Below, piece after piece: positions 1-64,000 of a DNA stretch of 64,000 bases (the stretch's first letter is position 1; each line of letters opens with the position of its first letter). Location: NCBI RefSeq assembly GCF_002113375.1, contig NZ_NEHO01000002.1, positions 248,001 to 312,000 of the forward strand. The letters are read 5' to 3'. The DNA comes from Pseudomonas sp. R37(2017). GTDB lineage: Bacteria; Pseudomonadota; Gammaproteobacteria; Pseudomonadales; Pseudomonadaceae. Made by a program: the position numbers and the translations under genes. The notes beneath the pieces are model-generated. The model worked only from the letters and a program-made list of their open reading frames with translations. It made no database searches and was not told the DNA's origin.

Positions 1-627
1 GTCCACTTCGCAGAACAGCGGGATGACTTCGCAGTTCAGCGCTTCGATCAGTTGCGGGGCGATCACGCCGGCCGCGCCGTTGCCGCAGTCGACCACCACT
101 TTCAGGCGACGGGCCAGCTTGATGTCCTGGACGATTTCAGTGGTGTAGCGGTCGAGGATCTCGACCTGGGTGATGCTGCCCTGGCCGCTGCTCAGGTCGT
201 TGGTCTTGAGGCGGTCGTGCAGGGCCTGGATCTGTTCATTGGCCAGGGTGTCGCCAGCGATGACGATCTTGAAGCCGTTGTAGTTCGACGGGTTGTGGCT
301 ACCGGTGAGCATCACGCCGGATTTGCCGGCGAGTACGTTGGCGGCGTAATAGAGCGCCGGTGTCGGGACCAGGCCGACATCGCTGACGTGGCAGCCGCTG
401 TCGGCGATGCCTTTGATCAACTGCGCGACCAGTTCCGGGCCGGACAAGCGGCCATCGCGACCAACGGATACGTTCGGTTCGCCCTGGGCCAGGCTTTGGG
501 AGCCGACGGCGCGGCCGATCCAGTAAGCGGTTTCAGCGTTCAGGAATTCCGGGACTGTACCGCGGATGTCATAGGCGCGAAAAATGCTGTCAGGGAACTT
601 GGGTGCGATTTTGGCCGGTGTGTTCAT
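1..627 (-). CDS. algC: Phosphomannomutase/phosphoglucomutase, 3' end cut by window
   Basis: Interconverts mannose-6-P/mannose-1-P and glucose-6-P/glucose-1-P in the cytoplasm, feeding alginate, LPS and rhamnolipid precursors. The 209 visible N-terminal residues start MNTPAKIAPKFPDSIFRAYD. They include the phosphoserine loop TGSHNPSNYNGFK, whose active serine is about residue 110 (Ser108 in the P. aeruginosa enzyme), and the sugar-phosphate entry motif AYDIRG. The family is about 460 residues, so more than half lies beyond base 1. The gene is in line with upstream dut and coaBC on the same strand but separated by about 240 bp, so it probably has its own promoter. Identity is clear from sequence and from the coaBC-dut-algC order typical of Pseudomonas. 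Confidence 0.96.
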   Translation of the reverse strand, partial: MNTPAKIAPKFPDSIFRAYDIRGTVPEFLNAETAYWIGRAVGSQSLAQGEPNVSVGRDGRLSGPELVAQLIKGIADSGCHVSDVGLVPTPALYYAANVLAGKSGVMLTGSHNPSNYNGFKIVIAGDTLANEQIQALHDRLKTNDLSSGQGSITQVEILDRYTTEIVQDIKLARRLKVVVDCGNGAAGVIAPQLIEALNCEVIPLFCEVD

Positions 628-824
628 CTGTGGAAATGCTCCATCTCGAAAGTGGCTGGACAAGCCGCCGATTTATTCGGCGACAGGCTCAAACTGAAGG
701 GTATGACGGCGTTTTCCACAGAGAGTTCGTGGTGTGAAAGGGCCATGACGCCCCCGATGGCAAGGGTTTGACCGGGCAATGCCTTGATTTTCGGAGCTAA
801 ACCTTGCAGATGACAATTTGAATT

Positions 825-856
825 TTGTGGTGAGGGAGCAAGCTCCCTTACCACAA
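825..856. repeat. Short palindromic REP-like hairpin between algC and dut
   Basis: A nearly perfect inverted repeat: GTGGTGAGGGAGC, then AAGCTCCCTTACCAC. It shares the TGGTGAGGG..GC core with the larger doublet at 8170-8333 and so belongs to a second REP class, different from the GCGAGC class that dominates the window. Confidence 0.6.
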
Positions 857-871
857 TGCATCCCTGTCGAA

Positions 872-1327
872 TCAACGAGTACCGGTATGGCCGAAACCGC
901 CAGTGCCGCGCTCGGTTTCAACAAACTCTTCAACCATCTCGAAGTGAGCCTGCACCACCGGCACCAGCACCAGCTGCGCCAAACGCTCGCCGACCGGCAT
1001 GGTGAATTCGGTCTGGCCACGGTTCCAGCAGGAGACCATCAATGGGCCTTGGTAGTCGGAGTCGATCAAGCCCACCAGATTGCCCAGCACGATGCCGTGC
1101 TTATGGCCCATCCCGGAACGCGGCAGTATCAGCGCCGCCAGGTTCGGATCGCCGATGTAAACCGACAGACCGGTGGGGATCAGCACGGTTTCACCCGGCT
1201 TGATCACGGTGTCCTGTTCCAGCATGGCGCGCAGGTCGAGGCCGGCGGAGCCCGGAGTGGCGTATTGCGGCAGCGGGAATTCGGTACCGATGCGGGGGTC
1301 GAGGATCTTGGCTTGCAAAGCGTGCAT
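872..1327 (-). CDS. dut: Deoxyuridine 5'-triphosphate nucleotidohydrolase (dUTPase)
   Basis: Hydrolyses dUTP to dUMP and pyrophosphate, supplying the thymidylate precursor and keeping uracil out of DNA. At 151 residues it has the usual trimeric dUTPase length. The family motifs are visible: [10 protein letters not shown] (motif I), [15 protein letters not shown] (II), [10 protein letters not shown] (III, with the catalytic aspartate), [10 protein letters not shown] (IV) and a C-terminal glycine-rich [10 protein letters not shown] arm (V) that closes over the nucleotide. The start codon lies 5 bp after the coaBC stop, so the two are surely cotranscribed. Confidence 0.97.
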
Positions 1328-1332
1328 GTAAA

Positions 1333-2541
1333 TTAAACCTGGTTCAGACGTTCGGCGATAAAAGTGATCAGTTGGCGAGCAATCTTGCTCTTGCTGGTCT
1401 GGGCGAAGAGTGTGGCGTGAAGCTCACGGTCGATGACGCTGCAGGCGTTTTCTTCGCTGTTGAAGCCAATGCTCGGGTTGGCGACGTCGTTGGCGACGAT
1501 CAAATCGAGGTTCTTGTCTTTCAACTTGCGTGCAGCGTAGTCGAGCAGGTGCTCGGTCTCGGCGGCGAAACCGACACTGAACGGGCGGTCGGGACGGGTG
1601 GCGATGGTGGCCAGGATGTCCGGGTTTCGCACCATTTGCAGTAACAAGCCGTCACCATTCGTAGGATCTTTCTTGAGTTTCTGTGGGGCAACGACCTCCG
1701 GGCGGTAGTCCGCGACGGCTGCCGAGGCGATGAACAGGTCACAAGGAATCGCTGCTTCGCAGGCGGCCAGCATGTCTCGGGCGCTGACCACGTCGATGCG
1801 GGTGACGCGATCCGGGGTCGGCAGGTGCACGGGGCCGGTGATCAGGGTCACGCGGGCACCGGCTTCCACGGCGGCTTCGGCCAGGGCAAAGCCCATTTTC
1901 CCGGAACTATGGTTTGTGATGTAGCGCACCGGGTCGATGTTTTCCTGGGTCGGGCCGGCGGTGATCAGCACGTGTTTGCCGGTCAGTGCCTGACGCTGGA
2001 AGCAGTCGGCGGCGCATTGGGCGAGGTCGGTGGCTTCGAGCATGCGGCCCATGCCGACATCGCCACAGGCCTGGCTGCCGGAGGCCGGGCCGAAGGTCTT
2101 CAAGCCGCGGCTTTCAAGGAGCTGCAGGTTGGCTTGGGTTGCCGGGTCGCGCCACATGGCCTGGTTCATGGCCGGGGCGACGGCGACTATGGCGTCAGTG
2201 GCCAGCACCAGGGTCGTCAGCAGGTCGTTGGCGATACCCTGGGCCAGGCGTGCGATCAGGTCGGCGGTGGCCGGGGCGATCAGTACCAGGTCGGCCCATT
2301 TGGCCAGTTCGATGTGGCCCATGGCCGCTTCGGCCGCCGGGTCCAGCAGGTCCATGTGGACCGGGTGCCCGGACAGAGCCTGCATGGTCAGCGGGGTGAT
2401 GAATTCCGCGCCGCCTCGGGTCATGACCACGCGCACTTCGGCGCCCTGATCGATCAGGCGGCGAACCAGGTCGGCGCTCTTGTAGGCAGCGATACCGCCG
2501 CCGACGCCCAGAACAATGCGTTTCCGATACAGCCGCTGCAT
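1333..2541 (-). CDS. coaBC: Bifunctional phosphopantothenoylcysteine decarboxylase / phosphopantothenate-cysteine ligase
   Basis: Carries out two consecutive steps of coenzyme A synthesis. The N-terminal flavoprotein half (CoaC, about residues 1-185) contains the [11 protein letters not shown] flavin loop, the NQAMW segment and the [13 protein letters not shown] loop with the active cysteine. The C-terminal ligase half (CoaB, from about residue 190) starts at [13 protein letters not shown] and has the conserved [11 protein letters not shown] motif. I chose the ATG at 2541 ([15 protein letters not shown], 402 residues). An upstream in-frame start would add 23 residues not typical of the family. 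First gene of a coaBC-dut pair, divergent from radC. Confidence 0.97.
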
Positions 2542-2676
2542 AGGCCTGCCTTTCAATTCGTGGGTGACATACGTGGCGAAACCCCCTCCCCAGGGTGAAT
2601 TCGCCCGCAAAAAAGATGGGCTACGATATCACAGCGACCGCTACGGAACAGCGGTGCCAAAAGACAGGGAGGTGCT

Positions 2677-3351
2677 ATGAGTATTCGCGATTGGCCGGCG
2701 GCGGAGCGGCCACGGGAGAGGTTGCTTGAACACGGCTCGGGAAGCCTGTCGGATGCCGAGTTGCTGGCGATTTTCCTGCGAACAGGGGTGGTGGGTAAAA
2801 GCGCCGTCGATCTGGCGAGACATCTGCTGAGCCAGTTCGGCAGTTTGCGATTGTTGCTTGAGGCTGATCAGGAAACGTTCAGCAAGCAGTTGGGGCTCGG
2901 GCCGGCGAAATTTGCGCAGTTGCAGGCTGCTCAAGAAATGAGCAGGCGTCATCTGGCTGAGCGGGCGCGCCAGAAGTCGGCACTGGAAAATCCACAGGCT
3001 GTTCGCGAGTACCTGAAGTCGATGCTGCGCCATGAGCCGCATGAGGTGTTTGGCTGTCTGTTTCTCGATTCCAGGCATCAGGTACTGGCATTCGAGACGC
3101 TTTTTCGCGGCTCCATCGACAACACCAGTGTTCATCCGCGAGAGGTGGTCAAGCGCGCGTTGGCCAATAACGCAGCGGCATTGATCCTCTGTCACAACCA
3201 CCCGTCGGGAAACACCGACCCCAGTCAGTCCGATCGAGTGCTGACCAAGCGCCTGCAAAAGGCGTTGGAGCTGATTGACGTGCGGGTGCTTGACCATTTC
3301 ATCATCGGCGACGGCGATCCGTTGTCGATGGCCGAGTATGGGTGGATGTAG
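2677..3351 (+). CDS. radC: RadC family JAB-domain protein
   Basis: Conserved bacterial protein with an N-terminal UPF0758 helix-hairpin-helix region and a C-terminal JAMM/MPN metalloprotease-like domain. The zinc motif is present as E123, H173-x-H175 in [14 protein letters not shown], and D186. The cellular role is unsettled: the old DNA-repair assignment was withdrawn for E. coli. The 224-residue length is standard and the C-terminus ends normally in GWM. The TAG stop codon is part of the downstream REPIN (TGTAGGAGCGAGC). A GGGAGG ribosome site precedes the ATG. Divergent from coaBC. Confidence 0.95.
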
Positions 3352-3446
3352 GAGCGAGCATGCTCGCGATGGTCGTTAACGATGACGCTGGGCACCTGAT
3401 ACCCAGCGGTGTTCTTCAGTCCATCGCGAGCATGCTCGCTCCTACA
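3347..3446. repeat. REPIN doublet
   Basis: Two inverted REP arms (GTAGGAGCGAGCATGCTCGCGATGG and its complement) flank a short core containing TACCCAGCG. The left arm supplies the TAG stop codon of radC, and the right arm ends 12 bp before the stop of the opposing peptide-binding protein gene. The core resembles that of the element at 26695-26796. Confidence 0.85.
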
Positions 3447-3458
3447 GGGGGCGCGTCG

Positions 3459-5045
3459 TTATTTCAGATTGACCTTCGAATAATCCTGACGCCCAAACGG
3501 GCTGACCGAATACCCCTCGACATCCTTGCGCGTCAACGCGAAGGCCGTCGGGTGGGCCAGCGGTAGCCACAGTGCCTGTTGCTGGATCTGCGTCTGGGCC
3601 TGTTCGTAGAGTTTGCTGCGCACACCTTGCTCGCCGGTGGTTTTGCCGGCGCTGATCAGCCTGTCCAGATCCTGGTTGCAGTAACGGGCGAAGTTGGTCC
3701 CGGACTTGACCGCGGCGCAGGAAAATTGCGGCGTGAGGAAGTTGTCCGGGTCACCGTTGTCGCCGGCCCAGCCCATGAACAGCAAGTCGTGTTCACCAGC
3801 CTTGGCGCGGCGGATCAGCTCGCCCCATTCGATCACGCGGATTTCGGCCTGAATACCGATTTCCGCGAGATCGGACTGCAGCAGTTGAGCGCCGAGGCTC
3901 GGGTTGGGGTTGAGCAGGCTGCCGGATGGGCGGGTCCAGATGGTGGTCTGGAAGCCGTCCTTGAGCCCGGCCTTGGCCATCAACGCCTTGGCCTTCGCGA
4001 TGTCATGGGGATAACCCGGAAGGTTCTTCGCATAGCTCCAGGTGTTCGGCGGATACGGACCGTTGGCCGCTTCAGCGGTGTCTTCGAACACCGCTTTGAC
4101 GTAATTGGCCTTGTCGAAGGCGAGATTGATGGCCTGACGCACTTCTGGCTTGTCCAGCGGCGGATGCTGGCTGTTGATGCCGACGAATGCGGTCATGAAC
4201 GCGTCAGTCTTTTCGACTTTCAGGGCCGGCTCCTTCAGCGCTTCCTGTACGTCCAGGGGCTTGGGCGACAGGGCGATCTGGCATTCATTGCGACGCAACT
4301 TCTGCAAGCGTACGTTGGCGTCCGGCGTGATGGCGAAGATCAGCGGATCTACGGAGGGTTTGCCACCGAAGTAGTCAGGGTTGGCTTTGTAGCGAACCGA
4401 GGCGTCCTTCTGGAAGCGGGTGAACACGAACGGCCCTGTGCCGATCGGCTGGCTGTTGAGTTTCTCGGGTGTGCCGGCCTTCATCAGCTTATCGGCGTAC
4501 TCGGCCGAATAGATCGAGGCGAAGCCCATGCTCAGGGTCGCCAGGAAGGTTGAATCCGGGTGGTCGAGGGTGAAGCGCACGGTCAGCGGGTCGAGAGCGT
4601 CGATTTTCTTGATCAGCGCAGGCAACTGCATCGATTGCGCATGCGGGAAGCCGCTCTGGGCGACTCTGTGCCACGCATTGGCCGGATCGAGCATGCGGTC
4701 GAAGCTGAAAATCACGTCTTCGGCATTCAGGTCTCGCGTTGGGGTGAAGTACTCGGTGCGATGGAATTTCACCTCCGGGTGCAGCCTGAAAACGTAGGTC
4801 AGGCCGTCGGGGCTGATTTCCCAGCTGTCGGCGAGGCTGGCGACCACCTTGCCACTGGCCGTGTCGAAGTCCACCAGGCGGTTCATCAGCACATCGGCCG
4901 AAGCGTTGGTGGTGGTCAGCGAGTTGTATTGCACCACGTCGAACCCTTCAGGGCTGGCCTCGGTGCAGACGCTCAGGGCGGCGGCAAAGGCCTGTGGGCT
5001 CAGCAGAAGCGGGGCGAGCAACAGCGGTAGGGCAGCGAGGCGCAT
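3459..5045 (-). CDS. Periplasmic peptide-type ABC transporter substrate-binding protein
   Basis: Extracytoplasmic solute-binding protein, family 5 (DppA/OppA fold), which captures peptides or related ligands for an ABC importer. The 528-residue product starts MRLAALPLLLAPLLL, a clear Sec signal peptide ending near AFA (residue 21). The mature part has the domain hallmark TYVFRLHPEVKFH and a full-length lobe structure. The ATG at 5045 has an AAGGAAC ribosome site; an upstream in-frame start would spoil the signal peptide. No permease or ATPase genes are adjacent, so it is an orphan binding protein that must share a transporter. The ligand cannot be told from sequence. Confidence 0.93.
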   Translation of the reverse strand: MRLAALPLLLAPLLLSPQAFAAALSVCTEASPEGFDVVQYNSLTTTNASADVLMNRLVDFDTASGKVVASLADSWEISPDGLTYVFRLHPEVKFHRTEYFTPTRDLNAEDVIFSFDRMLDPANAWHRVAQSGFPHAQSMQLPALIKKIDALDPLTVRFTLDHPDSTFLATLSMGFASIYSAEYADKLMKAGTPEKLNSQPIGTGPFVFTRFQKDASVRYKANPDYFGGKPSVDPLIFAITPDANVRLQKLRRNECQIALSPKPLDVQEALKEPALKVEKTDAFMTAFVGINSQHPPLDKPEVRQAINLAFDKANYVKAVFEDTAEAANGPYPPNTWSYAKNLPGYPHDIAKAKALMAKAGLKDGFQTTIWTRPSGSLLNPNPSLGAQLLQSDLAEIGIQAEIRVIEWGELIRRAKAGEHDLLFMGWAGDNGDPDNFLTPQFSCAAVKSGTNFARYCNQDLDRLISAGKTTGEQGVRSKLYEQAQTQIQQQALWLPLAHPTAFALTRKDVEGYSVSPFGRQDYSKVNLK

Positions 5046-5270
5046 GGTCGGTTCCTTTACAGATCGAAGGCCCATCTGCGAGTGCAGTCTGGAAAAGGCT
5101 TACCCTAGTGGGCTCTTTTGCAAATGACTATCCCCTTTTTCATTTTGAGGGGACCATTGGCGAGCGATTTTGCTGTGCAGCGGTCGGGCAAAACTCCGGG
5201 TTGGCTCGACGATCGATTCTCTGCGACGAGCGGTCGGCATCGGCGATAGCCTTTGTCCAAGGCGCTCGGA

Positions 5271-5290
5271 GCCCGGAAAACGGGCTTTTT
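5271..5290 (+). terminator. Rho-independent terminator without an upstream gene
   Basis: GCCCG-GAAAA-CGGGC followed by five T residues. On the plus strand nothing coding precedes it between 5046 and 5270, and it lies just ahead of the rpmB promoter. Confidence 0.5.
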
Positions 5291-5313
5291 GTGAATTCAA
5301 CGCACACCGAATG

Positions 5314-5342
5314 TTGTTGCTCTCCAGTCTTTCTGGTATAAA
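5314..5342 (+). promoter_or_regulatory. Sigma-70 type promoter of rpmB-rpmG
   Basis: TTGTTG (-35, 5314-5319), 17-bp spacer, TATAAA (-10, 5337-5342). The predicted start leaves a leader of about 140 nt before rpmB. Confidence 0.6.
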
Positions 5343-5490
5343 GCAGCGCTCTTTTCTAGGGGCCCGGTTCCTTCACTGTAGGTGTAGCCGGTAAGACCTC
5401 TAAAGAATCGCGGCGCCTGGCGCCACAATGACTAGAGATTAAGCGGCCAACCCATGCCGGGTTGGGCATGTGGTTTTAGAGGGCTGAGGC

Positions 5491-5724
5491 ATGTCTAGAG
5501 TATGTCAAGTTACCGGTAAGGGTCCGGTGACTGGGAACAACATTTCCCACGCAAACAACAAAACCCGTCGTCGTTTCCTGCCGAACCTGCAGCATCACCG
5601 CTTCTGGGTTGAAGAAGAGAAACGTTTTGTGCGTCTGCGCGTATCTGCCAAAGGCATGCGCATCATCGACAAGCGTGGCATCAGTGTCGTGCTGGCCGAA
5701 CTTCGTCGCGATGGCAAGGTTTAA
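5491..5724 (+). CDS. rpmB: 50S ribosomal protein L28
   Basis: Structural protein of the large ribosomal subunit. The 77-residue product starts [20 protein letters not shown] and contains the basic [13 protein letters not shown] segment that is diagnostic for L28. GAGGG-type ribosome site upstream. It forms the usual two-gene operon with rpmG, whose ATG follows after 11 bp. Confidence 0.99.
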
Positions 5725-5735
5725 GGGAGCTAATC

Positions 5736-5891
5736 ATGCGTGAATTGATTCGTTTGATTTCGAGCGCCGGTACTGGTCACTTCTACACTACCGACAAGAA
5801 CAAGCGTACTACTCCGGACAAAATCGAGATCAAGAAATATGATCCGGTTGTTCGCAAGCACGTGATCTACAAAGAAGGCAAAATCAAGTAA
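5736..5891 (+). CDS. rpmG: 50S ribosomal protein L33
   Basis: 51-residue large-subunit protein starting [19 protein letters not shown] and containing [20 protein letters not shown]. This is the cysteine-free (C-minus, zinc-independent) form of L33. AAGGGAG ribosome site. Second gene of the rpmBG operon and followed by a strong terminator. Confidence 0.99.
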
Positions 5892-5910
5892 TTGATTTTT
5901 CCCTCTTACG

Positions 5911-5945
5911 AAAAAGGCCCGTATCGCGAGATACGGGCCTTTTTT
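5911..5945 (+). terminator. Rho-independent terminator of rpmBG
   Basis: AAAAAGGCCCGTAT, short loop, ATACGGGCCTTTTTT: a long GC-rich stem with T-run, 20 bp after the rpmG stop. Confidence 0.9.
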
Positions 5946-5973
5946 GTTGCCTGGATTTTGTGTTGCTTTTGAG

Positions 5974-6005
5974 GGCCTCATCGCGGGCTTGCCCGCGATG
6001 AGGCC
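5974..6005. repeat. Single REP palindrome
   Basis: GGCCTCATCGCGGGC-TT-GCCCGCGATGAGGCC, a perfect hairpin. A lone REP arm of the ATCGCGGGC type, lying between rpmG and the convergent cupin gene. Confidence 0.75.
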
Positions 6006-6025
6006 GGCCGATTCAGCACAAAGCT

Positions 6026-6388
6026 TCAGGCCTTCTGCTCAAACGCCACATAAATCTTGCGGCAAGGCTCCAGCACTTCCCAGGTACCCCGGAAACCTGC
6101 CGGGATCACAAAGCGATCACCCACTCGCAGCGTCTTGGCATTGCCATCCAGATCGCGCAGCACGGAAACCCCTTGCTGGATCTCGCAATATTCGTGCTCG
6201 GTGAAATTCACTGTCCACTGACCGACTGCACCTTCCCACACCCCAGCGTTCAACTGGCCGCACGGGCTGTTGTAGTGGTTGTAGACGACTTGCTCCGGGT
6301 CGCCCTTGAGCACTTTGGCCGGGTCCGGACGGTAGCGTTCGGCGGCGGTGGTGGCCTGGCTGAAGTCGACGACGTTCTGGATGTTCAT
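6026..6388 (-). CDS. Cupin domain protein (DUF861 / ureidoglycine-hydrolase-like)
   Basis: Single-domain 120-residue cupin. The first cupin motif is recognisable around EHEYCEIQQGVSVLRDLDG, the second around GDRFVIPAGFRGTWEV. This is the Cupin_3/DUF861 signature, which ends in a tryptophan-bearing GTWEV strand. Such proteins bind a metal and often sit beside amine or purine catabolic genes. Here the gene is divergent from the kauB aldehyde dehydrogenase, across a 234-bp region with a PuuR-like site, which suggests co-regulation with polyamine use. Substrate unknown. Confidence 0.85.
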   Translation of the reverse strand: MNIQNVVDFSQATTAAERYRPDPAKVLKGDPEQVVYNHYNSPCGQLNAGVWEGAVGQWTVNFTEHEYCEIQQGVSVLRDLDGNAKTLRVGDRFVIPAGFRGTWEVLEPCRKIYVAFEQKA

Positions 6389-6484
6389 TGTTGTTATCTC
6401 TCGTGATTACGGCGCAGTGGTGGAAAAGTCCAAAGTCTATGTTTATTAAAATGAACATCGCAAGGCCGTTTGCCGGCGTTATGT

Positions 6485-6500
6485 CAAATATATTGAAACA
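6485..6500 (+). promoter_or_regulatory. PuuR/PauR-like operator candidate in front of kauB
   Basis: CAAATATATTGAAACA resembles the E. coli PuuR recognition sequence, which I recall as AAAATATAATGAACA. It contains a TCAA-N5-TTGA inverted repeat. It lies between the divergent cupin gene and kauB, and pauR is in this window. Inference only. Confidence 0.35.
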
Positions 6501-6622
6501 TTAGGGGCGGCTGGTTTAGGGTGACGGTTGCCTTGGGCCGAAAAGCAGGCTGGCCGGGCAGAATTCCTGACAGCGCCCGCGAAGAACGCGGGTGTCGTAT
6601 TCAATAAGAGGAGGACACTCGC

Positions 6623-8116
6623 ATGACCACCCTGACCCGTGCCGACTGGGAACAACGTGCCCGCGACCTGAAAATCGAAGGTCGCGCCTATATCAATGGC
6701 GAATACACCGACGCCGTCTCCGGCGAGACCTTCGAGTGCATCAGCCCGGTCGATGGCCGTCTGCTGGGCAAGATTGCCAGCTGTGACGCCGCCGATGCCC
6801 AGCGCGCTGTGGAAAACGCTCGCGCCACCTTCAATTCCGGTGTCTGGTCGCGCCTGGCTCCGACCAAGCGCAAATCCACCATGATCCGTTTCGCCGGCCT
6901 GCTCAAGCAGCATGCTGAAGAGCTGGCCCTGCTTGAAACCCTGGACATGGGCAAGCCGATCAGCGATTCCCTGTACATCGACGTCCCCGGCGCGGCGCAA
7001 GCCCTGAGCTGGAGCGGCGAGGCCATCGACAAGATCTACGACGAAGTCGCTGCAACCCCGCACGATCAACTGGGCCTGGTGACTCGTGAGCCGGTGGGCG
7101 TGGTCGGCGCCATCGTGCCATGGAACTTCCCGCTGATGATGGCGTGCTGGAAGCTGGGGCCGGCGCTGTCCACCGGTAACTCGGTGATCCTCAAGCCGTC
7201 CGAAAAATCCCCGCTGACCGCCATCCGCATCGCCGAACTGGCTGTCCAGGCCGGCATTCCGAAAGGTGTGCTGAACGTACTGCCGGGTTACGGTCACACC
7301 GTCGGCAAGGCCTTGGCCCTGCACAACGATGTCGACACCCTGGTGTTCACCGGTTCGACCAAGATCGCCAAGCAACTGCTGATCTACTCCGGCGAGTCGA
7401 ATATGAAGCGCGTCTGGCTCGAAGCCGGTGGCAAGAGCCCGAACATCGTGTTCGCCGATGCGCCGAACCTGCAGGACGCTGCCGAAGCGGCTGCCGGGGC
7501 CATTGCCTTCAACCAGGGCGAAGTCTGCACCGCCGGTTCGCGCCTGCTGGTGGAGCGTTCGATCAAGGACAAGTTCCTGCCGCTGGTGATCGAGGCACTG
7601 AAAACCTGGAAGCCGGGCAACCCGCTGGACCCGGCGACCAACGTCGGCGCGCTGGTCGATACACAGCAGATGAACACCGTGCTGTCCTACATCGAGTCCG
7701 GTCATGCCGACGGCGCCAGGCTGGTGGCCGGTGGCAAGCGTACGCTCCAGGAAACTGGCGGCACTTATGTTGAGCCGACGATTTTCGACGGTGTGAGTAA
7801 CGCGATGAAAATCGCCCAGGAAGAAATCTTCGGTCCGGTACTGTCGGTCATCGCATTCGACAGCGCCGAAGAAGCCATCGCGATCGCCAACGACACGCCG
7901 TATGGCCTGGCTGCGGCTGTGTGGACTGCCGACATCTCCAAGGCTCATCTCACCGCCCGCGCACTGCGTGCCGGTAGCGTGTGGGTCAACCAGTACGATG
8001 GCGGCGACATGACCGCTCCATTCGGTGGCTTCAAGCAGTCCGGCAACGGCCGCGACAAGTCGCTGCATGCGTTCGACAAATACACCGAGCTGAAGGCGAC
8101 CTGGATCAAGTTGTAA
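6623..8116 (+). CDS. kauB: Aldehyde dehydrogenase for polyamine/agmatine-derived aminoaldehydes
   Basis: NAD(P)-dependent oxidation of gamma-glutamyl-aminobutyraldehyde or 4-guanidinobutyraldehyde to the acid, in putrescine/arginine catabolism toward GABA. The 497-residue ALDH has the Rossmann cofactor region with PWNFP (catalytic Asn168), GSTKIAK at 244-250, general-base Glu267 in LEAGGKSPN and nucleophile Cys302 in NQGEVCTAGS. GAGGAGG ribosome site. The same position, just past rpmBG, is held by kauB (PA5312) in P. aeruginosa. Assignment to KauB rather than a general PuuC relies on synteny. Co-located with pauB4 and pauR. Confidence 0.88.
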   Translation: MTTLTRADWEQRARDLKIEGRAYINGEYTDAVSGETFECISPVDGRLLGKIASCDAADAQRAVENARATFNSGVWSRLAPTKRKSTMIRFAGLLKQHAEELALLETLDMGKPISDSLYIDVPGAAQALSWSGEAIDKIYDEVAATPHDQLGLVTREPVGVVGAIVPWNFPLMMACWKLGPALSTGNSVILKPSEKSPLTAIRIAELAVQAGIPKGVLNVLPGYGHTVGKALALHNDVDTLVFTGSTKIAKQLLIYSGESNMKRVWLEAGGKSPNIVFADAPNLQDAAEAAAGAIAFNQGEVCTAGSRLLVERSIKDKFLPLVIEALKTWKPGNPLDPATNVGALVDTQQMNTVLSYIESGHADGARLVAGGKRTLQETGGTYVEPTIFDGVSNAMKIAQEEIFGPVLSVIAFDSAEEAIAIANDTPYGLAAAVWTADISKAHLTARALRAGSVWVNQYDGGDMTAPFGGFKQSGNGRDKSLHAFDKYTELKATWIKL

Positions 8117-8169
8117 GTCGTTAAGGGAGGCCTGCTTTGCAGCAGGCCTCCCGAACGACGCAGATCTCC

Positions 8170-8333
8170 TGTGGGAGCGAGCCCTGTGGTGAGGGGGCTT
8201 GCCCCCGTTCGGCTGCGGAGCAGGCGCAAAACCATTGCATGCGGAGTAATTGATACGCCGCAATTGCAGGTTTTGGGGCCGCTCCGCGACCCAACGGGGG
8301 CAAGCCCCCTCGCCACAAAGGCTCGCTCCCACA
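8170..8333. repeat. Compound REP doublet, GGGGGCTTGCCCCC class
   Basis: Outer arms TGTGGGAGCGAGCC / GGCTCGCTCCCACA enclose inner arms TGGTGAGGGGGCTTGCCCCCGTT / AACGGGGGCAAGCCCCCTCGCCACA. The two REP classes are nested one inside the other around an 80-bp core. Fills nearly all of the kauB-MFS intergenic space. Confidence 0.8.
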
Positions 8334-8376
8334 ATGATTTGTGTCGTACATAAAAATATCCACAGGAGCGTGGAAC

Positions 8377-9522
8377 ATGCGTTGGGCGACTTATTTTGCC
8401 GTTTTGGCATCTGTCTTGAGTGTCGGCCTGGCCCTGGGTGTCAGTATGCCGCTGGTGTCGTTTCGCCTGGAGAGCTGGGGCTACGGCTCGTTTGCCATTG
8501 GTGTGATGGCCGCGATGCCGGCCATCGGCGTCCTGTTGGGGGCGAAAATTTCCAGCCACCTGGCGGCGCGACTCGGCACGGCCAATCTGATGCGCCTGTG
8601 CCTGTGGGGCGGGGCGGTTTCGATCGGTTTGCTGGCGCTGTTGCCGAGCTATCCGATCTGGTTGGTCTTGCGGCTGATGATCGGGGTGATCCTCACCCTT
8701 GTATTCATTATCGGTGAAAGCTGGATCAATCAACTGGTGGTCGAGGAGTGGCGTGGGCGGCTGGTGGCGCTGTATGGCAGCAGCTACGCATTGAGCCAAC
8801 TGGCCGGGCCGGTATTGCTGGGTTTCCTTGGCACCGAGCACGACTATGGCTTTTGGGTTGGCGTCGGCTTGCTGATGGCTGCTCCGTTCTTGTTGCTGGG
8901 GCGCAGTGGGGCGCCGAGCAGCGAGGCCAGCAGTGTGACCCTGCGTGATTTGCTTGAGTTCTGTCGTGGCCTGCCCGCGATTGCCTGGGCGGTGTCGCTG
9001 TTCGCCGCGTTCGAGGCCATGATTCTGACGCTGTTGCCGGTCTATTGCCTGCGCCAGGGCTTCACCACGGAAATCGCCCTGGCGATGGTCAGTACGGTGG
9101 TGGTCGGTGACGCAGTGTTGCAATTGCCGATAGGTGCGTTGGCCGATCGCTTGTCACGCCGAGCGTTGTTTACCGGCTGCGCAGTTGTCTTGCTGCTGTC
9201 GAGCCTGGCGATTCCAATGCTGATCGACACGCTTCTGATCTGGCCGCTGTGGGTGTTGTTCGGCGCCAGCGCTGGCGGGTTGTTCACCTTGTCACTGATC
9301 CTCATTGGTGAGCGTTATCGCGACGACGCACTGGTGCGCGCCAACGCGCATATTGCACAGCTGTGGGGGATTGGTTGTCTGGTCGGGCCGTTGCTGGCGG
9401 GCGCCGGCAGTCAGTGGATCAGCGGCCATGCGTTGCCGTTGCTGATGGCCATGGGGGCCTTGGGCGTGTTGATCGTGGTGTCGCGGCAAGGGGCGTTCGG
9501 CGCGCTTGCCGAGCCGGCCTAG
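8377..9522 (+). CDS. Major facilitator superfamily transporter
   Basis: 381-residue inner-membrane protein with about 12 hydrophobic segments, of the YcaD-like MFS group. Visible landmarks are the loop between helices 2 and 3 (GAKISSHLAARLGTANLMR, equivalent to motif A) and the mirrored loop GALADRLSRRALF between helices 8 and 9. I placed the start at ATG 8377 (MRWATYFAVLASVLS) because AGGAGCG precedes it; an upstream in-frame start would add 12 polar residues. Substrate unknown. Its synteny with kauB (PA5311-PA5312 in PAO1, from memory) hints at a link with amine uptake or export, but that is inference. Confidence 0.88.
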   Translation: MRWATYFAVLASVLSVGLALGVSMPLVSFRLESWGYGSFAIGVMAAMPAIGVLLGAKISSHLAARLGTANLMRLCLWGGAVSIGLLALLPSYPIWLVLRLMIGVILTLVFIIGESWINQLVVEEWRGRLVALYGSSYALSQLAGPVLLGFLGTEHDYGFWVGVGLLMAAPFLLLGRSGAPSSEASSVTLRDLLEFCRGLPAIAWAVSLFAAFEAMILTLLPVYCLRQGFTTEIALAMVSTVVVGDAVLQLPIGALADRLSRRALFTGCAVVLLLSSLAIPMLIDTLLIWPLWVLFGASAGGLFTLSLILIGERYRDDALVRANAHIAQLWGIGCLVGPLLAGAGSQWISGHALPLLMAMGALGVLIVVSRQGAFGALAEPA

Positions 9523-11093
9523 AGCATTTTCTCCAGCCCGACCGAATTGCTCAGCCAGGCGTTGAAGCGCCGCCACCAACTCCCTGGCTCCTTGGTCAGG
9601 GTGTGCATTTTTTTGTCGTCTTCGGTGGTCCAGACGATCTGGCCGTTTTCCAGCTCTACCTGATAGCTCAGGGCCGGGGCCATACCCTGCAGGGCCAGTT
9701 CGCGGACTCGTGCGGCCAATTCAGGGCTGTCCACCAGCACGCCGACTTCGGTGTTCCACAGTACCGAGCGCGGATCGAAGTTGAATGAGCCGATGAAGGA
9801 TTTCTGCTGATCGAAAATCATCGCCTTGCTGTGCAGGCTGGAATCAGAGTCGTTATAGGTGCTGCTGGAAAACAGATGCGGTCCGCTACCACTGCCGCCA
9901 CCTTCACCCGGCTGACGACGCAATTCGTAGAGCTTAACGCCGTGCTCCAGCAGCGCCCTGCGATAGGGCGCGTAACCACCGTGTACGGCAGGAACGTCCG
10001 TGGCTTCCAGTGAGTTGGTCAGCAAGCTCACGGAAACGCCGGCATCGGCACGCCCGGTCAGGTACACCAGCCCCGGTTGGCCAGGCACGAAGTAGGCCGA
10101 GATCATGATCAGCTCTTTGCTGACGTTTTTGAGTTCAGGTGCGAGTTGGGTGGTCAGCAGCAACTGCGGATCGGGTTCGCCCTTGGACAGTACCTTGCTC
10201 GGCGCATCCCACAATGCCTGGTTCCAGGCCCAGATCAGCTCGCGGCGCCAGATGTCCAGGCGTGGGTGCGTGGTGAAGGTCATCAGGCGCTTGTAGAGCG
10301 CGTGATTCTGTTTGCGCGTTTGCGCCAGGGACTCTTCCAGTCGGGCTCGAGTTTTTTCCAGGTCCTGGGGCGTGGGTTTGCTCGACAGGAACTCGTCGAT
10401 CGGCTTGCTCAGGGCACTGTTCCAGTACTGATCGAAGCTATGCCCGAGTTGCTCGGCAACCGGACCGACACCGAGCAGGTCGATGTCAGTGAAGTTCATG
10501 TTGGGCTTGGCGTCGTAATACTCGTCCCCCAGATTGCGCCCGCCGACGATGGCCATGCTGTTGTCCGCCAGCCACAACTTGTTGTGCATGCGTCGATGTT
10601 GCTGCGACAGATTGAACAGCCGGCCCATGGTGCGCGTCACGCCGGTGCTGCGGCCAAGATTCAGCGGGTTGAACACGCGAATCTGGATGTGCGGGTGCGC
10701 GGCGAGGGTGGCAATGACCCGGTCCAGGCCATCGCTGGTGGTATCGTCGAGCAGAACCCGCACCCTTACGCCCCGATCGGCGGCCTTGAGCAATTCTTCG
10801 ATCAACATGCGCGTGCTGATGCCGTCGTGCACGATGTAGTACTGCAAGTCGAGGCTGCTTTGGGCATTGCGGATCAGTTCGGCGCGGGCGGTGAAGGCCT
10901 CGGTGCTGTCCGATAGCAGGCGAAAGCCCGATTGTCCGTTGTAAGGTGCGGCTTGCGCCTGGACCGAACGGCCGAATGCGGAGTCCGAGGCCGGCAGCGC
11001 CTGGCTCGGTTCACGCCGAACGTCGAAGCTGGAGCATCCGCCCAGGAGCGTCGTGAGTAGCAGAAGAGCAAGCAGGGGCTGTTTGACTCTCAC
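9519..11093 (-). CDS. Phospholipase D family lipoprotein (ClsC/YmdC-like)
   Basis: 524 residues with two PLD/HKD motifs. The first is MHNKLWLADNSMAIVGGRN and the second LHSKAMIFDQQKSFIGSFN, each with the H-x-K-x4-D catalytic pattern. The N-terminus is a lipoprotein signal ending in the lipobox LLGGC, so the protein is probably membrane-anchored outside the cytoplasm. Double-HKD proteins of this length (ClsC/YmdC) make cardiolipin by phosphatidyl transfer or cleave phosphodiesters. Cardiolipin synthesis is the likeliest role but is unproven. GTG start; no convincing alternative. It overlaps the end of the convergent MFS gene by 4 bp. Confidence 0.88.
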   Translation of the reverse strand: MRVKQPLLALLLLTTLLGGCSSFDVRREPSQALPASDSAFGRSVQAQAAPYNGQSGFRLLSDSTEAFTARAELIRNAQSSLDLQYYIVHDGISTRMLIEELLKAADRGVRVRVLLDDTTSDGLDRVIATLAAHPHIQIRVFNPLNLGRSTGVTRTMGRLFNLSQQHRRMHNKLWLADNSMAIVGGRNLGDEYYDAKPNMNFTDIDLLGVGPVAEQLGHSFDQYWNSALSKPIDEFLSSKPTPQDLEKTRARLEESLAQTRKQNHALYKRLMTFTTHPRLDIWRRELIWAWNQALWDAPSKVLSKGEPDPQLLLTTQLAPELKNVSKELIMISAYFVPGQPGLVYLTGRADAGVSVSLLTNSLEATDVPAVHGGYAPYRRALLEHGVKLYELRRQPGEGGGSGSGPHLFSSSTYNDSDSSLHSKAMIFDQQKSFIGSFNFDPRSVLWNTEVGVLVDSPELAARVRELALQGMAPALSYQVELENGQIVWTTEDDKKMHTLTKEPGSWWRRFNAWLSNSVGLEKML

Positions 11094-11153
11094 GTGGGAT
11101 CGTTCCGTTTGGCGGCGCAGTTAGGCATATGGACGCTGATTCCCGAGTAAAAG

Positions 11154-12587
11154 TCAGTCGCTGAGCTGATCGGTCTCCGCCAGCAGCTTGATCGCTGCCG
11201 CGCCGACCTTGCGCACCGCTTCTTCGATTTGCGGTGTTGGCTTGGCAGCGTAGTTCATGCGCAGGCAATTGCGGTATTTGCCTGAGGCGGAAAAGATGCT
11301 GCCGACAGCAATCTGTACGCCCTGGTCGTGCAAGGCACGATTTAGTTTCAGGGTATCGAAGCCTTCCGGCAGCTCGACCCACAGCATGAAGCTGCCTTGC
11401 GGACGGCTGGCGCGGGTGCCGGCCGGGAACCAGCGGGTTACCCAATCGATCATGATGTCGCGATTGCGCTGGTATTGCGTGCGCATTCGGCGCAAATGCG
11501 GTTCGAAGTGCCCGCCCTTGAGGAACTCGGCGATGGCGATCTGCGGTTGTGGCGCGGTGGAGCCGGTGCTGATGTATTTCATGTGCAGCACCCGTTCCAG
11601 ATAACGGCCGGGCGCGACCCAGCCGATGCGCAGACCCGGCGCCAGGGTCTTGGAAAACGAACTGCACAACAGGACGCGACCGTCCTCGTCGAAGGACTTG
11701 ATCGTGCGTGGGCGCGGATAGGTATAGGCCAGCTCGCCATACACATCGTCCTCGATGATCGCCACGTCAAACCGCTGTGCAAGCGTCAACAGAGCGCGCT
11801 TGCGCGACTCCGGCATGATGTAGCCCAGCGGGTTGTTGCAGTTTGGGGTCAACTGTATGACCTTGATCGGCCACTGCTCCAGGGCCAGTTCCAGCGCTTC
11901 GAGGCTGATACCGGTCAGCGGATCGGTGGGGATTTCCAGGGCTTTCATGCCCAGGCCCTTGAGAGTCTGCATGGCGCCGTGGAAGCTCGGCGAGTCCACC
12001 GCCACAATGTCCCCCGGCTCGCAAATCGCGCGCACGCTGGTGGACAGCGCTTCATGGCACCCGGTGGTGACCACCAGATCGCTGGCACTCAACTGGCAGC
12101 CGGAATCGAGCATCAGGCGAGCGATTTGTTCGCGCAGTTCGAGGTTGCCGTGGATGTTGTCGTAATACAGACCGGGCATGTCCTGACGCCGGCTGATTCG
12201 CGCCAGGTCACGCAACAGCGGCTTCATGGTCGGGCTGGTGATGTCCGGCATGCCGCGGCCCAGTTGCACCACATCTTTGCGCGGTACGGCGCGAATCAGT
12301 TCCAGCACCTGATCCCATTGAGAGATGTCCACCGGTCGCTGCGCCGGGCGACCGACCGCTGGTAAATCCGGCAATTCGCGACTGGCGGGAACAAAGTACC
12401 CCGACTTGGGCCGTGGCATGGCCAGCCCGCTGTCTTCCAGCATCCGATAGGCCTGCTGCACCGTGCTCAGGCTGACACCGTGCTCGACACTCAGAGCTCG
12501 TACCGAGGGCAGCCGGTCACCGGGGCGATAGAAGCCCTGTTCGATACGTGTGCCGAGCAGCTCGGCGAGGTTGACGTAAAGGGTCAT
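11154..12587 (-). CDS. MocR-family regulator (GntR HTH fused to aminotransferase-like domain)
   Basis: 477 residues. The N-terminal winged HTH (about 1-75: GFYRPGDRLPSVRALSVEHGVSLSTVQQAYRMLE) belongs to the GntR family. The remainder is a class I aminotransferase fold that keeps its PLP lysine, Lys313 in SSFSKTLAPG. MocR proteins use PLP or a PLP adduct as effector and usually regulate a neighbouring or divergent gene. Here the divergent neighbour is a DUF1127 gene, and the intergenic region contains four TACAGAT/ATCTGTA half-sites at 12623-12703. Effector unknown. Confidence 0.93.
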   Translation of the reverse strand: MTLYVNLAELLGTRIEQGFYRPGDRLPSVRALSVEHGVSLSTVQQAYRMLEDSGLAMPRPKSGYFVPASRELPDLPAVGRPAQRPVDISQWDQVLELIRAVPRKDVVQLGRGMPDITSPTMKPLLRDLARISRRQDMPGLYYDNIHGNLELREQIARLMLDSGCQLSASDLVVTTGCHEALSTSVRAICEPGDIVAVDSPSFHGAMQTLKGLGMKALEIPTDPLTGISLEALELALEQWPIKVIQLTPNCNNPLGYIMPESRKRALLTLAQRFDVAIIEDDVYGELAYTYPRPRTIKSFDEDGRVLLCSSFSKTLAPGLRIGWVAPGRYLERVLHMKYISTGSTAPQPQIAIAEFLKGGHFEPHLRRMRTQYQRNRDIMIDWVTRWFPAGTRASRPQGSFMLWVELPEGFDTLKLNRALHDQGVQIAVGSIFSASGKYRNCLRMNYAAKPTPQIEEAVRKVGAAAIKLLAETDQLSD

Positions 12588-12622
12588 GGTGCAGCCTCGA
12601 TAGGGATGATTCGGTTAACCAG

Positions 12623-12703
12623 TACAGATCGGGCAAAAAATCGGGATTCAGTGGCGGAATCGGCAAATCTGTATGGATTTAATACAGATGCTTTGAATCT
12701 GTA
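12623..12703. promoter_or_regulatory. Probable MocR operator: four phased TACAGAT half-sites
   Basis: TACAGAT at 12623-12629 and 12683-12689, and ATCTGTA at 12667-12673 and 12697-12703. The middle two form a perfect 8-7-8 inverted repeat (12667-12689). Same-orientation copies are 60 and 30 bp apart, close to whole helical turns. Located between the divergent MocR and DUF1127 genes. Confidence 0.55.
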
Positions 12704-12766
12704 ATGCTTTTGCGTCCCCGCGCATCATGGAACCTCTGGCTACCCAAGTAAACAGGAGCATCCAAG

Positions 12767-13012
12767 ATGAACGGTTTGAGCGATGTGCGGCTGACATTAC
12801 ACAGTCAGGAACTGGCGGCAGGGCAAAAGGACAGTGCACGCAACGCGCCTGTGGGCAATGCGTCATCCGCTCTGGGTCGCTGGGATCTGTTCTGGTGTCG
12901 GCTGCATACGCGCAAGGCGTTGCTGGCGCTGACGGCCGATCAGCTCAAGGATATCGGGCTGACACGGGAGCAGGCGCTGGAGGAGGGGCTGAAGCCGTTC
13001 TGGCGGATCTGA
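12767..13012 (+). CDS. DUF1127 domain protein
   Basis: 81-residue basic protein. The last ~40 residues (WDLFWCRLHTRKALLALTADQLKDIGL) are the DUF1127/YjiS-like domain: an amphipathic helix with arginines, then LLALTxDQLKDIGLTREQA. Short DUF1127 proteins in other bacteria bind RNA or affect phosphate and carbon metabolism, but no function can be assigned here. AGGAGC ribosome site precedes the ATG. Divergent from the MocR regulator across phased half-sites, hence a likely regulatory target. Confidence 0.85.
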   Translation: MNGLSDVRLTLHSQELAAGQKDSARNAPVGNASSALGRWDLFWCRLHTRKALLALTADQLKDIGLTREQALEEGLKPFWRI

Positions 13013-13032
13013 GTTTTGCAGTGTTCTTCAGG

Positions 13033-13118
13033 GCCTCATCGCGAGCAGGCTCGCTCCCACAGGGGATTTGTGAACAACGCATAACCACTGTGGGAGCGAG
13101 CCTGCTCGCGATGAAGCC
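13033..13118. repeat. REPIN doublet
   Basis: GCCTCATCGCGAGCAGGCTCGCTCCCACAG and an inverted partner flank a 25-bp core. Occupies the space between the convergent DUF1127 and pauB4 genes. Confidence 0.85.
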
Positions 13119-13139
13119 GGTACAGACCAAACCAAACCT

Positions 13140-14447
13140 TCAGACCAACTCTTTTAGCCGGTGCCACAACATCCCCAGCGCCAGCAACGGCGAACGCAAA
13201 TGCTTGCCGCCGGGGAATGTGATGTGCGGCACCTTGGCGAACAAATCAAATCCGCCGCTGTGCTGGCCGCTGATGGCTTCGGCCAGCAGCTTGCCCGCCA
13301 GGTGCGTGGCATTCACGCCATGACCGGAGTAGGCCTGGGCGTAGTACACGTTCGGCTGGTCCTTGAGTCGTCCGATCTGTGGCAGGCGGTTGGCGCCAAT
13401 GCCGATCATGCCGCCCCATTGATAGTCGATCTTCGCCCCGGACAGTTGCGGGAAGACTTCCAGCATTTTCGGACGCATGTACGCGGCGATGTCTTTCGGG
13501 TCGCGGCCCGAGTAATGGCAGGCACCGCCAAACAGCAGGCGCCGGTCCGCCGAGAGCCGGTAGTAGTCCAGCGCCACTCGCTGGTCGCAGACCGCCATGT
13601 TCTGCGGCAACAAGGCGTGGGCCTGTTCTTCGCTCAGTGGCTCGGTGGCGATGATGTAACTGCTGGCGGGCAGGACTTTGCCGCTGAGTTCCGGGTTGAG
13701 GTTATTGAGGTAGGCATTGCAACCCAGTACCAGGGTTTTGGCGCGCACCGAACCCCCGGCGGTATGGACCTTGACCTCGGGACCATAGTCGATGCGGGTC
13801 ACGGCCGATTGCTCGAACAACTGGACCCCCAGCCGTTGTGCGGCGGCTGCTTCGCCCAAGGCCAGGTTCAGTGGATGCAGGTGCCCCGAGCCCATGTCGA
13901 TCAGGCCGCCGACGTAACGCGTGGAGCCGACCACGGTGTGCATCTCGTTGGCTTGCAGCAAACGGGTCTCGTAGCGATAACCGAGACTGCGCAGCTCATC
14001 GGCGTCTTCGGCGAAACCTTCAAGGTCGCGGGGCTTGTTGGCGAGGTCGCAGTAACCCCATGTCAGGTCGCAGGGGATCTGGAAGCGCTCGACCCGTTGC
14101 CGGACGATTTCCACGGCTTCCAGGCCCATGAGTTTCATCTGTCGCACGCCTTCGACGCCGATGACGTCGGCAAATTGATCGAGACCGTGGCCAACGCCGC
14201 GAATCAACTGCCCGCCATTGCGTCCACTGGCTCCCCAGCCGATTTTACGGGCTTCAAGCAACACCACGCGCAGGCCGCGTTCGGCCAGCTCAAGCGCCGT
14301 GTTCAACCCCGAGAAACCGCCACCCACCACACAGACATCGGCCAGCACTTCGCCCTTGAGTGCGGGGTGTCCGGGCTGCGGCAGGCTGCTGGCGGCGTAG
14401 TAGGAAGCGGTGTGGTCCGCAGCAGGCTGTTGAGCACGGGCAATCAT
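13140..14447 (-). CDS. pauB4: FAD-dependent oxidoreductase, gamma-glutamylpolyamine oxidase type
   Basis: Oxidises gamma-glutamylated putrescine/polyamines to the aminoaldehyde, the step before the KauB-type dehydrogenase. The 435-residue DAO-family flavoprotein has the dinucleotide-binding motif VCVVGGGFSGLNTALELAERG (about 38-58) followed by LLEARKIGWGASGRNGGQL. The C-terminal substrate region YAQAYSGHGVNATHLAGKL is typical of PuuB/PauB. Among the PauB paralogues, the fourth is chosen from synteny (PA5309 between kauB and dadA in PAO1, from memory). Which polyamine it prefers is unknown. Monocistronic. Confidence 0.85.
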   Translation of the reverse strand: MIARAQQPAADHTASYYAASSLPQPGHPALKGEVLADVCVVGGGFSGLNTALELAERGLRVVLLEARKIGWGASGRNGGQLIRGVGHGLDQFADVIGVEGVRQMKLMGLEAVEIVRQRVERFQIPCDLTWGYCDLANKPRDLEGFAEDADELRSLGYRYETRLLQANEMHTVVGSTRYVGGLIDMGSGHLHPLNLALGEAAAAQRLGVQLFEQSAVTRIDYGPEVKVHTAGGSVRAKTLVLGCNAYLNNLNPELSGKVLPASSYIIATEPLSEEQAHALLPQNMAVCDQRVALDYYRLSADRRLLFGGACHYSGRDPKDIAAYMRPKMLEVFPQLSGAKIDYQWGGMIGIGANRLPQIGRLKDQPNVYYAQAYSGHGVNATHLAGKLLAEAISGQHSGGFDLFAKVPHITFPGGKHLRSPLLALGMLWHRLKELV

Positions 14448-14593
14448 GTGCGTGGTCCTGGTCTGATGTTTAGAAAATTTGACGGAGCATAAGCCGGACC
14501 TTCCCGGACGGGCAACATTGGTCGGCTGGCGCTGTCTGGATCGGGGCTTTTGCGTCAGAATCCCGTTTCATTTCGCTATCGGTCACCGCTGCA

Positions 14594-14947
14594 ATGAGCT
14601 GCAATAGCCAGACAATCCGCACATTGCGACAGCAGATTCCTTCGTTCGAGTGTGTTCCCGGCTGCCACGACTGCTGCGGGCCGGTGACCACCTCGCCGGA
14701 AGAAATGTCGCGCTTGCCGCGCAAGACCCGCGCCGAGCAGGATGCCGCCATGGAAGAACTCAACTGTGTGCACCTGGGGCCCAATGGTTGCACGGTGTAT
14801 GACGAGCGGCCGCTGATCTGCCGATTGTTCGGTACCACCAAGACCTTGCCATGCCCCAATGGGCGTAGGCCGATGGAGCTGATTCACCCGCGGGTGGAGC
14901 AGCAGGTGTTCGAGTATATGGCCTCGAACCGCCAGGTATTGGTTTAA
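14594..14947 (+). CDS. YkgJ-type cysteine-cluster protein
   Basis: 117 residues of the YkgJ/CxxCxxCC family. Cysteines are in FECVPGCHDCCGPV, NCVHLGPNGCTVYDERPLICRLFGT and LPCPNG. This spacing is assumed to bind zinc or an Fe-S cluster. Short cytoplasmic protein of unknown function. ATG at 14594 directly precedes SCNSQTIR. Divergent from pauB4 and convergent with dadR. Confidence 0.88.
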   Translation: MSCNSQTIRTLRQQIPSFECVPGCHDCCGPVTTSPEEMSRLPRKTRAEQDAAMEELNCVHLGPNGCTVYDERPLICRLFGTTKTLPCPNGRRPMELIHPRVEQQVFEYMASNRQVLV

Positions 14948-14967
14948 GAGAGACCTAGTCGCCTGTA

Positions 14968-15031
14968 TTCGCGAGCAGGCTCGCTCCCACAAGGACGCCG
15001 CCGTACCTGTGGGAGCGAGCCTGCTCGCGAA
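14968..15031. repeat. REPIN doublet, short core
   Basis: TTCGCGAGCAGGCTCGCTCCCAC and its inverted partner with only 17 bp between them, between the ykgJ-type gene and dadR. Confidence 0.85.
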
Positions 15032-15047
15032 AGGCGCGCCGCCATCT

Positions 15048-15536
15048 TCAATCCGGAATCGGCAACGTCAGGCTCTCTTTCACCTCTTCCATCACGATGT
15101 AGCTCTTGGACTCGCGCACATGCGGCAGCTTGAGCAGGATGTCGCCCAGCAATTTGCGGTACGAAGCCATCTCGGAAATCCGCGCCTTCACCAGGTAGTC
15201 GAAATCCCCTGACACCAGGTGGCATTCCAGCACATGGGGCAATTTGAGCACCGCACGTCGGAACTCTTCGAAAGTATCACCGGACTTGTAGTCCAGGCTG
15301 ATCTCGACGAACACCAGCAGACTACCCTTCAAATGCTGCGGATTGAGCCGGGCGTTGTAGCCCATGATGATCCCTTCGCGCTCCAGACGCCGGACCCGCT
15401 CAGTGCAGGGCGTGGTCGAGAGCCCGACCTTTTCTCCAAGCTCCGTAAAGGAAATCCGCCCGTCCGCCTGCAGGATCCGCAAGATGTTGCGGTCGATCTT
15501 GTCCAGCTCGCGTTTGGTCTGAGTGTTGGTACGCAT
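15048..15536 (-). CDS. dadR: Lrp/AsnC-family regulator of D-amino acid catabolism
   Basis: 162-residue Lrp-type regulator. HTH at about 10-70 (LDKIDRNILRILQADGRISFTELGEKVGLSTTPCTERVRRLE) and a C-terminal RAM ligand-binding domain (DFDYLVKARI). In Pseudomonas the protein divergent to dadA activates the dad operon in response to alanine. ATG 15536 (MRTNTQTKRELDKID) is chosen; an in-frame extension to 15659 would run into the divergent promoter. Synteny and family give a firm identification. Confidence 0.94.
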   Translation of the reverse strand: MRTNTQTKRELDKIDRNILRILQADGRISFTELGEKVGLSTTPCTERVRRLEREGIIMGYNARLNPQHLKGSLLVFVEISLDYKSGDTFEEFRRAVLKLPHVLECHLVSGDFDYLVKARISEMASYRKLLGDILLKLPHVRESKSYIVMEEVKESLTLPIPD

Positions 15537-15574
15537 AGGGGATGCGCCTCCGTGAAAAGGGTTTTTGCCGAGAA

Positions 15575-15603
15575 TTGTCGCCAAATATAGGCGTTTATAT
15601 AGT
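15575..15603 (+). promoter_or_regulatory. Candidate dadA promoter
   Basis: TTGTCG (15575-15580), 17-bp spacer, TATAGT (15598-15603), in the dadR-dadA divergent region, about 90 bp before the dadA ATG. DadR sites are expected around it but I cannot define them by eye. Confidence 0.45.
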
Positions 15604-15693
15604 GAAAAGCACTGGCAAATCTTTTTTACACTGCGCGCATCTGAAGCTCTGAACAACAAACGTCAGCGGTTAGCCGCGATGAGGGATATGAAA

Positions 15694-16998
15694 ATGCGCG
15701 TCATGGTCTTGGGTAGCGGCGTCATCGGTACCACCAGTGCTTATTATCTGGCCCGTGCCGGGTTTGAAGTGGTGGTAGTGGACCGGCAGCCGGCTGCTGC
15801 CATGGAGACCAGTTTCGCCAACGCCGGGCAAGTCTCGCCGGGTTATGCCTCTCCGTGGGCCGCGCCGGGTGTGCCGCTCAAGGCCATCAAGTGGCTGTTG
15901 CAGCGTCATGCACCGCTGGCGATCAAGGCCACTGCCGACATCGACCAGTACCTGTGGATGGCACAGATGCTGCGCAATTGCACCGCCAGCCGTTATGCGG
16001 TCAACAAGGAGCGCATGGTCCGTCTGTCCGAGTACAGCCGCGACTGCCTCGATGAACTGCGTGCCGAAACCGGCATTGCCTATGAGGGCCGCAGCCTCGG
16101 TACCACCCAACTGTTCCGTACCCAGGCGCAACTGGACGGCGCGGCGAAAGACATCGCCGTGCTGAAAGAGTCCGGTGTGCCGTTCGAACTGCTCGACCGC
16201 GAAGGCATTGCCCGCGTTGAACCGGCGCTGGCCAGCGTCACGGACATCCTCGCCGGTGCCCTGCGCCTGCCGAACGACCAGACTGGCGACTGCCAGATGT
16301 TCACCACCAAGCTTGCAGAAATGGCAGCAAAACTGGGCGTGCAATTCCGTTTCGGCGAGGACATTCAGCGCCTCGATTTCGCAGGTGACCGCATCAACGG
16401 CGTCTGGATCGACGGCAAGCTGGAAACCGCCGACCGCTACGTGCTGGCACTGGGCAGCTACTCGCCGCAACTGCTCAAGCCGCTGGGCATCAAGGCTCCG
16501 GTGTATCCGCTCAAGGGTTACTCCCTGACCGTGCCGATCACAAACTCGGCGATGGCCCCGACTTCGACCATTCTCGACGAGACCTACAAGGTCGCGATCA
16601 CCCGTTTCGACAACCGCATCCGCGTTGGCGGCATGGCTGAAATCGCCGGTTTTGACCTGTCGTTGAACCCGCGCCGTCGCGAAACCCTGGAGATGATCGT
16701 CAACGATCTTTATCCTCAGGGCGGCGATCTGGCCCAGGCCAGCTTCTGGACCGGCCTGCGCCCGACCACCCCGGACGGCACCCCGATTGTCGGTGCCACC
16801 CCGTTCAAGAATCTGTTCCTGAATACCGGTCACGGCACGCTCGGCTGGACCATGGCCTGCGGCTCCGGTCGCTTGCTGGCTGACCTGATGGCGAAGAAAA
16901 AGCCGCAGATCAGCGCCGAAGGCCTCGATATTTCCCGTTATGGCAACAAATCCCAGGAGTCTGCAAAGCATGTCAGTCCAGCGCCAGCTCACCAATGA
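15694..16998 (+). CDS. dadA: D-amino acid dehydrogenase
   Basis: FAD enzyme that deaminates D-alanine and other D-amino acids to 2-oxo acids, passing electrons to the respiratory chain. 434 residues. The N-terminal FAD motif [22 protein letters not shown] begins right at the start. [22 protein letters not shown] and the C-terminal [20 protein letters not shown] are family signatures. I use ATG 15694 (MRVMVLG), which has GAGGG 8 bp upstream; an open frame extends 129 bp further but would precede the flavin motif with unrelated sequence. First gene of dadA-ridA-dadX. Confidence 0.96.
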
Positions 16999-17323
16999 GC
17001 GCATGAGTCAGATCGTCACCCATAACGGCACGGTTTACCTGGCCGGACAGGTGGGCGATGACATGAACGCCGGGATTGAACAGCAGACCCGTGAATCTCT
17101 CGCCAACATCGAGCGTTTGCTCGATCTGGCGGGCACCGACAAGCACCATCTGCTGTCGGTGACGATTTACCTGAAAGACATCGACGCGGATTTCGAAGGC
17201 ATGAACGCGGTGTGGGACAAGTGGCTGCCAAAAGGCGTCGCCCCGGCCCGCGCCACGGTTGAATCGAAATTGTGCGAACCGGAAATCCTGGTTGAGCTGT
17301 CGGTTGTAGCCGCTCTGCCATAA
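16970..17323 (+). CDS. RidA/YjgF-family imine deaminase
   Basis: 117-residue RidA-superfamily protein. These hydrolyse reactive enamine/imine intermediates and protect PLP enzymes. Visible features: [14 protein letters not shown], the trimer-interface region SVTIYLKDI and the C-terminal [15 protein letters not shown], whose glutamate is the usual catalytic acid. ATG 16970 has AGGAG at 16954-16958 and overlaps the dadA end by 29 bp, so it is translationally tied to dadA. Lying between dadA (makes imines) and dadX (PLP enzyme), it is likely to remove 2-aminoacrylate-type by-products. Confidence 0.9.
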
Positions 17324-17421
17324 GCCTGTCAGAAAGATCCCTCTCCCGGCGCTGTTGGTGGTTGACGCCGTCAGCCAGCGCCGGTTTTTCTTCCCGATAA
17401 CCCGACCAGAAGTCTGCCGCC

Positions 17422-18495
17422 ATGCGTCCAGCCCGTGCCCTTATCGACCTTCAAGCCCTGCGCAACAACTATCGAGTCGCCCGTGAGCTCACGGGGGCCA
17501 AAGCCCTTGCGGTGATCAAGGCCGATGCCTATGGCCATGGCGCGGTGCGTTGCGCCCAGGCGCTGGAAGCCGAGGCGGACGGGTTTGCCGTGGCCTGTAT
17601 CGAAGAGGCGCTGGAGCTGCGAGCGGCAGGCATCCGCGCGCCGATCCTGCTGTTGGAAGGCTTTTTTGAAGCCGACGAGTTGGCGCTGATCGTCGAGCAT
17701 GATTTCTGGTGCGTAGTGCATTCGCTGTGGCAACTCGAAGCCATCGAGAAAGCCTCCTTGAGCAAACCCATCACTGTGTGGCTGAAACTCGATTCGGGCA
17801 TGCACCGCGTGGGGCTGCATCCGGCGGATTACCAGGCGGCCTATCAACGGCTGCTGGCCAGCGGCAAGGTCGCGAAAGTGGTGCTGATGAGCCACTTTGC
17901 GCGTGCCGATGAGCTGCACGAACAGGCAAGCAACGAACAGGTGGCGGTATTTGAAGCGGCGCGCAAGGGCTTGTCCGCCGAGGTCAGCCTGCGCAACTCG
18001 CCAGCGGTGCTCGGTTGGCCGCAGATTCCGAGTGACTGGGTGCGTCCGGGCATCATGCTCTATGGTGCCACGCCCTTCGAAGAAGCCAATGAAGTCGCCG
18101 CGCGCCTGCAACCGGTCATGACTCTGGAATCGAAAGTGATCAGTGTGCGCGAGTTGCCGGCTGGCGAGCCCGTCGGTTACGGCGCCAAATTCATCACCCC
18201 TAAACCGATGCGCATTGGCGTGGTGGCCATGGGTTATGCCGACGGCTACCCGCGTTTGGCGCCGACCGGCACGCCAGTATTGGTCGCCGGGCAGCGCAGC
18301 CAACTGATCGGCCGGGTCTCGATGGATATGCTCTGCATCGACCTGACCGATGTACCGCAGGCCGGTCTCGGTTCGACCGTCGAGTTGTGGGGCAAAAACA
18401 TCCTCGCCAGTGACGTAGCCATAGCCGCTGGCACGATTCCTTATCAGATTTTCTGCAACCTGCGCCGGGTGCCAATGCTCTATTCCGGGGCTTAG
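17422..18495 (+). CDS. dadX: Catabolic alanine racemase
   Basis: Interconverts L- and D-alanine with PLP so that L-alanine can be oxidised by DadA. 357 residues, the usual length. The PLP lysine is Lys33 ([12 protein letters not shown]) and the opposite catalytic base is Tyr253 (PVGYGAKF). The C-terminal GYADGYPR and [13 protein letters not shown] match the family. Called dadX rather than alr because it is third in the dadA cluster. Confidence 0.95.
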
Positions 18496-18531
18496 TGCGC
18501 ACGGGTCCAGACCGGAAGTCGCCTCGCTGAG

Positions 18532-18625
18532 CAGGATTCAGGTCAAGGTGTTGTAAATACTGAACGCTGTCGCCATGATAACGCTCACTATTTCAACAAT
18601 CCTGAATCCTGAATCCTGAATCCTG
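18532..18625 (+). repeat. Four tandem 7-bp repeats abutting the pauR ribosome site, with an upstream inverted copy
   Basis: AATCCTG is repeated four times without interruption at 18598-18625. The last G is the first base of the GGAGG ribosome site (18625-18629). CAGGATTCAGG at 18532-18542 is the exact reverse complement of CCTGAATCCTG, which occurs in three registers inside the array. The leader could therefore fold into alternative hairpins next to the ribosome site. Confidence 0.85.
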
Positions 18626-18637
18626 GAGGCGCAAGCT

Positions 18638-19186
18638 TTGGACGTCGGTGAACGACTGCAATCCATCCGTAGGCTCAAAGGCCTTTCCCAGCGTGAGCTC
18701 GCCAAACGGGCGGGTGTCACCAACAGCACCATTTCGATGATCGAAAAGAACAGCGTGAGCCCTTCGATCAGTTCGTTGCGCAAGGTGTTGGGCGGGATTC
18801 CCATGTCCATGGTCGAGTTCTTTTCCGAAGAAATCCTGCAGGAAAAACCGACCCAGATCGTCTACAAGGCCAACGAGCTGATCGATATTTCCGATGGCGC
18901 CGTGACCATGAAGCTGGTCGGTCGGGCGCATCCGAGCCGGGCTATCGCATTCCTCAACGAAATCTATCCGCCAGGTGCCGATACCGGTGACGAGATGCTC
19001 ACCCATGAGGGCGAGGAAACCGGCATCCTGGTCGAAGGAAAACTGGAATTGGTGGTCGGTCTCGAAACTTTTGTCCTCGAAGCTGGCGATAGCTACTACT
19101 TTGAAAGTACCAAGCCACACCGTTTCCGAAATCCGTTCGATGCGCCTGCGCGACTAATCAGCGCAGCCACGCCGGCGAATTTCTAA
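18638..19186 (+). CDS. pauR: XRE-cupin repressor of polyamine catabolism
   Basis: 182 residues. N-terminal XRE HTH (about 5-60: RLQSIRRLKGLSQRELAKRAGVTNSTISMIE) and C-terminal cupin (about 105-178: THEGEETGILVEGKLELVVG, then GDSYYFESTKPHRFRN). Same architecture as E. coli PuuR and Pseudomonas PauR, which repress polyamine catabolic genes and release on binding gamma-glutamyl-polyamine. Start is TTG 18638 (LDVGERLQS read as Met) with GGAGG nine bases upstream; no better ATG exists before the HTH. The ribosome site abuts a tandem 7-bp repeat. Likely targets in this window are kauB and pauB4. Confidence 0.9.
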   Translation: MDVGERLQSIRRLKGLSQRELAKRAGVTNSTISMIEKNSVSPSISSLRKVLGGIPMSMVEFFSEEILQEKPTQIVYKANELIDISDGAVTMKLVGRAHPSRAIAFLNEIYPPGADTGDEMLTHEGEETGILVEGKLELVVGLETFVLEAGDSYYFESTKPHRFRNPFDAPARLISAATPANF

Positions 19187-19356
19187 GAAAAGAGGCGTCC
19201 TGCCAGCATCGCAGAGGCGCCCGGGTCGTTTTTCCGCCGCCGCCCAAGACCCTTGCGACTTTGGGGTTGTTTCAGTGCGACGGGCTTACCGCTATACTTG
19301 CGCCCGCCTGCGAACCGTGGCCGTAGGCGTGACTAGCCACCATTGAGGGTGAACGC

Positions 19357-19791
19357 GTGAACCTAATTATGAAAATGCTGGCTGCACCAGCAACCGTATT
19401 GGCCCTATGGGCTGTCAGTGTCAGCGCTCAGGCTGCGACCAACGACGATATCGCCAAACGCCTTGAGCCAGTCGGCCAGGTTTGTGTTCAGGGTAAAGAG
19501 TGCAAGGGCATGGAAGTGGCCTCTGCCGCTGGCGGCGGTGGTGGTGCGAAAACCCCGGATGAAGTGATTGCAAAACACTGCAACGCTTGCCATGGTTCAG
19601 GCCTGTTGGGCGCACCGAAAATCGGTGATGCCGCCGCCTGGAAAGAACGTGCCGATCACCAGGGCGGCCTCGACGGCATCCTGGCCAAAGCCATTACCGG
19701 TATCAATTCGATGCCACCTAAAGGCACCTGCGCCGACTGCTCCGATGCCGAGCTCAAAGGCGCCATCCAGAAGATGTCCGGTCTGAAATAA
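19357..19791 (+). CDS. cycB: Cytochrome c5
   Basis: Periplasmic monohaem electron carrier. The 144-residue precursor has a signal peptide (about 1-27, ending SAQA). The haem motif is CNACH (Cys75, Cys78, His79), the probable sixth ligand is Met in INSMPPKG, and two C-terminal cysteines (CADCS) mark the c5 class. GTG start at 19357 has GAGGG 8 bp upstream. An ATG at 19369 is also possible and would shorten the signal peptide by four residues. A clear terminator follows. Confidence 0.93.
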   Translation: MNLIMKMLAAPATVLALWAVSVSAQAATNDDIAKRLEPVGQVCVQGKECKGMEVASAAGGGGGAKTPDEVIAKHCNACHGSGLLGAPKIGDAAAWKERADHQGGLDGILAKAITGINSMPPKGTCADCSDAELKGAIQKMSGLK

Positions 19792-19808
19792 GGCGCTGCA
19801 TCGTTCGC

Positions 19809-19835
19809 AAAAAACCGTCCAAGGACGGTTTTTTT
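19809..19835 (+). terminator. Rho-independent terminator of cycB
   Basis: AAAACCGTCC-AA-GGACGGTTTTTTT, 17 bp after the stop codon. Confidence 0.9.
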
Positions 19836-19859
19836 GTGCCTGTAATTCCGCGCTGCCCC

Positions 19860-19952
19860 CTGTAGGAGCGAGCACGCTCGCGATGGCGTCGTGTCAGTCA
19901 GCACCCATGTTGGATGTGCTGGCCTCATCGCGAGCATGCTCGCTCCTACAGG
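19860..19952. repeat. REPIN doublet
   Basis: CTGTAGGAGCGAGCACGCTCGCGATGG and an inverted CCTCATCGCGAGCATGCTCGCTCCTACAG arm. The left arm has C where most copies have T (GAGCACGCTC). Confidence 0.85.
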
Positions 19953-20050
19953 TTTTGTGGCGGCCGATTGGCATCGACAGGCTGTTCATTGCAGCGAATC
20001 CCCGGCAAGCTCGGTCCAACCCCGCGTCATGGAATGTAAGGGAGGACCTG

Positions 20051-21973
20051 ATGGTGCAGCAGTGTTCTATCGAGCAAGCGGTCGATGACGTGTTGGCGAA
20101 ATTGCCGGCACATATCCACATGGGCCTGCCTCTGGGGTTGGGTAAACCCAACCACTTCGTCAACGCGCTGTACCGGCGCATCGCACAGTTACCCGAGCGC
20201 CAGCTGACAATCTATACCGCGCTGTGCCTGGGGCGCCCGCCCTTGGGTGACGGGTTGCAAAAGCGCTTCCTCGAACCCTTCATCGAACGGGTTTTCGGTG
20301 ATTATCCAGAACTGGATTTCCTCGCCGACCTGCGTCGCGATGACCTGCCGGGCAACATCCACATCCAGCAGTTCTTCATGCAGCCTGGCAGCCTGCTCAA
20401 CAGTGCCACGGCGCAACAGGATTACGTCAGCAGCAACTACAGCCATGCGGCGCGGGACATCAACGCTGCCGGATTGAATCTGGTGGCGCAACTGGTGGCC
20501 AGTCACGTTGAACATCCCGATCGCTTGAGCCTCAGTTGCAACCCGGACATCACCCTCGATCTATTGCCGATGATCGCCAAGCGCCGCGCGGCCGGAGAAA
20601 CCATCCTGATGGTCGGCCAGGTACACAACGATTTGCCGTACATGCCCGGCGATGCGGAGCTGGGCATCGACACCTTCGACCTGCTGATCGACCAGAAGGA
20701 CAGCACCACGCTGTTCTCCACGCCGAACATGCCGGTGGGTTGTCAGGACCACTTCATCGGCCTGCATGCCAGCACCCTGGTGCGTGACGGCGGCACGTTG
20801 CAGATCGGCATCGGTTCCATGGGCGATGCGCTGACGGCGGCGCTGCTGGCGCGACAGGCCGACAGCGACGGGTACAGGGCTTTGCTGGCAGACGTAAACC
20901 TCAGTCACTGGGCACAACTGATCGAGCGCGAAGGTGGCATCGAGCCTTTCGCCAAAGGCCTGTATGGCTGCAGCGAAATGTTCGTCAACGGCTTGCTGGT
21001 ACTGGCGGATGCCGGAATCGTGCGGCGCAAGGTTTACCCGGACGTGACGAGCCAACATCAGGCCAATGCAGGCACCCTCGACGAAGCCGCACAAACCGAC
21101 GGCATCTCGGTGCATGGTGGTTTCTTTCTCGGGCCACGCAGCTTCTATGAGCGTCTGCGCGAGCTGCCGCAACGCAAACGGTGTGAATTCAACATGACCC
21201 GCATCAGCTACATCAACGAGCTTTATGGACAGGAAGAACTCAAGCGCTTGCAGCGTCTTGACGCGCGGTTCATCAACACCGCGTTCACCGTGACCTTGCT
21301 CGGTGCCGCCGTGGCGGATCAGCTCGAAGACGGGCGTGTGCTCAGCGGTGTCGGCGGGCAGTACAACTTCGTGGTTCAGGGGCATGCGCTGCAAGGCGCG
21401 CGCTCGGTGTTGCTGCTGCGCAGCTGGCGCGAGTCCGCAGGCGACGTCAGTTCGAACATCGTCTGGGAGTACGGGCACTGCACAATCCCCCGACACCTGC
21501 GGGACATCGTGGTCACCGAATACGGCATTGCCGATCTTCGCGGTAAAACCGATGCGGCGGTGATTGAAGCCTTGCTCAATATCAGCGACTCGCGCTTTCA
21601 ACAGGGGCTGATCGAGCAGGCGCAGAAGGTCGGCAAATTGCCGAAGGATTTCCGTCTTGATCCGCGCTTTACCGAGAACAGCCCGCAGCGGTTGCAGGGG
21701 ATTCAGGCGCGGCATCCGCAGCTGTTTGCGGAGTATCCGCTGGGTTGTGATTTCACCGGGGTCGAGCGGGATGTGTTGCGGGCGCTGAACTGGCTCAAGA
21801 GCAAGTTCAAGCTGAGCGAGGTGCTGGAGCTGGGCAAGGCTGCGCTGGATGCGCCGGAGCCTGCGCTGTTTTCCGAGCATCTGGAGCGGATGCAGCTGGC
21901 CAACCCGGAGGGACTGAAGGAGGACTTGTATCAGCGCTTGTTGCTCACGGGGCTGAAGGCCACCGAGCAATGA
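20051..21973 (+). CDS. Acetyl-CoA hydrolase/transferase family protein
   Basis: 640-residue protein of the acetyl-CoA hydrolase/CoA-transferase superfamily. The N-terminal half begins HIHMGLPLGLGKPNHFVNALYRR, and TLQIGIGSMGDALTAALL is the glycine-rich CoA loop. The C-terminal domain contains SGVGGQYNFVVQG and VVTEYGIADLRGKTDAA, both hallmarks of the AcetylCoA_hyd_C domain. It has about 100 extra C-terminal residues compared with typical ~500-residue members, an extension seen in this proteobacterial subgroup. Substrates unknown; acyl-CoA:carboxylate transfer is the safest description. ATG 20051 follows GGAGG by 5 bp; the frame is open back to 19883 but runs through the REPIN. Confidence 0.88.
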   Translation: MVQQCSIEQAVDDVLAKLPAHIHMGLPLGLGKPNHFVNALYRRIAQLPERQLTIYTALCLGRPPLGDGLQKRFLEPFIERVFGDYPELDFLADLRRDDLPGNIHIQQFFMQPGSLLNSATAQQDYVSSNYSHAARDINAAGLNLVAQLVASHVEHPDRLSLSCNPDITLDLLPMIAKRRAAGETILMVGQVHNDLPYMPGDAELGIDTFDLLIDQKDSTTLFSTPNMPVGCQDHFIGLHASTLVRDGGTLQIGIGSMGDALTAALLARQADSDGYRALLADVNLSHWAQLIEREGGIEPFAKGLYGCSEMFVNGLLVLADAGIVRRKVYPDVTSQHQANAGTLDEAAQTDGISVHGGFFLGPRSFYERLRELPQRKRCEFNMTRISYINELYGQEELKRLQRLDARFINTAFTVTLLGAAVADQLEDGRVLSGVGGQYNFVVQGHALQGARSVLLLRSWRESAGDVSSNIVWEYGHCTIPRHLRDIVVTEYGIADLRGKTDAAVIEALLNISDSRFQQGLIEQAQKVGKLPKDFRLDPRFTENSPQRLQGIQARHPQLFAEYPLGCDFTGVERDVLRALNWLKSKFKLSEVLELGKAALDAPEPALFSEHLERMQLANPEGLKEDLYQRLLLTGLKATEQ

Positions 21974-21990
21974 CCAGCCACCAAAAACAA

Positions 21991-22083
21991 CTGTAGGAGC
22001 GAGCCTGTTCGCGATGAGGCCGTCACATTCAACATCATAGTTGTCTGTCAGGCCGCCATCGCGAGCAGGCTCGCTCCTACAGG
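21991..22083. repeat. REPIN doublet
   Basis: CTGTAGGAGCGAGCCTGTTCGCGATGAGG and an inverted CATCGCGAGCAGGCTCGCTCCTACAGG arm, between the convergent acetyl-CoA hydrolase-family gene and xpt. The left arm carries GTTCGC instead of GCTCGC. Confidence 0.85.
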
Positions 22084-22102
22084 GGTATTGCGGTGTCGCG
22101 GC

Positions 22103-24741
<2,639 letters not shown>

Positions 24742-25005
24742 AGGTAAATTCAGGAGTCAGTCACGAAATGGGCCGGCATTTTAACAGGCTCAGCGAATTG
24801 TGCTGCTCTGTCCGACTTGTGACGTACCACGCTATCTGTAATTGCCGGTTTTGTTACTTTCACGCAGGATGCGCAACGAATTTGCGGCTAAGGTTCGTAA
24901 TTCCAGATACAAAGGGCTCGTTTTGATAACTGATGTGATTGTCATTAGTTATCGGGACGGCATAATGCCCGTCGCCTACATCTTTGCAGAGTCTAGGGAG
25001 CTAGC

Positions 25006-26679
25006 TTGTCTACGCCTGTCGAACCCTTGCGTTTGCTGCTACTGGCCGAAGAGCCGGCGTGGGCAGCGTTGTTGCGCGAGTGTCTGGCTCCTATGGGGAG
25101 CTCGGCCGTGCTCATCAGCGCGCCGAGTTGGGAGTCGGTCAGCAGCCTGTTCGATGACAACCGCAGTGCGGTGTTGTTGACCATCCCGCAACTTCAACCG
25201 GCGCCGGGCCGTTGCAGCCTGCCGACGGTGTTGCTGCTCGACCATGAGCCGCTGATCCCGCCCGATGGTGTGAGTGACTGGCTGGTGCGCGATCTGCTCG
25301 ATCCCGGGATGTTGCGCCGTTGCCTGCGCCATGTGCGCGAACGAGGCATCCTGGAAAACACTCTGCAACGCCTGGCCGAGCAAGACCCTCTGACCGGCAT
25401 CGCCAATCGCCAGGGCTTCCAGACGCTTTTGACAGCGCGACTGGCGGAAAACGACGGTCGTGGCCTGGCCCTCGGTCATCTCGACCTCGACAATTTCCGT
25501 TACGCCAACGACGCCCTCGGTCATCAGGCCGGTGACCGCCTGATCCTGCAAGTGGTGGCGCGGCTCAAGAGCCAACTCGAGGCTGGCGATCAACTGGCAC
25601 GCCTGGGCAGCGATGAATTCGCCCTGCTGATCGACACCCGCCGCGCTCCCCAGCGTGCCGAATGGATGGCCGAACGTATCGGCGAAGTGCTGGCCGAACC
25701 TTATTGGGTCGATGGTGAAAGCCTGCTGATCGGCTCTAGCCTGGGCATCGCCCACGCCCGGGCCCAGGCCGGTGCGGACCCGCTGATGTGGCACGCGCAT
25801 ATCGCCATGCAGCAGGCCAAAAGCACCCAGGGCTGCACCTTTCACATTTTCAACGAACGCATCAACCGCAATGCCCGCAGCATTGCCGACCTCGAAACCG
25901 AACTGCGCCGGGCATTGCGCCGCGATGAGCTGGAGTTGCACTACCAGCCACGGCTGAACCTCGAAGACGGGCAGATCGTTGGCCTCGAAGCTTTGGTGCG
26001 CTGGCGGCATGCCGAGCGTGGCTTGTTGCCGCCGAGCGAATTCGTGCCGCTCGCCGAGCAAAGCGGTCTGATCGTGCCGCTGGGCTACTGGGTGATTTCC
26101 CGGGCCTTGCGCGACATGCAGGCGCTGCTTGAGCTGGGTTTGCCGCCGTTGCACATGGCGATCAACCTGTCGTTCCGGCAGTTCCAGGACAGTCAGTTGC
26201 TGTCGACCTTGAGTCGCCTGATTGCCGAGCGCGGCGTCGAGGCGCAGTGGCTGGAGTTCGAGCTGACTGAAACCGCCGTGATGCGCCGCAGCGATCTGGT
26301 CAAGCAGACCATGGACGCCCTCGGTCGTCTCGGTGTGCGCTTCTCCCTCGACGACTTCGGTACCGGCTTCTCGTCTTTCGTGCACCTCAACAGCCTGCCG
26401 ATCACCTTGCTGAAGATCGACAAGAGCTTTGTCGGCGGCATGGAGCAACGGGAGGAAAACCGCAAACTGGTCCACGCGATGATCAACCTGGCGCACAACC
26501 TCAACCTCGAGGTGGTCGCCGAAGGCGTGGAAACGCCGGAGCAACTGGATCTGTTGCGAGGGTTTGAATGCGATCAGGTGCAGGGTTACTTGATCAGCAA
26601 GCCATTGCCGTTGGCCGAGCTGGTGGAGTATCTGATGTTCGGCTGCAATCAGCGGCCAGCACTGGAAATCGTGAGCTGA
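25006..26679 (+). CDS. GGDEF-EAL protein, probable cyclic-di-GMP phosphodiesterase
   Basis: 557 residues. N-terminal receiver-like region without clear phosphoacceptor (about 1-115), GGDEF domain (about 120-285) and EAL domain (about 295-550). The diguanylate cyclase signature reads GSDEF at 201-205 instead of GGDEF, and no RxxD inhibitory site precedes it, so cyclase activity is doubtful. The EAL part looks intact: EAL at 328-330, ELTETAVM and DDFGTGFSS at 449 onward. A PDE with a possibly GTP-sensing GGDEF domain is the likeliest reading. Matches the position of PA5295 (ProE) in PAO1, from memory. TTG start with GGGAGCTAG upstream; no earlier ATG fits. Confidence 0.9.
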   Translation: MSTPVEPLRLLLLAEEPAWAALLRECLAPMGSSAVLISAPSWESVSSLFDDNRSAVLLTIPQLQPAPGRCSLPTVLLLDHEPLIPPDGVSDWLVRDLLDPGMLRRCLRHVRERGILENTLQRLAEQDPLTGIANRQGFQTLLTARLAENDGRGLALGHLDLDNFRYANDALGHQAGDRLILQVVARLKSQLEAGDQLARLGSDEFALLIDTRRAPQRAEWMAERIGEVLAEPYWVDGESLLIGSSLGIAHARAQAGADPLMWHAHIAMQQAKSTQGCTFHIFNERINRNARSIADLETELRRALRRDELELHYQPRLNLEDGQIVGLEALVRWRHAERGLLPPSEFVPLAEQSGLIVPLGYWVISRALRDMQALLELGLPPLHMAINLSFRQFQDSQLLSTLSRLIAERGVEAQWLEFELTETAVMRRSDLVKQTMDALGRLGVRFSLDDFGTGFSSFVHLNSLPITLLKIDKSFVGGMEQREENRKLVHAMINLAHNLNLEVVAEGVETPEQLDLLRGFECDQVQGYLISKPLPLAELVEYLMFGCNQRPALEIVS

Positions 26680-26694
26680 GTTGGCCACGGAGCC

Positions 26695-26796
26695 CTGTAG
26701 GAGCGAGCATGCTCGCGATGGTCGTCAACGTTAACGCTGGTTGGCAGATACCCCGCGTCGCTCTCAGGTTCATCGCGAGCTTGCTCGCTCCTACAG
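26695..26796. repeat. REPIN doublet
   Basis: CTGTAGGAGCGAGCATGCTCGCGATGG and an inverted TCATCGCGAGCTTGCTCGCTCCTACAG arm between the convergent GGDEF-EAL and MATE genes. Its core (GTCGTCAACGTTAACGCTGG..GATACCCCGCG) is related to that at 3347-3446. Confidence 0.85.
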
Positions 26797-26802
26797 GGGA
26801 TT

Positions 26803-28206
26803 TCAGTCAGGCTGAGCGATTTCGAAGCGCTGCTCTGGCGTCGCTTCGCGCTTGATCATCCGCTTCATCTTCCACTCAAACCCCAGCGTCAGGCTCACCG
26901 CCGCGCACGCCAGCCCCAGTGCCAGACCCCACCAGACGCCCGTCGGTCCCCAGTCCAGGTGGAACGCCATCCACCACGCGGCCGGTGCGCCAATCAGCCA
27001 ATAGCAACCCAGGCCAACGAGGAACGTGGTCTTGGCATCCTTGAGCCCGCGAATGCAGCCCATGGCGATGGTTTGCGTGCCGTCGAACAGCTCGAACCAT
27101 GCCGCCACCGCCAGCAGGCTCACGGCAAGATTGATGACATCGCGAAACGCCGGGTCGTTGTGGTCGAGAAACAGGCCGACCAACTGGTTTGGCAACAGCC
27201 AGAAGACCATGGCGAAACAGAGCATCGCCGCCGCTCCGAACGCAATGCCAACCCGCCCGGCAAGCCGCGCATCCAGCAGTTGCCCGGCGCCGTAATGCTG
27301 ACCGATGCGCATGGTGATGGCATAGGAAATACCCGCCGGGACCATGAACGCCACGGAAACGATTTGCAGGGCGATCTGGTGCGCGCCCAGTTGCGTGCTG
27401 CCCATCGTGCCCATACACAGCGCGGCGAAGGCAAACAGCCCGACTTCCACCGCATAGGTGCCGCCGATCGGCAGGCCCAGGCGCCACAGCTCCTTGAGGT
27501 ACTGGCGGTTCAGCCGCGACAGGCCCTGACGCAGCGGATAGGCCTCATAAGCCGGATGCCGCCGAATGTGCCACGCCAGTGCAAGCGCCATGAGGTTGGC
27601 GACAATCGCCGTGACCAGCCCGATGCCCATCAGCCCCAGTTTCGGCAGGCCGAACATCCCGGTAATCAGCGCATAGTTGAGCAGGAAGTTAGCCACGGTT
27701 CCGCCCAGGCTGATGACCATCACCGGCGTCGCCCGGCCAATGGCGCTGGTGAATCCGCGCAGGGCCATGAAGCTCAGGTAGCCGGGCAGGGCGAACGGCA
27801 GGAAGATCAGAAACTGCCCGGCCATCTGGACGTTGCTTTCGGTCTGGCCGAACAGCAGCAGCACCGGTTTGAGGTTCCACAGCAGCAAACCGGCGATCAG
27901 TGCCATCAGCCACGCCAGCCACAACCCGGCCTGGGTCAGGCGGGTAGCCCCGACAATATCGCCGGCGCCATGACGGATCGCCACCAGGGTGCCGACCGCC
28001 GCGATCACTCCGATGCAGAAAATCGACACGAACGAATAAGTCGCCGCGCCGAGCCCGCCACCGGCCAGCGCCTCGGGACTCAGGCGCGCCATCATCAGGG
28101 TGTCGGTGAGGACCATCAGCATGTGCGCCAACTGCGAGGCAATCAACGGCCCCGCCAGCCGCAGGATGGCCCAGAGTTCAGTACGTGCTGGATGCTGCAT
28201 GGTCAT
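26803..28206 (-). CDS. MATE-family multidrug efflux transporter
   Basis: Inner-membrane cation-coupled exporter of the NorM/PmpM type. 467 residues with 12 hydrophobic segments in two homologous halves: the N-half begins LRLAGPLIASQLAHMLMVLTDTLMMARLSPEAL, and the C-half contains the equivalent RLGLPIGGTYAVEVGLFAFAALCMGTMG. Substrates cannot be read from sequence; dyes, fluoroquinolones and cationic biocides are typical. The start is uncertain: GTG 28209, ATG 28206 and ATG 28200 are all in frame, with no strong ribosome site. Divergent from a LysR-type gene that may control it. Confidence 0.92.
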   Translation of the reverse strand: MTMQHPARTELWAILRLAGPLIASQLAHMLMVLTDTLMMARLSPEALAGGGLGAATYSFVSIFCIGVIAAVGTLVAIRHGAGDIVGATRLTQAGLWLAWLMALIAGLLLWNLKPVLLLFGQTESNVQMAGQFLIFLPFALPGYLSFMALRGFTSAIGRATPVMVISLGGTVANFLLNYALITGMFGLPKLGLMGIGLVTAIVANLMALALAWHIRRHPAYEAYPLRQGLSRLNRQYLKELWRLGLPIGGTYAVEVGLFAFAALCMGTMGSTQLGAHQIALQIVSVAFMVPAGISYAITMRIGQHYGAGQLLDARLAGRVGIAFGAAAMLCFAMVFWLLPNQLVGLFLDHNDPAFRDVINLAVSLLAVAAWFELFDGTQTIAMGCIRGLKDAKTTFLVGLGCYWLIGAPAAWWMAFHLDWGPTGVWWGLALGLACAAVSLTLGFEWKMKRMIKREATPEQRFEIAQPD

Positions 28207-28358
28207 CACGCTCGATTATCAAGGGAAACAGGAGAGCACCGATTCTCGGTGCTCTGCGCGCTTTGCACAAAGGGATAAAAAGGATGGATAGCATGATTCA
28301 AACTCATGCTGGAGAGTTTCTGCTAGGGTGGGCGAACCCCGCAGTAGGAGCTTTCCCA

Positions 28359-29279
28359 ATGTCCCGTCGTCTTCCTCCCTTGTATGCCCTGCGCGCATTC
28401 GAAGCGGCAGCAAGGCACAGCTCCTTTACCCGCGCTGCCGAAGAGCTGTCGATTACCCAAAGTGCGGTGAGCCGGCATATTCGTACCCTCGAAGAGCATT
28501 TTGCCTGCCGCTTGTTTCATCGCAGTGGCCGCCACCTGCAACTGACCGAGTCGGCACGCTTGCTGCTGCCGGGCATTCGCGAGGGCTTCAGCGCCCTGGA
28601 GCGCGCCTGCAATACCCTGCGCGCCGAAGACGACATCCTGCGCATGAAAGCCCCGTCGACCCTGACCATGCGCTGGTTGCTGGCGCGCCTCAGTCGCTTC
28701 CGTCACCTGCAGCCGGGCAATGAAGTGCAATTGACCAGTGCGTGGATGGACGTCGATTCGGTGGATTTCAACGACGAACCGTTCGATTGTGCGGTGTTGC
28801 TGAGCAATGGACATTTCCCCCCGGACTGGGAGGCGAGTTACCTGTTCCCCGAGGAGTTGATCCCGGTCGGTGCGCCGAACCTGCGGGGCGACCAGCCTTG
28901 GGATGTCGAGCGGCTGACCAATACCGAGTTGTTGCACCCGACGCCAGACAGGCGTGACTGGCGTAACTGGCTGGAGCGCATGGGGCTGGCCGATCAGGTG
29001 TCGCTCAAGGGCGGTCAGGTGTTCGATACCCTGGAGCTGGGCATGATCGCCGCTGCGCGAGGCTATGGCGTGTCCATGGGCGATCTGCTGATGGTGGCGG
29101 AGGATGTGGCCCAGGGACGCTTGAGTTTGCCGTGGCCGACCGCCGTCGCCAGTGGCGAGTGTTATTACCTGGTTTGGCCGAAAACCCGGCCCGGCGGCGA
29201 GCGCATGCGCCGGCTCAGCGACTTTCTGCAAAACGAAGTCCGGTCCATGAAATTGCCGGATGTCGTGCACTTGAACTGA
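28359..29279 (+). CDS. LysR-family regulator (GcvA-like)
   Basis: 306 residues. HTH at about 8-65 (YALRAFEAAARHSSFTRAAEELSITQSAVSRHIRTLEEHF), followed by the LysR substrate-binding fold. The start sequence RRLPPLYALRAFEAAARH is typical of the GcvA/AmpR subgroup. ATG 28359 is used because AGGAG precedes it and it gives the canonical N-terminus; the frame is open further upstream. Divergent from the MATE pump, a common regulator-target arrangement. Effector unknown. Confidence 0.9.
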   Translation: MSRRLPPLYALRAFEAAARHSSFTRAAEELSITQSAVSRHIRTLEEHFACRLFHRSGRHLQLTESARLLLPGIREGFSALERACNTLRAEDDILRMKAPSTLTMRWLLARLSRFRHLQPGNEVQLTSAWMDVDSVDFNDEPFDCAVLLSNGHFPPDWEASYLFPEELIPVGAPNLRGDQPWDVERLTNTELLHPTPDRRDWRNWLERMGLADQVSLKGGQVFDTLELGMIAAARGYGVSMGDLLMVAEDVAQGRLSLPWPTAVASGECYYLVWPKTRPGGERMRRLSDFLQNEVRSMKLPDVVHLN

Positions 29280-29376
29280 AACGATGAAGGCGCGGCAAAG
29301 GCGGCTTCAGGCTATCTCCCCCATTGGATCTCGATAGGCTGCATGGTGAATATTCATCACCGCTTCCTGTCGGTAC

Positions 29377-30870
29377 TCACTGCGTTGCCGGCCGATACTG
29401 CAGCGCCTCCGCCAGATGCTCGCGGCTGATCGCATCAATCTGTTCCAGATCCGCCAGAGTCCGTGCCACCTTGAGCAAACGGTGCGCCGAGCGCAGTGAA
29501 AGGGTCAGCCGTTCACAGGCGGATTCCAGCCAGTGCTCATCGGCTGTGGATAACTTGCAGTACCGACGCAGGCCAGGCAGATCGAGAAAGGCATTGGCGC
29601 AACCCTGACGCTTCTGCTGGCGATCTCGCGCCTCGGCGACAAGCGCCGCGGCACTGGCACTGTCCTCTCCAGGCTTGAGCGTGGGATTCAATGCCGTGGC
29701 TTCCCGAGAGACGGTCAGATGCAGGTCGATGCGGTCGAGCAACGGCCCCGAGAGTTTGTTGCGGTAACGCTGCACCATGTCCGGCGTGCAGGAGCAGCGG
29801 CCAGTGGGTTCGCCAAGATATCCACAGGGACACGGATTCATTGCCGCCACCAATTGAAATCGCGCCGGAAAGCGCACGCGATCCTTCGCCCGGGAAATGA
29901 CGATATGCCCGGACTCCATTGGCTCCCTTAGAACCTCCAGCACTTTGCGGTCGAACTCCGGCAGCTCATCGAGGAACAGCACGCCATGATGGGCAAGGGT
30001 GATTTCGCCGGGTTGCGGTTTCGAGCCACCACCGACCAGTGCAGGACCCGATGCGGAGTGATGTGGCTGGCGAAACGGCCGCTGCGGCCAGTGGCTCAGC
30101 GGTACACAACTGGTGACGGATTGAATGGCCGCCACCTCCAGCGCTTCGCTCTCGGCCAGCGGCGGCAACAGCCCTGGCAATCGACTCGCCAATAGCGTTT
30201 TCCCTGTTCCAGGAGGGCCGCTGAACAGCAGGTTATGCGAACCCGCCGCTGCAATCAGCAGTGCCCTTTTGGCTGCTTGCTGTCCCTGTACTTCGCTTAG
30301 ATCGGGATAAGGCTTGCTGGCGTGCATCAATCCATCGGAGACATAGGGCTCGACCGGCGTATGGCCATTGAAATGCGCCACGGCTTGCAGCAGATGATCC
30401 ACCGCAATCACCGTCAGCCCCGACGCCAGGCATGCTTCCTCGGCATTTGCCCGCGGGACCATGAGCGAGCGCCCGGCCTTGCGCGCGGCCAATGCGGCCG
30501 GCAACACACCCTTCACCGCGCGTACTGCGCCAGACAGGGCCAGTTCCCCCAGGCATTCCACATCGTCCAGCGTCAACGTCGGCACCTGCACACTGGCCGA
30601 TAGAATCCCAAGGGCAATCGCCAGATCGAACCGCCCGCCATCCTTGGGCAAATCCGCTGGCGCCAGATTCAGCGTGATCCGTCGCGCCGGAAATTGCAGG
30701 CCCGAATTGATGATCGCACTGCGCACCCGGTCCTTGCTTTCCTTCACTGCCGCTTCGGGCAGACCGACCATGGTCAGGGACGGCAGGCCGTTGGCCAGAT
30801 GAACTTCTACGGTGACGGCGGGTGCATCCACGCCAATCTGGGCACGGCTGTGGACGATGGAGAGGGACAT
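29377..30870 (-). CDS. comM: YifB/ComM Mg-chelatase-like AAA+ ATPase
   Basis: 497 residues. N-terminal LonB-like domain (about 1-185), an AAA+ domain with Walker A SGPPGTGKTLLASRL and Walker B ITLAHHGVLFLDELPEF, and a C-terminal Mg-chelatase-like helical domain. ComM is a hexameric helicase that promotes branch migration during natural transformation; YifB is the same family. Four cysteines in MNPCPCGYLGEPTGRCSCTPD form the family zinc knuckle. The gene is intact. comM is a known landing site for resistance islands in other bacteria. Here foreign-looking genes sit immediately upstream of its 5' end. Confidence 0.95.
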   Translation of the reverse strand: MSLSIVHSRAQIGVDAPAVTVEVHLANGLPSLTMVGLPEAAVKESKDRVRSAIINSGLQFPARRITLNLAPADLPKDGGRFDLAIALGILSASVQVPTLTLDDVECLGELALSGAVRAVKGVLPAALAARKAGRSLMVPRANAEEACLASGLTVIAVDHLLQAVAHFNGHTPVEPYVSDGLMHASKPYPDLSEVQGQQAAKRALLIAAAGSHNLLFSGPPGTGKTLLASRLPGLLPPLAESEALEVAAIQSVTSCVPLSHWPQRPFRQPHHSASGPALVGGGSKPQPGEITLAHHGVLFLDELPEFDRKVLEVLREPMESGHIVISRAKDRVRFPARFQLVAAMNPCPCGYLGEPTGRCSCTPDMVQRYRNKLSGPLLDRIDLHLTVSREATALNPTLKPGEDSASAAALVAEARDRQQKRQGCANAFLDLPGLRRYCKLSTADEHWLESACERLTLSLRSAHRLLKVARTLADLEQIDAISREHLAEALQYRPATQ

Positions 30871-31003
30871 GGTCGTTCCTTGAAATTACGGGGAGCCGCT
30901 TCCTGCGGTTTTTCAAGGGTAGTCAGGAGATGAGCATTTCGCGTGGTGTCAGGGAAGGTGAGTTTTCGCAGGATGTTGCGAGCCATCGCCGGACGCGCGG
31001 GCA

Positions 31004-31028
31004 GAAAAAAACCGCCATTCAGGCGGTT
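31004..31028 (-). terminator. Rho-independent terminator for the GNAT cassette (minus strand)
   Basis: Read on the minus strand: AACCGCC-TGAAT-GGCGGTT, followed by a T-run (A-run 31004-31009 on the plus strand). Lies 16 bp beyond the stop of the 56-residue gene and closes the GNAT transcript. Confidence 0.8.
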
Positions 31029-31043
31029 CTTTGGTAGACAGTT

Positions 31044-31214
31044 TCAGGCTCTTTTACCGGCAAGTAAGCCAGGAGGTTCAAGGTCTTTGCCGTGAGTTGC
31101 AGCGACATCAAGAAATCGTTGTTGATTGGCTGAAATCTTGCCGCCCAGCCGAAGTGCTTCAGCATGATACTGAATGATGAGTAAAAGCTTGGCTTTTCGC
31201 TTTCTTTGAATCAT
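31044..31214 (-). CDS. Small basic protein downstream of GNAT gene, unknown
   Basis: 56 residues, starting MIQRKRKAKLLLIIQYHAEA and ending PPGLLAGKRA. Very basic N-terminus, then a likely helix (LLIIQYHAEALRLGG) and ISANQQRFLDVAATHGKDLEPPG. I do not recognise a family. Support for a real gene: a strong AGGAGG ribosome site 5 bp before the ATG, a start 36 bp after the GNAT stop on the same strand, and a terminator 16 bp beyond its own stop. It is thus the second gene of a self-contained two-gene unit. It could be a partner or antidote of the acetyltransferase, but that is only inference from position. Confidence 0.65.
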   Translation of the reverse strand: MIQRKRKAKLLLIIQYHAEALRLGGKISANQQRFLDVAATHGKDLEPPGLLAGKRA

Positions 31215-31250
31215 GGGCACCTCCTGTGCCTAGGAGTGAGATCGATACTA

Positions 31251-31784
31251 TTAATCGTCCAGGTAAATGACAAGTCGATTGTTCTGGTCGAAGCTGAATC
31301 CGAGGTTCTGGTAGTAGGGGACGACATTTGGACCAGGATCCTGAATCTCTATTTCTTTGCACCCCAGCATTCGAGCATAGGTATCTGAAGCCAGCAGTGC
31401 CATTGGGGCGATCAAGCCGCGAAGAGGATGAGACCTGTCTGGGTGACCCTGCAAAAGAATGATCTTTATGCAAATAGCGCTTTTACGCGGAGTGGCATAA
31501 CACAGACCACATAGTTTCTGTTCGTACCAGATGGCCAAATCCAGTCCCTTGGCATCTTTGCACTTCCAGTTCGACACGCTTTCCCATGGGAAGAGTGCAG
31601 CTTCCAACCACGGAAGGCAGGCAGTTATCGCAGCTGGAGTTATTGGGTCGAACCTAACCTCCTCGGTGTTGAGTTCCCTAGCCCGAGATTTACAGTCATC
31701 GACGAACATTTTATATGCGAGCTTTCGTGCATCTGATTTGTAAGTCTGATTTCGAAGTTCGGTGCCTTTTCCTTTTCTTCTCAT
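31251..31784 (-). CDS. GNAT-fold acetyltransferase-like protein
   Basis: 177 residues. The C-terminal half looks like a GNAT domain: a strand KICLCYATPRKSAI-like (LCGLCYATPRKSAICIKIILLQG), then the acetyl-CoA-binding helix region LRGLIAPMALLASDTYARMLG, and the closing GCKEIEIQDPGPNVVPYYQNLGFSF, where PYYQNLGF is the usual GNAT C-terminal motif. The canonical Q/RxxGxG/A loop is not obvious, so activity is uncertain. The N-terminal ~45 residues are charged. GC is about 48% by my count of 31261-31380, below the surrounding genome, indicating transfer. Ribosome site weak. Divergent from a HigA-type gene and followed by a 56-residue gene. Confidence 0.75.
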   Translation of the reverse strand: MRRKGKGTELRNQTYKSDARKLAYKMFVDDCKSRARELNTEEVRFDPITPAAITACLPWLEAALFPWESVSNWKCKDAKGLDLAIWYEQKLCGLCYATPRKSAICIKIILLQGHPDRSHPLRGLIAPMALLASDTYARMLGCKEIEIQDPGPNVVPYYQNLGFSFDQNNRLVIYLDD

Positions 31785-31976
31785 TGCTAGCGTCTATCGA
31801 GTAACAAGGCGAAAAGCGTAAAGAAAAGGGTGAGGACTGATAAATCAGGCCGGAGCGCCGCTTTTTGTAGGACCCTGCCGAGAAAGATGAAGGACGTCGG
31901 TGAAAGAGCGTGGATGGTCTTGCCGGATGAAGGTTGCTGCTTATGATCTCGCTGAATGCAGCCTTGGGAGGCGTGA

Positions 31977-32240
31977 ATGAACAGGAATGGGATGCACCCG
32001 ATTCATCCTGGCGAAATTCTCAGCGAGGAGTTTTTGAGGCCACTGAGCGTTACAACCAATGCTCTGGCTCGCTCGCTGAACGAGCCAGAGGCGGAAGTAA
32101 GCGATGTGGTGAATCAGCGGAGCGGTGTCAGTGTTGGTCTGGCGCAAAAGCTATCCATCCACCTGAACACCACACCCGATTTCTGGCTGAATCTGCAATC
32201 GACCTACGAGTTGCGCTCAGCTCAAATAGAGTGTGGTTGA
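31977..32240 (+). CDS. higA: HigA-type antitoxin/XRE regulator, no toxin visible
   Basis: 87 residues. MHPIHPGEILSEEFLRPLSVTTNALARSLN, the HTH around AEVSDVVNQRSGVSVGLAQKLSIHLNT and the closing TPDFWLNLQSTYELR are the HigA family pattern. HigA normally neutralises the RelE-like mRNase HigB, encoded just upstream. The 192 bp upstream here contain no HigB-like frame, so this is a solitary antitoxin or stand-alone repressor. GGGAGG ribosome site. Divergent from the GNAT gene and convergent (12 bp apart) with the BRO-N gene. It might repress the GNAT promoter, by position only. Confidence 0.88.
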   Translation: MNRNGMHPIHPGEILSEEFLRPLSVTTNALARSLNEPEAEVSDVVNQRSGVSVGLAQKLSIHLNTTPDFWLNLQSTYELRSAQIECG

Positions 32241-32252
32241 ACGTTAAAATAT

Positions 32253-32777
32253 TCAAAGCGACTGCAAGACACGCGAAGCCCGCTTCCACCACGGTTTTAC
32301 CGGGCGTCTTGCCTGCTCCAGCTCTGTCATCATCTGCGGCACATCTTGCAACCGAATCCATGGCTGGTTGTTCCAGTGCAACAAGCTCAACGACATTTCT
32401 GGCCAGTTCAGTTGGCTCAGGGTCGGGCGTTCGATTGAGATTGGTAGCTTGGCGTCTCTGAGGGCGGGGACGACTTCGTGGGTCAACCACTCGCGCAGGC
32501 TTCGGTATTCGGGGCAATAGTGATAAATCAACAGAGCGTAGACGCCGGATTCGCTGATTAGCAGGGTGTTTTCGATGCGGCCGTGGATGAATGCCTGGGC
32601 GATCTGGTGTTGGTCTGGATCGAGTTTTCGGATGGTGCGTTCGTCGATAAAGAGGCGAAGGAGGCGGCCCAGGTCGCGGGCGCTGAACCAGGGTTGGTTT
32701 TCTATTAGAAGGGCGTGGAGGTGGAGTTTGTGGCGGGTGAAAACATGAGGGGTTAGGTAAGAGTCATCTCGATTCAT
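32253..32777 (-). CDS. BRO-N domain protein (phage antirepressor-like)
   Basis: 174 residues. The N-terminal ~110 match the BRO-N/Ant fold: QPWFSARDLGRLLRLF, LISESGVYALLIYHYCPEYRSLREWLTHEVVPALR. The C-terminal ~60 residues (LNWPEMSLSLLHWNNQPWIRLQDVP) are not the usual phage KilA-C or ANT domain. BRO-N proteins bind DNA and in phages act as antirepressors; many stand-alone copies exist in Pseudomonas with no known role. The ATG follows AAAGGAG. Its leader contains the complement of that ribosome site and a CAATTGT-N6-ACAATTG palindrome (see findings). No prophage genes are nearby. Confidence 0.82.
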   Translation of the reverse strand: MNRDDSYLTPHVFTRHKLHLHALLIENQPWFSARDLGRLLRLFIDERTIRKLDPDQHQIAQAFIHGRIENTLLISESGVYALLIYHYCPEYRSLREWLTHEVVPALRDAKLPISIERPTLSQLNWPEMSLSLLHWNNQPWIRLQDVPQMMTELEQARRPVKPWWKRASRVLQSL

Positions 32778-32786
32778 TGATACAGC

Positions 32787-32870
32787 TCCTTTTGCTTAAG
32801 GGCTGCCGGCAATTGTCGCCAAACAATTGGGTGGCAGTTCTACGCGGGTTGGCGAACCGGAGCAAAAGGA
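32787..32870 (-). promoter_or_regulatory. Nested inverted repeats in the BRO-N gene leader
   Basis: Outer perfect 10-bp arms TCCTTTTGCT (32787-32796) and AGCAAAAGGA (32861-32870); the former is the ribosome site of the BRO-N gene read on the minus strand. Inner arms CTGCC/GGCAG (32803-32807, 32832-32836) enclose CAATTGT-CGCCAA-ACAATTG (32810-32829). It may be an operator, a leader hairpin that hides the ribosome site, or both. Confidence 0.6.
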
Positions 32871-33151
32871 ACCCGGCAGACCCAAAGGCCTCCCACGCAC
32901 AACCGCCATGACTCGATGCGGCGGAAATCCCGCCTGAGGATAGTCGTCGTACGCCTTAAGCTTCCAGAGTCGCCAAACCCGGTGCTGAACATTCAGCAGG
33001 GGGATGAGCTTAGAGACCGGATGCTTCGCGACGCAATCGGACGGCGGTGTGATGTTTGTAGGACGTTACCGGGATTTTTGCGGGGCTTGAGATCAGAAGA
33101 TCGCAGCTTGCGGCAGTTCCTACTGGTGAAGCTGAAGGTCGTGCCGACCTT

Positions 33152-33180
33152 CAATCGCGGGCAAGCCCGCTCCCACAGGG
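33152..33180. repeat. Single REP arm
   Basis: TCGCGGGCAAGCCCGCTCCCACAGG without an inverted partner, just before ubiK. Confidence 0.6.
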
Positions 33181-33189
33181 GGCGTGGTG

Positions 33190-33450
33190 TTACTCGGTCG
33201 GCGGATTCAGCTTCGCTTCAAGCTCAGCCACCTTCGCCTCAAGGCTCTCCAGTCGCGCCCGGGTGCGTGCCAATACAACCATCTGGCTGTCGAACTCTTC
33301 CCGACTGACCAGATCCAGTTTGCTGAAGCCGCTTTGAAGCAACATTTTGAACTGGCTTTCGATTTCGGCTTTCGGCAGAGGCGTATCGCCGCTGAAGAGG
33401 CGAGAGGCGGTGCCGGTCAAGGCGTCGAGGAAGTCTTTTGGCGCGAGCAT
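33190..33450 (-). CDS. ubiK: Ubiquinone biosynthesis accessory factor UbiK (BMFP domain)
   Basis: 86-residue coiled-coil protein. N-terminal MLAPKDFLDALTGTASRLFSG is amphipathic and associates with the membrane. The C-terminus ARTRARLESLEAKVAELEAKL is the trimeric BMFP/YqiC coiled coil. UbiK assists the soluble ubiquinone-synthesis complex with UbiJ. ATG 33450 is used; a TTG two codons upstream is possible. In Pseudomonas this gene lies between glnK and yifB, exactly as here apart from the accessory insert. Confidence 0.92.
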   Translation of the reverse strand: MLAPKDFLDALTGTASRLFSGDTPLPKAEIESQFKMLLQSGFSKLDLVSREEFDSQMVVLARTRARLESLEAKVAELEAKLNPPTE

Positions 33451-33521
33451 GGGCAATGTCCTGGAAGCAATGGCGGGCAGTGTATCACGCAGTGTCTATA
33501 GTCATTTGCGCGAGCAAGGGG

Positions 33522-33570
33522 TGCACGGTTTTCGCGCATCGGGACGGACCGTGTCGCACCGTTGTTGTGC
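33522..33570. promoter_or_regulatory. Two NtrC-like enhancer sites upstream of glnK
   Basis: TGCAC-GGTTTTC-GCGCA at 33522-33538 (one mismatch) and GCAC-CGTTGTT-GTGC at 33556-33570 fit the GCAC-N7-GTGC NtrC pattern. Their centres are 33 bp apart, about three helical turns, and 85-120 bp before the -24 element. Confidence 0.6.
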
Positions 33571-33645
33571 GTAACGTGCCGGGTGTTGTCGCGAAGTATC
33601 CTCCATTCGCCGTTAAAGGCTTGAAAATAGTCAGTTTTGTGAAAA

Positions 33646-33662
33646 TGGCAAGCTTTCTGCTT
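33646..33662 (+). promoter_or_regulatory. Sigma-54 promoter of glnK-amtB
   Basis: TGGCAAGCTTTCTGCTT: GG (33647-33648) and GC (33659-33660) separated by exactly 10 bp, matching the -24/-12 consensus TGGCAC-N5-TTGCW with few deviations. Confidence 0.7.
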
Positions 33663-33686
33663 AGACGCTGGTAACCCATGCACTGA

Positions 33687-34208
<522 letters not shown>

Positions 34209-34243
34209 GCCGCCACAAACCCAACGCCCCAGGAGAAAACAAT

Positions 34244-35581
34244 ATGACTCTGCGTAAATTCGCAGGGCTAGGAGCCCTGCTGTCTATCGTAATGCCCGGC
34301 CTGGCCATGGCGGCAGACGAAGTGGCAGCCCCAGTCCTCAATTCCGGCGATACCGCCTGGATGCTGACCTCGACAGCCCTCGTGCTGTTCATGACCATTC
34401 CCGGCCTTGCGCTGTTCTACGGCGGCATGGTTCGGTCGAAAAACATTCTTTCCGTGATGATGCAGTGCTTTGCCATTACCGGCTTGATCAGCGTCCTGTG
34501 GGTCATTTATGGCTACAGCATCGCGTTCGACACCACCGGCATGGAGCAGGGCGTCGTCAATTTCAATTCCTTCATCGGCGGCATGGGCAAGGCCTTTCTC
34601 GCCGGTGTCACTCCAGCCAGCGTGACCGGCCCTGCGGCGCTGTTCCCTGAAGCGGTGTTCATCACCTTCCAGATGACCTTCGCCATCATCACTCCGGCGC
34701 TGATCGTCGGTGCCTTCGCCGAGCGGATGAAATTCTCCGCGATGCTGGTCTTCATGGGCATCTGGTTCACCCTGGTTTACGCACCGATTGCGCACATGGT
34801 CTGGTCCGGTAACGGCGGCCTGATGTGGGATTGGGGCGTTCTGGATTTCGCCGGCGGTACCGTAGTGCACATCAACGCCGGTATCGCCGGTCTGGTGGCT
34901 TGCCTGGTACTGGGCAAGCGCAAAGGTTTCCCAACCACTCCGATGGCTCCGCACAACCTTGGTTACACCTTGATGGGCGCCGCGATGCTGTGGATCGGTT
35001 GGTTCGGCTTCAACGCCGGCTCCGCTGCAGCAGCCAACGGCACTGCCGGCATGGCGATGCTGGTGACCCAGATCGCAACCGCTGCTGCCGCACTGGGCTG
35101 GATGTTCGCCGAATGGATTACCCACGGCAAACCAAGCGCACTGGGTATTGCTTCGGGTGTGGTGGCCGGTCTGGTCGCCATCACTCCGGCTGCCGGCACC
35201 GTTGGCCCGATGGGCGCACTGGTGATTGGACTGTCCGCAGGCGTGGTGTGCTTCTTCTGCGCCACCACCCTGAAACGCAAAATGGGCTATGACGACTCCC
35301 TGGACGCCTTCGGCGTGCACGGTGTCGGCGGTATCCTCGGCGCGATCCTGACGGGTGTGTTCGCCGCACCGTCCCTGGGTGGCTTCGGCACTGTGACCGA
35401 CATCGCCGCACAAGTATGGATTCAGTGCAAAGGCGTGGGCTTCACGGTGATCTACACCGCGATCGCCACCTACATCATCCTCAAGGTGCTGGATCTGGTC
35501 ATGGGGCTGCGTATCAACGAGGAAGAAGAGGCGGTAGGCATCGATCTGGCGCTTCACAACGAACGCGGCTACAACTTGTAA
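34244..35581 (+). CDS. amtB: Ammonium transporter
   Basis: 445 residues. Signal peptide 1-23 (ending AMA), then 11 membrane helices. The ammonium-transporter signature is DWGVLDFAGGTVVHINAGIAGL, containing the first pore histidine; the second is in DAFGVHGVGGILGA. The basic C-terminal tail LRINEEEEAVGIDLALHNERGYNL is where GlnK docks. Forms the conserved glnK-amtB operon, induced under nitrogen limitation. A terminator follows 11 bp after the stop. Confidence 0.97.
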   Translation: MTLRKFAGLGALLSIVMPGLAMAADEVAAPVLNSGDTAWMLTSTALVLFMTIPGLALFYGGMVRSKNILSVMMQCFAITGLISVLWVIYGYSIAFDTTGMEQGVVNFNSFIGGMGKAFLAGVTPASVTGPAALFPEAVFITFQMTFAIITPALIVGAFAERMKFSAMLVFMGIWFTLVYAPIAHMVWSGNGGLMWDWGVLDFAGGTVVHINAGIAGLVACLVLGKRKGFPTTPMAPHNLGYTLMGAAMLWIGWFGFNAGSAAAANGTAGMAMLVTQIATAAAALGWMFAEWITHGKPSALGIASGVVAGLVAITPAAGTVGPMGALVIGLSAGVVCFFCATTLKRKMGYDDSLDAFGVHGVGGILGAILTGVFAAPSLGGFGTVTDIAAQVWIQCKGVGFTVIYTAIATYIILKVLDLVMGLRINEEEEAVGIDLALHNERGYNL

Positions 35582-35591
35582 GCAAGCACAT

Positions 35592-35624
35592 AAAAATTGC
35601 CCGGCTTGCCGGGCATTTTTTTGT
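35592..35624 (+). terminator. Rho-independent terminator of glnK-amtB
   Basis: AAAAATTGCCCGG-CTTG-CCGGGCATTTTTTT right after amtB. Confidence 0.9.
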
Positions 35625-35793
35625 CTGAAATTTGTCATCGAGGGCTGAGCTGAAAGGTTTTTTCCTACAGGTTTTACGATGTTTGCGTCGGGTGCTTTTG
35701 TGCGGTCGGAGGCTTACAGGACTCGAGGAATATTAGGGCCTTTGTTTTTTCCCAGAGCGCGCTAGAATGCGCCCCGAACGTGCGGAGAACTGT

Positions 35794-36219
35794 ATGTGGC
35801 AACAGACTCTGATTACCTTGCGGGCGAGACCCCGGGGCTTTCATCTGGTAACGGACGAGTTACTCGCCGGCCTGCCTGAACTCAAGGCGTGTCGGGTCGG
35901 TCTGTTGCATTTGTGGCTGCAGCATACCTCGGCGTCGTTGACCATCAACGAGAACGCCGATCCGGCGGTACGTCGCGACTTCGAACGATTTTTCAATCGT
36001 CTGATCCCACAAGGAACAGACGGCTATGAGCATAACGACGAAGGCCTGGACGACCTCCCGGCGCACTTCAAGGCCAGCGTGCTTGGCTGTCAGCTCAGTT
36101 TGCCGATTTCGGCAGGCCGGTTGGCGTTGGGGACCTGGCAAGGCGTTTACCTGGGCGAGCACCGTGATCATGGCGGTGCCCGTAAAGTCCTCGCCACCGT
36201 GCACGGTGAAGAGGCATAA
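35794..36219 (+). CDS. YjbQ family protein (UPF0047)
   Basis: 141-residue YjbQ/UPF0047 protein. Family marks: LWLQHTSASLTINENADPAVRRDFERFF, GYEHNDEGLDDLPAHFKASVLG, and GTWQGVYLGEHRDHGGARKV near the C-terminus. The conserved histidines bind a metal. Members show weak thiamine-phosphate synthase activity in E. coli tests, but the physiological role is open. ATG 35794 (MWQQTLITL) is chosen over an upstream in-frame ATG. Lies between amtB and sutA, probably monocistronic. Confidence 0.92.
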   Translation: MWQQTLITLRARPRGFHLVTDELLAGLPELKACRVGLLHLWLQHTSASLTINENADPAVRRDFERFFNRLIPQGTDGYEHNDEGLDDLPAHFKASVLGCQLSLPISAGRLALGTWQGVYLGEHRDHGGARKVLATVHGEEA

Positions 36220-36320
36220 CCGCTGGTCAGCAGCGGCTATTGATTTTTTTCCGGTGGCCTTCGACAGAGGGCAAAGCTGGGCTATAACTAATCTGCTTTT
36301 CGCAAGTCATGAGGTAGAAC

Positions 36321-36644
36321 ATGAGCGACGATGATCTGGAAAACGACGACCTCGAAGTAGGCGACGAAGACGAAACCGAAGAAGGTCTGGAAGCAGCGGC
36401 GGACGACGTCGCTGAAGACGACGGCGGTGATGCGCCGGTTACGACCGCCAAAGGCAAGGCCAAGGCAGCGGTATCGGTCGATGAGCTGCCGAGTGTCGAA
36501 GCCAAGAACAAGGAACGCGACGCCCTGGCCAAGGCCATGGAAGAGTTCCTGGCTCGCGGTGGCAAGGTGCAGGAAGTGGAGGCCAATGTGGTCGCCGATC
36601 CTCCCAAGAAGCCTGACAACAAGTATGGCAGCCGGCCTATCTGA
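36321..36644 (+). CDS. sutA: RNA polymerase-associated transcriptional regulator SutA
   Basis: 107 residues. The N-terminal ~50 are an acidic, disordered tail (DDDLENDDLEVGDEDETEEGLE). The C-terminal half contains the conserved ELPSVEAKNKERDALAKAMEEFLARGGKVQEVE and ends DPPKKPDNKYGSRPI. This matches SutA of P. aeruginosa, which binds RNA polymerase and raises expression of rRNA and biofilm genes in slow-growing cells. The KYGSRPI tail is diagnostic. Followed by a terminator. Confidence 0.93.
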   Translation: MSDDDLENDDLEVGDEDETEEGLEAAADDVAEDDGGDAPVTTAKGKAKAAVSVDELPSVEAKNKERDALAKAMEEFLARGGKVQEVEANVVADPPKKPDNKYGSRPI

Positions 36645-36663
36645 GCCTGCTAGCCGCTTGCCC

Positions 36664-36692
36664 AAAAAGCCCGCCGTCGCTGCGGGCTTTTT
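36664..36692 (+). terminator. Rho-independent terminator of sutA
   Basis: AAAAAGCCCGC-CGTCGCT-GCGGGCTTTTT, 19 bp after the stop. Confidence 0.9.
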
Positions 36693-36731
36693 CATGCCTG
36701 ATGAAACAAAATTCTTGAGTTCGACCCCCTT

Positions 36732-36822
36732 TGTGGGAGCGAGCCTGCTCGCGAAGAGGCCGGGACATTCAAAATCAATGTCGGCTGAGCCATCGCTTTC
36801 GCGAGCAGGCTCGCTCCCACAG
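36732..36822. repeat. REPIN doublet
   Basis: TGTGGGAGCGAGCCTGCTCGCGAAGAGG and an inverted TTCGCGAGCAGGCTCGCTCCCACAGG arm between the convergent sutA and HAD genes. Confidence 0.85.
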
Positions 36823-36830
36823 GAATCGGG

Positions 36831-37538
36831 TCAGGCCGAAGTCTTGTTCAACTGCGCCAACAACGCAGGCAGCTCGGTCAAGCTGCGGATCTCCGCATCC
36901 GGCAGGCGTTCAGCCTCCCAGATTTTGCCTGCCGGGTTGAACCAGATTGCCCGCATTCCCGCCTGTTGCGCCCCGGCAATGTCATCACCTGGATGATCGC
37001 CGATGTGCACCGCCGTATCAGCGGTCGCGCCACCGCGCTGCAATGCCTCCTGGAACAGTCGCGCATCGGGTTTGGCGATGCCGATGTCTTCGGCGCACAG
37101 TGCAAACTTGAAGTAGTCCGCCAGGCCCAGTCGACGCACATCGGCGTTGCCGTTGGTGACGACGCCGAGGGCGTAATGATTGGAGAGGATTTCCAGGGTC
37201 GGTTCGACCTCCGGAAACACTTCGATCTGATGGCGGGCGTGAAGAAACACTTCAAAGCCCTTGCCCGCCAGGTCCGACGCCTCGTCATGCCCATAACCGG
37301 ACTCTTCCAGCGCATGGAACAGCACCCGCCGCCGCAGTGCGCTGATGCGGTGCTTGAGGCCTGGTTCGTTGCTCAAGACACGCTCACGAATAGTCCACAG
37401 ATGTTCCACCGGCACGGCCCCCAGATTGGGTGCGTGCTCGGTCAGCCATTCGCGCAAAACGGCTTCGGCGCTGACGATGACGGGGGCGGTGTCCCACAGG
37501 GTGTCGTCGAGATCGAAGGTGATCAACTGAATGCTCAT
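36831..37538 (-). CDS. HAD-superfamily (subfamily IA) hydrolase
   Basis: 235 residues. Motif I is [11 protein letters not shown] with the nucleophile Asp9 and acid Asp11; motif II is [15 protein letters not shown]; motif III lysine is in [13 protein letters not shown]; motif IV is [18 protein letters not shown]. Probably a small-molecule phosphatase; resembles YigB (FMN phosphatase), which also sits next to xerC in enterobacteria. ATG 37538 overlaps the xerC stop by 4 bp, so it is the last gene of the lptM-lysA-dapF-DUF484-xerC operon. A long in-frame extension inside xerC is a shadow. Confidence 0.93.
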
Positions 37539-38434
37539 GAATCGTCGCCTTTCATGCGTTTGGCCCGTGGGTGGGCGCTGTCGTAGACCGTGGCCAGGTG
37601 CTGGAAGTCCAGGTGGGTGTAGATTTGCGTAGTCTTGATGTCCGAGTGTCCGAGCAGTTCCTGCACCGCGCGCAGGTCCTGGGAGGATTCCAGCAAGTGG
37701 CTGGCGAAGGAGTGCCGCAGCATGTGCGGGTGCAGGTTCTGTCCCAGTTCGCGCTCGCCGGCAGCCTTGACCCGCACCTGGATCGCCCGTGGGCCGAGAC
37801 GTCGGCCTTGCTGGCTGACAAACACCGCATCGTCTGCCGGATTGGCCATTGCCCGCAGCGGCAACCATTGTTCCAGTGCTTCGCGAGCCTTTTTTCCGAC
37901 CGGCAGCAGGCGGGTCTTGCTGCCTTTGCCGAGCACCTGGACCATGCCGTCTGCGAGGTCGAGTTGATCGAGATTGAGTCCCGTCAGCTCCGACAGCCGC
38001 AAGCCGGAGGAATAGAACAACTCCAGAATCGCCTGGTCCCGACGTGCCAGAAAGTCATCTTCAACTCCGCCTTCAAGCAGTTGCAGGGCGCGATCGGTGT
38101 CGAGGGTTTTCGGCAGGCGGCGTTCGCCTTTGGGCGGCGAGAGGCCATTGGCCGGATCGTGGTCGCACAGGCCTTCGCGGTTGAGGTAGTGATAGAGCCC
38201 GCGAACGGCCGATAGCAATCGCGCCAGGCTGCGGGACGATTGGCCTTGGGCGTGCAGGCGGGCAACCAGGCTACGCAGGCGTTGGATGTCCAGCGCCGCC
38301 CAACTGCCGATATTTTGTTTGACGCACCAGCCCAGCACTTTATCGAGGTCGCGGCGATAGGCCGATAGCGTGTGTGGCGACACCTGTCGCTCACTGCGCA
38401 GGTGTTCGCAGTAAGCGTCCAGTTGCCGTTCCAT
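37535..38434 (-). CDS. xerC: Tyrosine recombinase XerC
   Basis: 299 residues. Acts with XerD at dif to resolve chromosome dimers. N-terminal SAM-like core-binding domain (1-100) and a C-terminal catalytic domain with all active residues: Arg146 (GLRLSEL), Lys170, His237 and Arg240 ([12 protein letters not shown]), His263 ([14 protein letters not shown]) and nucleophile Tyr272. The dapF-DUF484-xerC-HAD arrangement is the conserved chromosomal context, so it is not an integron or phage integrase. Confidence 0.97.
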
Positions 38435-38436
38435 GT

Positions 38437-39162
38437 TCAGCGTACCGAGCGCAGGGAGTTGTTGACCCGTGGCAGCACGCGACCCATGACTTCGGCGATG
38501 TAGCTCAGGAACAAGGTGCCCACCGAGCTTTTGTAGTGCTGCGGATCGCGACTGGCGATGGCCAGGATGCCGTGGATGCCTTGGTGACTGATGGCAACGA
38601 CCGCGGTGGAGCCGATCTGCTTGCGCTGTTCTTCGCCGAACAGGAAGTCCAGTTCGTGCTCGCGCAGGCTGCCACTGACGCTTTTGTCTTCCGAGAGCAG
38701 GCCGCCGATGGCCACTTGTGCTTCGGCGTGAGTGGCCCAGCGGCCGACCGGCATGGCGTTGTCACCGAGCAGGATGAGGCTGACGAAGGGCACCTGGAAT
38801 TCCTGGCGCAGGCTGTCTTCGACACTCATCACCACGTCTTCCAGGCTGGTGGCATCCATCAGCGCCAGGATCAGGCGACGGGTCTTTTCGAACAACCTGT
38901 CGTTGTCCCGGGCCACGTCCATCAACTGCGAGAGGCGATGGCGCATCTCGATGTTGCGTTCGCGCAGGATGGTCATCTGACGCTCCACCAGCGACACGGT
39001 ATCGCCGCGCCGATGAGGAATGCGCAGGGACGGGAGCAGTTCTTCGTGCTCGACGAAGAAGTCCGGATGAGCCTCCAGGTACGCGGCAACAGCCGCCGCC
39101 TCCAGGCTTTCGGACGGTGATTCGTCAGCTTGTCGTGCGGGTACCTGAGGCTTGTCGGTCAT
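38437..39162 (-). CDS. DUF484 family protein
   Basis: 241 residues. DUF484 has a GAF-like fold: [28 protein letters not shown] is the family N-terminal signature, followed by a coiled coil ([22 protein letters not shown]) and GAF-type strands ([24 protein letters not shown]). Function unknown, but it is invariably encoded between dapF and xerC in gamma-proteobacteria. Translated 2 bp ahead of xerC and 13 bp after dapF. Confidence 0.93.
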
Positions 39163-39175
39163 GGGGTTCGCTCAC

Positions 39176-40006
39176 TCAAAGACGCACTTGTCCTTCATAT
39201 ACGCGCACTGCCGGGCCGGTCATCATCACCGGCTGGCCTGGGCCTGCCCATTCGATGGACAGGCGCCCGCCAGGCAGGTCGATCAACAGTGGCGAATCCA
39301 TCCACCCCTGGCTGATCGCAGCCACTGCGGCAGCGCAGGCGCCAGTTCCGCAGGCCTGAGTTTCCCCGGCTCCACGCTCCCAGACGCGCAACTGCGCACG
39401 GCTCCGGTCGATGACCTGGAGAAAACCGACATTGACCCGTGCCGGGAAGCGCGGGTGGTGTTCGATTTTCGGCCCCAGCTCATGCACCGGTGCGTTGTTG
39501 ATATCGCTCACTCGCAGCACGGCATGGGGGTTGCCCATGGACACGGCGGCCAGATCGACCGGGGTGCCGTCGACATCGACCTGATAACTGGTGGCCTGCT
39601 CCGGCGCCTGGAACGGAACATCCGCTGGCACCAGGCGCGGGGCGCCCATGTTGACGCTGATCTGTCCGTCGTTACGCACATCCAGTTCGATGATGCCGCT
39701 TTTGGTTTCGACGCGGATCAGCCGTTTGGCGGTCAGGCGTTTGTCGAGCACGAAACGAGCGAAGCAGCGCGCACCGTTGCCGCACTGTTCCACTTCGGAA
39801 CCGTCGGAGTTGAAGATCCGATAGCGGAAATCCACGTCCGGGTTACTCGGTGCTTCGACGATCAGCAACTGGTCGAATCCGATGCCGGTGTGCCGGTCGC
39901 CCCATTGCTTGGCATGCTTGGGCAGAATGTGCGCGTGCTGGCTGACTAGGTCGAGGACCATGAAGTCATTGCCCAGGCCGTGCATCTTGGTAAAACGCAG
40001 CAGCAT
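39176..40006 (-). CDS. dapF: Diaminopimelate epimerase
   Basis: Converts LL- to meso-diaminopimelate for lysine and peptidoglycan. 276 residues. The two catalytic cysteines are in [15 protein letters not shown] and [14 protein letters not shown]. Starts [19 protein letters not shown] at ATG 40006, 4 bp after the lysA stop. DapF makes the substrate of LysA, encoded just before it. Confidence 0.97.
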
Positions 40007-40010
40007 GGTT

Positions 40011-41258
40011 TTACTCCGGCAGCAGGCTTTCGCCAGCAAACAACTCGGCTACCGTTTCACGGCGACGCACTTCAAATGCCTGATCACCGTCCACCAACAC
40101 TTCGGCGGTACGACCGCGGGTGTTGTAGTTGGAACTCATGACAAACCCGTAGGCGCCGGCCGAATGCACGGCCAGCAGGTCGCCTTCTTCCAGGGCCAGC
40201 TGACGATCCTTGGCCAGGAAGTCGCCGGTCTCGCAGATCGGGCCGACGATGTCGTAGGCGCGGGCGGCAGAGGTGCGCGGGCGCACGGCACTGACGTCCA
40301 TCCAGGCCTGGTACAGCGCCGGGCGGATCAGGTCGTTCATGGCCGCATCGACGATGGCGAAGTCTTTGTGCTCGGTGTGCTTGAGGTACTCGACCTGGGT
40401 CAGCAGAACGCCAGCGTTGGCGACGATGAAGCGACCCGGCTCGAACACCAGCGCCAGGTCACGACCGTCGAGACGCTCGCGTACGGCCTTGATGTAGTCG
40501 GCAGCCAGTGGCGGCTCCTCGTCCTTGTATCGCACACCCAGGCCACCACCGAGATCGATGTGGCGCAGGTAGATACCGCAATCGCCGAGGCGGTCGACCA
40601 GGCCCAGCAGGCGATCGAGAGCGTCGATGAACGGCGGCAGGGTGGTCAGTTGCGAGCCGATGTGGCAATCGACGCCGACCACTTCCAGGTTCGGCAGTTG
40701 CGCGGCACGCACGTACACGTCTTCGGCATCGGCGATGGCAATGCCGAACTTGTTCTCTTTGAGGCCGGTGGAAATGTACGGGTGGGTGCCGGCATCGACG
40801 TCCGGGTTCACGCGCAGCGAAATCGGTGCGCGAACGCCCAGTTCGGCGGCGACCACTTGCAGGCGTTCCAGCTCGTCGGTGGATTCGACGTTGAAGCAGT
40901 GCACGCCGACTTCCAGGGCGCGACGCATGTCGTCACGGGTCTTGCCGACGCCGGAGAACACGATCTTGTCGGCGCTGCCGCCAGCGGCCAGGACACGTTC
41001 CAGCTCACCGCGGGAGACGATGTCGAAACCGGCGCCCAGGCGCGCCAGAACGTTCAGGACACCCAGGTTGGAGTTGGCCTTGACCGCAAAGCACACCAGG
41101 CTCGGCATGCCAGCCAGTGCATCGGCGTAAGCCAGGTATTGGGCTTCGATGTGTGCGCGCGAGTAAACGTAGGTCGGTGTGCCAAAGCGCTCGGCGATGG
41201 CAGACAGGGCAACACCTTCCGCGAACAGTTCACCGTCACGGTAGTTAAAAGCGTCCAT
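40011..41258 (-). CDS. lysA: Diaminopimelate decarboxylase
   Basis: Final step of lysine synthesis: meso-DAP to L-lysine + CO2, PLP-dependent. 415 residues. The PLP lysine is Lys60 ([13 protein letters not shown]). [12 protein letters not shown] and [14 protein letters not shown] are alanine-racemase-like barrel motifs; the C-terminal [11 protein letters not shown] carries the active cysteine from the partner subunit. Nine bp after lptM. Confidence 0.97.
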
Positions 41259-41267
41259 GAGGTTCCC

Positions 41268-41444
41268 TTATTGGTAGACGTCGTGCTTGTGTGCTTTCGA
41301 GGCAGGCTGCTGCTGCGACGACTTGGCCTGCTCGGCAGGGTCCTGGTCTTCATCGGGCAGGTACAGCGGGCCTTTTTGACCGCAGGCCGACACAAGGCAG
41401 GCAACCGCGAGGAGCGCAGCAAGGGAAGAGATCAGGCGCTTCAT
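41268..41444 (-). CDS. lptM: LPS translocon maturation chaperone, small lipoprotein
   Basis: 58-residue lipoprotein (formerly LppL/YifL). Starts MKRLISSLAALLAVACLVSAC; the lipobox VSAC is followed by the diagnostic GQKGPLYLPDE. The rest is a short hydrophilic tail. In E. coli LptM helps LptD fold with its correct disulphides at the outer membrane. First gene of the lysA-dapF-DUF484-xerC-HAD operon, the same linkage as in many gamma-proteobacteria. Divergent from cyaY. Confidence 0.93.
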   Translation of the reverse strand: MKRLISSLAALLAVACLVSACGQKGPLYLPDEDQDPAEQAKSSQQQPASKAHKHDVYQ

Positions 41445-41651
41445 GGCGAAATCCTTGAAAATGCATTAATTGCGCCGGAGTATACCGGCCACCCGGCAGC
41501 TTGCCTATGCAACGGACGCCCGTCTGGCGGGGGTTGGCCGGTATCACGCAATCCCTGTGGGTCCCGCAGGTCGTTATCCTTTGCAATCGACGGGGCTCGG
41601 TCGTATCTTGCGGCGCTTGAGCCTGATCAGACACTTTTTGAGGTTGCCGTA

Positions 41652-41984
41652 ATGAGTTTGTCCGAAGCGCGTTTCCATGACCTGGTCGATGCCACCCAGC
41701 AAACCCTGGAGGACATCTTTGACGACAGCGACCTGGATATCGACCTCGAAAGCTCGGCCGGTGTGCTGACGGTCAAGTTCGAGAACGGTAGCCAGTTGAT
41801 CTTCAGTCGCCAGGAGCCGCTGCGCCAGCTGTGGCTGGCGGCGGTGTCCGGCGGTTTCCACTTCGACTACGACGAAGAAAGCGAGCGCTGGATGTGCGAC
41901 AAGAGCGAAGAGCAACTGGGTGAAATGCTCGAGCGAATCGTCCGGCAACAGGCGGGTGTCGAATTCGATTTCGAAGGTCTGTGA
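41652..41984 (+). CDS. cyaY: Iron-sulfur cluster assembly protein CyaY (frataxin)
   Basis: 110-residue bacterial frataxin. Starts MSLSEARFHDLVDATQQTLED, with the acidic helix-1 iron-binding face DIFDDSDLDIDLESSAGVLTVKF. QEPLRQLWLAAVSGGFHFDYDE is the conserved sheet. Modulates cysteine desulphurase IscS and handles iron for cluster assembly. A DUF1289 gene follows 4 bp later, apparently cotranslated. Confidence 0.95.
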   Translation: MSLSEARFHDLVDATQQTLEDIFDDSDLDIDLESSAGVLTVKFENGSQLIFSRQEPLRQLWLAAVSGGFHFDYDEESERWMCDKSEEQLGEMLERIVRQQAGVEFDFEGL

Positions 41985-41988
41985 GATC

Positions 41989-42210
41989 GTGACCGAGTCT
42001 GCTCCCGTCCGTCCGCCCAAGCCGCTCTACAGCAATGTCAGCCCGGCGGTGCCCTCGCCCTGCTGCAATGTGTGTCGGCTGGATGAGCACAAAGTCTGCC
42101 TGGGGTGTTTCCGCCATGTCGAAGACATCCGCGAGTGGCGTTCGGCGGATGACGAGCGGCGGCGGGTCATCTGTGCCCAAGCCGCTCAACGTCGAAACGT
42201 TCCCCTGTAG
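41989..42210 (+). CDS. DUF1289 domain protein
   Basis: 73 residues. The cysteine cluster SPCCNVCRLDEHKVCLGCFRHVEDIREW defines DUF1289, probably zinc-binding. Function unknown. GTG start at 41989, 4 bp after the cyaY stop; the longer upstream frame lies inside cyaY. The TAG stop is supplied by the left arm of the REPIN that begins at 42205, as happens with radC. Confidence 0.85.
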   Translation: MTESAPVRPPKPLYSNVSPAVPSPCCNVCRLDEHKVCLGCFRHVEDIREWRSADDERRRVICAQAAQRRNVPL

Positions 42211-42320
42211 GAGCGGGTGCCCGCTTGCGGCATGCTCGCGATGCACGACAAGACACCGCGGGGTGTCAGGCTGTCAGCGTTATCGTTGGCGGCCATCGCG
42301 AGCATGCTCGCTCCTACAGG
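42205..42320. repeat. Compound REPIN, hybrid left arm
   Basis: Left arm CTGTAGGAGCGGGTGCCCGCTTGCGG is followed by CATGCTCGCGATG; the right arm is plain CATCGCGAGCATGCTCGCTCCTACAG. The core GCACGACA-GACACCGCGG..CAGCGTTATCGTTGGCG is nearly the same as at 46254-46367, where the hybrid arm is on the right. Confidence 0.85.
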
Positions 42321-42393
42321 GGGGTGGGCACGGCTTGTTTATTTTTTGAGCTGTGATAGTGTCCGGGAATGCCTCAACCCATCGAGGCTGATG

Positions 42394-42430
42394 AAAACCC
42401 CGCCTTTTTCTGGCGGGGTTTTGCTTTTTT
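42394..42430 (+). terminator. Terminator-like hairpin ahead of rnk
   Basis: AAAACCCCGCC-TTTTTCT-GGCGGGGTTTT followed by GCTTTTTT, 30 bp before the rnk start. It could end cyaY-DUF1289 transcription or attenuate rnk. Confidence 0.6.
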
Positions 42431-42459
42431 CGTGCAGAAGAAAGGAGTCTGCCCAGATC

Positions 42460-42870
42460 ATGACCGCACCTTCCATAACCCTTACCCGTCTGGACGTCCA
42501 GCGTCTGGAGCGTCTGATCGACAGCCTGGACGACACGCTGCCAGGCGTTATTGCGCTGCAAACCGAGCTGGATCGCGCCGATACTGTGGTCGGCCACGAT
42601 GAAGTGCCGGCGGATGTCGTGACCATGAATTCCCGTGTGCATTGCCGTGAAGAAGGCAGTGGCAAGGACTACCACCTGACCCTGGTGTACCCCAAGGATG
42701 CGAACGCCGACGAAGGCAAGGTTTCGATCCTGGCGCCGGTGGGCAGCGCGCTGCTCGGCCTGAAGGTTGGCCAGCATATCGATTGGCCGGCTCCGGGCGG
42801 CAAGACCCTGAAGCTGACGCTGCTGGAAGTCGAATCGCAGCCGGCCAATGGCGGCGACTTCCCCGAGTGA
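42460..42870 (+). CDS. rnk: Regulator of nucleoside diphosphate kinase
   Basis: 136 residues. C-terminal GreA/GreB-like domain (about 50-130: VTMNSRVHCREEGSGKDYHLTLVYPKDANADEGKVSILAPVG) after a short N-terminal coiled coil lacking GreA's catalytic tip. Rnk binds RNA polymerase and influences nucleoside diphosphate kinase and alginate production in Pseudomonas. AAAGGAG precedes ATG 42460. A hairpin with T-run lies in its leader. Confidence 0.92.
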   Translation: MTAPSITLTRLDVQRLERLIDSLDDTLPGVIALQTELDRADTVVGHDEVPADVVTMNSRVHCREEGSGKDYHLTLVYPKDANADEGKVSILAPVGSALLGLKVGQHIDWPAPGGKTLKLTLLEVESQPANGGDFPE

Positions 42871-42877
42871 CATCCCC

Positions 42878-45721
42878 TCAGGCCTGATCGAGCGCCTCGT
42901 TCAGTGCGTGCTCCAGGTCAGCCTTGTAGCGCAGGTACAGATGGGTGGAACTCTGCCCTTCGCCGAGCAGGCCTGACAGGTCCAGGTCGGTGATGTAGCA
43001 GCGGTAGCGTTCGCTCTCCCGGCGCTGTCCGACGATTTCCCGGGCGACTACGCTGAACAGCTGGTCGCCATGTTCCAGCTCGGAAAACTCCCGTTGATTG
43101 CAATACAACGTCACCTGCGCCTGACCCGGTGCGGCTTTGCCGACGATCGCCTGCACGTCGTAGAACGGTTTGTTCACGGGTGTCAGCGGTACTGGTCGGG
43201 CTTCGATGCGGCGTGCCCGGCCAGGGCCTGGCGGCAGTAACTGACAAAACAGGGTGTCGAGGTTCAGGGGGGCGGCCGCGTCCATTGGCAAGAGGGCATC
43301 GCGACGGTACTGGATCGATTGCAGGAAGCGTTGCAGAGGCACCAGCAGGCTTTGCTCATCATGCCAGGGCAGGCGCTGATGCCACAGGGCATTGAACTCA
43401 TCGAGCACATACAGATCAGCCTGATCGTCGTTGACCCGATAGAACACTTGAATGCAGTCCGGCTGGCCCGTCGGCAGGAACAGCGCAAGGTCGTGGTCTT
43501 CCAGTGCCTTCGGATCCAGGTGCAGAGGGCTGTAGCTGGCCATTTCCTTGCCGAGGTAATCGATCAGCGCCGGCAGCGTGGCCAGCGCGATGTGCCGGAC
43601 CTGGCCCGGCACCAACTCCAGCACGTGGTAGTGCTGCTGGACCTGGATCAGGTAGCGATGATTGAGTCGGCTCAGCAACAGGTTCTGCGCGGTTTCGAGG
43701 ATGTCGTCGACCCGTTGGGCGATGAATTGCGCACGGTTATGGCAGAAACAACGCACCCGCAGCTTCGGCTGTTGCGGCCCGGCCGGCAGATTGTTGAGGT
43801 AGTCGCCGATGCAGTCGAGCAAAGCGTGTGGGCCGTCGTAGCGACTGACCAGCACCTCGTTCCAGCTGTTGAGCGTGACCTGGTCCAGGGTCAGCACCAG
43901 ATTTTCCCGGACACCGGCGTAGCTCAGGGAATCGGTGCGCTCGGTGGTCATCAGGATGTTCAGGTCGCGATGGTGCTTGAGTGGATCGACGCCGACATTC
44001 ACCAGAATCAGCACTTCGCTCGGCACGCTGGCGCGCAGCAGAGGTTCTTCGGCGACGGTGGGCAAGGGCAGGGCAATGGTCTGTTGCAGGCTGCCGAGCA
44101 GGTTGAACAGTTCGAATTCGCTCAAGTCGCTGGTGCCGGGGTGCAAGGCCAGGCGGGTGCTGCTGTCGATCACGCCATTGCGGTGGCACCAGGTCAGCAG
44201 TTCCAGCAAGTGGCGGCTGCGTTTGATCGGCGCGAAATGTTCCCACTCCAGCGCCGTCAGGTTGCCGTTGTACAGGCCCCACTGGCCTTGCTGTGGTTCT
44301 TTCCTGTTCGGTGCGTGCACCAGTGTCAGGGTGTCTTCCGCCAGGTCCAGGGCAATGCCGGGGTTGATGAATTCGACTTTGCCGGCCTTGCGCTCGAACG
44401 CGGCGTACAGCCGACGACCGAGCACACTCAGGTCGCGCTTGTTGATGCGGCTGACGGTTTGTTCGTGGCGGGCAAACTGGGTGAGAAAGCGGTAGCTGTA
44501 GTTCAACTCGTTGACCAGCGCCCGCCGCTCGGAACTGACCTGGCGGACTTTCCACTGGCTGCGGCTGTCGAGCAGGGTCAGTTGACGCTGGTCCCAGCGC
44601 CATTCGTGGGCCAGGCGCTCGAGCAATGCGCGTTGCCAACTCTGGGTGCGGCTGTTGCCGGTCAGTTTGCGATTGACCTTGAGGTACAGCGCGCGGCGGA
44701 CCAACTCCAGGCGTTCCGGTTCGTTGCGGACGATCAGGTATTCCTCGATGCGCCGGTACACCACGACGTACGGATCCAGCTCGTCGAGGTCGAGCCGGTT
44801 GGCGAACACCGCTTGCTTGAAACGCAGGCTCAGGCAATGAACCCTGGGGTGTTCACTGGCGTACACCTCGGTCAGCAGCAGCTTGAGCACCGACTTGTAG
44901 GGCGATTCGATGCCCTTGAACAACTGCCAGAGCCCGGCACCGATGAATTCGCCGGGCGGGATGTAGGCGAGGTTACCGAGGTCGAGGGTTTCATCGGCAC
45001 GGATGAAGCGTTTGGAGATCAGGGTATGGGTGTAGCGGTCGTAGCTCGATTCCTCGTAGACCGGCACCAGCCACCAGATCGGTGTCCGCCCGGCAAGCCA
45101 GATCGCGGTGCGGTAGAACTCGTCCAGCAACAGGTAGTGCTGGGTGGTGCCGCAATCTTCCGAGCTCAACCGGGTATCGCGTTCGCCACGGACGAAACGG
45201 CTTGGGTCGATCAGGAAGAAATGCGCCTCGGCACCCTGGCTGGCGGCCCAGATTTCCAGCAATTGGCATTTTTTGCGCAGTTCGGCGAGTTCGTTTTCGG
45301 TCAGGTCCGGCCCGTGGCAGACCCACACATCCATGTCGCTCTGGTCGGCCTGGGCCAGGGTGCCGAGGCTGCCCATCAGGAACAGTCCGTGAATCGGCCG
45401 TGGCGGGTTGCTGCCGTGGCGCGGTTTGTAGGAAAACGAACGGGTCAGGCGTTGGGCTTCAGCGAGGACATTGGTATCCGGCTCGAAGTTCGACAGCCCG
45501 GCCGGTGTACTGCCGGAAACATAGCCGGGCAACAACGGATGATTAACGTGGAAAAACAGCGGCAGCAAGGTCAGGACCCCTTGCTGACGGGGCGACAACC
45601 CCTCCATGGCGCGGGCCATGCGTCCTTCGTTGAGTTTCAGAAAGCGTGCGCGCAGTTGGCCGAGAACCTTGCGGTCGATTCCTTCGTCCAGATCTGGGCG
45701 GATTTCATGGGTGCGCGTCAT
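42878..45721 (-). CDS. cyaA: Class I adenylate cyclase
   Basis: Makes cAMP for Crp/Vfr-type regulation. 947 residues. The N-terminal catalytic half has the nucleotidyltransferase motif LMGSLGTLAQADQSDMDVWVCH (GS followed by paired aspartates). The C-terminal half is the regulatory domain of class I (enterobacterial) cyclases. Monocistronic and convergent with rnk. One potential target of its product is the Crp/Vfr-like site in front of algR in this window. Confidence 0.95.
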   Translation of the reverse strand: MTRTHEIRPDLDEGIDRKVLGQLRARFLKLNEGRMARAMEGLSPRQQGVLTLLPLFFHVNHPLLPGYVSGSTPAGLSNFEPDTNVLAEAQRLTRSFSYKPRHGSNPPRPIHGLFLMGSLGTLAQADQSDMDVWVCHGPDLTENELAELRKKCQLLEIWAASQGAEAHFFLIDPSRFVRGERDTRLSSEDCGTTQHYLLLDEFYRTAIWLAGRTPIWWLVPVYEESSYDRYTHTLISKRFIRADETLDLGNLAYIPPGEFIGAGLWQLFKGIESPYKSVLKLLLTEVYASEHPRVHCLSLRFKQAVFANRLDLDELDPYVVVYRRIEEYLIVRNEPERLELVRRALYLKVNRKLTGNSRTQSWQRALLERLAHEWRWDQRQLTLLDSRSQWKVRQVSSERRALVNELNYSYRFLTQFARHEQTVSRINKRDLSVLGRRLYAAFERKAGKVEFINPGIALDLAEDTLTLVHAPNRKEPQQGQWGLYNGNLTALEWEHFAPIKRSRHLLELLTWCHRNGVIDSSTRLALHPGTSDLSEFELFNLLGSLQQTIALPLPTVAEEPLLRASVPSEVLILVNVGVDPLKHHRDLNILMTTERTDSLSYAGVRENLVLTLDQVTLNSWNEVLVSRYDGPHALLDCIGDYLNNLPAGPQQPKLRVRCFCHNRAQFIAQRVDDILETAQNLLLSRLNHRYLIQVQQHYHVLELVPGQVRHIALATLPALIDYLGKEMASYSPLHLDPKALEDHDLALFLPTGQPDCIQVFYRVNDDQADLYVLDEFNALWHQRLPWHDEQSLLVPLQRFLQSIQYRRDALLPMDAAAPLNLDTLFCQLLPPGPGRARRIEARPVPLTPVNKPFYDVQAIVGKAAPGQAQVTLYCNQREFSELEHGDQLFSVVAREIVGQRRESERYRCYITDLDLSGLLGEGQSSTHLYLRYKADLEHALNEALDQA

Positions 45722-45912
45722 GTCAGCTCAAACCGGCTCGCAGGGCTCGGACGTGGAGGCTCTCGGGTGATGGCAGTTTAGCGCCTCGGACCGGAGACAT
45801 TTAAGCTGAATTTGGTTTTTTGGCGTCAGATTTACAACGTTGGAAAAGGTCAGCCAGCCGAACAGGCCCACGGATGTTCCGTTTCGGGTTTTCCGTGGGC
45901 GATACGATACGG

Positions 45913-46158
45913 TCAGGCCGTTTCCTGAGTCGTCAGGATGGTCAGAAGGGATTGAGCGTGTTCAGCGGCATCGCGCCCCAGGCTGGTCAGGTAACCGCCA
46001 TCGGGCTGGGTGATCAGTTCTTTTTCGTGCAGGCGTTTGGCGGCGGCAATGGCTTGGGGGGCAGCGGTATGGTGAATTTTCAGACCTTCCTGGGAGTTTT
46101 CCAGGCTGTAGAGTGCAAGGATTTCCAGTTCGGCAACCAGCTCAGGGGTAAACGACAT
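45913..46158 (-). CDS. TIGR02647 family small protein
   Basis: 81 residues: MSFTPELVAELEILALYSLENSQEGLKIHHTAAPQ begins a winged-helix-like pattern, with LHEKELITQPDGGYLTSLGRDAAEHAQ resembling the wing of a MarR/ArsR-type fold. This is the Pseudomonas-wide TIGR02647 family of unknown function, often annotated as DNA-binding. AAGGAG-like ribosome site (AGTCCTTATG region on the complement). Lies between cyaA and a REPIN. Confidence 0.8.
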   Translation of the reverse strand: MSFTPELVAELEILALYSLENSQEGLKIHHTAAPQAIAAAKRLHEKELITQPDGGYLTSLGRDAAEHAQSLLTILTTQETA

Positions 46159-46253
46159 AAGGACTCCATACTTTCTTGGAATGGGACGACAGCGCCCCTA
46201 AGGTGAACCTGCCGCTGCGGCATGTCCAGTGCCGGTGAAAGAAATCGAGTTCC

Positions 46254-46367
46254 CGTAGGAGCGAGCATGCTCGCGATGCACGACAGGACACCGCGGAAGT
46301 CAGGCTGCCAGCGTTATCGTTGGCGACCATCGCGAGCATGCCGCAAGCGGGCACCCGCTCCTACAGG
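46254..46367. repeat. Compound REPIN, hybrid right arm
   Basis: Plain left arm GTAGGAGCGAGCATGCTCGCGATG; right arm ATCGCGAGCATG continuing as CCGCAAGCGGGCACCCGCTCCTACAG. The core is nearly identical to that at 42205-42320, but the hybrid segment is on the opposite end. Confidence 0.85.
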
Positions 46368-46374
46368 TGTTGGG

Positions 46375-46659
46375 TCATTGCTTTTCCGGGGGCAGTTCCG
46401 GCAGGGCCCGCAATGCCGCTTCGTACCATTGGGTATCGAACGCGCGGTCTTCTTCGAGAATCGCGTCGATTTCTACCGCTAAAACGTGAGCCATCAGGTT
46501 GAGGATCTCTTCCCGCTCGTAGCCCACCAGCGTCAGCTTGTTGAAGGTCGCCTTGGCTGCTGGCGGGTTGTCGCTCTCGATCTGGTTTTCGATGGCCTGG
46601 ATCAGGGTATTTTCGGCGAACTCTTCGTCGTCGTTGTCGATATCGCTCGGCTCGCTCAT
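46375..46659 (-). CDS. Conserved hypothetical acidic protein
   Basis: 94 residues with an acidic start (MSEPSDIDNDDEEFAENTLIQAIENQIESDNPP) and a helical body (KATFNKLTLVGYEREEILNLMAHVLAVEIDAILEED). Hydrophilic, no membrane segment, no cysteine motif. I cannot name the family. GAGGAGCC ribosome site close to the ATG supports a real gene. Between a REPIN and a divergent GST gene. Confidence 0.7.
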   Translation of the reverse strand: MSEPSDIDNDDEEFAENTLIQAIENQIESDNPPAAKATFNKLTLVGYEREEILNLMAHVLAVEIDAILEEDRAFDTQWYEAALRALPELPPEKQ

Positions 46660-46783
46660 GGCTGGCTCCTCAGGGAAAGGTGGCCAGTTTAACCGTATTC
46701 AGCGGCGTGATGCTGCTGGCAGGAATCCCGGCGGCGTTCTATAAACAGGCACTGCCCACCCCGCACGGCCTGGAGGCTTTGTG

Positions 46784-47443
46784 ATGATCAAGCTTTATGG
46801 ATTCTCCGTCAGTAACTACTACAACATGGTCAAACTGGCGCTGCTGGAAAAAGGACTGCCCTTCGAAGAAGTACCGTTTTACGCCGGTACCAGCCCAGAG
46901 GCCCTGGCGATCAGCCCGCGTGGAAAGGTCCCTGTCCTGCAGGTAGAGCAGGGCTTCATCAACGAGACCAGCGTGATCCTCGAATACATCGAGCAAAGTC
47001 AGGCAGGCACGCCGCTGCTGCCGAGCGATCCGTTCGAGCGCGCGCAGGTGCTGGCGCTGGCCAGGGAAATCGAGTTGTACATCGAATTGCCGGGGCGGGC
47101 CTGTTACGGCGAAGCCTTTTTTGGCATGACCCTGCCGGAGGCCATCAAGGAAAAAACCAGGGCCGAGCTGCAACTGGGGATGGCGGCGCTGGGCCGTCAC
47201 GGCAAATTCAGCCCTTACGTGGCTGGCGACCGCTTGAGCATTGCCGATTTGTATTTCCTGTACAGCGTGCCGCTGGCGTGTGGTGTGGCGAAGAAGCTGT
47301 TTGATATCGATCTGTTGGCTGAGTTGCCAGCAGCCAAGGCGCTGTTGCAGCGGTTGGGGGAAAACCGGAACGTTCAGCGAGTGGCGGCGGACAGGGAGGC
47401 GGCGATGCCAGCGTTCATGGCGATGATCGCAGCCAGGAAGTAG
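46784..47443 (+). CDS. Glutathione S-transferase family protein
   Basis: 219 residues. N-terminal thioredoxin-fold domain (1-80: MIKLYGFSVSNYYNMVKLALLEKGLPFEEV, with the cis-proline KVPVLQ and the glutathione-contact INETSVILEYIEQ). C-terminal helical domain with the N-capping box LSIADLYFLYSV. Substrate unknown. ATG 46784 preferred over GTG 46781 because GGAGG is then 7 bp away. Divergent from the 94-residue acidic protein. Confidence 0.92.
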   Translation: MIKLYGFSVSNYYNMVKLALLEKGLPFEEVPFYAGTSPEALAISPRGKVPVLQVEQGFINETSVILEYIEQSQAGTPLLPSDPFERAQVLALAREIELYIELPGRACYGEAFFGMTLPEAIKEKTRAELQLGMAALGRHGKFSPYVAGDRLSIADLYFLYSVPLACGVAKKLFDIDLLAELPAAKALLQRLGENRNVQRVAADREAAMPAFMAMIAARK

Positions 47444-47465
47444 CTCTGTTGCGCTTAAGATCGTA

Positions 47466-47557
47466 TTCGCGAGCAGGCTCGCTCCCACAGGGTTCTGCGT
47501 CACACACAAAACCTGTGTCTGACGCATGCCTTTGTGGGAGCGAGCCTGCTCGCGAAG
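47466..47557. repeat. REPIN doublet
   Basis: TTCGCGAGCAGGCTCGCTCCCACAGGG and its inverted arm TTTGTGGGAGCGAGCCTGCTCGCGAAG, between the convergent GST and argH genes. Confidence 0.85.
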
Positions 47558-47567
47558 CTTTTGGCTT

Positions 47568-48962
47568 TTAACGGCTGGCGAGCAAGGCCTGACCGCGCGC
47601 CACAGCAGCCTTCACCTGCGCCGGCGCGGTGCCGCCGATGTGGTTGCGGGCATTGACCGAGCCTTCGAGGGTCAGCACGGCAAACACATCCTGGTCGATC
47701 TGGTCGCTGAACTTGCGCAGTTCTTCCAGGCTCATTTCCGCCAGGTCCTTGCCGCTGTCCACGCCATATTTCACGGCATGGCCAACGATTTCGTGGCAAT
47801 CACGGAATGGCAGGCCGCGACGCACCAGGTAGTCGGCCAGGTCGGTGGCGGTAGAGAAGCCGCGCAGGGCCGCTTCGCGCATCATCGCGTGCTTGGGCTT
47901 GATTGCCGGAACCATGTCGGCGAAGGCCCGCAGCGAGTCGCGCAGGGTGTCGGCGGCGTCGAACAGTGGTTCCTTGTCTTCCTGGTTGTCCTTGTTGTAG
48001 GCCAGTGGCTGGCCTTTCATCAGGGTCAGCAGGCCCATCAGCGCGCCGAATACACGGCCGGTCTTGCCGCGCACGAGCTCCGGCACGTCCGGGTTTTTCT
48101 TTTGCGGCATGATCGAGCTGCCGGTGCAGAAACGATCCGGCAGATCGATGAACTGGAACTGCGCGCTGGTCCACAACACCAGTTCTTCGGAGAAGCGCGA
48201 CAGGTGCATCATCGCGATGCTGGCGGCCGAGCAGAATTCGATGGCGAAATCACGATCGGAGACATTATCCAGCGAGTTGCCGCCAACGGCGTCAAAACCC
48301 AGCAATTGGGCGGTGTATTGGCGATCGATCGGGTAGGTGGTGCCGGCCAGTGCGGCGCTGCCCAGCGGCATGCGGTTGGTACGCTTGCGGCAGTCGACCA
48401 GGCGTTCGTAGTCGCGGCTGAGCATTTCGAACCAGGCCAGCATGTGGTGCCCGAACGTCACCGGCTGTGCGGTCTGCAGGTGGGTGAATCCCGGCATGAT
48501 GCTGGCGGCTTCGCGCTCGGCCTGTTCCAGCAGGCCTTTTTGCAGGCGGGTGATTTCGGCCAGGATCAGGTCGATTTCGTCACGCAGCCACAGACGGATG
48601 TCGGTGGCGACCTGATCGTTGCGGCTGCGGCCGGTGTGCAGTTTTTTACCGGTCACGCCGATGCGGTCGGTCAGGCGCGCCTCGATGTTCATGTGGACGT
48701 CTTCGAGGTCAATGCGCCAGTCGAACTGGCCGGCCTCGATTTCACCCTGGATGGTCTTCAGGCCATCGATGATGCTGTCGCGCTCGGCATCGGTCAGCAC
48801 GCCGACCTTGGCCAGCATGGTGGCGTGGGCGATCGAGCCCATGATGTCGTGGCGATACAGGCGCTGGTCGAAGGTGACTGAGGCGGTGAAGCGGGCGACG
48901 AAGGCGTCGACGGGTTCACTGAAGCGGCCGCCCCAGGACTGATTGGTCTTGTCAGTGCTCAT
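47568..48962 (-). CDS. argH: Argininosuccinate lyase
   Basis: Last step of arginine synthesis: argininosuccinate to arginine + fumarate. 464 residues, the usual length. Starts [41 protein letters not shown] and the mobile catalytic loop [16 protein letters not shown] with its active serine are diagnostic of the fumarase/ASL superfamily. ATG 48962 chosen; an in-frame extension of 68 residues is non-conserved. Divergent from algR. Confidence 0.97.
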
Positions 48963-49425
48963 GAATTCGCTCGTATCGGCTTGAAGAAAGAGAAGGCGTG
49001 TAACGCTGGCGCGGATAATAACAGGGTTGCCAATCCTGTCGCTGACACTGGTCGATACGTTTTTACCGGGGAGTGCGTCATGACCCGGGCAGGGCCGTAC
49101 ATTTTTTGCCGAACGATATTTTCCATTTGAGCCATATCGTCCCGGCAACCGTCTACAGTTGGACAATAGGATCAGCGCACTTCTCGGTGCAGCCGCTGAC
49201 TATAAGGAAGAGGGGGGTGTTCATATTGCGTATCAACAAACCCTGTGGCGATCTGTCGCCAATGCGGGCATGGGCCGCCAATCGCCCGGCAGATGAAAAT
49301 TTAGCCGCCGGACCAGCGGCACTTTTTGACGCTCGCGCTAGTCTTAGCGTGGATCGCGGTGACAGACGTCACTTCACCTGTCTACGCTATCCTTGTGCGA
49401 GACTCACGCAGGAATCCAGCGCAAT
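48963..49425. other. argH-algR divergent intergenic region; no algZ/fimS
   Basis: 463 bp. A 118-residue plus-strand frame (49073-49429) is open but has no family features and is out of frame with algR, so I do not call it. No LytS/His-kinase-like sequence is visible. The region contains a Crp/Vfr-like site at 49359-49372 and presumably both divergent promoters. Confidence 0.7.
49359..49372. promoter_or_regulatory. Crp/Vfr-like site upstream of algR
   Basis: GTGA-CAGACG-TCAC: a perfect GTGA-N6-TCAC core of the Crp/Vfr consensus (TGTGA-N6-TCACA), 53 bp before the algR ATG. The outer T/A bases are not conserved (GGTGA..TCACT). Confidence 0.45.
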
Positions 49426-50172
49426 ATGAATGTCCTGATCGTTGATGACGAACCCTTGGCCCGCGAGCGCCTGTGCCGAATGGTTGGCGAACTCGAGGGA
49501 TACAGTGTCCTGGAGCCTAGTGCCACGAATGGCGAAGAGGCGTTGGCACTGATCGACAGCCACAAGCCGGATATCGTGCTGCTTGATATCCGCATGCCCG
49601 GTCTGGATGGCCTGCAAGTGGCTGCGCGATTGTGTGAACGCGAAACTCCGCCCGCCGTGGTGTTCTGCTCCGGGCCCGATGAATTTGCCGTGGAAGCCTT
49701 ACAGGCCAGCGCCGTAGGCTATCTGGTGAAACCTGTGAGAACTGAACAATTACATGACGCATTAAAGAGAGCCGAGCGCCCCAGTCGTGCCCAGCTCGCC
49801 GCCCTGACCCGCCCTGCCGCCGACAGCGGCAGCGGCCCGCGCAGCCATATCAGCGCCCGGACCCGTAAAGGGATCGAGCTGATTCCGTTGGATCAGGTGG
49901 TTTATTTCATTGCCGACCACAAATACGTGACCTTGCGCCACGAGGCCGGCGAAGTGCTGCTCGATGAACCGCTAAAGGCCCTCGAAGATGAATTCGGCGA
50001 CCGTTTCGTGCGGATCCATCGCAATGCACTGGTCGCTCGCGAGCGTATCGAGCGACTGCAGCGCACCCCCCTGGGGCATTTTCAGTTGTTCCTCAAGGGC
50101 CTCAATGGTGATGCGTTGATCGTCAGTCGGCGTCATGTGGCTGGCGTGCGCAAGATGATGCAACAGCTCTAA
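49426..50172 (+). CDS. algR: LytTR response regulator AlgR
   Basis: 248 residues. Receiver domain 1-120 with acidic pocket Asp7/Asp8 (LIVDDEPLARERL), phosphoacceptor Asp54 (IVLLDIRMPGLDGL) and Lys (YLVKPV). LytTR DNA-binding domain about 145-245 (GIELIPLDQVVYFIADHKYVTL .. HRNALVARERIERL). Controls alginate, twitching motility and other virulence traits in P. aeruginosa, where it is preceded by the sensor algZ/fimS. That gene is absent from the 463-bp upstream gap. ATG 49426 gives the canonical start MNVLIVDDEP. Next on the strand is hemC. Confidence 0.96.
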   Translation: MNVLIVDDEPLARERLCRMVGELEGYSVLEPSATNGEEALALIDSHKPDIVLLDIRMPGLDGLQVAARLCERETPPAVVFCSGPDEFAVEALQASAVGYLVKPVRTEQLHDALKRAERPSRAQLAALTRPAADSGSGPRSHISARTRKGIELIPLDQVVYFIADHKYVTLRHEAGEVLLDEPLKALEDEFGDRFVRIHRNALVARERIERLQRTPLGHFQLFLKGLNGDALIVSRRHVAGVRKMMQQL

Positions 50173-50310
50173 ACAGCTGTCCGCAGGCGAATTTCACACC
50201 CGATTGCCGGACATCCGGGGCCAGGGAGGCCGAGTAGTATCTGATACAAGTCAAAGTGGATTTGGCTGACCTGTTATTATCCGCCGTATCTATTCAGTAC
50301 GGATTGATCC

Positions 50311-51252
50311 ATGTCCTCTCGCGAAATCCGCATCGCCACCCGCAAAAGCGCACTCGCCCTGTGGCAGGCCGAATATGTCAAAGCCCGTCTTGAAGCAGCT
50401 CACCCGGGCCTGCTGGTGACGCTCGTCCCCATGGTCAGCCGTGGCGACAAGCTGCTTGACTCACCGCTGTCGAAAATCGGCGGCAAGGGCCTGTTCGTCA
50501 AGGAACTCGAAACCGCGCTTCTGGAAAATGAAGCCGACATCGCTGTGCACTCCATGAAGGACGTGCCGATGGACTTCCCCGAAGGCCTGGGTCTGTTCTG
50601 CATTTGCGAGCGCGAGGACCCGCGCGATGCCTTCGTTTCCAACACCTACGCCAGTCTGGACGAGTTGCCCCCGGGCAGCATCGTCGGCACCTCCAGCCTG
50701 CGCCGCCAGGCTCAATTGCTGACCCGCCGTCCGGACCTGGAAATCCGTTTCCTGCGCGGCAACGTCAACACCCGCCTGGCCAAGCTCGATGCTGGCGAAT
50801 ACGACGCCATCATCCTCGCCGCTGCCGGCCTGATCCGTCTGGGCTTTGAGGGTCGCATCACTTCGGCCATCAGTGTCGATGACAGTCTTCCGGCCGGTGG
50901 TCAGGGCGCGGTGGGTATCGAATGCCGCAGCGCCGACAGTGAAATCCATGCGCTGCTGGCGCCCCTGCATCACCAGGACACTGCCGCCCGCGTGACTGCC
51001 GAGCGTGCCCTCAACAAGCGCCTCAATGGTGGCTGCCAGGTGCCGATTGCCTGCTACGCGGTCCTGGAGGGCGAGCAGCTCTGGCTGCGCGGGCTGGTGG
51101 GCGATCCAGCCGGTGGCCTGCTGCTTGGCGCACAGGCCCGAGCCCCTCGTGGCGATGCCGAGGCGCTCGGCGTACGGGTGGCCGAAGACCTTCTCAGCCA
51201 GGGTGCCGACGCCATTCTCAAGAAGGTGTATGGCGAGGCTGGCCACGAGTGA
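50311..51252 (+). CDS. hemC: Hydroxymethylbilane synthase (porphobilinogen deaminase)
   Basis: Joins four porphobilinogens into hydroxymethylbilane. 313 residues. N-terminal substrate region [34 protein letters not shown] and [19 protein letters not shown]. The dipyrromethane cofactor is attached to Cys242 in [13 protein letters not shown]. First gene of hemC-hemD-hemX-hemY. Confidence 0.97.
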
Positions 51253-52016
51253 CCGGTTGGCGCTTGTTGCTGACGCGTCCCGCCGAAGAAGCGGCGGCGC
51301 TCGGCAGTCTATTGGCCGAGCAGGGGATATTCAGTAACAGTCTGCCGCTTTTGGACATCATGCCCATTGCGGCCACTGACACAATGCGCCAGGTGATTCT
51401 GGAACTGAATCAGTTCTGCGCCGTTATCGTGGTCAGCAAACCAGCAGCCCGGATCGGCGTCGAACTGCTTGAGCAACATTGGCCAACGCCACCCGGTGTG
51501 GAGTGGTTCAGCGTCGGCGCGGCAACTGCGCAGATCCTCAAGGATCACGGGTTGGACGTGAGCTTCCCGGCAGAAGGCGATGACAGTGAAGCCTTGCTCG
51601 AGCTTTCCCGGCTGCGCGAGGCCATCGCATGCCCCGATTCGCGAGTGCTGATCTTGCGTGGGGAGGGTGGGCGCGAGTTGCTGGCTGAGCGTTTGCGTGA
51701 GCTTGGTGTTAGTGTCGAGTATTTGGAGTTGTATCGCCGGGCATTGCCGATTTACCCACCAGCAACGTTGCAGCAACGGGTGAAGGCGGAACGCCTGAAC
51801 GGGCTGGTGGTCAGCAGTGGACAAGGTTTCGAGCACCTGCATCAACTGGCTGGCGATGCCTGGCCGCAGTTGGCGCGGTTGCCGTTGTTTGTACCAAGCC
51901 CAAGGGTTGCCGAGCTGGCGCGTGCCGCCGGGGCCAAAACAGTTGTGGATTGTCGCGGCGCGAGTGCCGCGGCCTTGCTGACGGCGTTACGGGAGCATCC
52001 CGTACCCGTTTTCTGA
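51249..52016 (+). CDS. hemD: Uroporphyrinogen-III synthase
   Basis: 255 residues. Cyclises hydroxymethylbilane with inversion of ring D. Sequence is poorly conserved in the family; recognisable parts are [54 protein letters not shown] and YRRALP. GTG start overlaps the hemC stop by 4 bp (GTGA), implying translational coupling. Confidence 0.94.
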
Positions 52017-52032
52017 TGCAAAGGATGGATAC

Positions 52033-53190
52033 GTGAGCGAAACAGCCTTGCCGAAAGATGACTCGCGACCGGTGCTTGATGCACCTGTTGATGCTCCTTT
52101 TGATGTAGTGCCGCCGCCAGCTGCCGAGCAGCGTCGAGGCAACGGTCTGGCAATCCTCGCGCTGCTGCTGGGCGCGGCCGGTGTCGCGGTGGGCGGTTGG
52201 GGTGTCTGGCAGGTGCGTCACCTGCAGGCCAACAACCTGCAGCAACTGAGCCAGGTTCAGGCATTGAACGACCAGGCGCAGAACCTCAAGCTCAATGAGG
52301 AACGCCTGAGCGCGCGCCTGGCGCAAATGCCTGCCGCCGATGAGTTGGAGGCGCGCAGTCGCCTGGTGATCCAGTTGCAAGGAGATCAGCAGCGTTTGAA
52401 CCAGCGCCTGGAAACCGTCCTCGGCGCCAGCCGCAAGGACTGGCGTCTGGCCGAGGCTGAGCACCTGTTGCGTCTGGCCAGCCTGCGACTGTCTGCCTTG
52501 CAGGACATCAGCAGCGCCCTGGCATTGGTCCAGGGGGCCGACGAGATACTGCGCGAACAGAATGATCCGGGCTCCTTCGCCGCTCGCGAGCAGGTGGCCA
52601 AGACCCTGATCGCCTTGCGCAGTACCGAACAACCGGATCGCACCGGGCTGTTCCTGCGTCTGGGCGCGCTGCGCGATCAAGTGACCGGCCTCACCGAACT
52701 GGCACCGGAGTATAAGGACCGTGGCGATTCGTTGCTGGGCCTGACCGCCGATGGCGATGGTGCCAGTCGCTGGGCGCAATGGTGGGATCAGATTTCGCGC
52801 TATATCCGTATCGATTTCAATGCCGACAAAAACGTTCGCCCATTGCTGGCTGGCCAGAGCCTGAGTCAGGTCCGCCTGGCCCTGAGTCTGGCGCTGGAAC
52901 AGGCGCAATGGGCCGCACTCAACGGCCAGGCTGCGGTTTACTCACAGGTGCTGGACGAAGCTCAAGATATCCTCAAGGGCAACTTCAATCCGGATAACGG
53001 GCAAAGCAAAGCCATGCTTGAGCAGGTGGCCGAGTTGAGCAAGCAACCCGTCACCGTCGTCACACCGGACATGACCGGAACACTGAGCGCGGTGCAGGGG
53101 TATCTGGAGCGGCGCAACGTCAACGCCGAGGACTCGGTCAAGCCACTGGCCAAGCCCGCCGCGAACACCGCGCCGGAGGCCACGCCATGA
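52033..53190 (+). CDS. hemX: HemX family protein (uroporphyrinogen-III C-methyltransferase-like)
   Basis: 385 residues. Short proline-rich cytoplasmic start, one membrane helix (about 38-58: NGLAILALLLGAAGVAVGGWGVW), then a coiled coil (LQQLSQVQALNDQAQNLKLNEERL) and a periplasmic helical domain. Called a methyltransferase in older annotation, but it lacks a SAM-binding motif; probably a scaffold for haem enzymes with HemY. GTG start with AAGGA upstream; its stop overlaps hemY. Confidence 0.92.
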   Translation: MSETALPKDDSRPVLDAPVDAPFDVVPPPAAEQRRGNGLAILALLLGAAGVAVGGWGVWQVRHLQANNLQQLSQVQALNDQAQNLKLNEERLSARLAQMPAADELEARSRLVIQLQGDQQRLNQRLETVLGASRKDWRLAEAEHLLRLASLRLSALQDISSALALVQGADEILREQNDPGSFAAREQVAKTLIALRSTEQPDRTGLFLRLGALRDQVTGLTELAPEYKDRGDSLLGLTADGDGASRWAQWWDQISRYIRIDFNADKNVRPLLAGQSLSQVRLALSLALEQAQWAALNGQAAVYSQVLDEAQDILKGNFNPDNGQSKAMLEQVAELSKQPVTVVTPDMTGTLSAVQGYLERRNVNAEDSVKPLAKPAANTAPEATP

Positions 53191-54425
53191 GACGCCTCTA
53201 TGTGATCGTGTTCCTCGTTGTGGCCGCTACCGCTGCGCTGGGGTTGGCGATTGCCCAGCATTCCGGTTACGTACTGATTGCCTACAAGACCTTCCGCTAT
53301 GAGTCGAGCCTGTGGGCTACTTTGGCCCTGGTGGCTGTGCTCTGGCTGGTGGTCTGGGGCATCAAGTCGCTGGTCGAACTGGTGATGGCTTCCAGTGGCG
53401 TGGTCAATCCGTGGTCGCGGCGTAACCGCAGTCGTCGGGTGCAGGTGGCGATCGAACACGGTCAGTTGGACTTGGCCGAGGGTCGCTGGGCCAGTGCGCA
53501 ACGGCACTTGCACAGGGCCGCCGAAGCTGAACGCCAGCCGCTGCTTTACTACCTCGGCGCGGCCCGTGCCGCGAACGAACTGGGCAAATACGAAGAAAGC
53601 GACAACCTGCTGGAGCGTGCCCTGGAGCGTCAGCCCCAGGCCGAGTTGGCGATCGCCTTGAACCACGCCCAGCTGCAGACTGACCGCGGTGATACCGAAG
53701 GTGCCCTCACTACCCTGCAGGCCATGCGTGAGCGCCACCCGCATAACGCACAGACCCTGCGTCAGTTGCAGCGCCTGCTTCAGCAGCGTGGCGACTGGTC
53801 GGCTCTGATTCGCCTGCTGCCGGAGCTGCGCAAGGACAAAATCCTGTCGGCGGCCGAACTCGTCGAGCTTGAGCGTCGGGCCTGGGGGGCGAACCTGTCT
53901 CTGGCGGCGCAACGGGAAGACGATGGTGCGGTGGGGCAGCAATCGCTCGAACGTGCCTGGCAGCAACTGACCTCGGCACAACGCCAGGAGCCGCAGCTGG
54001 TGCTCGCGTATGCCGAGCAACTGCGGCAGCTGGGTGCTCATGTCGAGGCCGAAGAAGTGCTGCGCACCGCTCTGAAGCGCGACTACGACAGCCATCTGGC
54101 ACGTCTCTATGGACTGGTTCGCGGCAATGATCCGACCCGCCAGCTACAGGCCGCCGAAGGTTGGCTCAAGGACCATCCGGCCGATCCGGGCCTGCTGCTG
54201 ACATTGGGTCGCCTGTGCCTGCAAAACAGTTTGTGGGGCAAGGCACGGGACTACCTGGAAAGCAGCCTGCGAGTACAACGCAATCCGGAAGCCTGTGCGG
54301 AGCTGGCACGCTTGCTGGCGCAAATGGGCGATACCGAGCGCAGCAACCAGCTGTTTCAGGAAGGCCTGGGGTTGCTGGATGAGCGCTTGCTCGCAGCGCC
54401 TCTGCCTGTAGCCGTGCGAGCTTGA
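53187..54425 (+). CDS. hemY: HemY family TPR protein
   Basis: 412 residues. Two N-terminal membrane helices (about 5-25 and 43-65), then TPR repeats (LDLAEGRWASAQRHLHRAAEAERQPLLYYLGAARAANELGKYEES and several more). This is the gamma-proteobacterial HemY, not the Bacillus coproporphyrinogen oxidase of the same name. Thought to organise haem synthesis at the membrane. ATG overlaps the hemX stop by 4 bp (ATGA). Confidence 0.93.
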   Translation: MRRLYVIVFLVVAATAALGLAIAQHSGYVLIAYKTFRYESSLWATLALVAVLWLVVWGIKSLVELVMASSGVVNPWSRRNRSRRVQVAIEHGQLDLAEGRWASAQRHLHRAAEAERQPLLYYLGAARAANELGKYEESDNLLERALERQPQAELAIALNHAQLQTDRGDTEGALTTLQAMRERHPHNAQTLRQLQRLLQQRGDWSALIRLLPELRKDKILSAAELVELERRAWGANLSLAAQREDDGAVGQQSLERAWQQLTSAQRQEPQLVLAYAEQLRQLGAHVEAEEVLRTALKRDYDSHLARLYGLVRGNDPTRQLQAAEGWLKDHPADPGLLLTLGRLCLQNSLWGKARDYLESSLRVQRNPEACAELARLLAQMGDTERSNQLFQEGLGLLDERLLAAPLPVAVRA

Positions 54426-54687
54426 GCCGTTCACTGGCGCCAGGCTCGGGCGTCTGATCGACGAGCTGTGGCGAGGGAGCCATCGCCCTTGCCGCAGTAC
54501 GATAATGGGTGAAATTCAGTCGCCAAATCTCGTCGCAGACAAAGTCCTACAAAGGACTGCATTTTATCCTCTCGCGTGCGTCGAGATTTCCCTACATCTG
54601 CGCTGAAGTCTCTGTGGGCACTTGCCTTGAAAGGCCGTCGCGCTTTCCTCTACCGTAACGGTCTGTCACTACTTTTACGGAAAAGCC

Positions 54688-55239
54688 ATGTCATTGGCCT
54701 GCTCACGTTCATTGTTTTTCATGGCTTTCGTTGGAAGTGCCCTGGCGATGGGCGTTTCCTTTTACCTTGAATATGCGGTCGGCCTGCGGCCTTGCGGCTT
54801 GTGTCTTGCGCAACGATTTTGCCTGGCGCTCCTGACCGCTGTCTGCCTGATGGCTTCGGTCCATGGCCCTGGTCGCGCCGGCAACGTTCTGTATTGGCTG
54901 CTCGGTCTTGGTTGCAGCCTGGCCGGCGCGGTCACGGCGTGGTGGCAAGTCCTGCTGCAAAATCTTCCAATGGAGCACGCAGCGGCATGCTCGACCCATC
55001 TGGCGGATCTGTTCGCCAGTTCTCCGTGGCTATCCGTCCTGCAGCAAGTGTTCGAGGGCGCTGCCGATTGTGTGGAAATTTCCTGGACGCTGTTCGATAT
55101 GAGTCTCACCGAGTGGAGTCTGCTGTTCTTCGTCGCGATGATGGTCCTGGCCGTTTACCAATCGTTGCGACTGGTCTGGATCAGCTATCAGCGACCACTC
55201 GGCGGCGAGTCGTCGCACCGGGCCTTTGCGGGCGATTAA
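54688..55239 (+). CDS. dsbB: Disulphide bond formation protein B
   Basis: 183-residue inner-membrane quinone reductase that reoxidises DsbA. Four membrane helices. Catalytic pairs Cys36-Cys39 (LRPCGLCLAQR) and Cys101/Cys128 (AAACSTHL, GAADCVEIS) are all present. This is the second Pseudomonas paralogue found beside algQ (called DsbH in PAO1, from memory). Monocistronic between the hem operon and algQ. Confidence 0.94.
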   Translation: MSLACSRSLFFMAFVGSALAMGVSFYLEYAVGLRPCGLCLAQRFCLALLTAVCLMASVHGPGRAGNVLYWLLGLGCSLAGAVTAWWQVLLQNLPMEHAAACSTHLADLFASSPWLSVLQQVFEGAADCVEISWTLFDMSLTEWSLLFFVAMMVLAVYQSLRLVWISYQRPLGGESSHRAFAGD

Positions 55240-55415
55240 ACACTTGTATGAACTTTATCGCCTGCGTACCTTGAAGCCAATGTCGCGCGGGCATAATCTG
55301 CCCGCACGTGTCATTGGAATTATGTTGCTCGATGACGCTCTGCCTGACCGCCCACCGACGTTACAAGAGGCGAACGGGCATAGAGCAGCTGACCCACAAG
55401 GGAAGAGAGATCACC

Positions 55416-55874
55416 ATGCTCGAAAGTTGTCAGAATGCTCAGGAACGCTGGGGTGGAGTGCACCTGCTGATCGATCGCTGGTTACAGGAGCGCAAAGAGC
55501 TGATCGATGCCTACGACAAGCTTGGCGCAAAGCCTGAGGCGCTCGGTGAGGATCGTAAACCCTTGCAGGAGTTCTGCGGCGTGCTGGTCGATTACGTATC
55601 GGCCGGGCATTTCGAAATCTACGAGCAACTGACGGGGGAGGCCAAGGCCTTCAACGACAAGCGTGGGCTGGAACTCGCCGAGACCCTCTACCCGCGCATC
55701 GATGTCATCACTGAAAAGCTGCTTGCGTTCAATGACCTTTGCGACGAAGGCAAATGCGTTGCGGAGAAGTTCAAGGAGCTGGGTGGCCTGTTGCACGAAC
55801 GCTTCGAACTGGAAGATTGCCTGATCGAAGTGCTGCACACCGCTCACAAGGAAGCCGATTCGGTTCAGGCATGA
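55416..55874 (+). CDS. algQ: Anti-sigma-70 factor AlgQ (Rsd family)
   Basis: 152 residues: [56 protein letters not shown], and [23 protein letters not shown] are the Rsd/AlgQ helix bundle with the sigma-70 region-4 binding surface. AlgQ binds RpoD and favours alternative sigma factors, affecting alginate and siderophore genes. ATG 55416 chosen; the frame is open 108 bp upstream but conservation starts here. A strong hairpin follows. Confidence 0.95.
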
Positions 55875-55895
55875 GTCGCTTCCCGCAAGACCCTC

Positions 55896-55924
55896 AAACG
55901 GCGTGCCACGGCACGCCGTTTTTC
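55896..55924. terminator. Bidirectional terminator between algQ and the FKBP gene
   Basis: AAACGGCGTGCCACGGCACGCCGTTTTT: 11-bp stem with T-runs on both strands, serving the convergent algQ and FKBP genes. Confidence 0.85.
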
Positions 55925-55934
55925 ATTTCCGCGA

Positions 55935-56600
55935 TCAGCTGGTTGCACCGCGCAATTCAACTTCGAACACCAGTGGCGTGAACGGTGCGATCACGTCACC
56001 GGCACCATCGGCGCCATAGGCCTGGGCCGATGGAATCACCAGTCGCCATTTCGCTCCGACCGGCATGTTTTGCAATGCGCTGCGCCATCCGGCGATCACG
56101 CTGTCGAGACTGAACCATTGTGGCTGACTGTTCTGATCGAACACTGTGCCGTCGGGCAAGCGCCCGATGTACAGCACCTGCACCTTGCCGTTCGGTCCGG
56201 CTTTGGCGCCAGTGCCTGGTGTCAATTCGGTCAGCAGCACGCCATCAGGCAGTTCGCGTACGCCGGGTCTGGCTTTTTCTGCGGCGAGAAAACGCTGTTC
56301 TTTTTCCAGTGCCATTTCGCTTTGCGGCTCGGCTGACTGCATGGCGATCCGCGCTTCATGTTCGGTCAATATCTGCTGGATCTGCTCGTCCTTCAGCGTC
56401 AGCGGTTTGCCCTGGTAGGCCTGCTGCAACCCTTCGACCAGTGCCTGGAGTTGCAGGTCGGGAGCCTCCTGGCGCAAGCGTTCGCCAAGGCTTGCACCCA
56501 GGCTGTAGGCGAGATCGTGGGCTTCATTTTCCTGTGTTGTTCCCGCGGCTTGAGCCGCCGAAAAAAACACGCTCAGCGATAAAAAAAGGTAGCGCGACAT
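55935..56600 (-). CDS. Periplasmic FKBP-type peptidyl-prolyl isomerase
   Basis: 221 residues. Signal peptide 1-18 (MSRYLFLSLSVFFSAAQA). N-terminal dimerisation domain (DLAYSLGASLGERL, as in FkpA/Mip) and a C-terminal FKBP domain about 115-215 (VQVLYIGRLPDGTVFDQNSQPQWFSLDSVIAGWRSALQNMPVGAKW..IPSAQAYG). Folds outer-membrane and periplasmic proteins. ATG 56600 gives the clean signal peptide. The expected aromatic pocket residues are present. Confidence 0.92.
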   Translation of the reverse strand: MSRYLFLSLSVFFSAAQAAGTTQENEAHDLAYSLGASLGERLRQEAPDLQLQALVEGLQQAYQGKPLTLKDEQIQQILTEHEARIAMQSAEPQSEMALEKEQRFLAAEKARPGVRELPDGVLLTELTPGTGAKAGPNGKVQVLYIGRLPDGTVFDQNSQPQWFSLDSVIAGWRSALQNMPVGAKWRLVIPSAQAYGADGAGDVIAPFTPLVFEVELRGATS

Positions 56601-56792
56601 GGGCACTCTCCGACCTGAATTGCGGGCGATTATGCCAGCGAGAAAGCGCACAACGGAGAACTGCTTTCGCAACGACGCAGAAGTTTTTCAGTCCTTTGCA
56701 ACGCAACGCTTTCGATAGTGTCAACATGCCCTAGCGGCGGTTGCAGCAGAGGTCTAGTATGAGCCGCACTCACTTCAGCCAGGAGGTAAACC

Positions 56793-57908
56793 ATGTCGGC
56801 CACCAAGAAGCCAGTAAACACTCCATTGCATCTGCTCCAACAACTCTCGGGCAGCTTGCTCGAGCATCTGGAAACCGCTTGTTCCGAAGCCTTGGCTGAT
56901 GCTGAAAAACTGCTCGCCAAACTGGAAAAGCAGCGCGGAAAAGCGCAAGAAAAACTGCACAAGTCCCGCACCAAATTGCAGGACGCTGCGGCGGCCGGAA
57001 AAGCCAAGGCACAAGCCAAGGCCAAGGCCGCAGTGGCTGATCTTGAGGAACTGCTCGACGCCCTCAAGGATCGTCAGTCGGAAACCCGCGGCTACATTCT
57101 GCAACTCAAGCGCGATGCCCAGGAAAGCCTGAAACTGGCCCAGGGCGTTGGTCGTGTACAAGAGGCTGTCGGCAAGGCGTTGTCCCTGCGTGCGGCCAAG
57201 CCAGCCGCGGCTCCTGCGAAGAAAGCCGCCGCCAAACCGGTTGCTGCAAAAGCACCGGCCAAGCCTGCTGCTGCCAAGCCAGTCGCTGCCAAACCAGTAG
57301 CGAAAACTGCAGCTGCCAAACCTGCTGCAAAACCGGCTGCGAGAAAACCGGCTGCTGCCAGCGCCGCAAAACCCGCTGCTAAAACCACAACTGCCAAGCC
57401 AGCCGCTGCACGACCTGCTGCTGCAAAAACAGCTGCTGCCAAACCAGCCGTGGCTAAAACCGCCGCCGCCAAACCGGCTGCAAAACCAGCGGCAAAACCG
57501 GCCGCTAAACCGGCTGTCCGGACTGCTGCTGCAAAACCTGCCGCCAAGCCGGCGGCCAAACCCGTCGCTGCAAAACCAGCAGCCAAGCCAGCGGCAAAAC
57601 CTGCTGTAAAAGCGGCTGCCAAACCTGCTGCCAAGCCAGCCGCAAAACCAGCTGCAGCCAAACCAGCGGCCGCCAAGCCGGCAGCTGCCAAGCCAGTTGC
57701 AGCCAAACCTGCTGCTGCAAAACCAGCGGCCAAACCTGCAGTGAGAAAGCCGGTTGCCGCCAAGCCAGCCGCCGCACCTGTTGCCAAGCCAGTCGTTCCA
57801 GCTGCGCCAGCAACACCTGCTCCGGCAGTCACTACCTCGACAGCCGCGCCAGCACCAGCGCCTGCCGCAACGTCGAGCGTTGTAACCACCCCAACCAGCG
57901 CTTCCTAA
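56793..57908 (+). CDS. algP: Histone H1-like alginate regulatory protein AlgP
   Basis: 371 residues. The N-terminal ~110 form a helical domain (NTPLHLLQQLSGSLLEHLETACSEALADAEKLLAKLEKQ..). The C-terminal ~230 are almost only K, A, P and some V/T/R, built of degenerate AAKPAA units like eukaryotic histone H1 tails. AlgP (AlgR3) binds DNA and affects algD expression in P. aeruginosa. The repeat DNA (GCNAAACCNGCN) is known there for length instability. AGGAGG ribosome site. Its last bases overlap the convergent TIGR02444 gene by 4 bp. Confidence 0.94.
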   Translation: MSATKKPVNTPLHLLQQLSGSLLEHLETACSEALADAEKLLAKLEKQRGKAQEKLHKSRTKLQDAAAAGKAKAQAKAKAAVADLEELLDALKDRQSETRGYILQLKRDAQESLKLAQGVGRVQEAVGKALSLRAAKPAAAPAKKAAAKPVAAKAPAKPAAAKPVAAKPVAKTAAAKPAAKPAARKPAAASAAKPAAKTTTAKPAAARPAAAKTAAAKPAVAKTAAAKPAAKPAAKPAAKPAVRTAAAKPAAKPAAKPVAAKPAAKPAAKPAVKAAAKPAAKPAAKPAAAKPAAAKPAAAKPVAAKPAAAKPAAKPAVRKPVAAKPAAAPVAKPVVPAAPATPAPAVTTSTAAPAPAPAATSSVVTTPTSAS

Positions 57909-58369
57909 GTGCCGGTTACCGCGACGCGCAGCTGATGCAGCGCGTCGCGGTGCAGGTGGGCGGTACCCGCCGCCGCACCTTCCAGCCAGGCCGATAGATC
58001 GGTCCGGGCATCTTGCGGCCAACTCTGCGTCGCACTCTCGAGCCGCAACAACAGATGCCGCTCGGCTTCCAGCTCCAGTGCTTTCAATTGCTCGCGCAGG
58101 TTGTGCAAATCGGCGTCTACCATGGCTGTGGCCTTCCATTGTGTGCGCAAGGCTCGCAACGGAAGCACGACATCGCTGTCCCAAGGGGCGGCCACACTGC
58201 GCAGTTGCTGCAAGCGCTGCTCATTGCAGGCCACGCCTCGTTGTCCCAGCCAGGCAGCACACAGCAGCAGACACACGTTGACCCCCGCCGACTGCAATTG
58301 CAGGCATGCCTGCTCAACGCCCGGTCGGGCATAGGTGCTCAGGGAAAAGCTCCACAGGTCAGAGGACAT
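57905..58369 (-). CDS. TIGR02444 family protein
   Basis: 154 residues: MSSDLWSFSLSTYARPGVEQACLQLQSAGVNVCLLLCAAWLGQRG is the TIGR02444/DUF2390 signature; the rest is predicted helical. Conserved hypothetical protein in Pseudomonas and relatives, function unknown. Divergent from the ABC-F gene (50 bp), convergent with algP and overlapping its stop codon. Confidence 0.88.
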   Translation of the reverse strand: MSSDLWSFSLSTYARPGVEQACLQLQSAGVNVCLLLCAAWLGQRGVACNEQRLQQLRSVAAPWDSDVVLPLRALRTQWKATAMVDADLHNLREQLKALELEAERHLLLRLESATQSWPQDARTDLSAWLEGAAAGTAHLHRDALHQLRVAVTGT

Positions 58370-58419
58370 AGTGCTACTCGCGCCAGTTGCGAGCGAAGCT
58401 GGTAGACTCCGCCGCCATT

Positions 58420-60329
<1,910 letters not shown>

Positions 60330-60330
<1 letters not shown>

Positions 60331-60911
60331 TGGATGCCTTCAAGCTGCCGCTGCCGGTGGAGTGGGCGGAGCCGATCTGGCTTGGCGTGCAAATTTTGCT
60401 GATCCTGCTCGCCGGCTATTTCACCCAGCGCTTCGTTGCCAAAGGCCTGACCCGCCTCGGTGAGCGTTACCCGTTCCCACCGCAGCTGATGATGCCGCTG
60501 CGGGGCGGTTTGCGCTGGCTGATCATGGGCAGCGCGCTGATTTTCGTCCTGGAGCGGCTCGGTGTATCGGCCACAGTGCTCTGGACTGCGTTGTCCGGTT
60601 TTGTCGCGGTCGCGGCGGTGGCGTTTTTCGCCATGTGGAGCGTGCTGTCAAACCTGCTGTGCGCGATCCTGATCTTTACCGTCGGCCCGTTCCGCCTGGG
60701 TGACGTGGTCGAGTTGGTGGACACCACCGACAAGCCCGGCGTCAAAGGCCGGGTGGTGGCGATCAACCTCCTTTACACCACGCTGATCGAGGCCGAAGAG
60801 CTCGGCACAGGCAGCGCCATGGTGCAGGTGCCCAACAGTCTGTTCTTCCAGCGTTCGGTGCGGCGCTGGCGCGGGACGGAAGTGTTTCCTTCCAGCGGGT
60901 TTGAAAAGTAA
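60330..60911 (+). CDS. Small MscS-like mechanosensitive channel
   Basis: 193 residues. Three membrane segments (about 15-35, 60-80, 85-115) and an MscS-type beta domain: LSGFVAVAAVAFFAMWSVLSNLLCAILIFTVGPFRLGDVVEL contains the pore-lining helix and the FRLGDVVE start of the soluble domain. Shorter than E. coli MscS (286) and lacking most of the C-terminal cage. ATG shares a base with the yheS stop (TGATG), so it is translationally coupled to a ribosome factor, an odd pair. Confidence 0.88.
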
Positions 60912-60937
60912 GCCTTCTATTGCCTGTCAGATTGCTT

Positions 60938-61030
60938 TCGCGAGCAGGCTCGCTCCCACCGTTGATCTTCAGTGGACACAAATTTTGTGAGCGCCTGACA
61001 GCCCATGTGGGAGCGAGCCTGCTCGCGAAG
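60938..61030. repeat. REPIN doublet
   Basis: TTCGCGAGCAGGCTCGCTCCCACCG and inverted TGTGGGAGCGAGCCTGCTCGCGAAGGGG, between the MscS-like and lysE-type genes. Confidence 0.85.
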
Positions 61031-61147
61031 GGGCCCGCCGCCGCGAACGCTGGTCGGCAACCCTTGTGTCCTGCAAAAAATCGGTAGTCATCGGCCCAAA
61101 GCCGCATTAGCTTAGACGTCTGTCACGAGTCTGAGTCGAGGTGTGCA

Positions 61148-61780
61148 ATGGAGCTTCAAACATGGCTGGCGTTTTTTGCCGCCTGCTGGGTGATCAGTCT
61201 GTCCCCCGGTGCCGGCGCCATTGCGTCGATGTCCAGTGGTCTGCAGTACGGCTTCTGGCGCGGTTATTGGAACGCCCTGGGCCTGCAGTTGGGCCTGGCT
61301 TTGCAGATCGCCATTGTCGGTGCCGGTGTGGGCGCGATTCTTACAGCGTCGGCCACAGCCTTCTACGCGATCAAATGGTTCGGCGTGGCGTATCTGGTCT
61401 ATCTCGCCATCAAGCAATGGCGCGCGCTGCCCAGCGACATGAGCGATGACGCGGCCGTGCGCCAGATCGGCAAGCCGATGGCCCTGGTGTTCCGTGGCTT
61501 CCTGGTGAACGTCAGCAACCCCAAGGCGCTGGTGTTCATGCTGGCGGTGTTGCCGCAGTTCATCGATCCCCATGCTCCGCTGCTGATTCAGTATCTGGTG
61601 ATCGGCGTGACCATGATCTGTGTCGACCTGATCGTCATGGCCGGCTACACCGGTCTGGCGTCCAGGGTGCTGCGTATGCTGCGTACACCGAAACAGCAAA
61701 AACGCATGAACCGGACCTTTGCCGGGCTGTTCATTGGCGCGGCGGCGTTTATGGCTACGTTGCGCAGAGCCGCAGTCTGA
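61148..61780 (+). CDS. LysE/RhtB family amino-acid exporter
   Basis: 210-residue inner-membrane protein with about six hydrophobic segments. The signature ISLSPGAGAIASMSSGLQYGFWRGYWNALGLQLG (SPGP-like G-rich motif) and GFLVNVSNPKALVFMLAVLPQF are typical of LysE/RhtB/homoserine-threonine exporters. Substrate unknown. Followed by a terminator. Confidence 0.92.
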   Translation: MELQTWLAFFAACWVISLSPGAGAIASMSSGLQYGFWRGYWNALGLQLGLALQIAIVGAGVGAILTASATAFYAIKWFGVAYLVYLAIKQWRALPSDMSDDAAVRQIGKPMALVFRGFLVNVSNPKALVFMLAVLPQFIDPHAPLLIQYLVIGVTMICVDLIVMAGYTGLASRVLRMLRTPKQQKRMNRTFAGLFIGAAAFMATLRRAAV

Positions 61781-61795
61781 ATCGGCTGAAACCCG

Positions 61796-61825
61796 AAAAG
61801 GCGACCCAAGCGGTCGCCTTTTTTA
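61796..61825 (+). terminator. Rho-independent terminator of the LysE-type gene
   Basis: AAAAGGCGACC-CAAGC-GGTCGCCTTTTTT, 15 bp after the stop. Confidence 0.9.
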
Positions 61826-61942
61826 TTGGAGTATCAGTACCTTGGAATACCTGCGATGTCGCGGGAAGTCCCGACAACACTTGAGCGAAACCGGCTGGGC
61901 GTTAACAATATGTAACTTCGTTTTTCACATTGAGATTCATTC

Positions 61943-63841
61943 ATGGTTGCCCCCTCCCGTTTTCTGGCCTGGCTGGTGCTGCCGCTGTTCGCGGTGTGCA
62001 GCTTTCAGTCACTGGCCGCACCTGCCGAAGGTGCGCCGCAGGCGCTGCACTTGCTCGATTACATCGGCGCGGATTACCCGGACACGGTGCAGGCGGGCAG
62101 CATCATGGACCAGGCCGGATTTCACGCGCAGCAAGAGTCGGTCAAGACGCTGGGAAGTTTGATGGCGGGCCTGCCGGCCAAACCGGAAAAAACTGCACTG
62201 GAGCAAAGCCTGGTCACGCTGGGGAATTCAATCGGCGCCCGTCAGGACGGTGCCGACGTCACTCGCCAGGCCCGGCAACTGGGTGCGAAGCTGGCCGTGG
62301 CCTATGAAGTCAGTCAGGCCCCGATCATTACGCCAGACCCGTCGCGTGGGGCGCCGCTGTACGCTCAGCATTGTTCGGTCTGCCATGGCGACACGGGCGC
62401 CGGAGACGGCCCGGCAGGTGTCGGCATGACGCCAGCGCCATCCAATCTGCGCGATGCCGCGCGGCTGGATCGACTAAGTCTCTACGCGCTCTACGGCGCC
62501 TTGGGCCAGGGCATTGAAGGTACGGACATGCCAGCCTTTGCCGACCAACTGGATGATCGCCAGCGTTGGGACCTGGCCACCTACATCGCCAGCTTCAGTG
62601 TCGACCCGGCGACAGCCCAGGCTGAGAAGACCTACAACATTGCCGACCTGGCTCGTCGGACCCCGGCCGAAGTGCAGGCTGTAGAAGGCCCGCAAGCCGC
62701 CGCGACGTTTCGTGCCCAGCGCGCGCAGCCACCGCAGGCCAAGCGTGGCCCGGCACAATTGCTCGACTACACCGCAGCCACGCTGGACAAGAGCGTCGCG
62801 GCGTATCGCGCCGGCGAGCACGACCAGGCTTATGACTTATCGGTAGCGGCGTATCTGGAAGGCTTCGAGCTGGTCGAAAGCTCGCTGGACAACATTGACG
62901 CCAACGTCCGTAAAGACACCGAAAAATCCCTGATGGCCTACCGTCAGTCGTTACAGGATGGCCTGCCGGTGACAGACGTCGAGCAGCGTCTGGACGCGGC
63001 CAAGGCCAAGTTGAAGGCGTCAGCCGATCTGTTGGGCAGCGACGGTTTGAGCTGGTCGCTGAGTTACATCTCCGGCTTGCTGATTCTGCTGCGCGAAGGC
63101 CTGGAAGCGATTCTGGTGCTGGCGGCGATCCTGGCTTTCCTGCGTAACACGGGTCAGCAGGCGGCGGTGCGCAGCGTCAACGTCGGTTGGGGCCTGGCCT
63201 TTCTGGCGGGGCTGGGTACCTGGGCGCTGGCAGCCTATGTGATTGATGTCAGCGGCTCGCAGCGTGAATTGCTGGAAGGCGCGACAGCGCTGTTTGCCAG
63301 CGTCATGGTGTTGTGGCTGGGCGTGTGGATGCATGACCGTCGTCACGCGGCGGCCTGGCAGGATTACATCAAGACCAGCCTGGTGGGCGGCGGCGGGCGT
63401 TTCGGCTTCGCGATCCTGGCGTTTTTCTCGGTGTATCGCGAACTGTTCGAAGTGATCCTGTTCTACGAAACCCTGTGGCTGCAGGCGGGGCCAGCGGGGC
63501 ATAACGCGGTGCTGGCCGGTGGGGCCACGGCGCTGGTGCTGCTGATCGGCCTGGCCTGGGTGATTTTGCGCGGTTCGGCGAAGCTGCCGCTGGCGCTATT
63601 CTTCAGCATCAACGCTGGTCTGTTGTGCGCCTTGTCGGTGGTGTTTGCCGGACATGGCGTGAAAGCGCTGCAGGAAGCCGGGATCTTCGGCACTCGGCCT
63701 GTGCCGTTCTTTGAATTCGACTGGCTGGGGATCCACGCCGATGCCTATTCGCTGAGTGCCCAGGCTGTGGCGATCCTTGCGATTGTCCTGCTTTATGGGC
63801 GTAGTCGGGTGGCTGAGCGGCAGCGGGTGCAGGTTTCTTGA
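61943..63841 (+). CDS. Cytochrome c - FTR1 iron permease fusion
   Basis: 632 residues. Signal peptide 1-25, periplasmic N-terminal part with a haem-c motif CSVCH (Cys144, Cys147, His148) and probable Met ligand in GTDMPAF, then a helical stretch and a C-terminal FTR1 membrane domain. Iron-permease motifs are REGLE at Arg384 (LREGLEAILVL) and a second RELFE at about Arg499 (YRELFEVIL). The cytochrome part may oxidise Fe(II) and pass Fe(III) to the permease, replacing the separate EfeO/EfeB proteins. Inference. Weak ribosome site; TTGAGATTCATTC at the start resembles half a Fur box. The 3' neighbour is a REPIN. Confidence 0.92.
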   Translation: MVAPSRFLAWLVLPLFAVCSFQSLAAPAEGAPQALHLLDYIGADYPDTVQAGSIMDQAGFHAQQESVKTLGSLMAGLPAKPEKTALEQSLVTLGNSIGARQDGADVTRQARQLGAKLAVAYEVSQAPIITPDPSRGAPLYAQHCSVCHGDTGAGDGPAGVGMTPAPSNLRDAARLDRLSLYALYGALGQGIEGTDMPAFADQLDDRQRWDLATYIASFSVDPATAQAEKTYNIADLARRTPAEVQAVEGPQAAATFRAQRAQPPQAKRGPAQLLDYTAATLDKSVAAYRAGEHDQAYDLSVAAYLEGFELVESSLDNIDANVRKDTEKSLMAYRQSLQDGLPVTDVEQRLDAAKAKLKASADLLGSDGLSWSLSYISGLLILLREGLEAILVLAAILAFLRNTGQQAAVRSVNVGWGLAFLAGLGTWALAAYVIDVSGSQRELLEGATALFASVMVLWLGVWMHDRRHAAAWQDYIKTSLVGGGGRFGFAILAFFSVYRELFEVILFYETLWLQAGPAGHNAVLAGGATALVLLIGLAWVILRGSAKLPLALFFSINAGLLCALSVVFAGHGVKALQEAGIFGTRPVPFFEFDWLGIHADAYSLSAQAVAILAIVLLYGRSRVAERQRVQVS

Positions 63842-63884
63842 ACAGCACTCGCTGGATCGGATACTCACGCGGCTAGCCCGCAAA

Positions 63885-63999
63885 CTGTAGGAGCGGGTGC
63901 CCGCTTGCGGCAAGCTCGCGATGGACGTCAACGATGACACAGGCAACCTGACACTCCACGGTGTCTGGTCTTCCATCGCGAGCATGCTCGCTCCTACAA
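63885..63999. repeat. Compound REPIN, hybrid left arm
   Basis: Left arm CTGTAGGAGCGGGTGCCCGCTTGCGG continuing as CAAGCTCGCGATGG, right arm CATCGCGAGCATGCTCGCTCCTACAA. Same hybrid left arm as at 42205 but with a different core. Confidence 0.85.
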
Positions 64000-64000
64000 G

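Follow-up and report, generated by a model that had tools for sequence, protein, structure and literature searches.

Arm replacement and core inversion in place among GTAG REPINs of Pseudomonas sp. R37(2017)

REPINs are REP doublets that form hairpins and act as replicating units, as set out in the sections of Bertels and Rainey (2011, PMC3116915) consulted here. In a window of 64,000 nucleotides from Pseudomonas sp. R37(2017) (C12:248001-312000; genome of 6.03 Mb, 52 contigs), the initial annotation had described two REPINs with near-identical cores and a hybrid arm on opposite ends, and a third hybrid-arm element at 63885-63999, and had ascribed them to recombination or template switching between arms. 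How did the same arm variant come to sit at either end of almost the same core? The three elements are REPINs, with two inverted GTAG REP arms flanking a core and one arm longer than the other. We call the longer, hybrid arm H and the ordinary GTAG REP arm N, and read all elements from GTAG to CTAC. The features of the window are:

42207..42317, no strand: REPIN 1, H arm left, N arm right, type I core
42207..42241, + strand: H arm of REPIN 1, position counted from the sequence
42218..42230, + strand: 13-nt insertion that makes this arm H, recognised by comparing arm forms and, at other sites of this genome, by alignment of orthologous loci
42242..42295, + strand: 54-nt core of REPIN 1
42296..42317, - strand: N arm (ordinary GTAG REP) of REPIN 1
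46255..46364, no strand: REPIN 2, N arm left, H arm right, core about 90 % like that of REPIN 1 and in the same direction
46255..46276, + strand: N arm of REPIN 2
46277..46329, + strand: 53-nt core of REPIN 2
46330..46364, - strand: H arm of REPIN 2
46341..46353, - strand: 13-nt insertion in the H arm of REPIN 2
63887..63997, no strand: REPIN 3, H arm left (loop AA), N arm right
63898..63910, + strand: 13-nt insertion in the H arm of REPIN 3
3348..3445, no strand: N/N REPIN of the same family, type I core
19862..19949, no strand: N/N REPIN, type II core
21993..22080, no strand: N/N REPIN, type II core
26697..26794, no strand: N/N REPIN, type I core

The opposite placement of H in REPIN 1 and REPIN 2 was confirmed, with near-identical to be understood as about 90 %: the two cores share one direction, and about 6 edits over ~61 positions separate them (counted by eye), against a median pairwise distance of 15 edits among type I cores. 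The third element was also found, with H on its left. Each of the elements that we folded gave one hairpin in single-stranded DNA, with z of -5.5 for both REPIN 1 and REPIN 2, -6.9 for an N/N element and -13.5 for an H/H element. The sampled DNA of this genome held 145, and later 199, inverted arm pairs at a set distance, with core lengths of mainly 54, 44 and 43, and genome-wide there are 344 exact N/N pairs. GTAG, or a degenerate form of it such as GTGG, stands at the outer end of the palindrome in the arm heads counted. A nested element at 8171-8332 of the window carries a GTGGGAGCGAGCC arm near GGGGGCTTGCCCCC repeats, which belong to another REP class. Since core inversion also occurs in this family (see below), the pair of REPIN 1 and REPIN 2 alone fits either arm transfer or inversion of the core.

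The H arm is an N arm with a 13-nt insertion beside the loop. Five arms of this genome read GGAGCGAG+TGCCCGCTTGCGG+C..GCTCGCGA, which is N with the pure 13-nt insertion, and the common form of H has one extra base difference, GAG to GGG. In single-stranded folds the REP hairpin is longer in the GAG form, and two small hairpins arise in the GGG form (-7.7 kcal/mol for GAG H, -6.8 for GGG H and -4.6 for N). Neither form of H folds better than shuffled sequences (z of -0.89 for GAG and 0.03 for GGG). Arms with tandem 13-nt units occur in two species, with four units in one arm at L072:5041 of this genome and a multi-unit arm at L097 of genome G318. Of the 199 pairs, 11 have a second type of insertion, X (CGGGCGGCGTTCCGA), which lies at the arm's inner base and sometimes shares an arm with H; its carriers in this genome include L169:659, L010, L017, L050 and L086. 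The orthologue of window position 46255 in genome G253 (L161) has an arm with a different loop-side insertion, GGAGCAGCCGGTCGACGCTCGATTGCTCGCG. Whole REPINs are repeated in tandem at L053:4805-5775 (C17) and L091:141-1481 (C3), with units of 127 and 185 bp.

The exact 22-mer of H is present in 99 copies in the 6.03 Mb genome (53 forward and 46 reverse), and the same pattern read backwards in none, so the abundance of H is not due to chance. Exact N arms number 782, and H makes up ~12 % of the arms in exact GTAG REPINs of this genome. Among 398 sampled genomes of the genus, the exact 22-mer was found in three, namely this genome (99), G318 (13) and G272 (2), and it was recovered from none of 35 same-genus relatives; these searches refer to the exact 22-mer and say nothing on inexact forms. 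Two Pseudomonas kielensis contigs also carry the 22-mer, at sites that read the same as the two G272 sites, and a match in Peteryoungia lay outside any REPIN context and was treated as chance. N/N REPINs are common in six of the eight genomes compared, this one included. We recognised no H insertion common to this genome and G318 or G272. Two H arms of G318 do lie in the same intergenic regions as H REPINs of this genome (L096/L021 and L102/L058), at another point and in other surroundings. The REPIN at L096 of G318 sits inside a terminator hairpin and its core looks unrelated to ours. At L096, and also at L105, the H-bearing REPINs of G318 are framed by a further inverted repeat (TTAACTGATCGGCAT...) and are perhaps part of a larger mobile unit.

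Two Y1_Tnp (RAYT) genes were identified in the genome. The first, at C12:419726-420046, scores above the Pfam cut-off for Y1_Tnp and has N/N REPINs of the GTAG H/N family on both sides. The second, at C34:97458-97739, is followed by GGGGGCTTGCCCCC repeats, another REP class; some 2 kb upstream of this gene, beyond other intervening sequence, there is an H/N REPIN. The idea of H as a separate family with its own RAYT is therefore unsupported, as the second gene adjoins another REP class. Locating the responsible transposase had been suggested as a check; the first RAYT is the one flanked by N/N REPINs of the family, and no clear RAYT belonging to H was seen. Mobilisation of REPINs by RAYT is established for the class, and by analogy the RAYT-associated REPINs described here would be mobilised in the same way.

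We compared how H and N are paired with the expectation for arms that unite at random. Using exact GTAG arms only and pooling tandem arrays, we counted 233 N/N elements genome-wide, and 64 H/N and 4 H/H elements in the fetched DNA of this genome. The H/N and H/H counts come from DNA around the exact 22-mer, minus elements broken by N runs, and include GAG-form H arms only within that DNA. At an H frequency of 0.12, random union predicts 233.3, 63.4 and 4.3, respectively, a fit which alone is compatible with other histories. The 64 strict H/N pairs are loop-variant heterodimers, with arms of one family and different loops. H arms carry the loops AT, AC, AA, CT and AG in proportions like those of N arms (chi2 p 0.42), and both arms of H/N elements share the same loop in 34 of 65 cases, with 29.3 expected under independence. 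Random joining of arms suggests an account of the loop-variant pairs in this genome. In the sampled loci the loop dinucleotides of N arms vary by genome, being mostly CT in G264, TT in G267 and G318, mixed in G188 and AT/AC/AA in this genome, which hints at concerted evolution of the arms.

The state of the arms was also compared with the similarity of the cores. Of 117 type I cores, 101 were kept after two tandem arrays were collapsed and 13 cores of uncertain orientation dropped. At distances of up to 4 edits, 9 of 28 pairs agreed in arm state, where shuffling gave a mean of 9.3; the corresponding figures were 22 of 71 (23.6) up to 6 edits and 68 of 197 (65.7) up to 8 edits, so that no association of arm state with core similarity was seen among these 101 cores. 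Several cases outside the window are like that of REPIN 1 and REPIN 2. The core of L057:4935 (N,H) matches that of L058:6885 (H,N) exactly (0 edits), and H stands at opposite ends of the two; an N/N element lies 3 edits from both. The cores of L071:4965 and L072:5041, again with H on opposite ends, differ by 1.5. The cores of H and N elements come as close as 2-3 edits. H therefore shows no detectable tie to a particular core, loop or partner arm. The proposal that hybrid arms occur equally on either end of the core stood in part: H is found at both ends, but equal use was not supported, with 39:19 on type I cores (p 0.012) and 31:19 (p 0.12) after arrays were collapsed and ambiguous cores dropped. 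The case named beforehand as contradicting the proposal, two old independent REPIN families with unrelated cores, has practically no standing. We found no point in its favour, and H elements share cores to within 2-3 edits with N elements and include opposite-end pairs with identical cores.

As the cores at the orthologous sites of the window mostly belonged to unrelated REPINs at the same places, we searched with the flanks of H sites instead. From 83 usable H sites the first 48 were queried, and their coding flanks were searched in G188, G264 and G267. Orthologous loci were obtained for 41 of the 48 sites, giving 91 comparisons of site and genome (94 rows before duplicates were removed). H was found in none of these 91 comparisons; 64 held a parsed REPIN, 13 lacked any REP and the remaining 14 had a REP-like head but no REPIN that could be parsed. 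Of the 64, 62 were usable (one of our own elements was unparsed) and 39 had cores of comparable length. The null was built from 1,812 non-orthologous core pairs, with a minimum of 5 differences and a 1 % quantile of 7. Seven of the 39 orthologous cores were closer than 99 % of the null, with 0.4 expected, five in the same orientation and two inverted. Five more reached p<0.05 (three same, two inverted). The remaining 27 divided into 14 same and 13 inverted, as unrelated cores do, so most sites are uninformative. Cores were related at p<0.05 in 12 of the 62 parsed comparisons, though 64 of 91 hold a REPIN; judged from these H sites, it is as if REPINs replaced REPINs at kept sites.

At five loci, an N arm had turned into H around a core that was retained without a change of orientation:

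L063:5056 versus G264: 1 difference in 62, same orientation, N to H
L054:4546 versus G264: 2 differences in 62, same orientation, N to H
L169:659 versus G267: 3 differences in 62, same orientation, N to H; the other arm also changed, to X
L172:16260 versus G264: 6 differences, same orientation, p 0.0011
L044:5017 versus G267: 6 differences, same orientation, p 0.0011

With a null minimum of 5 differences, L172:16260 and L044:5017 rest on their p value. The alignments of the five loci display the kept core and a 13-nt gap in one arm. In the clearest ones the flanks can be aligned right up to the arm, and at L172:16260 the outer flanks are less well kept. A weaker case is L038:4793 versus G267 (p 0.025), where the left arm still belongs to the GGGC REP subfamily and the right arm has become H. 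The sites were picked for carrying H in this genome, and since none of the 91 comparisons shows H, parsimony gives the direction from N to H. Arms were thus replaced in place. The donor was presumably another arm, which for any single H arm goes unseen in a comparison with one genome of the species.

The cores themselves flip in place between their two inverted arms. The core of L044:5017 lies the other way round in G188: read inverted, the two show 2 differences in 62, against 23 in the same orientation, and at this site the orientation in G267 is the same as in our genome. L039:4936 versus G188 is inverted with 6 differences. REPIN 2 of the window (46255) corresponds to an N/N REPIN at the same site in G188, with a related core that is inverted (7 differences, p 0.011, a weaker case). 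In a survey around the window, we used 397 of 605 orthologous site pairs, those of the same core class only; they share elements and are not independent. Beyond the 99 % level of the null, 51 pairs had the same orientation and 10 were inverted. The best inverted pairs set the G021 element at site 41538 against G158 and G235 and reach a score of 0.77, where the highest of 1,307 null pairs has 0.692. Six of the ten involve one G021 element and so probably represent one event. A spacer inverted in place between kept flanks, an outcome expected of template switching, was found at L044:5017 versus G188 and at site 41538 of G021.

We consider it likely that these are ordinary RAYT-associated REPINs with recombining arms, in which H spread by copying and by non-reciprocal transfer and the cores flip separately. 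Recombination or template switching between arms, as the initial annotation proposed, is supported by random union, by the lack of association between arm state and core and by the five loci where N became H in place. H would have spread by two routes, the copying of whole REPINs, as is known for the class, and the non-reciprocal transfer of H into arms of REPINs already present elsewhere. One arm may serve as the template for another, in the same or another element, and so replace it, and a template switch crossing the core would leave the core inverted. The process is presumably template switching or gene conversion, and could be initiated by forks stalled at REP hairpins or by RAYT nicks. 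Gene conversion begun by RAYT cleavage would give the same sequence outcome as template switching. Templates are plentiful, with two arms in cis for each REPIN and about 900 exact arms in trans. The arms, ~22-35 nt, are short for RecA recombination. From random union and the lack of linkage, transfer would seem to outpace the divergence of cores. In a stronger version, repair of REP hairpins nicked by RAYT would bring in a copy of another arm, making a homing-like conversion drive the main route by which arms spread into existing arms; this seems to us possible but rather doubtful. If it were true, REPINs would evolve as a population that recombines inside a single clonal genome, their arms would undergo concerted evolution, and the cores would serve as markers of the sites.

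Could the flipping of cores explain the pattern by itself? A single H/N lineage would then have spread by transposition, and flips would have moved H to the other end of the core. In-place inversion is indeed seen, and identical cores with H on opposite ends fit this reading. Inversion cannot, however, turn N/N into H/N with the orientation of the core kept, as happened at the five loci. It also leaves unexplained the H/H elements and, in 12 of the 28 closest pairs, H/N and N/N cores that differ by only 2-4 edits, and we regard it as improbable. Much the same improbability attaches to a recurrent origin, where the same 13-nt insertion arises repeatedly in N arms, for example by slippage or quasi-palindrome repair, with no donor. 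The unit can multiply (four tandem units at L072, a multi-unit arm at L097 of G318) and H occurs on all common loop backgrounds. As read from the sequence, though, an N arm offers no copy of the 13 nt as a template, and the exact 22-mer, found 99 times here, is missing from 395 of 398 sampled genomes of the genus although several relatives commonly carry N/N REPINs. Allelic exchange with other strains, in which homologous recombination over the flanks brought H arms to orthologous sites, gains some room from the use of one genome per species. It nevertheless shifts the question to the donor strain, where H must still have entered an arm with the core unchanged, and we hold it to be very unlikely.

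REPINs are usually treated as replicators that are copied whole. If arms are exchanged and cores flip, arm sequences are not a clonal record of transposition, and estimates of copy number and age drawn from them may be biased. The REPIN family appears to behave less as a collection of intact copies than as a population that recombines. Whether REPs evolve by gene conversion was asked in the title of a review by Higgins et al. in 1988; the examples in place described here, with the 13 nt as a marker, bear on that question and, if our reading is true, make it directly testable with a natural marker.

The elements resemble the REPINs of PMC3116915 in their inverted REP arms, core, predicted hairpin and a RAYT flanked by REPs of the same class. 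They differ in that arm exchange and core flipping are absent from the consulted sections of that account, where gene conversion appears only in the title of a reference. Among the matches listed in the open-licence literature we found none that describes REPIN arms being transferred, or REPIN cores inverted, in place, and the excerpts of PMC8049555 and PMC12306157 report neither. For GTAG REPs, the excerpts of PMC3733652 describe loop variants of different length within a single family and dimers of differing loops, a preference for heterodimers which, in its authors' words, has 'no obvious explanation'. Our family shares with them the GTAG terminus and the loop-variant dimers. According to the same excerpts, the enterobacterial GTAG-3 REPs form exclusively loop-length heterodimers, whereas here H/N and H/H elements occur at random-union frequencies. 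As regards the loop itself, its role is given in the abridged text of PMC8266576 as non-specific for E. coli TnpAREP, while it mattered for two others.

The REP orthoswitch in the consulted part of PMC3686654 concerns a new REP variant that multiplies beside the old one with only one RAYT present. It is explained there by mutation of the REPs flanking RAYT followed by multiplication, whereas here the variant enters existing elements. The closest parallel in mechanism comes from PMC8604942, where, in the portions considered, template switching between short inverted repeats leads to homogenisation of arms and inversion of spacers. It predicts an arm copied onto an arm and inverted spacers; spacers inverted in place were found in our data, and the change of N to H in place at five loci would fit the copying of an arm from a presumed donor. 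That work deals with yeast genes and inversions of a few bp, whereas ours involves cores of 43-54 nt, bacterial repeats and transfer between elements. REPINs and loop-variant REP pairs are already known, and what is of interest here is the exchange of arms within a genome together with the flipping of cores.
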